The position numbers and the translations under genes were made by a program. A stretch of 47,865 nucleotides of DNA from a virus, in IMG/VR virus record IMGVR_UViG_3300024348_000073, positions 1 to 47,865 of that record. The stretch is one strand, 5' to 3'. The notes beneath the pieces are model-generated. The model was given only the letters and a program-made list of their open reading frames with translations. It made no database searches and had not been told where the DNA came from. Positions 1 to 47,865 of this stretch are shown piece by piece (position 1 is the stretch's first letter; the number at the start of each line of letters is the position of its first letter).

Positions 1-16
1 GACGCTCTTCCGATCT
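1..16 (+). other. Illumina TruSeq adapter remnant
   Basis: The first 16 bases, GACGCTCTTCCGATCT, are identical to the 3' end of the Illumina TruSeq read-1 adapter. This is untrimmed library sequence, not phage DNA, so the biological sequence begins at about position 17. It also shows that the window starts at a raw contig end rather than at a physical genome end. Confidence 0.97.
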
Positions 17-125
17 CTCATAGAGAGTTTAACACACAAACCCATACATTTTTACCAACTAATCACACAATTAACTATTATTAACGCTAAATATACGCTG
101 ATGATAGTGATTTATGAAGAACAGA

Positions 126-139
126 GCACCTTTCGGTGC
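126..139 (-). terminator. Hairpin after the minus-strand gene
   Basis: Read on the minus strand this is GCACC-GAAA-GGTGC, a 5-bp GC-rich stem closed by a GNRA tetraloop. It lies 17 bases past the stop codon of the minus-strand gene at 156-521. The following bases (CTCTGTTCTT on that strand) are only moderately T-rich, so this may be a weak terminator or a 3'-end stabilising hairpin. Confidence 0.5.
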
Positions 140-155
140 AATGCTCACTCACATA

Positions 156-521
156 TTAGCAGTCAAGCTTACCAAGGTAACGGAACGTTGACTTGTTGCC
201 TGACTTGTACTCAACAGGATCACCCTTGATGATAGAGTGCTTTTTCTCTGACATCTTAGTGAGTTGTTCTGGTGTAAAGTCATAGGCTCCGTTTAACGGA
301 ACAATTACTTGGTCACCTGAATCAACTTGCTTGAATGAACCATAAGTTTGAACGGCAATACCTGCAAACTTGGTTGTGATACTACCTGATCTCACAACAT
401 CATTGTGCTCTTGCACACTTGTTAACTCATCTTGGTCAACTTTCTTCTCAGAAAAGACTAACATAGTCTTACCTGATCTTGAAGACTTATAAGTCTCCAT
501 AAAAAACATTTCTTTAGACAT
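156..521 (-). CDS. Hypothetical protein, lone minus-strand gene (121 aa)
   Basis: I do not recognise this protein. It is a soluble, lysine-rich 121-residue product without membrane segments or clear motifs; the composition suggests a small mixed alpha/beta protein. The ATG at 519-521 follows an A/T-rich leader with a poly-A stretch, like other starts here, and a GNRA-loop hairpin lies downstream. It is the only gene on the minus strand and is divergent from everything to its right, so it probably belongs to a different transcriptional class (early or regulatory) from the rightward virion genes. Base composition is slightly less AT-rich than its neighbours. The reading is supported by a full-length open frame and the flanking signals, not by homology. 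Confidence 0.7.
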   Translation of the reverse strand: MSKEMFFMETYKSSRSGKTMLVFSEKKVDQDELTSVQEHNDVVRSGSITTKFAGIAVQTYGSFKQVDSGDQVIVPLNGAYDFTPEQLTKMSEKKHSIIKGDPVEYKSGNKSTFRYLGKLDC

Positions 522-755
522 TTTTTTACTTTTTTAATTAATAATTATTTTCTTTAGGGGGTAACCCCAGTCCAAGATTTTGTTAGGGAGTCTAAGTGTA
601 GGACCTTTTGAGAACGCCATACATACAAGAATCCCCTCTACGGACATGGGTATAGTTGACTCAGGTGTAAACGGGTGGGGGGTTTGTTAGGAAAATTTTT
701 ATTATTTTTGTATATTATACTATAGTATTTTTATAATTAAAACCTAAACTATTAA
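522..755. other. Divergent intergenic region
   Basis: This 234-base gap separates the leftward gene from the rightward block. It should hold two divergent promoters. Visible features are a short hairpin GGGG-GTAA-CCCC at 557-568, two copies of TTTGTTAGG (about 579-587 and 683-691), a patch near 600-690 that is richer in G and C than its surroundings, and the TTTTTGTATATTAT element at 705-718. I found no tRNA-like fold and no ORF longer than about 14 codons. A small RNA is possible but not supported. Confidence 0.5.
705..718 (+). promoter_or_regulatory. Putative promoter, TTTTTGTATATTAT element
   Basis: TTTTTGTATATTAT lies 37 bases before the ATG at 756. The same element, or a close variant, recurs before the genes at 19983, 25613, 28577 and 42256. 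TATATTAT resembles the Bacteroidota -7 box (TAnnTTTG), and a TTTG at 683-686 could be the -33 element, though that spacing (24 bases) is long. Confidence 0.5.
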
Positions 756-3700
756 ATGCATCATTATTATAATCCATATAGGCTTCTAAGTAAAGCTTTA
801 ACTAAACCTGGAACAATTAATAGATTTTTGAGTATTAAAAACAATCCTATTAACCAGAGTTTGAAGAGTAATGCTATATTTAATAATACTCAAGCATTTG
901 GTGAATCACAGTCTATAATTAATCAACTTAAGGGTTTGGTTAATAAAACAGACGAAGCTTCTCAGATAAAATTTATGAATCTTACAGGTCAACTTCAAAA
1001 ATTAAATCCTAAAGCTAGTTTTCATTTTAACACTGGGGAGAAAAAACAATATATACCTTTCACCGAAAGAGGTTATGATTCTAGCCTTAGAATAGGAGAT
1101 CCTAACCAATATAACGTACTTCGCAATGTATCAGATAATAAAACAGGACAATATGTTATGAAGAGTACTCCTCCACTTGCCACATATATGAAGGAGATGT
1201 ATCCTAATATGGTTGATGTTAACCTGACAGGAAGGACGCCATTAAATATGCACACTAACAGTGTTGGGACACCTTTCTATTCGGAGATGGGTGAAAATCT
1301 AAGACAATACGGAGATTTTGGTATGACAGTTCAAGGTTTAAAATCAACAGACAAAAATTCACTACTTGACTTTTCTATTAGTAGAGCTCCTTTTGGGAAA
1401 ATAGAAAGTAACTATAATGGTGAATTGGGTAATGAACATAATTTTCTTCAACATAACACCTCCCCATTCGTAATTAAATCTCCCTTATCAGAAAAATTAT
1501 CAGAAACTAACGGTATATGGTCCAGTTCTGCGCTCTCAGGTTTAAAAATGAATCCCGCTTTAATGGAGACTGATCCAAACTTTAAAGGTACGTTTATGAA
1601 ATTCATAAAGAAAGCAAATGAGATACCTGAAGAAAGATTTGCTAACGCAGCTAAAAATAGTAAGAAAGAATATAAGTCTTTAAGTAATCAAGAACTTGGA
1701 CCAATGTATAAGTTAGATTACAAATTATCAGATATATTTACTAAACCGGCAGAGTTTTATCCAATTCGTAAGAAAGAAGGTGGTGAATTATCTAAGAAAA
1801 AACATGGGGGTAATCATCTTGAGGGAACAAATTATAATCTATCAAAGAAAATGTATAATACAAAAGCGCAGAAGTATAGAAGGTTTAAAAAAGGCGGTCA
1901 GAAAGGAGATGGAAAACAAGGAGGTACTATTTATGATATGTATGATTTTGAAACTAACCAATATAAAAACGGTTGGAATCAAAATAATGCTTCTAACTGG
2001 AGAAGTACTGGGGGTTATAGTTTTAGAGATCTTGAGAATTATTATAATATGACACAAAAAACTGCTGAAGGAGTAGATATTATGGATAGATCTACATGGG
2101 AAGGTAAGAATTTTGGAGTAAATAAGGATTTCTCATTAACATATGGAGATAATAATGAACCAATGTTTAGTTGGTATCCTCAAGATAAAAATCAAGGTTA
2201 TGCAATGTCAAGAGATTTAGGACTTGCAAATTATTGGTATAAAGGAATTCCATATACTACTGAATCTGGATCAGAAGAAGATTTAAGATTAGGTAACGTA
2301 TCTGGTAATCAAATTAATTCTTTTCAAGAACAAATTAAAAATGTTAAAACAAAAGGAGAATTAAATGAAATAATAGAAAACTTCTCTGGTAATATAGATC
2401 AGCAGTCAATGATGTATATTATAAATCAAGCTAATCAAAACAATAATGTTGATATATCTCAAGAAGATATGCTAGATGTTTTAACTAAAGTAGATGAACA
2501 TAGAAATACTAATAAAGCTAATTACGAAACAACATATGTTAATGACGGACAAACATCTGCTCGTTCCATGTATATGCAGCCTGAAAACCAAAAAAAATGG
2601 TGGGATAATCACGTAGAACAATATGGAGAGGATAATTTTAAGAAAATGTTATCATCTGGAGAAATAACTCCACCATTCTATATGAATAATCCTTATAACT
2701 ATAATCAATATTCAATAGAGAATCCAAAAGCGGAACATGAAACACATTTTAGAAGTGCTACAACTGGAAAACTTGTACCTTTTAAACAAGAAAACATGCC
2801 AGCTTGGGCACAGGCTATAAACAATGTAGGTTCCTTTGTAACAAACGTTGATAACTATTTTAGAGATGAACGTGTAAATGTTGATGAAGATGGTCAAAAA
2901 TTAGTTCAGCCCACAGAACTCTGGGATCCAAATGCAAATAATGGAGAAGGGGGTTATGTTTCAATTACAAAGGGGACATTAACAAATAGGATTAATGAAG
3001 GTGAGAGAAATGAAAGAATTTACATAGGGGAAATTTTACAAGAAAAAGGACTAATTCCAGAAGGCGCTAGTAAAAAAGAAGCTGATTTAATAATAGATCA
3101 ATTTGTAGGAGGAAGTGGAAATTTACTTAATAAATATATAAATAATACAGCAACTAACAACCTTAATTTTAATGAGGGTGCTTTATCTACACCTACTTTT
3201 CAAGAATCTAGTAATTCAAACCCTAACCAAATAATAGATTCAAAAGAAGATGCTCTTAATTCAATGAAATTGCGTAGTCATTATCAAGGTGTTGATAATT
3301 TACCATCTGAGGTATATGGTAATAAAATGGGAACATACAACCCACAAATGAAAGGTACTTACTATGAAGATCCAGAAACAGGAGAGAATGTTTGGGTAGA
3401 TAATCCTGAGTATAATTCTGACTTTTCTAAAGGTATTAGAGGTGATTTTGAAGGTGGTAAGAAAAATATATTTGGTAATCGTATAGATAATTCAAGCCAT
3501 TATAAAACTGTAGGAGATCATTGGAAAGATAATAAATTTATGGGTAGTTTAAATTTAATGGGTATTAATGAAAATGATGTACAATATGCAATGGAAAATC
3601 CTATGCATACTTTTGGACCATTAGGAGCAGATGCAAAGATATTAACTTCTGCACTTCCAGCATTAGGTACAATGTGGAATACGTCTAAAACTAGAGCATT

Positions 3701-4091
3701 TATGAATACCCCATTTACATCAGCAGCAATAACTCCTTGGCAGGGATTAAACACATACTGGGGAGCTCAGATGGCATCACATATTCCAAAAAATTTAGAA
3801 GATAATAATTATGGAATGGCAGGATTAAATGCAGTTGTTGGATTAGGAACAGGAAAAGCAGCTTATAGGGGATTACAAAATAAAGTTAACCTTTTTCCTA
3901 AGTATACTAGTCCAAATACTAATATGATAGGAAATCTTAACAGAACAGATCAATTTAACAGGGCAGTTGGAGAATATAGTAATTTTAATAGAACTTTACC
4001 ATTATGGAGTTTAACAGGTAAATCTAATCAGATAGGAGAGTATAAAAATATGTTAAATATACTAAACAAAAAAAATATTAGCCTAAAATAA
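756..4091 (+). CDS. Large virion-type protein with GG motifs (1111 aa)
   Basis: The function is unknown. The N-terminal ~340 residues look like a folded domain I cannot name. Then come two basic Gly-Gly patches, KKEGGELSKKKHGG near residues 339-352 and FKKGGQKGDGKQGG at 377-390. A long Asn/Gln-rich, acidic middle follows. The C-terminal ~180 residues (about 930-1111) are rich in Ala, Gly, Met and Pro with weakly hydrophobic stretches that could touch membrane or pack in a capsid. The GG patches match those in the large proteins at 38218-47865 and in the 36-aa peptide at 18460, which suggests a shared role as internal (cargo or ejected) virion proteins. It lies far from those genes, upstream of phoH. 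The start is the first ATG after the promoter-like element at 705. Confidence 0.75.
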   Translation: MHHYYNPYRLLSKALTKPGTINRFLSIKNNPINQSLKSNAIFNNTQAFGESQSIINQLKGLVNKTDEASQIKFMNLTGQLQKLNPKASFHFNTGEKKQYIPFTERGYDSSLRIGDPNQYNVLRNVSDNKTGQYVMKSTPPLATYMKEMYPNMVDVNLTGRTPLNMHTNSVGTPFYSEMGENLRQYGDFGMTVQGLKSTDKNSLLDFSISRAPFGKIESNYNGELGNEHNFLQHNTSPFVIKSPLSEKLSETNGIWSSSALSGLKMNPALMETDPNFKGTFMKFIKKANEIPEERFANAAKNSKKEYKSLSNQELGPMYKLDYKLSDIFTKPAEFYPIRKKEGGELSKKKHGGNHLEGTNYNLSKKMYNTKAQKYRRFKKGGQKGDGKQGGTIYDMYDFETNQYKNGWNQNNASNWRSTGGYSFRDLENYYNMTQKTAEGVDIMDRSTWEGKNFGVNKDFSLTYGDNNEPMFSWYPQDKNQGYAMSRDLGLANYWYKGIPYTTESGSEEDLRLGNVSGNQINSFQEQIKNVKTKGELNEIIENFSGNIDQQSMMYIINQANQNNNVDISQEDMLDVLTKVDEHRNTNKANYETTYVNDGQTSARSMYMQPENQKKWWDNHVEQYGEDNFKKMLSSGEITPPFYMNNPYNYNQYSIENPKAEHETHFRSATTGKLVPFKQENMPAWAQAINNVGSFVTNVDNYFRDERVNVDEDGQKLVQPTELWDPNANNGEGGYVSITKGTLTNRINEGERNERIYIGEILQEKGLIPEGASKKEADLIIDQFVGGSGNLLNKYINNTATNNLNFNEGALSTPTFQESSNSNPNQIIDSKEDALNSMKLRSHYQGVDNLPSEVYGNKMGTYNPQMKGTYYEDPETGENVWVDNPEYNSDFSKGIRGDFEGGKKNIFGNRIDNSSHYKTVGDHWKDNKFMGSLNLMGINENDVQYAMENPMHTFGPLGADAKILTSALPALGTMWNTSKTRAFMNTPFTSAAITPWQGLNTYWGAQMASHIPKNLEDNNYGMAGLNAVVGLGTGKAAYRGLQNKVNLFPKYTSPNTNMIGNLNRTDQFNRAVGEYSNFNRTLPLWSLTGKSNQIGEYKNMLNILNKKNISLK

Positions 4092-4124
4092 TTTGGAACT
4101 TAATAAAAAAAGTTTATAACTTTG
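4092..4124 (+). promoter_or_regulatory. Bacteroidota-type promoter
   Basis: TTTG at 4092-4095 and TAACTTTG at 4117-4124, separated by 21 bases, match the Bacteroidota -33/-7 consensus (TTTG ... TAnnTTTG). The ATG of the next gene is 17 bases further on. This is the best match to the host consensus in the window and would drive the 4142-5093 pair. Confidence 0.65.
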
Positions 4125-4141
4125 CAACTAAAAAGATAACT

Positions 4142-4531
4142 ATGGCAGACAATGATCCATTAGAAGAATATAATGACTTAAGTGAGAGAGAACAAGACAT
4201 TCTTGAACAAGAGTTACTAAGAAGAGCTTTTGATAATTCTTTCAATCTACTAACCAAAAGGAAAAAAATGAAAGATATTGTTAATGAAACAGGAGGTTTA
4301 CTCTTGACTCATGATCCATTTTCTGATATTTTACCTGATGAATTAATTAATATGATGGACTTCTTCATTGAAGATGAGGAATATGAAAAATGTGCTGAGG
4401 TAAGGGACATTATTACAAAACTAAAAACCAAACATGCAAGAAAACAGAAAGAAGAAGACTCCAAAGAGCTCAGTCAAGTTCTCAATAGTATTATCAGAGG
4501 AACAAAAAGCAGCAAAGACAGAAATTCTTAA
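4142..4531 (+). CDS. Small acidic protein with UVR-like motif
   Basis: This 129-residue, highly charged, mostly helical protein has a stretch at residues 76-97 (EDEEYEKCAEVRDIITKL) that fits the UVR motif, the helical hairpin of UvrB, UvrC and some Clp partners (A-x3-E-x-YE-x-AA-x-LRD-x-I). In those proteins the hairpin mediates protein-protein contact. A role as an adaptor is inference. The last 98 bases overlap the start of the PhoH-like gene in another frame, an unusually long overlap that suggests translational coupling. The start is supported by the promoter ending 17 bases upstream. There is no catalytic domain, so a repair function should not be assumed. Confidence 0.75.
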   Translation: MADNDPLEEYNDLSEREQDILEQELLRRAFDNSFNLLTKRKKMKDIVNETGGLLLTHDPFSDILPDELINMMDFFIEDEEYEKCAEVRDIITKLKTKHARKQKEEDSKELSQVLNSIIRGTKSSKDRNS

Positions 4532-5093
4532 ACACCCATTTAATTTTTTAGTTGGTAAAGCAGGTAGCGGTAAAACATTATTAGCTGTGCAAACAGCTCT
4601 TGATATGTTTTTTAAACGTCAATACAATAAGATTGTAATAACAAGGCCTACAGTATCTACAGAAGATAATGGTTTCTTACCCGGAACAGAAAAAGAAAAA
4701 CTAGAACCGTGGCTTGTACCTATTAAGTCTAATATGAGAAAGGTCTATAATAAGCCAGATAAATTACAAAAAATGGAAGATTCTGAAGAAATAGAGTTAG
4801 TATCTCTTGCTCACTTTAGAGGTAGAACCTTTGAAAATAGTATAGTTATAATAGATGAGTTTCAAAACTTAACTAAATCACAATTTAGTATGGCTTTAGG
4901 TAGATTAGGTAAAGATTCAATGATGATTTTTTGTGGAGATTATCAACAAATTGACATAAAAGATGAAAATTATTCTGCTATTCATGAAGTTGCTAAAATA
5001 AAAGATTCTGACTTTGTTTATAAGTGTGTGTTAGAAGATAATCACAGGCATAAAGCTATTGGTGATGTACTTAAATTATTGACTGGTTACTAA
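4434..5093 (+). CDS. phoH: PhoH-like ATPase
   Basis: A P-loop ATPase of the PhoH family (219 aa, about the usual length for phage versions). Walker A is GKAGSGKT at residues 41-48. Walker B is IVIIDEFQN with D141 and E142. A later CGDYQQID segment fits the conserved sensor-like GDxxQ of PhoH and superfamily-1 helicase-like ATPases. Family members hydrolyse ATP and some act on RNA; the role in phages is unsettled. The only ATG upstream of the P-loop is at 4434, and an in-frame TAA at 4422 fixes the upstream limit, so the 98-base overlap with the previous gene is forced. PhoH-like genes are common in phages of marine and gut Bacteroidota. Confidence 0.93.
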   Translation: MQENRKKKTPKSSVKFSIVLSEEQKAAKTEILKHPFNFLVGKAGSGKTLLAVQTALDMFFKRQYNKIVITRPTVSTEDNGFLPGTEKEKLEPWLVPIKSNMRKVYNKPDKLQKMEDSEEIELVSLAHFRGRTFENSIVIIDEFQNLTKSQFSMALGRLGKDSMMIFCGDYQQIDIKDENYSAIHEVAKIKDSDFVYKCVLEDNHRHKAIGDVLKLLTGY

Positions 5094-5133
5094 AATATAT
5101 AGTTTAAACCTTTTATATTTAAACTTATTTTAT

Positions 5134-5141
5134 TATCTTTG
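5134..5141 (+). promoter_or_regulatory. Putative Bacteroidota -7 box
   Basis: TATCTTTG matches TAnnTTTG exactly and is followed by TATTAT. It lies 41 bases before the ATG at 5183. No clear TTTG at -33 was seen; a TTTAAA run about 25-30 bases upstream may substitute. Confidence 0.5.
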
Positions 5142-5182
5142 TATTATATTAATTATAATTTATAAACCAAATTTTAGAAAAA

Positions 5183-5548
5183 ATGGCAAAAACAACAAAA
5201 ACCGAGGAGCAATTAAAAGCAGAAGCTTCTCAAGCAGAAATGAAAGCAAAAAGAGATGAGATCACTGCATACTACAAAGATAGTATTTCTCATCTTAAAG
5301 TTCAAAAAGAGTATGAAACATTGTTAAAAGAAATTGAAACTGCAAGAGCAGAAAGAGTGCAAGCTCAAACGTTCTTAGCTAATGCTATGGCTCAACAACA
5401 ACAGGCACAACAAGCTCCTCCTCCTACACCTTCAGGAATAAAAGGTCAGGATGTAGTTGGTACTGATTGGGATGCTAGTAGTGATAAAGCACCTCCTGCA
5501 GTTGAACCTGCTTTAGCTGAAGCTGCAAGAAAGCTTAAGCAAGCCTAA
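5183..5548 (+). CDS. Coiled-coil protein with Gln/Pro-rich linker (121 aa)
   Basis: The function is not recognised. Residues 1-70 are almost pure Ala/Lys/Glu/Gln helix with heptad character, likely a coiled coil. A run of Gln and Ala (about 70-77) and a Pro-rich linker (about 78-85) follow, ending in an acidic Ala-rich tail. There are no Cys residues or membrane segments. It has its own -7 box upstream and a strong RNA hairpin just after the stop, so it may form a single-gene unit. The layout resembles small phage scaffold or virion-assembly chaperone proteins, but this is only a composition-based guess. Confidence 0.75.
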   Translation: MAKTTKTEEQLKAEASQAEMKAKRDEITAYYKDSISHLKVQKEYETLLKEIETARAERVQAQTFLANAMAQQQQAQQAPPPTPSGIKGQDVVGTDWDASSDKAPPAVEPALAEAARKLKQA

Positions 5549-5561
5549 ACATTATAGTGAA

Positions 5562-5606
5562 CCCCTGGTGTAATCCTATTTAGTTGATGTCTTAATACAT
5601 CAGGGG
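5562..5606 (+). promoter_or_regulatory. Long-stem hairpin between genes
   Basis: CCCCTGGTGT at 5562-5571 pairs with ACATCAGGGG at 5597-5606: ten base pairs with one G-U, around a 25-base AT-rich loop. It is the most GC-rich intergenic spot nearby. No T-run follows, so it is a poor intrinsic terminator. It may be an RNA-processing or 3'-protective structure, or a control element for the gene starting 22 bases later. Confidence 0.5.
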
Positions 5607-5628
5607 GAATCTATTTAATAATAATACA

Positions 5629-5979
5629 ATGGCTATAGTAAACAAAGTAGAAAAAAGAGTAAAAATTAATAGAGATAATGTAATAAAATTTCAAATTATT
5701 ACACACTGCTTTATGAATGATATTTTAATAAGTACTTCTGATCTAAATTGCCTCACTGAACTTGCTAAAAAAGAATCAATTGATTTAACAAATTTTTGTG
5801 AAACTATATCTGAACAATTAATATTTAAAAGTCCTCAGTCTTGTAGAAATGCAATACAAAAGGCAAAAAGAAAAGAATTAGTTGTAAAAGATGGTAAAAA
5901 AGTTATGTTAAATCCTCAAATGAAAATTCAAACTACAGGAGATATATTTTTAGATTTTAAAATACTTGGTGTAGACTAA
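5629..5979 (+). CDS. Small protein with winged-helix-like region (116 aa)
   Basis: The C-terminal half (about residues 50-98) has the shape of a winged helix-turn-helix: a helix with ISEQLIFKSPQS, a recognition-type helix RNAIQKAKRKELV, then a basic hairpin DGKKVMLNPQ. The spacing recalls phage replication or transcription regulators with a KSPQSxRNAIxxLxxKxLI core. DNA binding is therefore likely but unproven. The stop overlaps the next start as TAATG, giving tight coupling with the IHF-like gene, another DNA-binding protein. I cannot assign it to a named family. Confidence 0.75.
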   Translation: MAIVNKVEKRVKINRDNVIKFQIITHCFMNDILISTSDLNCLTELAKKESIDLTNFCETISEQLIFKSPQSCRNAIQKAKRKELVVKDGKKVMLNPQMKIQTTGDIFLDFKILGVD

Positions 5980-6365
5980 TGAATATAGAAACTAAGGATA
6001 TGCAATTAAATCCTAAAAACTATAGGAAATTCTTTAAAGAGATTGCAGAAGAATGTGAAGTGCATCCGGATTTAGTAGATGAGTTTGTTAGATTTTTTTA
6101 CAATGAAATAAGAAAGAATATTGAAAGTCTTGATCATACAAGGATAAGAATACCTAACCTTGGTACTTTTATAACAAGAAAGGGTAGATTAGATAGAGCA
6201 ATTAAGAGACATAAAGACATGTTAGGTAACTTAGAAAAAAGGACTTACTCAGGATATGGTAAGCACGTACCTATAAAAGAAAAGTTAGAACTAATGGAAA
6301 AAGCTGCATCACGCATTAGTGAAGAGATAAAAACCAAAAAACAATGGAAAGATGAACATAAGTAA
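5979..6365 (+). CDS. IHF/HU-like DNA-bending protein
   Basis: This is a 128-residue protein with the HU/IHF signature region RIRIPNLGTFITRK at residues 55-68, matching the family pattern V-x-L-x-x-F/L-G-x-F before the DNA-binding arm, preceded by two helices (about 15-50). HU/IHF proteins dimerise and bend DNA. Crassvirales genomes usually encode IHF-like subunits close to structural genes. The C-terminal ~35 residues form an extra charged helix absent from typical 90-residue HU proteins. It starts inside the previous stop (TAATG) and overlaps the next gene by 14 bases, so it sits within a translationally coupled operon. Confidence 0.8.
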   Translation: MNIETKDMQLNPKNYRKFFKEIAEECEVHPDLVDEFVRFFYNEIRKNIESLDHTRIRIPNLGTFITRKGRLDRAIKRHKDMLGNLEKRTYSGYGKHVPIKEKLELMEKAASRISEEIKTKKQWKDEHK

Positions 6366-6696
6366 ATTACTAAATGGTGTTAAAAATATTTCTCAGGTAT
6401 ATGAGGGTGTAAAAAATAAAGTGTTTAAAAGAGATTATGTAGAAGCTATTGCAGATCACAGATGGCAAATATGTAAAGAATGTAAAGAATTAGATCTAAA
6501 CGGAAAGTCATGTGCAGCACCAGGCACTCAACCTTGTTGTGCTGATTGTGGTTGTAGTTTAGCATATAAGACAAGATCTTTAGCTGCTTCATGCCCTAAA
6601 GGTAAATGGAAAGAACTAATGTCAGAAGATGAAGAGAGGGCTTTGTTTGATCAACTAGTAGAAAATGAAAATAAACAAAGAAACAAAAACTTATAA
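6352..6696 (+). CDS. Zinc-ribbon-like Cys-rich protein (114 aa)
   Basis: Eight Cys residues cluster at positions 41, 44, 54, 62, 63, 66, 68 and 81, in the order CxxC...C...CCxxCGC...CP..KW. This is the pattern of small phage and bacterial zinc-ribbon proteins that I associate with the DUF6171 group (IC-x2-C ... C-x2-CGC ... CP-x2-W). Zinc binding is highly likely; the molecular role is unknown. It overlaps the IHF-like gene by 14 bases and the nuclease gene by one base, so it is co-translated with DNA-handling proteins. The N-terminal ~30 residues are a basic amphipathic helix. Confidence 0.82.
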   Translation: MNISKLLNGVKNISQVYEGVKNKVFKRDYVEAIADHRWQICKECKELDLNGKSCAAPGTQPCCADCGCSLAYKTRSLAASCPKGKWKELMSEDEERALFDQLVENENKQRNKNL

Positions 6697-7523
6697 TGGC
6701 AATAATATTTAAAGAACAAGATCATATTTATGAAAGCATAGATGAAAACCTAGAAAAGGATAATATAACCTGGACTAGCGTTACCTCATTTATAGGTAAA
6801 TTTAAACCTAAGTTTGATGCTAAAAAACAAGCTAAAAAGTCTTGTAAAAATAAAAGGTCTAAGTGGTATGGTATGACTCCTAAAGAAATATTAGCAGCAT
6901 GGGATGGTGAAACACAAAGAGCTATTAAACTAGGTAATTGGTATCATAATCAAAGAGAAGATGGTTTACTTGAATTTAGTACAATAGAAAGAGAAGGTGT
7001 AGAAGTACCAATAATAAAACCAATTATTGATGGTGCTGGTATTAAGATAGCACCAGAACAAAAATTACAAGATGGTGTATATCCTGAACATTTAGCTTAT
7101 TTAAAATCAGCAGCTATCTGTGGTCAGGCAGATTTAGTTACTGTTGTTAATGGTAAAGTTACTATAACAGATTATAAAACCAATAAGGAGATAAAAGAAA
7201 AAGGATTCACTAACTGGGAAGGTGTTACATCTAAAATGTATAAACCTTTATCACATTTAGATGACTGTAATCTTAATCATTATAACATACAATTGAGTTT
7301 ATATATGTATATTATATTAAAGCATAACCCTAAATTAAAACCAGGTAAGCTTATTGTACAACACGTTGCTTTTGAAAAAGAAGGAGAAAATGATCATGGT
7401 TATCCTATTACTAGATATGATGAACAAGGAGAACCAATAATAAAAAATATTAAAATATATGATTTACCTTACATGAAAGATGAAGTTAGATCATTAATAA
7501 TGTGGTTAAAAGACAAAAAATAA
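6696..7523 (+). CDS. PD-(D/E)XK family nuclease
   Basis: A Cas4/RecB-like nuclease of 275 residues. The motif order is typical: GNWYHNQRE near 80-88 (His84 in the first helix), GQAD with D146, ITDYKTNK with D159 and K161 forming the catalytic D...(D/E)xK site, and NIQLSLYMY around Q199 as the QxxxY motif of RecB/Cas4 exonucleases. Such enzymes use a divalent metal to cut DNA ends and are frequent in Crassvirales, where they probably take part in recombination or replication. I see no Cys ligands for a 4Fe-4S cluster, unlike true Cas4. It follows the zinc-ribbon gene with a one-base overlap and lies one base before the next gene. Confidence 0.88.
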   Translation: MAIIFKEQDHIYESIDENLEKDNITWTSVTSFIGKFKPKFDAKKQAKKSCKNKRSKWYGMTPKEILAAWDGETQRAIKLGNWYHNQREDGLLEFSTIEREGVEVPIIKPIIDGAGIKIAPEQKLQDGVYPEHLAYLKSAAICGQADLVTVVNGKVTITDYKTNKEIKEKGFTNWEGVTSKMYKPLSHLDDCNLNHYNIQLSLYMYIILKHNPKLKPGKLIVQHVAFEKEGENDHGYPITRYDEQGEPIIKNIKIYDLPYMKDEVRSLIMWLKDKK

Positions 7524-7524
7524 T

Positions 7525-7944
7525 ATGGCAAAATTTAAACAATTAGATGTATTAACGTTAGCAGATATGGAAAGTGAAAATGATGGTATAGATACTTCTA
7601 TAGGATCAAATTCAGGTGGGTGCTATGATGCAGGTGGTGAAGAAGTAGATATAGGAACAAATACAGCAATTGGACCTGGTGGAGGTAGTACTGCAAGCAG
7701 AATGGGTTATTGTTTAAATCAAGAACCTACTTATCAATGGGTAGGTTTACAAACAACTGACTTTAATGATACTACATCAGTTACTATAGACTTAGAAAAA
7801 ATAGTAAGTTATCAATCTTTTATAAGTCCTGATGATGATACAATAAATGTTTTAAAAACTGAATTAACAATGGAGTCACAAAAAATATATGTTGTTAATG
7901 AAAGTCTTGCTGATTTTATGAAATTAATGGCAACAAGCGTTTAG
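7525..7944 (+). CDS. Hypothetical protein (139 aa)
   Basis: This protein is not recognised. The first ~60 residues are low in complexity and rich in Gly, Ser and Asp, with little Lys, and look disordered or loop-like. The C-terminal half (about 70-139) has alternating hydrophobic residues consistent with beta structure, then a short helix. The protein is acidic. It sits between the nuclease and the gene upstream of terL with gaps of only one base, so it is expressed with the packaging module. A minor virion protein is plausible, but nothing in the sequence proves it. Confidence 0.7.
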   Translation: MAKFKQLDVLTLADMESENDGIDTSIGSNSGGCYDAGGEEVDIGTNTAIGPGGGSTASRMGYCLNQEPTYQWVGLQTTDFNDTTSVTIDLEKIVSYQSFISPDDDTINVLKTELTMESQKIYVVNESLADFMKLMATSV

Positions 7945-7945
7945 T

Positions 7946-8464
7946 ATGTTAGTAAAATTATTTGACATATCAAACAACAAAGTTGTTCCTACTGAGCATT
8001 GTTATACTTTAAAATTTCTAAAAGCAATCATGGATAAATATCCTGATACTTATTTAGATGTATATATGTATTTATTTTACATGACATGTCCTGACCCAGA
8101 TCTTAACCCTTTTTTTAATGTACCAGAAGTAGATAAAGAGGAAGTAATATTAGATGAGATAAACATGGAAGAATCTTTAGAATGTCCAAAAATAAGATAT
8201 GCATTAGATAAATGTGCAGAGCTATATGAAACACCTACTTTTAGAGCTTACAAAGGTATTAAGTCTATGATAGATAAACTAGCAAAATATATGGAAAGTA
8301 CTTCTATAGAACACGGAAGAGATGGTAATATTAATTCACTTGTTAGTGCAGCAAAAAACTTTGACGCTATTAGACAATCATTTAAAGGAGCATATAAGGA
8401 CATGAAGGAAGAACAATCAACTTCAGTGCGTGGTGGTCAAGGATTAGCTTATGACCAACTATAA
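7946..8464 (+). CDS. Protein immediately upstream of terL; possible small-terminase candidate
   Basis: This 172-residue, mainly helical, acidic protein overlaps the terL start by 14 bases. Small terminase subunits are usually short helical proteins encoded just before terL, so this is the positional candidate. I see no convincing N-terminal helix-turn-helix, which is the usual DNA-recognition feature, and the assignment is therefore weak. Residues 60-110 are rich in acidic residues and Cys/Pro, and the C-terminal part (about 115-160) looks like a long amphipathic helix suited to oligomerisation. It could instead be a conserved Crassvirales protein of other function. Confidence 0.7.
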   Translation: MLVKLFDISNNKVVPTEHCYTLKFLKAIMDKYPDTYLDVYMYLFYMTCPDPDLNPFFNVPEVDKEEVILDEINMEESLECPKIRYALDKCAELYETPTFRAYKGIKSMIDKLAKYMESTSIEHGRDGNINSLVSAAKNFDAIRQSFKGAYKDMKEEQSTSVRGGQGLAYDQL

Positions 8465-10646
8465 AACAATACCTACATGGAATGAAGGTGTCTGGGAAGA
8501 AACTGTATTTGAACAGATAGATGACTTTAGGGAATTTATAGATGAAATATTTTCTGAACCAGGAAAATATAAATTTGATGAAACAGCATTTGTATTTAAT
8601 GAAGAAGCAACTAGATTTAACAAACTAGGTTTTTATTGTGATAAACCTATGAGATCAAAAGATTTCATGAAATATTGGGAAGATCAAAAAAACAAATGTA
8701 GAGAAGGTGTAATATATAAAAACAAAGGGAACACATGGTATCTTACTAGAGATTATTACATGTGGTTAAACTTCTTACCTATTTTTGATAAAGAAGAAAA
8801 AGCATACGGCTTTGCTAAAGTAAGAGATGCTCAGTATCATATGGCCTTATATGAAATAATGGCTGAAATTAATTATAAACATGTTGCAATATTAAAGAAA
8901 AGACAGATAGCATCTTCATACTTTCATATGGGTAAACTAATTAATATGTATTGGTTTGAAGAAGGTGCTACATTAAAGATAGGTGCAGCGTTAAAAGATT
9001 ATATTAATGATAAAGGTTCTTGGAAGTTTTTAGATGAATATAAAACTTTTTTAAATGAGCACACTGCATGGTACAGACCATCTAATCCTGGTAAAGTATT
9101 GTTATGGGAACAAAAAATTGAAGTAACAATTAACACTAGAAAAACACAAAAAGGTTTAAGATCTAAAATACAAGGAGCTTCTTTTGAAAAAAATGCAACA
9201 GCAGGGGTAGGGGGGCCTTGTACATACTTCTTTCATGAAGAGGCAGGTATTGCTCCAAAGATGGATAAAACTTATGAGTACTTACGTCCTGCAATGTCTT
9301 CTGGTATGATGACTACAGGACAATTTATTGCTGCAGGATCTGTAGGTGATTTAGATCACTGTAAACCTTTAAAGATGTTTATTATGAATCCAGAAGCTAA
9401 TGGTATATTAGGTGTGCAAACAGATCTAATGGATGATAAAGGAACTATAGGTGTTGCAGGGTTGTTTATACCTGAACAGTGGTCTATGCCACCTTATATT
9501 GATATGTATGGTAACTCTAACATTGAAGGAGCACTTAAGTCAATAAAAAGAGAAAGAGAAGATTGGAAAAGAGATTTAGAAGCAGAGCAGTTTCAATTAA
9601 GAGTTTCTCAAAAACCTATTGACATTGCAGAAGCATTTGCATATAGAAAAGAATCAATCTTCCCTCAAGGTTTTTTATCTAGACAAATGAAAAGAATTGA
9701 AGACAAAGAATATTCATATGAACTTCTTTCTCTTGAGTTTGATGGTAATAAAATATTACCTAAAAAAACTAAAAAATTACCTATTAATGAATTTCCTGTA
9801 AATAAAAAAAGAGAAGATAAAACAGCTTCTTTAGTTGTATGGGAAAGACCTATTAATGATCCTCCTTTTGGTACTTACTATGCATCTATTGACCCTGTGT
9901 CAGAAGGAAAAACTACTACGTCAGACTCTTTGTGTTCTATATTTGTATATAAAAATCCAGTAGAAGTAACAAAAGAAACACCTGAAGGTTTAGAAACATT
10001 TATTGAAGGTGATAAAATTGTAGCATCATGGTGCGGTAGATATGATGATATAAATAAAACACATGAACAATTACAAAAAATTATTGAATGGTACAATGCA
10101 TGGACATTAGTAGAGAATAATATATCTTTGTTTATACAATATATGATTGCTAAAAGAAAGCAAAAGTATTTAGTACCTAAAGGACAAATTGTATTTCTTA
10201 AAGATCTTGGATCTAATAAGACAGTATATCAAGACTATGGTTGGAAGAATACAGGTAATCTATTTAAGCATCATTTAATATCTTATGCAATTGAATTTAT
10301 AAGAGAAGTAACTGATGAGCAAATAGATAAAGAAGGTAATGTATATAAAAGCACATATGGAGTTGAGCGTGTTCCTGACAAGATGTTAATTACAGAAATG
10401 CTACAATATCACGAAGGACTTAACGTGGATAGATTAGTTGCTTTTTCTGCACTTGTTGCTTTTGCTAAAATGCAGCAAGCTAATAGGGGCTATGTTAAAC
10501 GTAAAGAAAGAGATAAGTCCCTTGAAATCTTGGATAAGTCAAAGAAATTTGGTAAATTATCTATGAGTCCTTTTAGGAACATTGGAAGGAGTAAAAAAAT
10601 TGGAAATAAAAAATTTAGAAAAAACCCTTTTAAAAATATTAAATAA
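8451..10646 (+). CDS. terL: Terminase large subunit (DNA-packaging ATPase/nuclease)
   Basis: TerL pumps DNA into the prohead and cuts it. At 731 residues it is in the Crassvirales size range. The ATPase domain has a degenerate P-loop region, LKKRQIASSYFHMGK at 148-162, without the usual GxxxxGKT, and a Walker B-like TYFFHEEAG at 258-266 with E263/E264. The RNase H-like nuclease domain shows D481 (YASIDP), E555 (LVENN) and D660 (NVDRLVAF), the expected acidic triad. The C-terminal ~40 residues are very basic (Lys/Arg with Phe), probably a DNA- or portal-contacting tail. It overlaps the upstream gene by 14 bases and ends in TAATG shared with a 31-aa ORF. Confidence 0.93.
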   Translation: MTNYKTIPTWNEGVWEETVFEQIDDFREFIDEIFSEPGKYKFDETAFVFNEEATRFNKLGFYCDKPMRSKDFMKYWEDQKNKCREGVIYKNKGNTWYLTRDYYMWLNFLPIFDKEEKAYGFAKVRDAQYHMALYEIMAEINYKHVAILKKRQIASSYFHMGKLINMYWFEEGATLKIGAALKDYINDKGSWKFLDEYKTFLNEHTAWYRPSNPGKVLLWEQKIEVTINTRKTQKGLRSKIQGASFEKNATAGVGGPCTYFFHEEAGIAPKMDKTYEYLRPAMSSGMMTTGQFIAAGSVGDLDHCKPLKMFIMNPEANGILGVQTDLMDDKGTIGVAGLFIPEQWSMPPYIDMYGNSNIEGALKSIKREREDWKRDLEAEQFQLRVSQKPIDIAEAFAYRKESIFPQGFLSRQMKRIEDKEYSYELLSLEFDGNKILPKKTKKLPINEFPVNKKREDKTASLVVWERPINDPPFGTYYASIDPVSEGKTTTSDSLCSIFVYKNPVEVTKETPEGLETFIEGDKIVASWCGRYDDINKTHEQLQKIIEWYNAWTLVENNISLFIQYMIAKRKQKYLVPKGQIVFLKDLGSNKTVYQDYGWKNTGNLFKHHLISYAIEFIREVTDEQIDKEGNVYKSTYGVERVPDKMLITEMLQYHEGLNVDRLVAFSALVAFAKMQQANRGYVKRKERDKSLEILDKSKKFGKLSMSPFRNIGRSKKIGNKKFRKNPFKNIK

Positions 10647-10741
10647 TGTATGATTACGTAACAACCTGTACAGATCCTTATTTATCTTTTGTGTATGTTT
10701 ACATAACTGAATATATTGATTATCCAGTAAAAGACAACTAA
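10646..10741 (+). CDS. 31-aa ORF between terL and portal
   Basis: A short frame fills the 96-base gap between terL and the portal gene exactly. Its ATG overlaps the terL stop (TAATG), and its TAA ends one base before the portal ATG. The peptide starts MYDYVTTCTDPYLSFVYVYI and is rich in Tyr, Val and Asp, acidic, with one weakly hydrophobic aromatic stretch. Perfect tiling between coupled genes argues for translation, either of a functional micropeptide or of a leader that carries ribosomes from terL to portal. There is no homology evidence. Confidence 0.55.
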   Translation: MYDYVTTCTDPYLSFVYVYITEYIDYPVKDN

Positions 10742-10742
10742 T

Positions 10743-13496
10743 ATGAAAGTATATAATGCACTGCAATTAAAGAACGGAGCCAAGATTGACAAAGGTCCTC
10801 TTAATGCTACTTTATCACAACCATTACAGTTTATATCTGCCAAAGAAAAAGATGATGATTGGGCAGCATGGAATCTTGATTGGCTTGAGACAAAGGGTAT
10901 GAAGCAACTTAAGAAAAATGCTAGAAGACTTCTTAAGAACTATAAACTTGCAAAAGGTATTATTGACAAAACTGATTATATAGTTGAAGAAGAAAATGAT
11001 TATGCAGACTTAATGGATGTTCTTACTAAAGAAGATGAGTCAGCATTAGAATTAAAATTTTATCCTATTATACCAAATGTTATAAATGTATTAACAGGAG
11101 AATTTAGTAAAAGATATACAAAAGTACAATTTAGAGCTGTTGATGATACTTCTTATAATGAGATGTTAGAGCAGAAAAGAGGTATGATTGAAGAAAACCT
11201 ATTAACAGATGCTTATAATAAGCTTATGATTAATATGGTTCAACAAGGTGCAGATCCTGAATCAGAAGAAGTACAACAGAAATTATCTACTGAAAATTTA
11301 AAATCACTTCCTGAGATAGAAGATTTTTTTAGCAAAAGCTATAGAAGCTTGATAGAGGAATGGGCATCACATCAACTAAATGTTGATGATGAAAGATTTA
11401 AAATGGCAGAACTTGAAGAAAGAGCATTTAAAGATATGCTTATTTGTGATAGAGAATTTTGGCATTTTAGAATGGGAGAAGATGATTATGATGTTGAGTT
11501 ATGGAATCCTGTATTAACATTCTACCAAAAATCACCTGAGTCAAGATATATATCAGAATCTAATTTTGCAGGTAAATGTGATATGATGACTGTTGCTGAT
11601 GTTATTGACAAGTATGGATACTTAATGGATGAAGAGCAATTAAGATCTATGCAAAATATACATCCTGCAAGAAACTCACAATACCTATTAAACGGTATGC
11701 AAAATGATGGATCATATTATGATGCTAGTAAATCTCACAAATGGAATACTGAAGCACCAGGTATAGATTATAGAAGGTTAATGAGTAACATGGGAAGTAA
11801 TCCTGCAGTTGAAGGAGATGTTGTTAATTGGATATTAAATGAAGGTACAGACGTTCAACAATGGGGAGATTCAGACATGATGCGTGTAACAACTGTTTAT
11901 TGGAAGACGCAAAGAAAAATAGGACACCTAACAAGAATTGATTTTACTGGTGAACTTGTTCAAAAGATAATAGATGAAGACTATAAAATTAATGATAAGC
12001 CTGTATACAATACAAAATTATTTAAAGCTAAAACAAAAGATAATTTAATTGAAGGAGAACATATTGACTGGTTCTGGATTAATGAAGTTTGGGGAGGTGT
12101 TAAAATAGGCCCTAATGGACCTCAACATTGGAGATCAGAAGATAATGACGTAGATCCAATGTATTTAGGTATAGACAGTAAAAAACCAGGTAGAGTACAA
12201 TACCAGTTCAAAGGAGATGATTCTTTATATAATTGTAAACTTCCTATTGAAGGTAGAGTTTTTTCTGACAGAAATACAAGATCAGCTTCTTTGGTTGATT
12301 TAATGAAACCATATCAAATAGGATACAATATGGTAAACAACCAGATAGCAGATATTTTAGTAGATGAATTAGGTACTGTTATTATGTTTGATCAAAATGC
12401 ATTACCACGTCACTCAATGGGTGAAGACTGGGGTAAAAATAATTTAGAGAAAGCTTATGTAGCAATGAAAGATTTTGGTATGATGCCTTTAGACACATCT
12501 ATTACTAATACAGAAAATGCTGTAAACTTTAATCATTATCAAACATTAAACTTAGAACAAACAAATAGATTAATGTCCAGGATACAATTAGCTAATCATT
12601 TTAAACAACAAGCATTTGAATCTATAGGAATTAATCAACAACGTATGGGTACACCTATTGCACAACAAACAGCAACAGGAGTAACTCAAGCAATGAATCA
12701 ATCATTCTCACAAACAGAACAATACTTTACACAGCATTCAGATCATCTTATGCCAAGAGTTCATCAAATGAGAACTGACTTATCACAGTACTACCATAGT
12801 ACAAAACCATCTGTTAGATTAAGTTATATGACTTCTGAAGCTGAAAAGGTTAACTTTACAATAAATGGAAAAGATTTACTACTTAGAGATTTTAATGTAT
12901 TTGCAACTACTAAGACTAATCATAGAGAAACTTTAGAGCAGTTAAAACAAATGGCTCTACAAAATAATACTACTGGTGCTTCTATTTATGATCTTGGTAA
13001 TGTTATTAAATCTAACTCTATTGCTGAAGTATCTGATATACTTAAAGATGCTGAGACTAAAACTCAACAGCAAAAAGAAGCAGAAATGCAACAACAACAA
13101 AAAATGCAAGAGCAACAATTGCAGGCTCAGCAACAAGAAGCAACAGCACAAAGACAGTTTGAGCAATCACAAAATGAAGCTGAAATTCAAAAAGACATCA
13201 CTGTTGCTGAAATAAGAGCTGCTGGTTACGGTGCACAATCAGATGTTAACCAAAACATGGAAAGTGATTTTACTGATGCTATGAAGGATATGCGTCAAAG
13301 AGATGAATATAGAGAACAAATGAACTTTAAAAAAGAACAAGCATCTTCAGACAACGCTAACAAAAGGGCAAAAATGGATATAGATAGAGAAAAACTAAAC
13401 ACCCAACGTGAAATAGCAGATAAAAATCTACAGATTGCCCGTGAAAATAAAAACAAATATGATGTAAAACCTAAGAAAAAGGATAAGAAAAAATAA
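10743..13496 (+). CDS. Portal protein
   Basis: The portal forms the dodecameric ring at one capsid vertex through which DNA passes. Identification rests on position (terL, portal, scaffold-like, MCP), length (917 aa, near Crassvirales portals) and architecture: an N-terminal helical region, an alpha/beta body (about 230-560), a long stem-like helical segment around 600-690 with many Gln and Asn, and a C-terminal Gln-rich coiled coil from about 780 with long QQ/KE runs ending in a poly-Lys tail. The coiled coil would be the barrel that extends into the capsid. It starts one base after the 31-aa ORF. Gln-rich runs may be assembly-prone but the frame is intact. Confidence 0.88.
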   Translation: MKVYNALQLKNGAKIDKGPLNATLSQPLQFISAKEKDDDWAAWNLDWLETKGMKQLKKNARRLLKNYKLAKGIIDKTDYIVEEENDYADLMDVLTKEDESALELKFYPIIPNVINVLTGEFSKRYTKVQFRAVDDTSYNEMLEQKRGMIEENLLTDAYNKLMINMVQQGADPESEEVQQKLSTENLKSLPEIEDFFSKSYRSLIEEWASHQLNVDDERFKMAELEERAFKDMLICDREFWHFRMGEDDYDVELWNPVLTFYQKSPESRYISESNFAGKCDMMTVADVIDKYGYLMDEEQLRSMQNIHPARNSQYLLNGMQNDGSYYDASKSHKWNTEAPGIDYRRLMSNMGSNPAVEGDVVNWILNEGTDVQQWGDSDMMRVTTVYWKTQRKIGHLTRIDFTGELVQKIIDEDYKINDKPVYNTKLFKAKTKDNLIEGEHIDWFWINEVWGGVKIGPNGPQHWRSEDNDVDPMYLGIDSKKPGRVQYQFKGDDSLYNCKLPIEGRVFSDRNTRSASLVDLMKPYQIGYNMVNNQIADILVDELGTVIMFDQNALPRHSMGEDWGKNNLEKAYVAMKDFGMMPLDTSITNTENAVNFNHYQTLNLEQTNRLMSRIQLANHFKQQAFESIGINQQRMGTPIAQQTATGVTQAMNQSFSQTEQYFTQHSDHLMPRVHQMRTDLSQYYHSTKPSVRLSYMTSEAEKVNFTINGKDLLLRDFNVFATTKTNHRETLEQLKQMALQNNTTGASIYDLGNVIKSNSIAEVSDILKDAETKTQQQKEAEMQQQQKMQEQQLQAQQQEATAQRQFEQSQNEAEIQKDITVAEIRAAGYGAQSDVNQNMESDFTDAMKDMRQRDEYREQMNFKKEQASSDNANKRAKMDIDREKLNTQREIADKNLQIARENKNKYDVKPKKKDKKK

Positions 13497-13561
13497 CTAT
13501 AGCTATATACTGCAAAATTTCTTATCTTACTCTTATAATTTCTAAGGTTTAATAAATAAAC

Positions 13562-13571
13562 TTTAGTATAT
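13562..13571 (+). promoter_or_regulatory. Putative promoter before the scaffold-like gene
   Basis: TTTAGTATAT, followed by TGTATATG, is a variant of the recurrent intergenic TTTnGTATATTAT element and sits 46-55 bases before the ATG at 13617. The 120-base gap around it is AT-rich and holds no other gene. It could start a transcript for the scaffold-like protein and MCP. Confidence 0.4.
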
Positions 13572-13616
13572 TGTATATGTAATAACCAAGAATACTAACC
13601 AAACCAATTATAAATT

Positions 13617-14960
13617 ATGGAAGAATCCAATATGGAAACAACAAACGTACAGCAAGTAGACGTAGATTTAGATGAAATCTTCAATGGTGCTCCAGGAGCA
13701 TCATCTGTTACGTTACCATCTACAGAAGAAAAAACTAATGATAAACCAAAACCTAATGTATTTTCAAGAAATGCAGAAGTTGATTTAGGTTTCTTAGAAC
13801 CAAAAGAAAATGAAGATACTAAAGATGAATCCACTGAAGAAGTTAGCGCAGAAGCTAAAACTGAAGAGACAACTCCAAAAGATGCAGATAAAGGAGTGGA
13901 AACTAAATCAGCAGATACAAAAACTGAAGAAGGAGATAAAGTTACTGAGTCAGAAATAGATGACATATTAAATGAAGGTCTAGAAGTAGCAGAAGATGAA
14001 GATGAAAAATCTACTGCTAAAGGAAGAAAAAGAATTAATGATATGTCAGATGTCTTTAAGAAGATGATTGAGAATGATGAGATCATACCTTTTGATGATG
14101 ATAAAGAATTAGATGATTATACAGCTAAGGATTGGAAAGAGCTCATCAAAGCTAATATGGATGAAAGAGCTAATAAGGTAAGGAGAGAAACACCAAAACA
14201 ATTTTTTGATAGTTTACCACAAGAATTACAAGTTGCAGCAAAATATGTTGCAGATGGTGGTCAAGATCTTAAAGGTTTATTTGCTACATTATCACAAGTT
14301 GAAGAAACAAGAACTTTAGATATGTCTAGTGAAAGAGGTCAAGAACATATTATTAGAGAATACTTAACAGCTACAGGATATGGATCTGTAGAAGAAGTAA
14401 ATGAAGAAATAGAAATTTGGAAAGATTTAGGTAAACTTGAAAAACAAGCAACTAAATTTAAACCAAAATTAGATAAGATGTCAGAAGCAGTAGTTGCTAA
14501 AAAATTAGAAGAGCAAGAAATGAAACGTGCTCAACAACAAAAAGCATCTGAAAACTACATGGCTAATGTATACCATACATTAAAAGATGGTAAATTAGGT
14601 GATATGAAAGTTAATAAGAAAACTCAATCAATGTTATACAATGGTTTAGTTTCTCCTTCTTACCCTTCAATCTCTGGTGAAAACACTAATCTACTAGGAC
14701 ACTTATTAGAAAAATATCAATTTGTTGAGCCAAATTACAACTTAGTATCAGAAGCATTATGGTTATTAGCTGACCCAGATGGTTATAAAAGTCAACTTAA
14801 AACACAAGGAACTAATGCTGCTGTTGAACAAACAGTTAGGAAACTAAAAACAGCACAGGCTAACAAACAAGCTTCTAGTACAAGTACAGGAGGAGAAAAA
14901 ACAACAAGAACTCCTAAAAGAACTATACCTAGAGGTAACAACATATTTAAAAGATTTTAA
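13617..14960 (+). CDS. Scaffold-like capsid assembly protein (447 aa)
   Basis: This gene lies between portal and MCP, the usual place for a scaffold or prohead-protease gene. The first ~140 residues are highly acidic and Thr/Ser/Lys-rich (Glu/Asp runs, probably disordered). Helical segments with LDKM, KKLEEQ and AQQQK follow (about 270-310). The C-terminus is basic and ends TIPRGNNIFKRF, the kind of tail that contacts capsid protein in scaffolds. I see no Ser-His-Asp protease site. The acidic N-terminus is consistent with an assembly protein that leaves or stays inside the head. In Crassvirales the gene in this place is conserved but poorly characterised, so scaffold is an inference from position and composition. 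Confidence 0.75.
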   Translation: MEESNMETTNVQQVDVDLDEIFNGAPGASSVTLPSTEEKTNDKPKPNVFSRNAEVDLGFLEPKENEDTKDESTEEVSAEAKTEETTPKDADKGVETKSADTKTEEGDKVTESEIDDILNEGLEVAEDEDEKSTAKGRKRINDMSDVFKKMIENDEIIPFDDDKELDDYTAKDWKELIKANMDERANKVRRETPKQFFDSLPQELQVAAKYVADGGQDLKGLFATLSQVEETRTLDMSSERGQEHIIREYLTATGYGSVEEVNEEIEIWKDLGKLEKQATKFKPKLDKMSEAVVAKKLEEQEMKRAQQQKASENYMANVYHTLKDGKLGDMKVNKKTQSMLYNGLVSPSYPSISGENTNLLGHLLEKYQFVEPNYNLVSEALWLLADPDGYKSQLKTQGTNAAVEQTVRKLKTAQANKQASSTSTGGEKTTRTPKRTIPRGNNIFKRF

Positions 14961-15006
14961 AAAAATAGACAACAACAATTATTAATTAACAAAAACAACA
15001 ATTATT

Positions 15007-16629
15007 ATGGCAACACCAGTTTTAAACAACGGTCTCTTCCTCAGAGACACTAATTACAAAGCTAGTTCTCATATTGATTCTTATCACTTAACAAATATGT
15101 TAGGTAATGCTGAGCCAACTGACATGGGTCCTGTGGACTTATGGGCTATGACGCAAAAGGTAGAAATGCCTTTATACCAAATGGCTTCATTCGGTGGAAA
15201 GAATACAATTATGGTGGACAATGCTCGTGGGGAATACAAATGGCAAACGCCAGTAGCTCAAGAATTACCAGTTTCTTTAGGTAAATTAGATGCTGCTGAT
15301 GCGGGGACTAGAGGTATTGATGGACAATCATTCAAAATCAAATTATCTAAAAGAGAGTTTGGTCATGGAGACATCATTACTTATGACAAGTACAATGGAC
15401 TTGAACTTTACATTACTGCAGATGATATTTTGCAAGTAGGTGATGGATGGGTTTATACTTGTGAACTAGTAAACAGTAATTCAACAACTGCTCTAGCTGA
15501 CAAATACCTAGCTGTAGGAACTAAGTTCTTCAGAAAAGGATCTGCAAGAGGTGAATACGGAGAAAGATTCTCTGACATCACTACAGGAGCTGGATTCAGA
15601 GAATTCTACAACTTTGTAGGAGGAGCTGAAGCACACGTACACTACTCTATTTCATCACGTGCTGATCTTATGATCAAAGGTGGGATGAATGCTGACGGTT
15701 CTGTACCTGTAACTGAGATTTGGAGAAACTTTGACAAATCAGTAGATCCATCATTAGCTTCAATTGAAGATATTGCATCTGCAATGGGTAAAGACTATGT
15801 TAAAAAAGCATTTGATAATGGTTCACTTTCTAGAACGTTCTTAACTTCTATGGAGGGAGCTCACTTATCAAAAATTGCTAATGACATTGAAACTTACTTA
15901 ATGTGGGGTAACGGTGGTAGGATCAAGCAAGACGGACCGGATGATTTAAGATTATCTGTAGGTCTTTGGAAGCAATTAGACAACTCTTTCAAAAGAGTAT
16001 ACAACAAATCAGGATTTGATTTAGATATGTTCAAAAATGAACTATATAACTTCTATGCTGGTAAGGTTGAGTTTGATGGTCCAGACCCTAAACGTCAATT
16101 AGTAGTTCAAACAGGTATTGGAGGTATGCAACTAATCAACACAGCTATTGCTGCTGATGCTGCTGCTAACACTGTTATGACAACTAATGCTGATGCAGTA
16201 GGTGCTGTAACTGGAAAAGGAATGGATTTAGGATACGGATTTGCGTACACTAGCTTCATTATTCCTTTCTTAGCTAATGTTAAGTTTGTATTAAACCCAG
16301 CGTTTGACAACTTACATACTAATGACATTGAGAATCCTTTAGTAGATGGTCGTCCATTATCTTCTTACAGCTACATCATTTTTGATGTTACTGACTCAGG
16401 AAGTGATAACATCCATTTATTGAAACTATCTTGGGATAACCAATTAAAATGGTTCTACCAAAATGGTACAATGGATTACATGGGAAGAACTCAAGGGTTT
16501 GCTTCTACAGGACAATTTAACGGGTACAGAGTTATGATGACTCAGACAATGCCTGCTATTTGGGTAGAAGATCCAACTAAAGTTCTTAAAATTGTAATGA
16601 AGAATCCAATAACTGGAGGATCATTCTAA
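15007..16629 (+). CDS. Major capsid protein
   Basis: The capsomer protein, 540 residues, near the usual Crassvirales MCP length. It has no signal peptide or coiled coil. Alternating beta-type segments and Gly-rich loops fit an HK97-like fold. Gene order (terL, portal, scaffold-like, MCP) is the main evidence. Codon choice differs from neighbours: more AAC, TTC, TAC, ATC and CGT, as expected of a very highly expressed gene. The leader upstream of the ATG is A/C-rich and unstructured, and a strong GC-rich hairpin terminator follows at 16646. It contains no in-frame extra domain. The possibility that 18683-19855 is a second capsid component should be kept in mind. Confidence 0.88.
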   Translation: MATPVLNNGLFLRDTNYKASSHIDSYHLTNMLGNAEPTDMGPVDLWAMTQKVEMPLYQMASFGGKNTIMVDNARGEYKWQTPVAQELPVSLGKLDAADAGTRGIDGQSFKIKLSKREFGHGDIITYDKYNGLELYITADDILQVGDGWVYTCELVNSNSTTALADKYLAVGTKFFRKGSARGEYGERFSDITTGAGFREFYNFVGGAEAHVHYSISSRADLMIKGGMNADGSVPVTEIWRNFDKSVDPSLASIEDIASAMGKDYVKKAFDNGSLSRTFLTSMEGAHLSKIANDIETYLMWGNGGRIKQDGPDDLRLSVGLWKQLDNSFKRVYNKSGFDLDMFKNELYNFYAGKVEFDGPDPKRQLVVQTGIGGMQLINTAIAADAAANTVMTTNADAVGAVTGKGMDLGYGFAYTSFIIPFLANVKFVLNPAFDNLHTNDIENPLVDGRPLSSYSYIIFDVTDSGSDNIHLLKLSWDNQLKWFYQNGTMDYMGRTQGFASTGQFNGYRVMMTQTMPAIWVEDPTKVLKIVMKNPITGGSF

Positions 16630-16645
16630 TAACAACTTGAAAGAC

Positions 16646-16671
16646 GGAGGGGTGTAATGCCCCTCCTTATT
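16646..16671 (+). terminator. Intrinsic terminator after MCP
   Basis: GGAGGGG at 16646-16652 pairs perfectly with CCCCTCC at 16660-16666 around a 7-base loop, followed by TTATTTCT. The 7-bp GC stem 16 bases after the MCP stop is one of three clear terminators in the window. Confidence 0.8.
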
Positions 16672-16713
16672 TCTAAACCAATAACAAAAAAAATTAACCA
16701 ATAAAAAACTATT

Positions 16714-17736
16714 ATGAAAGTAAATGATGTAACAATTACTGAAAAGTATCAAGCAACTAAAAATAAAACAGTTGCAATTAAACCTTATTTTAATTCTGAT
16801 ATACAGAATATGGGATTAGAAAAATATAACATGACTTTATTTGATGGTGTATGGCACCATGAAAGTTTAGCATGCTTAGAAAGAAATGGAATAGCTAGAT
16901 ATGTAACTGGTCTAAACGAGTTTGCTCCAGAAGTAAAACAATTAGCACCAGCAGCAAAGAAAGCAAAAATAAAAGAAATTAGAGAAGTAGTTTCTCAATT
17001 AGAAAAAGAACTTGCATCTAATGTAATAGATGTAGATGATAAAGATTTTTGGAATAAAGTCCAAGTATTGAGACCTGACAATCACAAGTTCTGGGAAAAG
17101 ATAGAATTAAAAGTAGGTAATGAACCTATATTTCTTGATCCATCAATAGATCCTTATGATCTAATAAAAATATATGCTATAGAGGCAGGAGGTTTTTCTA
17201 TAGTAGCACCTAGTTTAAGTAGAGCAAAAGCAGACGGAAACAGATTTTATCTAAACAGAGTTAAAGAATCATCAGCTACAAGAACTACTGTATCTAAAAC
17301 AAAAAATAGAGCATTAGCAGCATTACAAAATTTATATGATACTGATACAACAAAACTATTATATGTAGCAAAAGTTGTTGATGCAAACAGTACACAATAC
17401 ATTAAAGGTACACCTATTGATGTATTATATGAAAATATGGATGATTATATAAACGGACAGGGTGCAGAAAGACGTACAAAAGCAGCAGCTGAAAGTTTTA
17501 TTAAAGCAGCCAACACATCAATGGAAGATCTTAAAATAAGAGCTGTCATTAAAGATGCAATAACATATAACCTAATGACTACTAAAGCAGATGGAAACAT
17601 TTATGATAAGTATTCTGGTTCTAAGTTAGGTGCAAGACCTATTGAAGTTTTAGAATATCTTAAGAACCCAAAAAATGATGACACACTACAACGCTATCTA
17701 GATGAGGTAGAAGAGTTGTGGGATAATGAGAACTAG
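16714..17736 (+). CDS. Hypothetical structural-region protein (340 aa)
   Basis: Function not recognised. The protein is soluble, rich in Lys, Asp and Ala, and mostly helical from about residue 75 onward, with a charged helix at about 70-100 (PAAKKAKIKEIREVVSQLEK). An N-terminal beta-like region (about 1-65) contains a short WHHESLACLERNGIARYV stretch. The position between MCP and a ring protein, after a terminator and before genes for the neck, suggests a head-associated or head-completion protein. It lies 3 bases before the next gene and probably shares its transcript. The start is the first ATG after an A-rich leader. Confidence 0.72.
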   Translation: MKVNDVTITEKYQATKNKTVAIKPYFNSDIQNMGLEKYNMTLFDGVWHHESLACLERNGIARYVTGLNEFAPEVKQLAPAAKKAKIKEIREVVSQLEKELASNVIDVDDKDFWNKVQVLRPDNHKFWEKIELKVGNEPIFLDPSIDPYDLIKIYAIEAGGFSIVAPSLSRAKADGNRFYLNRVKESSATRTTVSKTKNRALAALQNLYDTDTTKLLYVAKVVDANSTQYIKGTPIDVLYENMDDYINGQGAERRTKAAAESFIKAANTSMEDLKIRAVIKDAITYNLMTTKADGNIYDKYSGSKLGARPIEVLEYLKNPKNDDTLQRYLDEVEELWDNEN

Positions 17737-17739
17737 AAC

Positions 17740-18447
17740 ATGGCAATTAATAACACTACATTACAAATAAAATTTAGACAAAGGCTTAACAAGCTAGCTA
17801 GTAATGACTATGATAATATAGAATGCTGGCAGATTGTTGAAGCTTTTAATAAAGCTCAAATTGAGTGGTGTAGAAGAAACTTGCATGGTAATAATATGTT
17901 TAAAGAAGGTGATGAGGCATCTAAGCGCAGGATAGATGACCTCCAACCTTTACTTAATAGATTAGTTTTAACTGGTGTAAATAATGCAGATCATTTTGAA
18001 GGTAATAACTTTCCTGCTAATTACTTAGAATATAAAAGAGTTAGTATCAATGCTACTAATGAGTGTTGTACAACAGAAAGGTCCATGACTGTTTACTTAG
18101 CAGAAGAAGCAAATGTAGATTTAATAATGAGAGATCCTTTAAAAAGACCAGATTTTGAATGGGGAGAAACTTTTTGTACAATGCAACAAAATACAATAAG
18201 AATATATCATAGAGATTTTAATGTAGTTAGTCCTATATTAACATATTACAGGAGACCAAGAATGATAGAAATACTTAATTGTACTGATCCTTATACACAA
18301 GTAGCTTCTCCAGCTGATGTAACATGTGAATTTAAAGATGATGTAGTAGAATTACTTATAGATGAAGCTGTATCAATAGTAGCAGGAGATATAGAGCTAG
18401 CATCACAAACAATTAGAGGTTCACAATCTGCTGAAAAAAACAATTAA
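17740..18447 (+). CDS. Ring/adaptor protein of the neck (P22 gp4-like type)
   Basis: A 235-residue protein with an N-terminal helix pair (NTTLQIKFRQRLNKLASNDYDN, helices to about 55), a central beta region with YxxR pairs (about 95-170), and a C-terminal helix FKDDVVELLIDEAVSIVAGD followed by IELASQTIRG. This helix-beta-helix order and the C-terminal ELLIDEA...I...G.DIELA pattern are typical of Crassvirales ring proteins that stack under the portal, described in early comparative work as P22 gp4-like tail stabilisation proteins. The assignment is from recalled family shape and gene order. Two more ring-type genes follow at 29103 and 29777. Confidence 0.7.
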   Translation: MAINNTTLQIKFRQRLNKLASNDYDNIECWQIVEAFNKAQIEWCRRNLHGNNMFKEGDEASKRRIDDLQPLLNRLVLTGVNNADHFEGNNFPANYLEYKRVSINATNECCTTERSMTVYLAEEANVDLIMRDPLKRPDFEWGETFCTMQQNTIRIYHRDFNVVSPILTYYRRPRMIEILNCTDPYTQVASPADVTCEFKDDVVELLIDEAVSIVAGDIELASQTIRGSQSAEKNN

Positions 18448-18459
18448 TAAATAGAAATT

Positions 18460-18570
18460 ATGCCAGCAAAAAAAGCATCAAAAATGTCAATGAAGTCAAA
18501 AAGCACTACTACTTATAAAAAAGGTGGAAGTGTAAAGAAAAAAGCTAAGAAGACTAGGAAAAAGTATTAA
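18460..18570 (+). CDS. 36-aa very basic peptide with KGG motif
   Basis: This short gene starts 12 bases after the ring protein gene. It begins MPAKKASKMSMKSKS, contains TYKKGGSVKKK and ends in KKTRKKY; almost half of its residues are Lys or Arg. YKKGG is the same short motif found in the large proteins at 756, 38218, 43992 and 45715. Small highly basic peptides are found in virions of several phages, where they can neutralise DNA. The start is supported by the leader AAATAGAAATT and the tight spacing. It is too short for automated calls, but the lack of a stop across a motif-bearing frame makes it credible. Confidence 0.72.
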   Translation: MPAKKASKMSMKSKSTTTYKKGGSVKKKAKKTRKKY

Positions 18571-18682
18571 TATTTCCTATATTATAGTATACAATAGTAA
18601 AGGTTAAGATTCGGCTACCTTTATTATGGTGATATAAAGCCGTCCTATAAAAAAAAGTCCTGCTAAAACAGGCATTAAGAAA
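18571..18682 (+). other. Leader of the abundant structural gene
   Basis: This 112-base gap holds CTATATTATAG-type sequence near 18577-18590, a weak relative of the promoter-like element. Two hairpins follow: CGGCT at 18612-18616 with AGCCG at 18638-18642, and CCTG-CTAAAA-CAGG at 18659-18672. The second ends 10 bases before the ATG at 18683. Folded leaders before highly expressed phage genes can stabilise mRNA; that role is a guess. Confidence 0.35.
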
Positions 18683-19855
18683 ATGAGTTATTTTAATCAC
18701 GCCTACAAAAAAACATTGTTGGCAAACACAGTGAGTGTTACTACGTCACACAAAGCTCACACACTAGCAGCTGCTGCAGTTGGAATGTGTAGTACTTCTA
18801 CATACTCTGTAATCAATCATGCTACTGCTGTACCAAATGAATTCCTTTTAGTACAAGGACATTTAAACAAGACTACTGCTGCAGGAACTGCTGCAACTGT
18901 AGCTAATGATACTTTAGGAGGTAATAAACTTCACGGTGGATATGCTGCTTCAGTAAAATCTAAAGTAATTAAAACTAAGTATATTAATAGATTATGGAAA
19001 GATGCTTCTGTAGATAACAGTGCACCTACTATTACAATCAGAGTAACTGATGATTGCTATACTTGTACAAAACACGCTCAATTGCGTCTTGATCTTAAAG
19101 GTGAAGAAGTAATGAGAGCATTCAACAGAAATTACTACAAAGTATTATCTTCTGAAGGATGTTGTACAATGGATGGTGATTCTGCATCTCTTACTTCTTT
19201 TGATATTGTAAAAGCTTGGAGAGACATTATTAACGGAGATGTTATGATGGAGCAATTTATTTCTGCTACTGCATCTGATCAAACTGGATATTCTGATTTA
19301 ACAATCACAATGAAAGCTGACCGTATGACTAAATTTGATGACTGTTCTTTTGATACAAGAGACTGGTACAACACTGAGCCTGTAAAATTACTCTTAACTG
19401 AGATTGATGATGAAGGTGATGCATGTACGTCAGGATGTATTAAGGATAATGCTAATGCTGATATGCCTGTTGAAGGTTTAAGTATTATTGATTTAGCTGA
19501 TGCAACAAGCGGTGAGTCAATCCTTAGAGAACTTATCCAAGATAGTAGATACAGACAAGAATCTTTCAATCAAGGTAACAAAGATTCAGCTAGATTTAGA
19601 GAAATTGAAAAATCTGGAAAATCTGTAATTACTGCTATAGATAGAAACAGCAGATTTGATGTATTCTATTTACAGCACAGTGTGCCAAGATTCAATAACC
19701 CAACAGGTGTATTTGACAATGATCAGTATGTAATTCAAGTTGCTGCTGACAAAGTTAACAACGCTGCTGCGGTTACTGCGTTAGGTACTATGTGGACAAA
19801 CATTGCAGGTCAAGCTAACACTGCTGTTGCAGTAGAATCTTTTCCTTTAGTGTAA
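18683..19855 (+). CDS. Abundant structural protein, candidate auxiliary capsid or tail component (390 aa)
   Basis: The 390-residue product is rich in Thr, Ala and Asp and has about ten Cys residues, with a CYTC pair near 115-118 and GCC/CTSGC pairs. The beta-rich character and lack of coiled coil fit a shell or tube component. Codon use leans towards AAC, TAC, TTC and CGT as in MCP, which implies high expression. It has its own leader and a strong terminator (19881-19917), so it is an independently controlled, abundant product. I cannot match it to a named family. Head decoration protein or a tail-associated virion protein are the alternatives. Confidence 0.75.
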   Translation: MSYFNHAYKKTLLANTVSVTTSHKAHTLAAAAVGMCSTSTYSVINHATAVPNEFLLVQGHLNKTTAAGTAATVANDTLGGNKLHGGYAASVKSKVIKTKYINRLWKDASVDNSAPTITIRVTDDCYTCTKHAQLRLDLKGEEVMRAFNRNYYKVLSSEGCCTMDGDSASLTSFDIVKAWRDIINGDVMMEQFISATASDQTGYSDLTITMKADRMTKFDDCSFDTRDWYNTEPVKLLLTEIDDEGDACTSGCIKDNANADMPVEGLSIIDLADATSGESILRELIQDSRYRQESFNQGNKDSARFREIEKSGKSVITAIDRNSRFDVFYLQHSVPRFNNPTGVFDNDQYVIQVAADKVNNAAAVTALGTMWTNIAGQANTAVAVESFPLV

Positions 19856-19880
19856 CACTACATTAATAGTAATAATTCTT

Positions 19881-19917
19881 AAAAGGGTGAGATTAAGTTC
19901 TCATCCTTTTTTGTTTT
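19881..19917 (+). terminator. Strong intrinsic terminator
   Basis: AAAAGGGTGAGA at 19881-19892 pairs with TCTCATCCTTTT at 19899-19910 (12 bp, one G-U) around a 6-base loop, followed by TTGTTTT. It closes the transcript of the abundant structural protein and separates it from the fibre module. Confidence 0.88.
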
Positions 19918-19930
19918 ATAATTGAGTCTT

Positions 19931-19944
19931 TTTTTGTATATTAT
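19931..19944 (+). promoter_or_regulatory. Putative promoter, TTTTTGTATATTAT element
   Basis: TTTTTGTATATTAT, identical to 705-718, lies 38 bases before the ATG at 19983 and directly after a strong terminator. That placement is what a promoter for the fibre operon would need. A TTG at 19911-19913 or 19923-19925 could be the -33 box. Confidence 0.6.
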
Positions 19945-19982
19945 TAATAGATACTAAATGCATTTTAATTAACTATACGTAA

Positions 19983-20567
19983 ATGGCTGCCAAACACATA
20001 CTAAGTTTAGAAGTTCTTGATGTTTCAAATACTAAATATTTGTCTATTAGAGACACCAGTAAGTACGCAAAAGGTCTTGGTACAGATTGTGCTGAACTAC
20101 TAATAACTCCACCACCTGCAAAGGGTACAACAAACAAAAAAACATCAATAATAGAAGTAAAGCCAGGTTTTGATTTAAACATAACCGCTTGTGCTATGAA
20201 TTTACAACTTATGAGTTGTAATGAAATAAGAACAGATATACCAGATGGTGTATATGTTATAAAGTATCAACTATCCCCTCATAATAAGACTTATGTAGAA
20301 TATAATCATTTGAGAACTACAGGGTTAATGAAAATGTATTATGAAAAACTATGTAAATTAGAATTAGCAGCATGTGAACCTGACTCTACTAGAAAGAAAC
20401 TAATGTCTGAAATGAATGTAATACGAATGTTAATAGATGGAGCTAAGTCTAAAGTTGAATATTGTTCTCAACCTGATGCAGGTATTGAATTATTTAACTT
20501 TGCAAAAAAGAAATTAGAAAGAATAGTCTGTAAACAATGTGAAGGACTAAATAAAGTTAATAGATAA
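19983..20567 (+). CDS. Conserved-type protein at the head of the fibre module (194 aa)
   Basis: Not assigned. The N-terminal ~105 residues read as a beta-sandwich (ILSLEVLDVSNTKYLSIRD, then alternating strands ending GVYVIKYQLSP). The C-terminal part is a helical hairpin with LMKMYYEKLCKLELAAC and a second helix RKKLMSEMNVIRMLIDGAK, ending in KQCEGLN. Seven Cys residues are present. The position before Cys-rich fibre genes, under its own promoter-like element, suggests a fibre-attachment or tail-hub accessory. The beta-plus-helical-hairpin shape would suit docking to a ring. No catalytic motif is visible. Confidence 0.75.
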   Translation: MAAKHILSLEVLDVSNTKYLSIRDTSKYAKGLGTDCAELLITPPPAKGTTNKKTSIIEVKPGFDLNITACAMNLQLMSCNEIRTDIPDGVYVIKYQLSPHNKTYVEYNHLRTTGLMKMYYEKLCKLELAACEPDSTRKKLMSEMNVIRMLIDGAKSKVEYCSQPDAGIELFNFAKKKLERIVCKQCEGLNKVNR

Positions 20568-20582
20568 CCAAAACCAGATAAA

Positions 20583-20729
20583 ATGTCAGGAGTAAACGGT
20601 GCTAATTGCACACATTGTCAAAAACCTTTTTCATGTGGCTGCCAAAAAACTACAAACGATAATAATGAAGTAGTACATAAAGGATGTGTAAACGCATCAA
20701 ATGCTATAATAAGAACACAAAACGCATAG
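20583..20729 (+). CDS. 48-aa Cys-rich zinc-finger-like peptide
   Basis: The frame starts at the ATG 15 bases after the previous stop and ends 10 bases before the giant fibre gene. The peptide holds CTHCQKPFSCGC (C9, C12, C18, C20), then H32 and C35, a likely zinc site. The CxxC-x5-CGC spacing is identical to CPTCGKKQPCGC in the protein at 45715 and close to the N-terminus of the protein at 26679. The C-terminal 13 residues are polar. The tight spacing to both neighbours and the conserved-type Cys spacing support a real gene that is too short for routine calling. Function unknown; a structural or chaperone role with the fibre is possible. Confidence 0.68.
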   Translation: MSGVNGANCTHCQKPFSCGCQKTTNDNNEVVHKGCVNASNAIIRTQNA

Positions 20730-20739
20730 ATAATTAAAC

Positions 20740-23700
20740 ATGACTTTAAATAACACACTCTTTTACAATTGGAAAAAGCATGATGGAAGTTGTGGATCAG
20801 CACCTACTACAGGTTCAATAACTAGTGCAGATGCAATTGATAGTATTAATACACAAAGATTAGGTTCTTGGCATTTTTATCAGGGTATGGGTCAACCAGC
20901 AATAGGTATATTTGTATGTTATAATGGCATTTGTTATGAATACATGGGTACTACACAAGATCCTGGAGGCGGTGGAACAGAATATGGTGCTATAATACCA
21001 TCACCTGCATTAACATCATCAAATCATTTTCCTAATTGTTTTGGATGTTTGTCTGGATGTGCTGCACAACAAACATATCATGCTTTTGAAATGTGCAACA
21101 ACTTAGGTGTTGTATCTATAGGAGTTGAAAATACTGGTACAATAACTGTACAATCAAATGCTAATGTTTATGCAGGAATGGGTTCTCCAGCATTAAATAA
21201 AACAGCTACATATAACGGAATATGTTATGTATATAAAGGAATGTATGCTATAGGAGATGCAGCATTAACAGGTGGGACACTAATATTTAATGTAATATCA
21301 ACACCTTATACAACTCCTTATGAACATAATGATAATTGTGCTGCATGTCAAGGTACAAGTATAGCAGTATATCATGAATGGAAAATTTGTAATGGTACTG
21401 AAGTTATAAATTTATTAGCCTTAGGTCATGCTAACAGTTCAGCTAATAATGATACATTTTATATTAGTGCAGGATCACCTAGCGTAGGAACTATTACCAA
21501 TTTTGACATGGCTAAACCTGCTGTTGATAATTGTTGGGAGTATATGGGAACAAATACTGCACCTGCAAATGGAATGCAAAACATTGGTGTAGCTACAACA
21601 GCTACATATAGTGATTGCACAACATGTTTAAATCCAGGCATAGGAGGTTGTACTGATATTACATCAACTAATTATAATCCTGCAGCTACTTTTGATGATG
21701 GTTCATGTTTATATGCTACAGGGTGTACTGATCCAACTGCCACTAACTATAATCCTGCAGCAACTGTTGATGACGGAAGTTGTTATTATTGTGTATATGG
21801 TTGTATGGATCAAAGTGCTGATAACTACAATGCTGCTGCTACATGTGATGATTCAACATGTAGATATACAGTAGGAGGTGGAGCAGGTACATGTGATGTT
21901 TCCTTTTCAGAACTTTGTGAAGCAGATGGAACTTCTACAGTAACAGTAGATCTTTCTGCAGGAATAGGTTTACAAAACTTAACAACAACATTACAGGGTA
22001 CAATAGTAGATTCACAGACATGTGGGACTCCAACTAACATCACTGTTACAGGAGTATTAGAAAATCAAACAATAAACGTAAGCGCTGAATGCTCTTATGA
22101 AAAAGAAGATTATGATGCAGGTAGTTCAGCACCGCAACCAGGATGGGCTGCTGGAGAGTGTGGGCAAGTTACCGTAAGCTCTAACACTAAAGTCTATGCA
22201 TTTTATGATGGTACATCTTTAGGTGCAGGCCCGGCTAAAGATGCTTATAAAGCATTAATGGGGTGGTTAAAAGGGATTTCAAATTTTACTGTAGATACAG
22301 TACATGGATCTTCTACACAAAATGTATATCATACCGCAGTTGCTGGAGAAAGGTGGTTAGATTGGGGATCAGCAGTATTAACAGGTAAATTTAATAATAA
22401 CAATGTAAATGATTCAGTTTCAATAAATGGTAATTCTACATTATCCGACACTCAACATTGTACTGGTGGATCAGATTGTAATAGAAAATTAAGCGGTAAT
22501 ACTTATGTAGATAATTTCTTTACTTCACCTACAACAAATTCTAAAGCAATAGCACAATTAAACTGGGCATATGATACAGCTACTGAAAGCTCTAATGGAT
22601 ATACGTGGAATGTAGATGAATTTTATGATACTGCTGAAGGTACTTTGATAGGTCAACCAATGTTTGATCATGGTACAGCAAATAATAACGGTGCACAAAC
22701 TTGGACTGGTTTCCCTCCTCATGCTACAAATACAGATGACGTATTAGTAGTGATTTTTGCAGATGAGTCTGCTTGGGCATATCACGTTGGTGGTCAAAAT
22801 AATTTTGGTGGCAGTACATCATTCGGTTCAGGTAGTAATTCTTATACCGTTGATCCAATACAGCCTACTCCTACATACAAAGCAGATTATACTAAATTTA
22901 AACAACTTTATGCAGCACACAACGGTTCATACAGAGCCTTTTTGTATCCTTCTAGACCTAGTAGTCCATCTTCAAATGGAGGACATTATATGTTACCTTT
23001 TCATGCTTTAGCTGCTATTAGTAGCGGTAATAACATTCCTGCAGATGGGATGTATCAAGCAGGAACTACACCAACAAATAGTTTAGCAAGTTTAGATCTT
23101 TTAGAAACTCAAAATGATTATTGGACAGGACTTTCAGCAACATGGGGAGGATTAGATCAAGCAGGTTGGGGTGTAAATGTAGATGAGGTTCCTTTTGATC
23201 CAACTATTTTTCAAAATGACTTAGAAGTATTTCTTGGTTTAAATTCACAAACTTGTGATGGATCACAATGCACAGTTATACAAGTGTTAGATGAAAATGG
23301 AGCTCCTGTTGCAAGTTATCCAGTAGAAGTAAACGGTACAAACATTGGCTCAACAGATGCTGCTGGCCAAGTTACAACAACTATAACTACACCTGGCTCA
23401 GTAATTGTAAACGGTTGTTATACTTTTGTTGCTACAGGTGATTGTTTACAATCTTTAATAACAATAAATACAATAACTAAAAATTACACATCTACTTTAA
23501 ATTGTATTACAGGATGTACAGATCCTTTATCTTGGAACTATAACCCACTTGCTGGTATAGATGATGGGTCCTGCATGTATCCATTAACAGAAGAAGAGAA
23601 GCTTACAAGATGTGAACAAGTAAAATTAGATACAGAATGTCAATTTGCAACTGATGTATTTAACTTATATAAATATGAAAGATATGGTTTAGACAAAGGA

Positions 23701-25548
23701 TGTCTATATAACTTTGAAGGTCATAGTAGTAAAAAATACTCAATGGATTGGGATGATAAATTATTACCAGACTTTGGGACTGAATCATATACTAAAACTT
23801 TACATACTAAAAATGCAACACCAAAACCACTTTGGGTAGATTCTGCATGTGGAGGAACACCTTGTGATGGATCAGAGTGTATATACTTTTATGTAAAAGA
23901 TAAAAATGATAAAGTTGTTGAAGACTATGAAATAGTATTAGATGGTATAGTTATAGGTAAAACAGATGAAAATGGTGAGTTAAGACACTCTATAGCAAAT
24001 GCAGCAGAAGATACAGAACATAAAGTTAATTTCTGTCACTGCTTTACTACAACAGGAGGTTGTAACTCACAAAGAATCAAAATAACAGTAGAAGGTATAA
24101 CTGAATGTAACACTTGCGGTTTAGAATCAGTAGCATGCACATGTATACCTACAGAAACAGTAGCTGGAGATATAGCTTTAGAAGTATTAGGTTGTACAGA
24201 TCCTACTGCTACTAACTACAATTCTCTTGCAAATTGTGATGATGGTAGTTGTATAGAAACAATAGTAGGATGTATGGACCCTACTTCTTTAAATTATAAT
24301 CCGTGTGCTAATGTTGCATGTGAAAGCTGTTGTTGCTCAGTTGCAGGTTGTATGGATTCAACTGCTGATAATTATGATGCTACTGCTTGCTTAGATGATG
24401 GCTCTTGCGAATACACAGGATGTATGGATACTGCGGCTAGTAATTACAATTCTAGCGCAAACGTAGCTTGTAGCAGCTGTTGTACATACCCTGGTTGTAC
24501 AGATCCAACAGCATTAAACTATGATCCACAAGCAAATGTAGATGATGGCTCTTGTATATTACCTGTGTATGGTTGTATGGATTCAACTGCTTTGAATTAT
24601 AATGCAACTGCAAACGTAGATGATGGATCATGTATATATTGTGTTTACGGATGTATGGATGCAACTGCTTCTAATTATAACTCTTTAGCAACTTGTAGTG
24701 ATGGAAGCTGTACTTATCCAATTCAAGGATGTACTGACGCTACTGCTTGTAACTATGATCCTCTTGCAACAGTAGATGATGGTTCTTGTTTAACAGTTCC
24801 TACAATGGATCTTGGAACTACAAACTTTGGTATTAATACTCCTAACTTATTACAACAAGATGGTAGTGGTGTTAGTGGTTTTGGTTGTGCAAGTTTCTAT
24901 ATGCAGGCTTTCCCTTATGAAACAGGTGAGCCATTCTATGGTGGACACGTTACAAAAGGTATTAGCGGAAGCTTTGTTTTAGGTGGTACAGGTAATCATG
25001 TAGGAAATGTATGGACAGAATCTTATTTCTTTGAATTAGGTACTGATGCTGCAAATGGTAATCCTCCATTAACTATAGGTAATCAATATTGTATAACATG
25101 GGCTGAGATTGTAATGGCTTTAAAAACTAATGGTCAATGTTCTGATTGTTTAATGGGAGGTTGGGGTGTTAGAATAGACCAAGGTTCAGGTGTTCCTACT
25201 CAGTCTGATCTTAATTCTGCTTCTAATTTATATGATCCTGTAGCTCTTGGTACTCTAAGTACAGCTAATGCTTTAATTCATAACGCTGGATGTGCAACAA
25301 ACGATGTTGGAAACAGCAATGGTGTTAACTCACCAGGAGCTCCAAATGGTAGTCATTCTAATTGGAATGAAAAATGTATTACATTTACAGCTAGTGCATC
25401 ACAACACAGAATACACATGTACGTAATTACTGATTATAACCAATGTACTTCTTGTACTTCATTCCCTGCATCTTCTAAACACGGATCATACATGGGTATA
25501 TCAAAAGTACAGATAAGTACAAGCTGTAGTGGTAGTTGTAATTGCTAG
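20740..25548 (+). CDS. Giant Cys-rich adhesin-like tail fibre with DDGSC repeats (1602 aa)
   Basis: Probable receptor-contacting fibre. Residues 1-300 hold three related units (YNGICYEYMGTT type with following CxxC). DDGSC-type repeats follow at about 303-377 (three), 925-947 (one) and 1151-1354 (eight). Residues ~484-840 look vWA-like: KVYAFYDGTS with D490-G-T492-S493 and VLVVIFADES with D675. Two beta-sandwich units resembling carboxypeptidase-regulatory/CNA-B domains lie at ~845-910 and ~1047-1120 (VLDENGAPVASYPVEVNG, VKDKNDKVVEDYEIVLDG). The C-terminal ~250 residues are a jelly-roll-like, Cys-containing domain ending CSGSCNC. DDGSC repeats are known from secreted flavobacterial proteins, so host origin is likely. 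No signal peptide is seen, as expected for a virion protein. Confidence 0.82.
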   Translation: MTLNNTLFYNWKKHDGSCGSAPTTGSITSADAIDSINTQRLGSWHFYQGMGQPAIGIFVCYNGICYEYMGTTQDPGGGGTEYGAIIPSPALTSSNHFPNCFGCLSGCAAQQTYHAFEMCNNLGVVSIGVENTGTITVQSNANVYAGMGSPALNKTATYNGICYVYKGMYAIGDAALTGGTLIFNVISTPYTTPYEHNDNCAACQGTSIAVYHEWKICNGTEVINLLALGHANSSANNDTFYISAGSPSVGTITNFDMAKPAVDNCWEYMGTNTAPANGMQNIGVATTATYSDCTTCLNPGIGGCTDITSTNYNPAATFDDGSCLYATGCTDPTATNYNPAATVDDGSCYYCVYGCMDQSADNYNAAATCDDSTCRYTVGGGAGTCDVSFSELCEADGTSTVTVDLSAGIGLQNLTTTLQGTIVDSQTCGTPTNITVTGVLENQTINVSAECSYEKEDYDAGSSAPQPGWAAGECGQVTVSSNTKVYAFYDGTSLGAGPAKDAYKALMGWLKGISNFTVDTVHGSSTQNVYHTAVAGERWLDWGSAVLTGKFNNNNVNDSVSINGNSTLSDTQHCTGGSDCNRKLSGNTYVDNFFTSPTTNSKAIAQLNWAYDTATESSNGYTWNVDEFYDTAEGTLIGQPMFDHGTANNNGAQTWTGFPPHATNTDDVLVVIFADESAWAYHVGGQNNFGGSTSFGSGSNSYTVDPIQPTPTYKADYTKFKQLYAAHNGSYRAFLYPSRPSSPSSNGGHYMLPFHALAAISSGNNIPADGMYQAGTTPTNSLASLDLLETQNDYWTGLSATWGGLDQAGWGVNVDEVPFDPTIFQNDLEVFLGLNSQTCDGSQCTVIQVLDENGAPVASYPVEVNGTNIGSTDAAGQVTTTITTPGSVIVNGCYTFVATGDCLQSLITINTITKNYTSTLNCITGCTDPLSWNYNPLAGIDDGSCMYPLTEEEKLTRCEQVKLDTECQFATDVFNLYKYERYGLDKGCLYNFEGHSSKKYSMDWDDKLLPDFGTESYTKTLHTKNATPKPLWVDSACGGTPCDGSECIYFYVKDKNDKVVEDYEIVLDGIVIGKTDENGELRHSIANAAEDTEHKVNFCHCFTTTGGCNSQRIKITVEGITECNTCGLESVACTCIPTETVAGDIALEVLGCTDPTATNYNSLANCDDGSCIETIVGCMDPTSLNYNPCANVACESCCCSVAGCMDSTADNYDATACLDDGSCEYTGCMDTAASNYNSSANVACSSCCTYPGCTDPTALNYDPQANVDDGSCILPVYGCMDSTALNYNATANVDDGSCIYCVYGCMDATASNYNSLATCSDGSCTYPIQGCTDATACNYDPLATVDDGSCLTVPTMDLGTTNFGINTPNLLQQDGSGVSGFGCASFYMQAFPYETGEPFYGGHVTKGISGSFVLGGTGNHVGNVWTESYFFELGTDAANGNPPLTIGNQYCITWAEIVMALKTNGQCSDCLMGGWGVRIDQGSGVPTQSDLNSASNLYDPVALGTLSTANALIHNAGCATNDVGNSNGVNSPGAPNGSHSNWNEKCITFTASASQHRIHMYVITDYNQCTSCTSFPASSKHGSYMGISKVQISTSCSGSCNC
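21646..21870 (+). repeat. DDGSC protein repeat array, copies 1-3
   Basis: Three tandem ~75-base units encode GCTD/GCMD-x4-NYN-x2-A-x-DDGSC-type repeats inside the giant fibre. DNA identity between copies is high enough for recombination, for example TGTGTATATGGTTGTATGGA near 21790 resembles the linkers near 24565 and 24640. The spacing of Cys and the DD pair suggests a calcium- or disulfide-stabilised rod. Confidence 0.85.
23512..23580 (+). repeat. DDGSC protein repeat, isolated copy 4
   Basis: A single GCTD...NYNP...DDGSC unit separates the first carboxypeptidase-regulatory-like domain from a linker rich in Lys, Asp and Cys. Its isolation from the two arrays suggests domain shuffling within the fibre gene. 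Confidence 0.8.
24190..24795 (+). repeat. DDGSC protein repeat array, copies 5-12
   Basis: Eight consecutive units of the same repeat. Copies 6 and 8 replace DDGSC with ACESC and ACSSC, giving extra Cys, while the others keep DDGSC or SDGSC. The run precedes the C-terminal jelly-roll-like domain and probably acts as a stalk. Copy number may vary between relatives. Confidence 0.87.
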
Positions 25549-25575
25549 GTAAATGTTTGCTTATAAGATGAATAA

Positions 25576-25587
25576 TTTGTATATTAT
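25576..25587 (+). promoter_or_regulatory. Putative promoter, TTTGTATATTAT element
   Basis: TTTGTATATTAT, the core of the recurrent element, lies 25 bases before the ATG at 25613 in the short gap after the fibre gene. It could start a transcript for the two accessory fibre genes. Confidence 0.5.
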
Positions 25588-25612
25588 TATATACTAGTAA
25601 AGAAAATTAACT

Positions 25613-26662
25613 ATGGCTTTTGAAAGTTCAGATAAATCAGGTTTAAACAATGGGCGTACAGCACGTTTAGATATTAGCAATATTAACCAAGGTAGCCTTA
25701 AAGGTGAAAGAGCTGCTACTGATGAACAACTATTACAATTAATTATTGATAACCTTGCTGGTCAAGCTGTACCTGCAGGAACTAAAGATCTTAATAATGA
25801 TGGTAAAGTTGATGTTAATGATCTGATATTCAGTGTATCAGAAGCTTACAAAAGATATTCAAAAACACAGTATGATAAGGTTACACTACCTAATTTAATA
25901 GAGTCTCTTACAAAAGGTATAGCTGTTCTACATACAGATCTTAGTATACAAAAAAAGATAGCACAAGGTTTAGAAACAAAATTATTAGAACAAAATAAAA
26001 AAGCAGTTGGTGAAGCTAATCCAAGAATATATTCTAGTGGTACAGTAGAACAAAACAAACTACATCCTATAGAAAAAATAGTACAAGCTACTGAAGCAAA
26101 AGTTGTTAGCTCAGAAAAATTAATAGGTACAACAACGGATATAGCTAAAAGTATTAGTAATCAAGTTGCAGATTTAAATCAGCCGTTAACAGAATACAAT
26201 GGTCCTTTAGTACAAGGCGCAGCTACTTTAGCAGATACTGTAAAAAACATGTGGACTATTATTGCTGATCTTAGAAATACAGTAAAAATACTACTAGAAG
26301 AAACAGGTAATAAATTAAGTGTAGGAAGAATGGGTGATATATATACTTTCTTTATACACAGTAATGTATGTACTACTTTAGTTGCTAATGCTAGATCAAT
26401 AGACGGAGCAGGTGGTAATGCTAGAGATTTATGGAATGAAACAGGAGTTTTATTTGACCCAAGTATTCCAGCATTTACAAGTGCTGTTCCTTCTGTATCT
26501 TCAGAATGTTTAAATGGCGCTTGGTATTGTGTAACTGGAACTAAAGGAGGAAACACATTAGCTATGTATAGTAGAACTGCTCCTTTTTGGCAAAATGTTG
26601 GATCAACTTGTCCTGCACCTAAGAAAACATATAATGATCCATCAACTTTAGAACTAGAATAA
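25613..26662 (+). CDS. Fibre-associated protein with dockerin-like EF-hand and coiled coil (349 aa)
   Basis: Residues 59-70 form a complete 12-residue calcium loop, DLNNDGKVDVND, with D59, N61, D63, D67 and D70 at the ligand positions. This is the single-loop form seen in dockerins. A coiled-coil region follows (about 80-235, with LETKLLEQNKK and DTVKNMWTIIADLRNTVK). The C-terminal ~100 residues are a compact domain with GRMGDIYTFFIHSNVC and paired Cys (ECLNGAWYC). The layout resembles a trimeric fibre or adaptor: head domain, stalk, tip. Placement between the giant fibre and an FN3 protein supports a host-contact role. True dockerins carry two loops, so binding to a cohesin is not claimed. 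Confidence 0.75.
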   Translation: MAFESSDKSGLNNGRTARLDISNINQGSLKGERAATDEQLLQLIIDNLAGQAVPAGTKDLNNDGKVDVNDLIFSVSEAYKRYSKTQYDKVTLPNLIESLTKGIAVLHTDLSIQKKIAQGLETKLLEQNKKAVGEANPRIYSSGTVEQNKLHPIEKIVQATEAKVVSSEKLIGTTTDIAKSISNQVADLNQPLTEYNGPLVQGAATLADTVKNMWTIIADLRNTVKILLEETGNKLSVGRMGDIYTFFIHSNVCTTLVANARSIDGAGGNARDLWNETGVLFDPSIPAFTSAVPSVSSECLNGAWYCVTGTKGGNTLAMYSRTAPFWQNVGSTCPAPKKTYNDPSTLELE

Positions 26663-26678
26663 ATAAAACAAAATTAAA

Positions 26679-27215
26679 ATGAGCGATTGTACTACTAATA
26701 CATGTGATAAACTTCCTTGTGGTTGTGATCAAACAGCTTACACACATACGTGTGAACTATCTAATTGCAATACACCAATTGAAAGATGTGAAGAGCTATT
26801 ATGTACAAACTGTGTTTCTCATTGTTATGATAAATTTAGTTATACAGTAAACGGATCTAATGATATTATAGTAGAGAATGGAGAAAGATTATTATCAACA
26901 CTACAAAGAATGATTATAGCAACTGCAGGAGGTGATTGTTTTACTAAAGCTGCTGTAGGAGTAAGAACATCTGGAATAACAGCTACAAGTATATTTATAA
27001 CATGGACTGCACCACAAACACCAGCAGCGCCAACATACACTGTTCAGTATAGAGTAGCAGGTACTGCAACATGGACAGATGCTGTTACAGGTTTATCTGC
27101 AACAACATTTAGTTATAATATAGCTTGTTTAACTGCAGCTACTGCATATGAATTAAGAATAATAGCATCAGATGCAAATTGCCCTTCTGTAACTATTTAT
27201 GCATCAACATTATAA
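26679..27215 (+). CDS. Cys-rich plus fibronectin type III protein (178 aa)
   Basis: The first ~50 residues contain eleven Cys (C4, C9, C14, C16, C25, C30, C37, C42, C45, C49 among them), with a CDKLPCGC cluster like those of the 48-aa peptide and the protein at 45715. Residues ~93-178 form a fibronectin type III domain: strands with TSIFITWTAP, the YTVQYRVAG strand, and the AYELRIIASDA strand, in the usual order. FN3 domains in phage structural proteins commonly mediate weak surface contacts. It is 16 bases after the EF-hand gene and is followed by a strong terminator, so it closes the fibre module. Confidence 0.8.
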   Translation: MSDCTTNTCDKLPCGCDQTAYTHTCELSNCNTPIERCEELLCTNCVSHCYDKFSYTVNGSNDIIVENGERLLSTLQRMIIATAGGDCFTKAAVGVRTSGITATSIFITWTAPQTPAAPTYTVQYRVAGTATWTDAVTGLSATTFSYNIACLTAATAYELRIIASDANCPSVTIYASTL

Positions 27216-27263
27216 AGAGACAAGAAAGTGATGGTTTATTGGTTTTCCAAAACTTAATTGTAT

Positions 27264-27298
27264 GAGGCCTGGGGTTAACACCGGGCCTCTTTTCTTTT
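27264..27298 (+). terminator. Strong intrinsic terminator closing the fibre module
   Basis: GAGGCC at 27264-27269 pairs with GGCCTC at 27284-27289, extended inward by a T-G wobble and two G-C pairs, then TTTTCTTTT. It lies 48 bases after the FN3 gene stop. Confidence 0.88.
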
Positions 27299-27316
27299 AT
27301 GTGTATAAATTTTTTG

Positions 27317-27324
27317 TATCTTTG
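27317..27324 (+). promoter_or_regulatory. Putative Bacteroidota -7 box
   Basis: TATCTTTG matches TAnnTTTG exactly and is preceded by TTTTTG, giving a hybrid of the host-like box and the recurrent phage element. It sits 26 bases before the ATG at 27351 and just after a terminator, so it probably drives the 27351 gene. Confidence 0.55.
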
Positions 27325-27350
27325 CTTAATATTAACTAAAAAAATTATAA

Positions 27351-28532
27351 ATGGATTCATTATTTGACAAGATTAAGGCATCATTCAAATGGAAAAAAAC
27401 ATCAGATTACTGTGCTGATAAATTAGATTTAACAATAGAAGACTATGATAAACTCAAAGACATAGTTAAAGGACAAGATCTTCTAGAAAACTCATCAACA
27501 TCATATGAGTATAATTTAGAAAAAGGAGAAGCTAAAATGGAGACAATAAGTTCTACAGAACCTAAATCTCCTGAAGAAATAATTGACATATTAAACATTG
27601 ATACAACACAATGGAAACTGTCTAGTTATTGGAATAAGCAAATGGGAGATCATTGGAGAGTTTCTGCAATGGTTACAAGGTTAAAAGATAATGAGGTAGA
27701 TAATGTAGCTGAGTTATTAAAAGGTTTTAAACCAAAAAAACATAATTTAGTTAAAAGAATAAAAACTCCAGGTAAAGTAAAAACAGCTGGAGTTTTGTCA
27801 TTACAAGATATACATTTTGGTAAAGAAGGTAATGAAACTATTGACAAAGATTTTGAAGAAACAATAGTTGATTTAGCAAATAGAGCTACTAGAGCGCATC
27901 ATCTAGAAAAGCTGTATTACGTCATAGGAGGAGATCTAATCAACATGGACACATGGAGTGGGACTACCACTAGCGGAACACCTTTAGATAACTGCTCAAC
28001 AGCTACAGAGGCCTACATGCAAGCTTTTGATGCTATACAATGGAGTATAAATTATTTAAAACAATTTTGTGATGAATTACAAATTGTATATATACCAGGT
28101 AATCATGATAGATTATCTTCATTTCATTTAGCTCATGCTTTATCTAAATGTTTTAAGGATAAAAAAATTGTATGGGATGTAGTATATTTAGAAAGAAAAG
28201 TATATACTTATAAAGATAACTTCTTTGCCTTTGAGCATGGAGATGTTAATACTAAAAATTCATTGTTATTATATTCTATGGAGTACCCTAAACAATGGGG
28301 TAAAACTTTATTTAGAACTCTGTATACAGGTCATTACCATCATAAGAAAAAAATAGAATACATTACAGAGCATGACAGAACAGGATTTATGTTAAAGATT
28401 TTACCAAGTTTATCACGTACAGACTATTATCATTACCACAATAAATTTGTAGGTTCTAGAAGGTCTGGTGTATTATCTATACATGATCCTAATAAAGGAG
28501 AAATTTGTGAACTAACATATTCACCTAATTAA
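27351..28532 (+). CDS. Calcineurin-like metallophosphoesterase
   Basis: All signature motifs of the two-metal phosphoesterase fold are present in order: D153-I-H155, G193-G-D195, G250-N-H-D253, the FEHGD histidine at 296 and G327-H-Y-H-H331. Enzymes of this fold hydrolyse phosphomonoesters, phosphodiesters or nucleic acid ends. The N-terminal ~140 residues lack known motifs but contain a Trp-rich segment (WKLSSYWNKQMGDHW, 88-102) also seen in my recollection of other Bacteroidota phage members. The substrate cannot be told from the sequence. It lies between fibre and neck genes, so either a DNA-handling enzyme or a virion enzyme is possible. Confidence 0.92.
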   Translation: MDSLFDKIKASFKWKKTSDYCADKLDLTIEDYDKLKDIVKGQDLLENSSTSYEYNLEKGEAKMETISSTEPKSPEEIIDILNIDTTQWKLSSYWNKQMGDHWRVSAMVTRLKDNEVDNVAELLKGFKPKKHNLVKRIKTPGKVKTAGVLSLQDIHFGKEGNETIDKDFEETIVDLANRATRAHHLEKLYYVIGGDLINMDTWSGTTTSGTPLDNCSTATEAYMQAFDAIQWSINYLKQFCDELQIVYIPGNHDRLSSFHLAHALSKCFKDKKIVWDVVYLERKVYTYKDNFFAFEHGDVNTKNSLLLYSMEYPKQWGKTLFRTLYTGHYHHKKKIEYITEHDRTGFMLKILPSLSRTDYYHYHNKFVGSRRSGVLSIHDPNKGEICELTYSPN

Positions 28533-28550
28533 CTTGAATAAATCACCTTT

Positions 28551-28567
28551 TTTTTGTAAATTATAAT
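28551..28567 (+). promoter_or_regulatory. Putative promoter variant
   Basis: TTTTTGTAAATTATAAT, a one-base variant of the recurrent element (TTTTTGTATATTAT), precedes the ATG at 28577 by only 9 bases. If it is a promoter, the transcript would be nearly leaderless. Confidence 0.35.
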
Positions 28568-28576
28568 GTATGTAAT

Positions 28577-29101
28577 ATGATAAGTAACTTTAGAGGGCCA
28601 GATTTAAATAAACCACGGTATAAAGAAAAGGTTTTAAATTTATTAAATACAGAAACATTGCTTAGATTTAAAGATAAGAACCCAATGTATTCAAGTGTTG
28701 ATGATACTAAACTAAAAAAGGTTATACATAAGTTTAATGGTAAGATCTGGGACACAGTATTAAACAATAGAAATGGAGTTGAACTTCCAGAATCTCTAGG
28801 GTACTTATTCATAGGAAGTTGTCCAGCTGCAAAAAAGATTAATGTTGACTATGCTCTATCTAAACAATATGGTAAGTTAATACAAAACAAAAACTGGGAT
28901 ACAGATGGTCATGTAGGTAAGATATTCTACACTAACTATTCTCCTAAGTATAAGTTTAAAACTAGGGAGTTATGGCAGTTTACAGCAGTAAGGCAATTTA
29001 AAAGAGCAGTAGCAAAGTTCTATCCAAAAAACTGGAAAAAATTTGTTACTATGAAAACAAAGATCAGAGTTACTGATATGTATAAAAACAAAAAGAAGTA
29101 A
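28577..29101 (+). CDS. Conserved-type phage protein (174 aa)
   Basis: A basic, 174-residue protein with an aromatic-rich core: GYLFIGSCPAAKK near 75-87 and a later NWDTDGHVGKIFYTNYSP and RELWQFTAVRQFKRAV. The acidic/aromatic segment suggests a compact alpha/beta domain, and the C-terminal 20 residues are very basic. I recall similar proteins encoded upstream of ring and muzzle genes in crAss-like phages, but no function is known to me. It is one base before the next gene, and its position before the two ring proteins suggests a role in neck or tail assembly. Confidence 0.7.
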   Translation: MISNFRGPDLNKPRYKEKVLNLLNTETLLRFKDKNPMYSSVDDTKLKKVIHKFNGKIWDTVLNNRNGVELPESLGYLFIGSCPAAKKINVDYALSKQYGKLIQNKNWDTDGHVGKIFYTNYSPKYKFKTRELWQFTAVRQFKRAVAKFYPKNWKKFVTMKTKIRVTDMYKNKKK

Positions 29102-29102
29102 T

Positions 29103-29777
29103 ATGACAACAATAGGTGAAGCAATATCAAGACTAAGAGGAGGTCTTAAAGCAACGTCACAAGATGCGTTTGTTACTGACAGATACCTTTACAGTCTTAT
29201 ATTAAAAAATGCTCAACTATTAATGAGAAGACAAGATCATTCTAACAAACTTATGAAGTTTAGTGCAGTATGGCAAACTTTACCTCATGTAGAATTAATT
29301 GAAGTTGACAAGTTAGAAGCTGGATGTGTAGGTATTTCTTCAGGACAAACAATAAAGAAAAGCAAACATAAACTACCAACCTTTATGCAAGGGTACTGGG
29401 GACCTTTAGTTAGAACTGTATCATCATTAGATGGATCAACTGAGATACAACCAACTACTCCTGGTTCTTATGTCTCTATGTCTAAGACAACAACATTTAA
29501 ATATAATAATACAAAATATTATTGGTTTTTAGATGGTTATTTATATTTTCCTAATATAGAATGGGATGGTATTAAATTAGAAGGGGTTTTTGAAGGAGAC
29601 ATCTCAGAATGGACATGTTCCACAGATGATGATTGTACACCAAGATATTTACAAAATATGTATATACCTGAGTTCTTATTTGCAGAGATAGAAAATCAAG
29701 TTCTAAATGTGGCGTTTAATTCTTTAAAGATTGCACCTGAAGATTCACATAATAAAATAAATATAAATAGACAATAA
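29103..29777 (+). CDS. Neck ring protein (224 aa)
   Basis: A 224-residue protein starting with a helix pair (IGEAISRLRGGLKATSQDAF, then DRYLYSLILKNAQLLMRRQD), followed by a beta region (about 50-175) with aromatic strands YYWFLDGYLYFPNIEW, and a C-terminal helix NMYIPEFLFAEIENQVLNVA. This helix-beta-helix order matches the ring protein at 17740 and the next gene. Ring proteins form dodecameric stacks below the portal in Crassvirales. The stop overlaps the next start by one base, so both rings are made together. Confidence 0.72.
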   Translation: MTTIGEAISRLRGGLKATSQDAFVTDRYLYSLILKNAQLLMRRQDHSNKLMKFSAVWQTLPHVELIEVDKLEAGCVGISSGQTIKKSKHKLPTFMQGYWGPLVRTVSSLDGSTEIQPTTPGSYVSMSKTTTFKYNNTKYYWFLDGYLYFPNIEWDGIKLEGVFEGDISEWTCSTDDDCTPRYLQNMYIPEFLFAEIENQVLNVAFNSLKIAPEDSHNKININRQ

Positions 29778-30664
29778 TGGCGGTATCACATAAATATAGA
29801 ACCTTTAATCAACTGCTAGAAGATGTTACTGTTGATTTTAGAACATATGCTTTAGAAGGTATGATAGAACCTCAACAATTAATTAAAGTTGCTGTAAGAG
29901 TTAATTATGATTTAGGTTTAAAAATACAAAGAACTAAAAGTGCTATAATAGATATAGAAAATAGTAAAGGTAAATTACCATCTGATTTTAATGTTTTAAA
30001 TTATGGATCACTTTGTGGTACCTATAAAATAAAAACTACTCAACCTAGTGGCACTAATGTTGAAGAAGTTATTAAAGGAACATATAAACCTGAACCAGGA
30101 TACTCTGGCCCATGTGATGATCCTGCTGCAAAATGTACTAATGTTTGTGTAGTAAAAAAAGATTGTGATGATAACGAATTAATGCTAGTACAAAAAATAA
30201 GTCCTAATACTTACAGAGAATATAGTTATATGATACCTATAAACATTGTAGATAATCAAGGAGATAGTTGTAGAGAATGCCCAATATATAAAGGAGCTGA
30301 TGATGTAGAAATTAAAGATGGTTTTTTTATAACAAATTTTAAATCTGGTAAAATATACATTAGCTACCAGGGGGCAATGGAAGATGACAACGGTGAACTT
30401 TTAGTTTTAGATCATCCATATTGTAATGAATATTATGAGTATGCATTAAAAGAAAGGATATTAGAAAATATGATGTTTGCTGGAGAGAACGTAGTAAATC
30501 AATTATCATTCATGCAACAAAAACTAAGAGCTGCTAGAAACAACGCTCTATCTTTTGTAAACACTCCAGACTTTGCACAACTTAAAAAATTATGGGAAAA
30601 GAACAGAAAAGCACAATATCATAATTATTATAACATGTTCAAGAGTGTAGCTACAAACGGATAG
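29777..30664 (+). CDS. Neck ring protein (295 aa)
   Basis: The N-terminal helices contain FNQLLEDVTVDFRTYALEG and LIKVAVRVNYDLGLKI (about 10-57). A Cys-rich beta insertion at about 100-180 has seven Cys, including CTNVCVVKKDC and CRECP. The C-terminal helix holds EYYEYALKERILENMM and ends in a long helix with RKAQYHNYYNMFK. Helix, beta body and helix repeat the layout of the preceding gene. It begins inside the previous stop and lies 3 bases before the muzzle gene, which is the order of ring then muzzle expected for a Crassvirales tail. Other copies in the family lack this Cys insertion as far as I recall, so it may be a clade feature. Confidence 0.75.
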   Translation: MAVSHKYRTFNQLLEDVTVDFRTYALEGMIEPQQLIKVAVRVNYDLGLKIQRTKSAIIDIENSKGKLPSDFNVLNYGSLCGTYKIKTTQPSGTNVEEVIKGTYKPEPGYSGPCDDPAAKCTNVCVVKKDCDDNELMLVQKISPNTYREYSYMIPINIVDNQGDSCRECPIYKGADDVEIKDGFFITNFKSGKIYISYQGAMEDDNGELLVLDHPYCNEYYEYALKERILENMMFAGENVVNQLSFMQQKLRAARNNALSFVNTPDFAQLKKLWEKNRKAQYHNYYNMFKSVATNG

Positions 30665-30667
30665 AAA

Positions 30668-33600
30668 ATGGCAAAGAAAAGAAGACAACAACAAAAACCT
30701 AAACCACAAGGTCCACCTAGTGTTATTACAAACACACCTGTTAAAGGTATGGTTAAGGATATACATGCTGGGTATCTTGATAATAAAAATTGGTCACATG
30801 CAAGAAATGCAATAAACAACTCTGTTGATGGTGACACAGGTGTTGTTGGTAATGAACCAGCAAACATTCTTTGTGCAAATATACCTTACACTATTATAGG
30901 GGGTATACATTTATATGGTGATAAATGGATAATATATTCTACAGACAATGAAGGAATACTCAATGATAAGTCTTCTGAGATAGGAGAATTTGATGACAGC
31001 ACTTGTACATATACAACATTAGTAAATGATGATTGTTTAAATTTTCACAAAGATCATTTAATTATAGGTGTAGCAAAAGAAAATTTTGATTGTTCTTGGC
31101 AAGTATATTGGGATGATGGTAACAATCCTTCTAGAACTCTTAATATAAATGACGTACCTTACTTACAAGAAATAGCACCATCTAGCACAGGTGCATGTAT
31201 TATATATCAAAATATTACACCATTACAATTAGATTGTGAAAAAATTAGATTAGCTCCTTTATTAGATACACCTAATATAGAGTTAACAAAAGCTGCAGAA
31301 GGAGGTCAACTACCTAATGGTATGTATCAAGTTTTTATTGCTTATTCAATAAATGATCAAATAGTTGGTGATTATTTGGGTGTATCTAATATGCAATCAT
31401 TATGGTCATATGATAATAATCAAGGTTCTTTGAATGTAAAAATATCTGAACTTGATAAAGAATTTGAATGGATGCAGGTTGTTGTTAGAACAAGAGTACA
31501 CAATGGTTTTGTTTCTTATGTTCTTGGTTATTATAGTACAGAAACTACAAATTTAAATATTGATTATCTAGATCCTAGTTTGACTAAAGTAAAATCATCT
31601 AGATTACTATTAAGAAATCCTGCATATGAAAAATCATCTGGTATGTTTGAGGTTAATGATTATTTAATTAGATCACAACCTGTAGAACAATTTGATTTTA
31701 ATTATCAACCTTTAGCAAACAATATTAAGACAGAATGGGTTTCTGCTAGTTATCCTGCAGAATATTATAAAGAAGGTGGTAACAAACCTACATTTTTAAG
31801 AGATGAAGTATACACATTCTTTATAAGATTTGTATACAACACAGGAGAAAAATCTAATGCTTATCACATACCTGGAAGAATAGCTACAGGAACTGAAGTA
31901 TCTTTAGATACAAGTGGAAACTCTTGGGATGGTGTAGCTAAAGAATTTAAAACAAAAAACACAGCATCATTTACTGCAACAACTAATGTAGTATTACCTG
32001 ACGGAGGTATTGTACAATCATATGGTGATATGGGATATTGGGAGTCAGGAGAAAAATATCCTGCTACTGATCCTGTTAGATACAACAATGGTAGCATAGA
32101 TTTATGTGGTATGCCTATTAGACATCATAAAATACCAAATGAAAACACACATCTTACAACTAGACTTTCTACAGATGGTGTAGCTAATGATGTTGGTGCA
32201 GGAACAACAACAGGAGCAGGTACAACACATGTACAAATAATAGGTGCACAATTTTCTAATATTGCTGCACCTTTAGATAATAATGGTGTTGTTATACCAA
32301 ACATAGTAGGTTATGAAATGCTTGTAGGTAATAGAGATGGTAACAAATCTATAATTGCTAAAGGTATTATTAGAAACATGATGTCATATGAAAGATATGA
32401 ACATAAAAGAAGTTTACAAGGATCTGATTTTGCACCACTTGGAGATGGTTTAGATTATACTACAGGTGGTGGTAATCAACCAATAACTATTACAGCAACT
32501 AATGGTGGAGGTCCAATTGAAGCATCATTACAAGATATAGCATCAGCTTCCCCTAACGCTTTAGGACAAACAGATATTCAATATGGACTTATGCCAAACT
32601 ATCCATACAATGATATGGGTATTGATCCTTACCTTATCTATAGAGGTAATGGTGATGTAAGAGCTTCAGAAGCTCCTTGGTTATCTGGTATTTTTGGAAC
32701 AGAACCTATTGAAAGTAATTGGATAACTGGATCAGGAAATATATTAAAAACAGCTGTACAAGATTCAACTGTTCATATGAGTCAAGATAATAGAGGTATG
32801 GCAGAATTTACTTTTGACCATCATACATTCCATTCTCCTGATTTAAACTTTACACACATGTATTTAGCTCCATCAGAGATGGTAGTTTATAAAACATTAG
32901 TAGGTAAAGCAGAAGGTAACTTTAGAAAGTCTGAAAAACATCCGGGAGCAAAACTATTAAAAAATAAAGCTGTATTAATTGCAGCTATTATTGGTGTTGG
33001 TTATGCTCTTAACCATATGAGGGGTAAAAGAAATGTAAAAATAAATACTGCAAGATCACAATCAACAGGGGAAACGATGGCTGTTGGATCTGGTATGACT
33101 CCTATGCCAGGTACTGGTACAGCTGCAGCAGCAGTAAACGTACTATTAAATTTACCTGGTGTTGTTGTAGGTGCAGTTGCAGACATGGCTTTTAACACTG
33201 TAGTAGATGTTGCTTCTGTATTTGGTGCTGGTAAGTTAGCAAGACAAATTGGTACTCCTATATACCAAATGATTGAAACTGGTACAACTGGACTTATGGC
33301 TGGTCATATTGGACCAAACAAAACTATTGAATACGTAGGTAGTGATTTTACAAGTGTACCTACATTGTTTTCAATGATAACAGGTATACTAACATTCTTA
33401 AATTATGTAGCTATAGGTGGAGATAAGATTATAGATCTTATTTTAAAAATGGTAGATTATCAAGACTATGCTTATAAATATAATAGTCATGGATTTTATG
33501 GAACATATGTACCTTTTGCTAGCGGTTCATGTGATAATGCATGGGCTGGGGCAGGTTCAGGATGTACTTCTGTTTATAGACATGAAATGAATTCAGCAAG

Positions 33601-36600
33601 ATATATCAAACCAGGTTTACAATATATGGGAGGTACAGCTATTAATAATTTACACAGACCTTCTACAGTTGTATTAAATACTAATACTAAAGTTGATTGT
33701 CCTGGAGCTTGGGGTAATCAAGATGATTCAAAATTTGTTATTGGAGGTGGTCAATGTGCTGGAGATGGTAATCATTCATTAAGCTGGTGGACTCCTACAG
33801 GTGTAGCAACATCTAATATATCAGCTCATTATGTAGGCTTAAAAGTTGACAATGATTCACAGTATGGTCAACTAGATAGTATTTTGTTTACACCAATGTC
33901 AAAGACTTTTAAATTTAAAACTACAAATTCTAACGGTTGGGATACTAATACTAGATTTAGTACAGGTCCTTTGTTTGGAGGAGATACTTATATAGCAAGG
34001 TATACAGAAAAGGTTACAATGCCTTTTTGGTATGACTTTATGAAAGACATGCCTGACGGAACTCCTTTTGATTATAGATATTATGCAAATGTACCTTTCC
34101 CAAGGTACTGGATGAATACAGAAAAATACCGTATGGATGAGTTTGTAAGACCTCTTACTTCTCTTACTTTTAATTTTGATGAAGCTTATCCGTCTGACAT
34201 GTATCATTTAGATCAACCTACAGAAGTTGATTGTGACGCAGGTCTTATTGGTAGTCAAGATGGCTCTGGAGGTTCTGTAGCAAATTATTATGAAGAAGCT
34301 AATTTTCATTTACAAGTAATTAAAGTTCCATCTTCTGATAATATAATGGCTACTTTAGATAATAGAATTAAAGCACCTACTTGGGAAATAGCAGGTGTTG
34401 GTAAATCTCAATTTATAGATCACCCTGGTGAAGAGTGTTCGTGGTATACAGCAGCAAATGTTGCTTGTCCTTCTGTAGCAACTCCTGCACAACCAGTTGA
34501 ACCACCAAGAAGAAGAGAAGTTGCAATTGGTATTCAAGGTAGACATAAAAGTCATAGACACTATACACCATTAATTGATTGGGGTGGTGGTAGTTGTATA
34601 ACTTCTGGTATGGATGACTGGTATGATTTTGCTAACCCTGGTAATGATGCAACTCCACCAAGAAAAACAGATATAGATGGACAGGTAAGGACATTTACAG
34701 CATTGTATAATTGGAATGAAGGTAAGTTTATGTATCCTGTAAAAAATGGATCACCTGGCGGTTCACGTGGTGATTGGAATAATACAAACACTGGTTCACA
34801 TCACGGTATTGTAGGTCATCCTAATTGGACGTTTGGTGATGGAACAGGGGGAGTATGTCATCATCAAGGTTATTGTATAGTTGGTGGTAGTATAAGTGAA
34901 ACTGCTAAATCACGTAGAGATTGTATGCTTGCAATAACAGACTCTAGTGGTAATCCTAATATTGGTGCAAATAACAAATGGGTAGATAGTTGTGTACCAG
35001 AAAATGATCCTAGTGATTTTATATTTTTTAGTAGATCACAAAGGAAAAAAGAAAAAGGATGGTTCTCAGGAACTATTAAATTAGATCAAGGATCATTTAA
35101 CATTAAAGGTAATGGTACGGATGCTGGTAATTCAAGTTCTGGTAGTTGGACAAGCTGTGATGGAGCTGGTGCAAAATTTTGTAGACCAGGTGATGAAAAT
35201 AGAAACAAAACTGCTTCTAGTCCTCTTCCAAAAATAGATCCAGACGGTTGTTATAGAAACGTACACATGTTAGTAACTAAAGGTGGTGCAGTTCCTAAAA
35301 CATCAGATATAGGTGGTGATCAAGATGGTTACAAAGACACTATGGATGACAACAGCAATAACCCTGTTAAAAAAACAGGAGGACTATTTGTTGAAAATGT
35401 AGGTTACATGTACACGCATGTAAGTGGTGTACAAGACTTTTTTGTTGAATCTGATATGAATTTATCTTTTAGAGATTGGGAAGACCAAGCTAGAAAAAGA
35501 CATTATGATTATTTAGAATACACTGACATCCATGAACTGTTTCATGTAGATCATATAAAAGGAGACAACTATTATAAATATGACAAGTCTCTAAATACAA
35601 GAAGATTTTGGTCTGCATCTTTTGGTAGAATACAAGAAAGATATTATGACCCTATTGTTTCAGAAACATGTTTTACAAAATATCCTAAAAGATTATTATA
35701 CTCTTTACCATCAGTAGGAGCTAGTACAAAAGAACTACAACAATTTAAAAGAGATGAAAAAGCTGATCATTGGAGAACATTTTTACCAGAAAATTTTAGA
35801 GACTTTAAATCAAGAGTAAACACAATTGTATCTACAGGTAAAACAGGAGCAATAATATTATTTCCTACATTATCACCACAAGTCTTTCAAGGAGTAGATG
35901 CATTAAAAATGTCTGACTCTGGTAACAAATTGGTAATTGGTGACGGAGGTTTGTTCAGTCAAGCTTTCCAAAGTATAACAAACTCTAATGTTTCTCATGA
36001 GTATGGTTCATGTGAGAGTGCAAGAAGCGCTGTACAAACACCTTCAGGTTTATTTTATGTATCACAAGCTCAAGGTAAAATATTCCAATACGCAGGTAAA
36101 GGTATACAAGCTATATCTGATATGGGAATGAAATGGTGGTTTAATAAATATTTACCATCACAATTACTTAAAGCATTTCCTAACATAGAAAATGCATCAA
36201 GAGCTGTAGATAACCCTGTAGTAGCAGCTGGTGTGCAATCTATATACGATCCTAACAATGACATTGTATATTTTGCAAAAAGAGATTATAGTCCACTAGC
36301 TGACAAGGTAGCTGATTTACAATATCTTCCTGATGGTAGATTTATGTATTCAGATGCTAGTATACAACAAAGTGTTGAGGTGCACCTTACAGATACAGAT
36401 TATTTTGAAGATGTATCTTGGACAGTTAGTTTTGATCCTAAATCTAAAGCTTGGATCTCATTCCACGACTGGCATCCTGAATTAGCATTTAATAGTATTA
36501 ACCATTTCTTAACAACTAAGAAAGGTATTTCTGATACACCTATATGTCCTCCTGGATATACTTTTAATGCAACATCTAACATGTGTGAAGTAATAGCACA

Positions 36601-38218
36601 AGGAAGTCAATTAGCAGAAGTAACTACAAGCACAATACTTGCAACAGAAACTACAACTGGTGCTGCGTGTAAACTAGATATAGTAATAGCTTTAGATGTT
36701 TCTGGTAGTAATAATGTTGATACATGTGCAGGAGCTAACGCTTTTGTTGCTAATTTCCTTACAAGCATAGATGATAAAATGGATGGATCTATAGGAACAG
36801 TTACAGGTTCATCTGATATACAAGTAGGTTTAGTTACATGGAGTACATTAGATAATGCTATTTGTGATAACGGTGGACAAGGTATAAATTCTCATGTAAG
36901 TAAAATGTCAACTGCATCAGCTACACTAAAAGCTTTTGCAGATAACAGTGGAGCTACCCAGATAATAGGAGTTAATAAAAACGGATCTGATTTCTATCAA
37001 GCAGCTATAGAATTTGGTATGGAAAACTTAAATGATTTTGCATCATCAACATTAGGAGACAGAAGTGCAGATCCTAATTATAGAAGAATACTTATAATTG
37101 TAACTGATGCAAGTAGTAGTAATGCATGTACTGCATCATTACCTCCTAATAGTCCTTGTGGTATTGATATGCCAAATGACGTTTGGTCTGTTGGTAGTAA
37201 TGCAGGAAATTCTAGTTTAGATACAGAAACATATGCTGTAGTTGTTGCACAAGGGTCAGGTACACCTTCAACAGGTTGGGAAGCAGCAACAGATTGTTTA
37301 GTGGAAACACCTTCAGTTAGTGGTACTCCAGGACCTAATCAATACGCAGGTACTATAACAACATTAGCATCAATAGGAACTGCAATTGCTGGAGATGTAT
37401 GTGATTACACTACATGTACTTGTCCAACAGGTATGACTTTAGTTGGTCCTTGCGATGGAGTTACAACTCCTTCATGTACAGGTACTACTTGTAGTTGTGC
37501 AGGTTTACCAGGCTATGGTACAAATGCTCTAGTTGAAACAGGGAAATGTGGATCTACAACTGATCCATTAATTTGTACTTGGAACTTTAGTGATTTTGTT
37601 GCACCTAATTATGATGTAGGTGGATTATGGAGACACAATGCAAGAACAGATAAGTATTCTAATTTTTATGGTATAGACTACCCTTGGGAAATAGATCTTC
37701 TAGAAACATCTGGTCAAACGGTAACTACTCTTAGAAGTATTGAGTATGGTTTAGAAGCTTATGTATACAAGAATGATGGTAGAGATAGATTCCATGTTTT
37801 AGATTTTAATTTTGACGAAGCTGAAATTTATAACTCAGAACAAACATCAGGATTACTTAAATTAGATCTTTCTCCTAAAAACAATGTTCCTTTAATAACT
37901 ACATACCCTATTATCAATGCAAATGATATAAGTATACTTTATAGTAAGGAAGAACAAAAATACAGATTTAATCAGTTCTGGGATGTTACAAATGACAGAG
38001 GAGAATTTTCTGGTGCACAAAACTCAATATATATAACAAAGCTAAATGGTTATATAAGAGATTTAAATTTAGCTAACATTAATCTCTTAAAGTCATCTTT
38101 TGAAAGAAAGAAATTTAGACACTATTATAATCATGTAGTATTAAGAAGGCTTGTATCTGATGACAAAAAAATGTTATTAAGATTGGAGAATACTAAACTT
38201 AACGCATCACAAAGATAA
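30668..38218 (+). CDS. Muzzle-type tail protein with inserted vWA domain (2516 aa)
   Basis: The Crassvirales muzzle plugs the tail nozzle. Support: VRFVYNTG-like and GEKSNAYHIPGR (~395-410), YKYNSHGFYG (~935-945), and a C-terminal block from ~2317 to the end (GLWRHNARTDKYSNFYGIDY ... YKNDGRDRFHVLDFNFDEA ... NSEQTSGLLKLDLSPKN ... KEEQKYRFNQFWDVTNDRG) that I recall as the family's most conserved region. Hydrophobic stretches lie at ~768-784, ~818-855 and ~900-935. Residues ~1955-2318 form an insertion: CPPGYTFN-type Cys motif, then a full vWA with D2010-x-S2012-x-S2014, S2107 and D2147, then a second Cys-rich stretch. It is longer than typical muzzles. The last stop overlaps the next start (TAATG). 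Confidence 0.85.
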   Translation: MAKKRRQQQKPKPQGPPSVITNTPVKGMVKDIHAGYLDNKNWSHARNAINNSVDGDTGVVGNEPANILCANIPYTIIGGIHLYGDKWIIYSTDNEGILNDKSSEIGEFDDSTCTYTTLVNDDCLNFHKDHLIIGVAKENFDCSWQVYWDDGNNPSRTLNINDVPYLQEIAPSSTGACIIYQNITPLQLDCEKIRLAPLLDTPNIELTKAAEGGQLPNGMYQVFIAYSINDQIVGDYLGVSNMQSLWSYDNNQGSLNVKISELDKEFEWMQVVVRTRVHNGFVSYVLGYYSTETTNLNIDYLDPSLTKVKSSRLLLRNPAYEKSSGMFEVNDYLIRSQPVEQFDFNYQPLANNIKTEWVSASYPAEYYKEGGNKPTFLRDEVYTFFIRFVYNTGEKSNAYHIPGRIATGTEVSLDTSGNSWDGVAKEFKTKNTASFTATTNVVLPDGGIVQSYGDMGYWESGEKYPATDPVRYNNGSIDLCGMPIRHHKIPNENTHLTTRLSTDGVANDVGAGTTTGAGTTHVQIIGAQFSNIAAPLDNNGVVIPNIVGYEMLVGNRDGNKSIIAKGIIRNMMSYERYEHKRSLQGSDFAPLGDGLDYTTGGGNQPITITATNGGGPIEASLQDIASASPNALGQTDIQYGLMPNYPYNDMGIDPYLIYRGNGDVRASEAPWLSGIFGTEPIESNWITGSGNILKTAVQDSTVHMSQDNRGMAEFTFDHHTFHSPDLNFTHMYLAPSEMVVYKTLVGKAEGNFRKSEKHPGAKLLKNKAVLIAAIIGVGYALNHMRGKRNVKINTARSQSTGETMAVGSGMTPMPGTGTAAAAVNVLLNLPGVVVGAVADMAFNTVVDVASVFGAGKLARQIGTPIYQMIETGTTGLMAGHIGPNKTIEYVGSDFTSVPTLFSMITGILTFLNYVAIGGDKIIDLILKMVDYQDYAYKYNSHGFYGTYVPFASGSCDNAWAGAGSGCTSVYRHEMNSARYIKPGLQYMGGTAINNLHRPSTVVLNTNTKVDCPGAWGNQDDSKFVIGGGQCAGDGNHSLSWWTPTGVATSNISAHYVGLKVDNDSQYGQLDSILFTPMSKTFKFKTTNSNGWDTNTRFSTGPLFGGDTYIARYTEKVTMPFWYDFMKDMPDGTPFDYRYYANVPFPRYWMNTEKYRMDEFVRPLTSLTFNFDEAYPSDMYHLDQPTEVDCDAGLIGSQDGSGGSVANYYEEANFHLQVIKVPSSDNIMATLDNRIKAPTWEIAGVGKSQFIDHPGEECSWYTAANVACPSVATPAQPVEPPRRREVAIGIQGRHKSHRHYTPLIDWGGGSCITSGMDDWYDFANPGNDATPPRKTDIDGQVRTFTALYNWNEGKFMYPVKNGSPGGSRGDWNNTNTGSHHGIVGHPNWTFGDGTGGVCHHQGYCIVGGSISETAKSRRDCMLAITDSSGNPNIGANNKWVDSCVPENDPSDFIFFSRSQRKKEKGWFSGTIKLDQGSFNIKGNGTDAGNSSSGSWTSCDGAGAKFCRPGDENRNKTASSPLPKIDPDGCYRNVHMLVTKGGAVPKTSDIGGDQDGYKDTMDDNSNNPVKKTGGLFVENVGYMYTHVSGVQDFFVESDMNLSFRDWEDQARKRHYDYLEYTDIHELFHVDHIKGDNYYKYDKSLNTRRFWSASFGRIQERYYDPIVSETCFTKYPKRLLYSLPSVGASTKELQQFKRDEKADHWRTFLPENFRDFKSRVNTIVSTGKTGAIILFPTLSPQVFQGVDALKMSDSGNKLVIGDGGLFSQAFQSITNSNVSHEYGSCESARSAVQTPSGLFYVSQAQGKIFQYAGKGIQAISDMGMKWWFNKYLPSQLLKAFPNIENASRAVDNPVVAAGVQSIYDPNNDIVYFAKRDYSPLADKVADLQYLPDGRFMYSDASIQQSVEVHLTDTDYFEDVSWTVSFDPKSKAWISFHDWHPELAFNSINHFLTTKKGISDTPICPPGYTFNATSNMCEVIAQGSQLAEVTTSTILATETTTGAACKLDIVIALDVSGSNNVDTCAGANAFVANFLTSIDDKMDGSIGTVTGSSDIQVGLVTWSTLDNAICDNGGQGINSHVSKMSTASATLKAFADNSGATQIIGVNKNGSDFYQAAIEFGMENLNDFASSTLGDRSADPNYRRILIIVTDASSSNACTASLPPNSPCGIDMPNDVWSVGSNAGNSSLDTETYAVVVAQGSGTPSTGWEAATDCLVETPSVSGTPGPNQYAGTITTLASIGTAIAGDVCDYTTCTCPTGMTLVGPCDGVTTPSCTGTTCSCAGLPGYGTNALVETGKCGSTTDPLICTWNFSDFVAPNYDVGGLWRHNARTDKYSNFYGIDYPWEIDLLETSGQTVTTLRSIEYGLEAYVYKNDGRDRFHVLDFNFDEAEIYNSEQTSGLLKLDLSPKNNVPLITTYPIINANDISILYSKEEQKYRFNQFWDVTNDRGEFSGAQNSIYITKLNGYIRDLNLANINLLKSSFERKKFRHYYNHVVLRRLVSDDKKMLLRLENTKLNASQR
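36530..37620 (+). other. vWA and Cys-rich insertion inside the muzzle
   Basis: The boundaries are where recognisable muzzle sequence stops (NHFLTTKKG, N1945) and resumes (GLWRHN, W2321). The inserted segment holds CPPGYTFNATSNMCE, a vWA domain with all MIDAS elements (DVSGS, S2107 in place of Thr, TD2147) and CPTGMTLVGPC plus CSC-type Cys clusters. The vWA is ~245 residues with the core strands LDIVIALDVSGS and ILIIVTDAS. The insertion keeps the frame on both sides, as expected of a tolerated loop insertion. Confidence 0.75.
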
Positions 38219-41200
38219 TGAATAATAAAGACATATTAGGATATAGTGATGGTTCCCCTTATAGCAGTGAACCTTTTATAGATATTAACACCCCTAACGG
38301 ACTTATAGATATGTCAAATACAGGAAGACCAATATTAGCAAATGGTGTAGAGCTTGCTCCTTATTCTGGCTTACATAATATGGGTACAACTAATGTAAGA
38401 GAAATTCCATTGGATAAATTTCAAGGTCCTTTAAGATTAGCTGAAGTTGGTAAAAAATTAACAAACTTTTTTATACCTAAGAATATTTTTAACTTTGGTA
38501 AGACTCCTATAACTCCTATGAGTACTAATAAAAACTTTAGTATGTTTGGTATGACAGGTGATGCAAGACAGTATAATTTAGGTGATTGGAAAAATTACGT
38601 AACAGATGTAAATAATTTACAAATGCCTACATTACCTTTTAGTCCTGTACAAACTAGAAGTCTTTCTATAGGTAACGCTTTAGTTAACAATACAGATAAA
38701 GCTGGTAACTTAAGAATTTCTACATTACAAAATTTTACAAACAATTTAGACAGTAAAGTTACAGGAGCGCAAGTACAAGCAGATAAACTATTATTACAAA
38801 GTACAATAGATGATTTAAAAATATCTAACCCAAGTCTTACAGATAAAAGCAAGATACCTTATTCATTATTTGAATCAGAAGTAAATAAAAACATAATCCA
38901 ATTTAATCCTAAGTTAACAGAAAAATATGCATCTGTAGGAATGGATAAATTAGGTATAATAGATGAACAAAGAGTTGATGCTACTTCTTATGCTATAGCT
39001 AAGAAAGGTGTTAAAAATAAAACAATACTTTGGCAAAATGATAAAATAGGTAATCCTGTATCTGATAATCATTTTCCTACAACAGATCATGGTGCAACTT
39101 ACGGACATACAAGATTTTTTGCTACAGATAAAAAAACTTTTAACATATTAGAAATACAATCAGATGAATTTCAAAGACCTTTACTAGGTAAACTTAAAAA
39201 AGCTGATGAGTATGTTATTGAAGCTGAAAATAAGATAAAAGATAAACAATATAAAATAGATAATTTTGTACCTGATCCATATACCATAATGCCTGATAAC
39301 CTACAATGGCAAAATTATACTTCACAAGCAAGAGAAGAAATAAAACATCTTGAAGCAAGCTTACAAGATTTATCAGATTCTAGAAATAAAGTTTTAAGCT
39401 TATTGAAAACTAGATCAACTGGTCAAAATGCTCAAATAAAAGCTTTAGAAAAAAATCATGCTAATAGATTGTTTGGGGAAACAATTAAATATGCAGCAGA
39501 CAATGGATTTCAAACTGTAAGATTTCCACATGCTAGTACTGTAGCTACTATTGAAGGATTTGGTGGCGGACAATTAACGTTAGAACAAAGATTTGAAAAT
39601 CCATGGACATTAGAAAATGAGGGTGAATTTGATAGAGTAATAAAAAGTTTAGCTACTGCTAATACTTATGGTCATACTACAATAGCTAAAAGACATGGTC
39701 CTTTTGTAAATATACCTAAAGAAGTAAATTCAGTATACTCTATGGACAACAGTCCAAGAATAACACATGAAGAAAAGGGGTGGGCTCCAAAAAAAGCTAG
39801 AAAGCCTAGAATGGATACTTATGCAGATGATGAAAGCTATAGACAATCATTGTATGATGATGGATGGACAGATGCAGAAATTGCTCATTATAGCAGAAAC
39901 ATAGGACATTGGAAAAATCAACATATATCTTTAAGTACAGGAAAAGATGCTGGTAAATATACTATAACTGTAAGAGCTGTCAAAAACTTGACAGGAAAAG
40001 ATGCAATTAATCCAAGTGTGGAAATACCAGAAGAAACTGCAAAGAATTTACAATCTGGTACATATCATATACAAGATGATGGTTCATGGAAATATGTAGG
40101 AGAGCTTGATAATCCTAATACTATGAAGTACATAAATGATGTCAGACAAATTAATCATATTGAAAAACCTTATGAAAAAAAACCTTTTGATATATTTAAT
40201 TATGGAGGTAAAAATTATAAAAAAGATAGAAATGAATTTCTTGAAGACGGTGTTACAGCAAATCCTAACTATAACAAACGTGCATTAAATAAAAAAGGTG
40301 AACCTACTAAAGAAATAGCGTGGAGTTCAACACAAACCATTCTAAATAAATACACTGAGCCTGAATTTAAAAAACAATTTAAAAGTGTTTTTGGTAAAGA
40401 TCATACGTATAAAGAAGTTGTTGATGAGAAAGGTAATATTTGGTATGAGTTTAATTTACCTACTAATTGGAAAGCAAACAAAGGACAAATTAAAGCTTAT
40501 AAACAAGGTGGTGAAGTAGGAGGATATAGATTATCTAAATTTAATGATGGAGGTGGTGTAGATTATTCTAACGCAGAAGAGGTTAGTATTAACGGACAAA
40601 CTTATTACAGACATAAAGTAAAAAGCGGTGACACAAAATCAGCACTTAGTTTAAAATATGGACTATGGAATGAACAAGGTATTTTAAATTCTGTAAATAA
40701 TAAATATAGCAACATAAAAGATCAACCTAATTATTCTAAGAATGTAAATAGAATGTGGGCAGGTGATTATATACTTGTTGGAGGACCTGAGTTTACACCT
40801 CACACAGAGTATAGTGAAGATAGAGGTTCTTATGCTAATTCTTTTAGCACCATACCAGAAGAAGAAATGTGGTCTGCAATTACTGCAATAGGTCATATTG
40901 AAACAGGCAGCAAAGTAAAATACACAAGACCAGAAGGAAGAAAATATAAAAACACAACTGATGATCCGCTGTACTTAGCAGACAACCATCCATTTACAGG
41001 AAAATATGAAAGTGGTATGGATGATGCATATGGATTTGTTAGTTCTGCTAATGCTTTAGGTAGATTTGGTATTAAAGAAACTCTTTTAGATCAGCATGCA
41101 AAAGATATATTGGGTTATAAAGAAGGCGAAGATTGGAGAGCTAAGTATCTTACTAACAAAGGGGATCAACGTAAGTTAATGCAATATCTTATTACAGATG

Positions 41201-42198
41201 TTTATCCAGATGAGATGGTTAATCTAAGACATACTTATCCTGAAGCATCTAGTCAGTATTCAGATTTTGAATTATTATCAGCTTTACATAGAGGAGGGAA
41301 TAGTAATGTAAGAGAACAATTAGCAACAGGAAAATTTTCTGACGACAAAGTTAGAGGTGATATATCTATAGGAGGATATACAACAAAGGTTAATAGTTAC
41401 CTAAATCCAGATGTAGATATATCTAACTCTTCTTTCTTTATGAAAAATAATCCTGCACACAACTTCTTTAAAAATAAACCTGTATATAAATTTGGCGGTT
41501 CTACAAACACTGAAGAAGTTAGAAGTGAAATTATAGGAGACATGTTAGAGCACGGAGCATTTTTACCTAAATTTAAAAAAGGTTCAGAAAAAAAGATACA
41601 AGGTGCTTTAGGTGATTATTCAATTAAAAAATCTTATGATGATAATAGAAGACTACCTTACATAGAATATAATTCTTCTGAAGATTTAGATAATAATAGA
41701 ATTTACTATGACAAAGATGATGAGTTAGGTAATGATGATTTTGATATTATTGATGTATACTCTAAGGAATATCATATGCTTAGAAAACATAATAGAACAA
41801 AATCTATAATAAAAAAATATAAAGATAGTATGCCACTTAGCCCTACTGAGTTTGAGCATATAAAAAACTTAGGTCTAATTGATAAATTTCCTAAGAATCC
41901 TAAACCAATTGAAAAAAGTATTGAAGAGATAAATGTTGTTAAAGAAGGTGTAGAGATTCCTATAGAGAATATAAATGCTTCTAAAGACTTGTATAACAAA
42001 ACAGATGGTAACAATAAAGGTATATCATTAAATAAACAAATTGATATTTATAATAGTTTAATAAATGGTACCTTTGATCAAGATGAAAAACTAAAAAAAG
42101 TTAAAAGGATATATGACAGGTTAAATAGTCTGTATTACAATGATGCTAAGGCAAGTAAAATGACTGTGTTAGACTACATGAAGTCATTAAATAATTAG
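38218..42198 (+). CDS. Polyvalent virion protein with EIQSD domain, LysM and lytic-transglycosylase-like domain (1326 aa)
   Basis: Probable ejected or internal virion protein. An N-terminal domain (about 215-755) carries GHTRF (296-300), EIQSDEFQ (312-319), GETIKYAADNGFQTVRFP (420-437) and a final ILNKY...GNIWYEFNLP. This order matches the EIQSD domain of large polyvalent phage proteins. A GG motif follows (YKQGGEVGG, 761-769; FNDGG, 775-779). Residues ~794-855 fit a LysM domain (HKVKSGDTKSALSLKYG ... MWAGDYILVGG). Residues ~882-1062 look like a lytic-transglycosylase domain: IGHIETGS with candidate E895, ALGRFGI at 946-952. LysM would bind and the last domain cut peptidoglycan. A further YKFGG lies at 1090-1094. 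The start overlaps the muzzle stop. Confidence 0.82.
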   Translation: MNNKDILGYSDGSPYSSEPFIDINTPNGLIDMSNTGRPILANGVELAPYSGLHNMGTTNVREIPLDKFQGPLRLAEVGKKLTNFFIPKNIFNFGKTPITPMSTNKNFSMFGMTGDARQYNLGDWKNYVTDVNNLQMPTLPFSPVQTRSLSIGNALVNNTDKAGNLRISTLQNFTNNLDSKVTGAQVQADKLLLQSTIDDLKISNPSLTDKSKIPYSLFESEVNKNIIQFNPKLTEKYASVGMDKLGIIDEQRVDATSYAIAKKGVKNKTILWQNDKIGNPVSDNHFPTTDHGATYGHTRFFATDKKTFNILEIQSDEFQRPLLGKLKKADEYVIEAENKIKDKQYKIDNFVPDPYTIMPDNLQWQNYTSQAREEIKHLEASLQDLSDSRNKVLSLLKTRSTGQNAQIKALEKNHANRLFGETIKYAADNGFQTVRFPHASTVATIEGFGGGQLTLEQRFENPWTLENEGEFDRVIKSLATANTYGHTTIAKRHGPFVNIPKEVNSVYSMDNSPRITHEEKGWAPKKARKPRMDTYADDESYRQSLYDDGWTDAEIAHYSRNIGHWKNQHISLSTGKDAGKYTITVRAVKNLTGKDAINPSVEIPEETAKNLQSGTYHIQDDGSWKYVGELDNPNTMKYINDVRQINHIEKPYEKKPFDIFNYGGKNYKKDRNEFLEDGVTANPNYNKRALNKKGEPTKEIAWSSTQTILNKYTEPEFKKQFKSVFGKDHTYKEVVDEKGNIWYEFNLPTNWKANKGQIKAYKQGGEVGGYRLSKFNDGGGVDYSNAEEVSINGQTYYRHKVKSGDTKSALSLKYGLWNEQGILNSVNNKYSNIKDQPNYSKNVNRMWAGDYILVGGPEFTPHTEYSEDRGSYANSFSTIPEEEMWSAITAIGHIETGSKVKYTRPEGRKYKNTTDDPLYLADNHPFTGKYESGMDDAYGFVSSANALGRFGIKETLLDQHAKDILGYKEGEDWRAKYLTNKGDQRKLMQYLITDVYPDEMVNLRHTYPEASSQYSDFELLSALHRGGNSNVREQLATGKFSDDKVRGDISIGGYTTKVNSYLNPDVDISNSSFFMKNNPAHNFFKNKPVYKFGGSTNTEEVRSEIIGDMLEHGAFLPKFKKGSEKKIQGALGDYSIKKSYDDNRRLPYIEYNSSEDLDNNRIYYDKDDELGNDDFDIIDVYSKEYHMLRKHNRTKSIIKKYKDSMPLSPTEFEHIKNLGLIDKFPKNPKPIEKSIEEINVVKEGVEIPIENINASKDLYNKTDGNNKGISLNKQIDIYNSLINGTFDQDEKLKKVKRIYDRLNSLYYNDAKASKMTVLDYMKSLNN

Positions 42199-42211
42199 AT
42201 AATGTGCTTGA

Positions 42212-42227
42212 TTTTTAGTATATTATA
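42212..42227 (+). promoter_or_regulatory. Putative promoter variant
   Basis: TTTTTAGTATATTATA, a close variant of the recurrent element, lies 28 bases before the ATG at 42256, in a 57-base gap. It would allow the three genes 42256-47865 to be transcribed independently of the muzzle operon. Confidence 0.5.
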
Positions 42228-42255
42228 AATGTGACAGTATAACTGTGTAAAAACT

Positions 42256-43995
42256 ATGGCAAGAAAAGCAAAAAACAAAAAACAGCAAACTTTTAATGTT
42301 TATCCATACCTAGGTGGGTATCAACACTTTATGATGGGTGGAAGTAATTTACCTAAATATGAAGAAGAAGGAGAGACTCCTGAAACCAAACAAGAAAAGA
42401 TGCAAAGGTTATACAAAGAACAATTTGGAGACAGAAGTAAATTTAATTTTGCTGGTGGTATGGGTAGATTAGGTTTACTAGGAAATGCTATACAAGGAAC
42501 AAGCAGTTTAGTCAACACTGCTAAAGGAGCGCTTGATAAAAACTCATATACTGCAGGAGGTAAATATTCAAAATTTGACCTACAAGGGAATTTAAGATTT
42601 GGTAGATCTAGTTTTACAAACACTACTGATAAAAACGCAATGCTGCATGGAGATAACTTAGCAAAGTATATGAACATGTCTAAGAAAGAAAAAGAAGAAT
42701 GGGTTGCAAGTGGTGGTCGTAATTCTGATTTATGGTGGTCAACTGATGACATGACTTTTGGTAAACGTAACTTCATGGATAGAAATGAAAATGGACTAGC
42801 TAAATGGGACGGTACTAATTTTAGAGTTACACAAGCAAGAAATGATATGACTCTAGATCCTAATACAGGTCTGAGTTTATTTACTGATAAACAAAAAAAT
42901 AAAGATGGTACCTTTACACATTTTAATGATGACGGTACTGTAAATTACAATAAGAGTAATGCAACTATATATGATAATATAGAAGAGAGCAGTGGTCCAG
43001 GAGGTTTGTATGATGTGAATGCAACAAATATGTATTTTGATTTTGACAAAGAAGGTGATAATAAATTAGTAAGCTTTGATCAAAATACAAATCAAACAAC
43101 TACTAAAACAGATGCTGAAGGTAATGTAACTACAGAAAATTCACAAGTAACAGGTAATACACCTTATGACCCTACTAGCAATTATGGTAATTACTCAATT
43201 ACAGAAACAGAAACAGAATCAAAACAAGAAAGATTAAATAGAGAAGCACAACCTGGAGCAAAGTATGGTAAAGAACTTAGAGGTATGCTTACAAGATATG
43301 ATGCAGGTGGAGTTGCAGATGATAATTTAAATGATTCTACAGCATACTTTGATCATGAAAGAACTGACGTACCATTCTATGAGCATGGTGGACCACATGA
43401 TGAAGATGAAACAAATTATCCTGATCAAGTACAGCTACCTGGAGACATAGTTGATCCTGCAGATAATTTTACATTTCCTACTAATGATCCTTATGCATTT
43501 GCTAATGGTGTTGGACAAGGCCCTATTAATTTACAACAATTACCAGAAGAAATAACAAATTTTGAAAGACCAAACTTTGGTGCAAGATTAAAAAACTTTC
43601 TACAAGGTAACAATGATTTAAACAAACCACCTACTATAACTGATGTTGAGTCAGATAAGTTTATAGAAGGGTTGGGTGAAAAAGTAGATCCAGATGCTCC
43701 AAGAGTATTAGACCCTACTAGTCAGAATGACATGCAGGGTGTAGCTACTGAAGAAGAAAAAGACATGGGTATTGATGTTAACTATGGTGATACTAAAGGT
43801 CAAAAAGTATTTAATAAAGCAAAAGAAATTAGTAAGACAGGTGCTATTGGTGCTGGCTTAGATGTGTTAGCAAAAACATCAGAAGTTCTTGTAGATAATT
43901 TTGCACCACTTCTGTCAAGTTTTGCAGAAGGTCAAGATCAACATGAGGCTAGATTAAAACAACAAGGTAATTCTGCAGAACATTTGCACCTATGA
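42256..43995 (+). CDS. GG-motif virion protein, probably the N-terminal part of a frame-split gene (579 aa)
   Basis: The function is unknown. The basic N-terminus (ARKAKNKKQQ) is followed by GG motifs: YLGGYQHFMMGGSNLPKYEE (19-38), RYDAGG (347-352) and YEHGGPHDEDE (375-385). The middle is rich in Asn, Thr, Gly and Asp and looks extended. The last ~60 residues are helical (KTGAIGAGLDVLAKTSEVLV). The stop is TGA at 43993-43995, the only TGA stop among 33 complete genes in the window. The next ORF starts four bases before the end of this one, in the -1 frame, and reads on naturally. I regard 42256-45710 as possibly one gene broken by a single base (or a programmed frameshift). See findings. Confidence 0.75.
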   Translation: MARKAKNKKQQTFNVYPYLGGYQHFMMGGSNLPKYEEEGETPETKQEKMQRLYKEQFGDRSKFNFAGGMGRLGLLGNAIQGTSSLVNTAKGALDKNSYTAGGKYSKFDLQGNLRFGRSSFTNTTDKNAMLHGDNLAKYMNMSKKEKEEWVASGGRNSDLWWSTDDMTFGKRNFMDRNENGLAKWDGTNFRVTQARNDMTLDPNTGLSLFTDKQKNKDGTFTHFNDDGTVNYNKSNATIYDNIEESSGPGGLYDVNATNMYFDFDKEGDNKLVSFDQNTNQTTTKTDAEGNVTTENSQVTGNTPYDPTSNYGNYSITETETESKQERLNREAQPGAKYGKELRGMLTRYDAGGVADDNLNDSTAYFDHERTDVPFYEHGGPHDEDETNYPDQVQLPGDIVDPADNFTFPTNDPYAFANGVGQGPINLQQLPEEITNFERPNFGARLKNFLQGNNDLNKPPTITDVESDKFIEGLGEKVDPDAPRVLDPTSQNDMQGVATEEEKDMGIDVNYGDTKGQKVFNKAKEISKTGAIGAGLDVLAKTSEVLVDNFAPLLSSFAEGQDQHEARLKQQGNSAEHLHL

Positions 43996-45710
43996 TGGAA
44001 GAAACTGCAGGTACAGGAAACAGAGGTTTCTATGATGCAAACAAAGGAGGTTACGGAGATGACTTATATGGTACAGGAGAAATATACGGACAAGTACAAC
44101 AAGGTAAAGAATTAATGAATGAACAACCTGCTCCAGTAGATGTAAGTAATTACATGCAAACGGATATGGATGTATTAAGATTTAACAAAGAACATTTAGA
44201 TAAACAGAAATCTTTCTTAGGTGACTACAAAAATGGTGGTGATTTACCAAAGGCTCAACGGGGAGTTCCTAAATACCTAAATCCATTTAAATTTAAACCT
44301 GCTAATAATGTATTTTTTAGTGCTGGATCAAAAACTGAACCATTTACTAAAATAAACATGTTGCAGACTGGAGCAAATTCTTTAGAAAATAATATAGGGT
44401 TTTTAAATTTTAACTATAATAACTCATTAGGCCCTAGTGTTGAAATGGCTAGTGTACTTGAAAAGTATAGAAACATGAATATTGGAACTGCTCTTTATGA
44501 CAAAGCAATAAAAGAATCTATTACACAAGGTTATCCGGGTCTTATAAGTGGAGAGACTTTACAAAATCCAGAAGCTACAATAGGTATATGGAAAAATTTT
44601 AATATTGAAATGACAAATCCTAATAGAACTAGGATGGATAAAATTAGAGGAAGAAATCAATTTGTAGATGCTGGTGATACTGATTTTAATTCTCTTATAG
44701 TAGATGGAAAATATACAGGTAGTCCAGTAAGATTAACAGGATTAAATAAAAGAGGTGAAACAAAAGTAAGTGAATTTAGAAGTTTCTTTGATGAACTAAG
44801 TGCTGAAGATAAAATGATCTATCAAATGCAGGCACAGAAGACAGGTGGATTTAAATGGGACATGCACTCACCTCTTGGTAGAAGTGTATTAAATGGTTTT
44901 AGAACTAAGAAAGTTATTGGTGATGGTCAAACATTTTCAGAATATAATAAAATGCCACTTGTAATAGGAGGACTCTTAGGTGCATATTCTCTTTTGTCAG
45001 GAGACAACTTAGATCAAGACCATGAGGAAGCAGAAAGAAAGAGACTTTTAAAGAAGGCAGCTACAGAAGCTGGTTTTAGTACTATAGAAGAACATCAACA
45101 ATTTTTAAATGATACTAATAGTGTTAGTCCTGTTGATTCTAGAAAATATAACTACTATAAAGACTCTTCAGATGATGCATTTTGGAAAGCAGGAGGTCAA
45201 CCTGGCTTTTGGGCAAACGTACATGCAAAAAGAGCAAGAGGAGAATCTCCTGATAAAAGTAAAGTTTCTGCTAAAACAGCAAAAAGATTTAATTTAAAAT
45301 ATGGAGATGAAATTAAAAGTGTAACTAATACAGATGAAACACTTAAATTATCAGATATGCCAAATACAAATGGAGATTATGAAAATCAAAATTGGTTTAC
45401 TAAAGCTAATCACGGGTTTAGTGAGAATATGTATAATAATGCTCAGAATATGAATATGAATGCAGCTCCTGCTTTTGGATCATTAGGAAAGATTGTAAAA
45501 ACAGGACAGATAGTTGACTACGGTAAACAAGCTTATGACGGAATAAAAAATTGGATAAATGGTGAAAGTAATAATGAGATAGCAGGACCTCCAGAAGGCA
45601 TTAAAACTATGAATACTGTAAAACATGGTGGAGAACAAGAAGCTGAAATAGATATGGATTTATATTATGAGTTAATGAAAGCGGGAGCTGATATTAAAAT
45701 TTTAGGATAA
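43992..45710 (+). CDS. GG-motif virion protein with GNAT-like domain, probably the C-terminal part of a frame-split gene (572 aa)
   Basis: Residues 105-212 resemble a GNAT acyltransferase fold: EMASVLEKYRNMNIGTALYD (151-170), where R160...G165 sits where motif A (R/Q-x-x-G-x-G/A) binds acetyl-CoA, then LISGETLQNPEATIGIWKNF. The first Gly of motif A is Asn163, so activity is uncertain. GG motifs lie at YKNGGDLPK (79-87), WKAGG (398-402) and VKHGGEQEA. Residues 407-420 (WANVHAKRARGESP) resemble a WxNIxxKRxRGExP motif I recall in many phage proteins. Residues ~321-337 are hydrophobic. The ATG overlaps the previous stop as ATGA, which allows either coupling or a frame break. Confidence 0.75.
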   Translation: MMEETAGTGNRGFYDANKGGYGDDLYGTGEIYGQVQQGKELMNEQPAPVDVSNYMQTDMDVLRFNKEHLDKQKSFLGDYKNGGDLPKAQRGVPKYLNPFKFKPANNVFFSAGSKTEPFTKINMLQTGANSLENNIGFLNFNYNNSLGPSVEMASVLEKYRNMNIGTALYDKAIKESITQGYPGLISGETLQNPEATIGIWKNFNIEMTNPNRTRMDKIRGRNQFVDAGDTDFNSLIVDGKYTGSPVRLTGLNKRGETKVSEFRSFFDELSAEDKMIYQMQAQKTGGFKWDMHSPLGRSVLNGFRTKKVIGDGQTFSEYNKMPLVIGGLLGAYSLLSGDNLDQDHEEAERKRLLKKAATEAGFSTIEEHQQFLNDTNSVSPVDSRKYNYYKDSSDDAFWKAGGQPGFWANVHAKRARGESPDKSKVSAKTAKRFNLKYGDEIKSVTNTDETLKLSDMPNTNGDYENQNWFTKANHGFSENMYNNAQNMNMNAAPAFGSLGKIVKTGQIVDYGKQAYDGIKNWINGESNNEIAGPPEGIKTMNTVKHGGEQEAEIDMDLYYELMKAGADIKILG

Positions 45711-45714
45711 AATT

Positions 45715-47865
45715 ATGAAAGTAAAAATAGGAAATTTACCAGAAGGTTTTAGAGTTGTTAATGGCAAAGTTGTCAGAGCAATGAAAACAGGTGGTACTGT
45801 TAATAACACTTTAGGACCAATGAAAAGAAAAGATGCTAACCTTGAAGCAGAAAAAGGTGAAACAGCTTTAACTGATTTAACTAATGATGGTTCATTTGAG
45901 TTATATAATATAGGAGGTAAAAGACATTACGATGGAGGTACTCCTTTAAATTTACCAGAGCAAAGTTTTGTATATTCTGATACAAGTAAAATGAAACTTA
46001 CTATTGAAGAACTAAAAGAATTAGGCATAGTTTCTAAAAAGAAAATGACACCTGCTAAAGCATCTAAGCATTTTCAACTAAACAAGTATACGGAGATTTT
46101 AGAAAATAGTGAGTCAGATAAGATAGCTATTGATACTGCAGAAGACATGTTGAACAAAAATAAAATCAAACTTTCTCATATAGCATTTTTACAAGAAAAA
46201 AAGAAGAACTTTTCTGATGGTGTACCATTAGCTGCATACCCATATATGATAGAGAATGGAATTAACCCACAAGAGTTTGAACAAAAGATACAACAAGGGC
46301 AACAACAAATGGCAATGGGACCTCAACAAGGAAACTTACAACAATTTACAGGACCACCACAAGGAGGTATGCCTCCAATGGGGCAACCAATGGGTAAATA
46401 TGGAACTGAAACTCACACAATGCCTGATGGTACAGTGCATCCTGGAGCAACTCATGAAGAGTATATGGCTATGATGGGAGAAGGTAACTATAATATGGGA
46501 GGAAATGTAGGCGTATGTCCTACATGTGGTAAAAAACAACCATGTGGTTGTAAATATAAAATGGGAGGATCACCTTTTGAAGAAAATCCTCTTAAGAGAT
46601 TTACTGAAGGTGGTTCACCTGAAGAAATGTTAGGACTACCATCACAAGAAGGTAGACTATCTGATAGTCAAATTGCATTACAAAACATAATGGCATACAG
46701 AGAAAAACTTATGGAAGAGTATAAGTCTACTGCGTCTTATGTAGAGGATAATCCTAATGTATTAGCAGATCCTGAAAAAGCAGCAGAACTAGAAAATTCT
46801 ATTAGACAGATGGAAAGCCAACTAAAAGAAATAGATATACAAACACAAAGTATACAACAAAGCATGATGCAACAAAGCTTGCAAGTAAACCCTTTTGAAG
46901 GTATGCAAGGTGTACAACCGCAACAACAAATGGCTCAATTTGGTAAAGAATTAACTGGATCAGATGCCTGGGGTTATGGTGGAGATGATGCAGATGGTAA
47001 TCCTATTATTGGTTATAGTGAACCTGTACAAGAAACTTATGACCCAAATCAAACTGGTTATGAATCTCATGCAAAAGCATTTGATATTATGTCTAGTAAA
47101 GATTTTGATCCAGTTAGAAAACTTTGGTTAACTAAGTATAAAGAAGAGGCTGCTAATAATAAAACAGGTAAAAAAAGATGGGTTACAGCTAAATCAGATG
47201 GAACAGAATACACAGATGCTGAACTATTCAATACATTTAATAGAATGAACCAATACCTTTCTGCTGTAAATGCTGGAGAAGGTAGAAATCCAGGTGAAGT
47301 TTTTGGAAAAAATGCTGCAGGTAATACAGATGCACTAGCAAAAAAATATGGATTTGGTGACAAAGCTCCTACAGAAGAAGAAATTAGAATTTTTCAAGGT
47401 ATGTATAAATCTTTAGATAATGCCAAGATTGAAGATCAATCAGGAATGTTAGATCAGATTAATACTACACCTATAGGTCAAGAAAATGCAGGTATGACTA
47501 ATACTCTTGGTGAAAATGTATCTGATGTAGATGGTTTTCTAGGTCACACAACAGGAGGTCAATTCTATAGAGCAGAAAATCCAGATGAAACTTCTTCTAC
47601 TACTACAGAAGTAGTGGATGACTGTGGACCAGAAAAAAGAGCTGCAAAGATGAAGGAGTGTGTAGAAAGAAAGATGGATTTTCATGGACCAAGTTGTTCT
47701 TGTGTTGCTAAAACTGGAGATTTTGAAACACCTAAAACTCCTCTGTATGAAACATTCCCACAGGATGATCTTTTAGTTGCTACTAAGTCAGCACAACTTG
47801 CAGGATTAAAACAAATAAATCCTGTACTACAACCTAGTGTTGATCCAACAACAATAAATCCAATT
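45715..47865 (+). CDS. Large GG-motif virion protein, partial at the window end (717+ aa)
   Basis: The frame is open from ATG at 45715 to the last base and is cut off; no stop is seen. The N-terminus contains MKTGGTVN, EAEKGETALTDLTNDGSFEL (44-63), IGGKRHYDGGTPLNLPEQSF (66-85) and VYSD. This matches a short conserved phage region I recall as EAEKGE...GGTPLNLP...FSD. Residues 190-230 are Gln/Gly/Met/Pro-rich. C268-P-T-C271-G-K-K-Q-P-C277-G-C279 is a zinc-site candidate with the same spacing as the 48-aa peptide at 20583. Further GG motifs are YKMGGSPFEE (281-290) and RFTEGGSPEEM. It starts four bases after the previous stop, so it is in the same operon. An internal virion protein is the likeliest role. 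Confidence 0.8.
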   Translation, partial: MKVKIGNLPEGFRVVNGKVVRAMKTGGTVNNTLGPMKRKDANLEAEKGETALTDLTNDGSFELYNIGGKRHYDGGTPLNLPEQSFVYSDTSKMKLTIEELKELGIVSKKKMTPAKASKHFQLNKYTEILENSESDKIAIDTAEDMLNKNKIKLSHIAFLQEKKKNFSDGVPLAAYPYMIENGINPQEFEQKIQQGQQQMAMGPQQGNLQQFTGPPQGGMPPMGQPMGKYGTETHTMPDGTVHPGATHEEYMAMMGEGNYNMGGNVGVCPTCGKKQPCGCKYKMGGSPFEENPLKRFTEGGSPEEMLGLPSQEGRLSDSQIALQNIMAYREKLMEEYKSTASYVEDNPNVLADPEKAAELENSIRQMESQLKEIDIQTQSIQQSMMQQSLQVNPFEGMQGVQPQQQMAQFGKELTGSDAWGYGGDDADGNPIIGYSEPVQETYDPNQTGYESHAKAFDIMSSKDFDPVRKLWLTKYKEEAANNKTGKKRWVTAKSDGTEYTDAELFNTFNRMNQYLSAVNAGEGRNPGEVFGKNAAGNTDALAKKYGFGDKAPTEEEIRIFQGMYKSLDNAKIEDQSGMLDQINTTPIGQENAGMTNTLGENVSDVDGFLGHTTGGQFYRAENPDETSSTTTEVVDDCGPEKRAAKMKECVERKMDFHGPSCSCVAKTGDFETPKTPLYETFPQDDLLVATKSAQLAGLKQINPVLQPSVDPTTINPI

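Follow-up and report, generated by a model that had tools for sequence, protein, structure and literature searches.

The tail-tip (muzzle) protein of the crass-like phage analysed here carries an insert that is predicted to fold as a von Willebrand A (vWA) domain set between two Cys-rich frames, and the same slot is occupied in many related muzzles, by a vWA domain in most of them. The window, which is the whole stretch of DNA analysed, is 47,865 bases long and comprises the entire virus record. Our preferred reading, to which we assign a probability of roughly 0.6, is that the insert has a candidate role as an exchangeable cassette, seated in a muzzle hairpin, for receptor binding or adhesion. 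Host recognition by crass-like phages is poorly known and attention has been mostly on the tail fibres; an exchangeable adhesion slot would here be placed in the muzzle itself, which guards DNA exit. The occupant of the slot differs between near relatives, being a vWA domain, another domain, a protease-like domain, or the frame alone, and its content is a candidate host-range marker in a large and mostly uncultured group of phages.

The muzzle gene (30668-38218, plus strand, as are the parts of it described below) is a single unbroken reading frame encoding 2516 aa. The protein passed the cut-off of Pfam crAss_MUZ (PF25731; E=2.5e-24, 86 bits, cut-off 27) and matched two virion structural families in a PHROG search. 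The gene lies within a packaging and virion structure block, with genes for the terminase, the portal, the major head protein, and further virion structural proteins upstream of it. For an AlphaFold model of residues 1560-2516 (pLDDT 65), the top PDB matches were the crAss001 muzzle chains 7qok_A (E=3.6e-4) and 7qol_P (E=4.5e-4), a fold match that covers these residues only. Its neighbourhood, like its sequence family and predicted fold, identifies the gene as that of a Crassvirales muzzle, of the same carrier protein family as gp44 of crAss001 (PDB 7QOK/7QOL; PF25731).

The initial annotation placed an insert in this protein at 36530-37620, and we found it at 36521-37618 (residues 1952-2317), with muzzle sequence up to residue 1951 and again from about residue 2318. 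In a first comparison, seven viral-contig relatives (L001-L007) and a protein of Leptolyngbya phage Lbo-JY46 (L008) were aligned to the window. In six of the seven relatives (L002-L007) and Lbo-JY46, a few residues separate FLTTK, or the corresponding residues, from W(K/R/S)H, an interval that spans 366 residues in the window and 344 in L001. Because L002-L008 join the two flanks almost directly, residues 1952-2317 represent an insertion relative to these proteins. The muzzle portion upstream (residues 1563-1951; 35354-36520), which ends in INHFLTTK, was 40-44% identical to insert-free muzzles, and the portion downstream (residues 2318-2516; 37619-38215), which runs from LWRHN to the C-terminus, was 48-62% identical to them.

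Within the insert, the vWA domain extends over residues 2001-2245 (36668-37402), between C2001 and C2245. It is preceded by an N-side Cys-rich frame (residues 1952-2000; 36521-36667; CPPGYTFNATSNMCE) and followed by a C-side frame (residues 2246-2317; 37403-37618), the CPPGY/CPTGM segments being on both sides at the positions originally annotated. Twelve Cys residues were conserved in 36-37 of 37 aligned inserts: two in the N-side frame (C1960 and C1973, both in 37/37), the two that bracket the vWA, and eight in the C-side frame. Of 48 inserts, 11 had EGF-like Pfam matches in the frame.

An AlphaFold model of the insert, built with the 37 aligned inserts, had a mean pLDDT of 76 and showed the Rossmann-like alternation of strands and helices that characterises vWA domains. 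All 34 of its Foldseek matches to the PDB at E<=0.001 were vWA/I-domain proteins, with malaria TRAP, integrin beta-3, and complement C2a as the top matches. A profile of the 37 inserts searched against PDB sequences was closest to mussel PTMP1 (E=2.2e-6) and to the I domains of the alpha-I integrins alpha-1 (3.4e-5) and alpha-2, while PDB sequence searches returned nothing useful when the query was a single sequence or the muzzle profile. The window's own match to Pfam VWA (PF00092; residues 2004-2151) was weak (E=0.0016, 19.1 bits, cut-off 23.8); the cut-off was passed at the main slot by L022 (28.4 bits) and also by a muzzle with two vWAs, L048 (40.4 bits), and across 48 inserts Pfam VWA was found in 12 and VWA_2 in 13. 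The family HMM scored the window vWA at 148.6 bits, having been built with the window sequence included. Based on the models and profiles, we concluded that the insert has the predicted fold of a complete vWA domain lying between two parts of a muzzle; this agrees with the initial annotation, which had also proposed structure prediction as a way to check it.

The predicted metal-ion-dependent site is largely conserved, with the DxSxS motif where strand 1 ends and an Asp following strand 4. Its first part, DVSGS (residues 2010-2014; 36695-36709), retained D2010 and S2012 in 37/37 and S2014 in 36/37 of the aligned single-vWA inserts, and its third part, D2147 (37106-37108), was conserved in 36/37. 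DVSGS, S2107, and D2147 all lie where they had been annotated, but S2107 calls for a correction: at the second position (S2107-D2108; 36986-36991) the alignment column occupied by Thr in 35 of the 37 inserts reads D2108 in the window, with S2107 adjoining it. The metal-site residues are otherwise nearly invariant among inserts that are only 24-46% identical to that of the window, and the site is a specific candidate ligand-binding site that is open to testing.

Searching more widely with the muzzle alignment retained 80 loci, to which 33 were added by scanning with the insert pair; the census comprised 80 muzzles with clear boundaries after removal of duplicates. The slot held a vWA domain in 47 of these, was empty in 18, contained the Cys-rich frame only or a stub in six, and had other content in nine. 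Empty slots were 6-15 residues long in muzzles that retained the flanking motifs, and frame-only or stub slots were 44-168 residues long. Among the 51 muzzles that came from the muzzle-based scan, the corresponding counts were 33, 11, four, and three; these 51 are the best matches to the window, and the counts do not give proportions for crassviruses at large. The survey of relatives that had been proposed with the annotation therefore revealed both presence and absence. The region is an insertion relative to other muzzles, as claimed, since 18 of 80 are without it, but it is not private to this phage. Comparable regions do exist at this position in other muzzles, and because most of them are themselves vWA domains, the finding is widened to a clade and not refuted. 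No cultured relative of the vWA cassette was found among 50,697 phage records with the insert of L024 as query.

The remaining contents of the slot were varied. In L120 (8010-10019), a metzincin motif (HEMGHVVGAYH) and a Pfam Reprolysin_3 match above cut-off (E=1.4e-5) lie inside the same slot, and a protease at a phage tail would be notable. L044 (12510-13820), L111, L112, and L113 have in common a domain that differs from vWA and lies between the same Cys-rich frames. A PA14-like identity for this domain was an impression only and was set aside, as L044 had no Pfam match and the four-sequence profile had no PDB match. A second vWA was present at a site further upstream in the muzzle (about residues 1620-2180) in L022, L048, and L114, and L107 had two vWAs within one long insert. 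Among L022, L074, and L088, the upstream vWA was 98% identical and the main-slot vWA 77-89%. At the upstream site, roughly 315 residues (about 1738-2053), with DIYATFDTTS among them, are inserted in the muzzle of Cellulophaga phage phi17:2 (L125); the proposal of a vWA in this cultured phage was unsupported by profile comparison (probability 0.2%). In L004, whose muzzle slot is empty, a vWA (40 bits) was found in a 1246 aa fibre-like gene (86-3826) with sortilin/BNR repeats.

The cassette has evolved differently from the protein that carries it. Between the window and L001, the muzzle of which was also retrieved as L090, identity was 92% in the upstream flank and 95% in the downstream flank, 58% in the N-side frame, 74% in the C-side frame, and 32% in the vWA. 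The best BLAST vWA match of the window was that of L023, 31% identical and located in a backbone 56% identical, and for both the window and L001 the closest vWA match by BLAST sits in a distant backbone. To judge from these sequence comparisons, vWA content is decoupled from the muzzle backbone. For L033 and L039, dS was 0.20-0.26 in the flanks and 0.83-1.0 in the cassette, and because the latter is far above the former we concluded that the cassette was replaced by recombination. The other pairs showed faster amino-acid change at an unchanged synonymous distance: L047 and L023 had equal dS (0.15) and a five-fold difference in dN (0.064 vs 0.013), and for L022 and L074 dN/dS was 0.65 in the vWA and 0.04 in the C-terminus. 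Throughout, dN/dS in the vWA was below 1 (0.22-0.65). Length variation was largest in the loops predicted to lie on the metal side, the faces being assigned from vWA topology and not from coordinates. Two candidate explanations for the diversity were rejected. Positive selection on the metal-site face was not reflected in substitutions among close relatives (0.224 vs 0.224 per site in predicted top and bottom loops), and for a diversity-generating retroelement no reverse transcriptase (PF00078) was found in 21 virus records, including those of the window and L001, which may be incomplete.

Loss of the domain was also evident. L034 keeps the frame without the vWA in a backbone 93.8% identical to that of the vWA-bearing L024, and it differs from L035 by 669 nt in frame (BLAST). 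L045, also frame-only, is represented by a second contig, L117, which comes from another sample. On the backbone tree, which was made quickly and has several long branches, the frame-only label required six changes and the vWA label nine. The vWA can be lost and is therefore not essential. Repeated loss, together with the many insert lengths and occupants, might be taken to suggest an evolutionary by-product, that is, a tolerant loop that gathers domains with no selected function. We consider this very unlikely, as the metal-site residues and 12 Cys are retained in 36-37 of 37 inserts amid divergence, the reading frame is open in all 37, and dN/dS is below 1. A general environmental adhesin, with the vWA attaching the virion to mucus, polysaccharide, or particles and so raising the encounter rate without host specificity, in the manner of the Ig-like decorations of other phages, would also fit a dispensable domain, and the vWA on the fibre-like protein of L004 and the EGF-like matches in the frame are in keeping with it. 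Nevertheless, fast protein change and the replacement of cassettes between near-identical backbones suggest a partner that is specific and changing, and we regard an adhesin of this general kind as rather unlikely. The receptor-binding reading is favoured because of the cassette swapping, the faster protein evolution, the preserved metal site, and the alternative occupants, and the vWA in the fibre-like gene of L004, a phage with an empty muzzle slot, is in keeping with it as well. Against it stand the dN/dS values below 1 in the vWA, the even spread of substitutions over the two loop faces, the dispensability of the domain, and the window's lack of the usual metal-site Thr. The initial annotation had offered a receptor-binding or decoy module; these observations favour the former, and the decoy found no support.

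The location of the slot bears on how such a cassette might work. By profile alignment, gp44 residues 1044-1218 are opposite window residues 1699-1887, and the gp44 segment EFYAFKDGKMWEQF (about 1229-1242) was matched by eye to the FLTTK/LWRHN junction of the window, so that the slot corresponds to a hairpin at about gp44 1233-1238 in the C-terminal part of the muzzle. As this is outside the published IG1 (163-292) and the IG2 with crass domain (318-1021) of gp44 (PMC10172136), the slot should be in the propeller or ring-joining part, and on this alignment it is most likely a propeller hairpin. The suggested position, at the tip of the tail and the point of DNA exit, therefore has to be qualified, as the slot itself appears to be outside the distal crass domain. 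Since the insert is large, it would probably be exposed outwards, although a propeller or ring-joining location counts against an assured reach of the vWA to the host surface. Muzzle length variation through insertions in the crass and IG2 regions has been described with the crAss001 structure (PMC10172136); crAss001 has about five residues at the slot compared with 366 here, and the slot is outside the regions that were named as variable.

The same location could be read as that of a trigger, in which a ligand at the vWA metal site shifts the C-terminal helix and helps to open a gate in the same propeller. Consistent with this are a slot equivalent to a gp44 position outside IG1, IG2, and the crass domain, the published gate, which is a loop of propeller blade 4 (PMC10172136), and the profile matches to integrin I domains. 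However, empty and frame-only muzzles exist, so opening does not require a vWA, and a stalk of about 50 + 72 residues may decouple the domain; we consider a trigger improbable. By analogy, the muzzle would then resemble an alpha-I integrin, its vWA sensing the receptor and moving the propeller to open the gate, with the sensor swapped by recombination to change hosts, and this extension seems to us just as improbable. The structural parallel itself is striking. In alpha-1 and alpha-2 integrins, as in this muzzle, a beta-propeller protein carries an inserted vWA/I domain that has a DxSxS..D metal site. In the integrins, however, the I domain is between propeller blades 2 and 3 of the alpha subunit, whereas here it is in a hairpin of the muzzle C-terminal part; with a different loop and no heterodimer, the likeness is in how the two may work, and implies neither membership nor shared propeller ancestry.

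Under the preferred receptor-binding reading, the N- and C-side frames would form a Cys-rich stalk, probably disulfide-bonded, that holds the vWA, and the metal site would point away from the chain ends, and hence away from the muzzle, as in all vWA folds. Most likely, the vWA would bind a host-surface molecule through a metal ion and so set or strengthen host recognition. Each virion would have six copies of the cassette if the muzzle is hexameric as in crAss001, and phage specificity may be altered by recombinational cassette replacement together with fast change of the vWA. In the RrgA pilus-tip adhesin and malaria TRAP, the vWA is at an adhesive tip and is held by extra stalk domains. Both (PDB 2ww8 and 4f1j) were matched in our fold searches, but they are cellular adhesins and no homology of the stalks is known. 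Phage tail fibres and eCIS fibres likewise have receptor-binding domains that are exchangeable modules, and the known eCIS tail-fibre domains include VWA (PMC12923769); those modules are on fibres, whereas the slot described here is in the muzzle proper. A search of viral structures also found, in a Pseudomonas phage, a virion protein predicted to have a vWA-like fold.

In the literature consulted, viral vWA proteins are mainly CobT or MoxR partners, and an assembly co-chaperone would have a precedent in the MoxR-vWA pairs known from jumbo phages and archaeal viruses (PMC7824862, PMC7911831). Such proteins are separate and stand beside a MoxR ATPase, whereas the domain here forms part of a virion protein, can be dispensed with, and changes rapidly, so that this function is barely plausible. 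Insertions in muzzles in general and VWA in eCIS tail fibres are already known (PMC10172136, PMC12923769), while the open-access literature yielded no account of a muzzle with a vWA, nor any that joins crAssphage and von Willebrand, and the combination is apparently undescribed there.

Some further observations concern hosts and the rest of the muzzle. Muzzle genes were found on four MAG contigs (L127, L128, L129, and L130) assigned to Pseudomonadales, Campylobacteraceae, and Woesearchaeota; L127 carries a vWA, L128 the frame only, and L129 an empty slot. These host assignments were set aside, as the taxa are unrelated and the contigs are probably mis-binned phage contigs. Crassviruses are known from Bacteroidota. 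The related muzzle of L008 (PP438436.1, 82844-87808) is from a phage whose recorded host is the cyanobacterium Leptolyngbya boryana, which means either a wider host range or a host record that wants a check. Finally, the window and L001 share another long muzzle segment of about 400 residues (about 1155-1562; 34130-35353) that is mostly missing in L002-L008.
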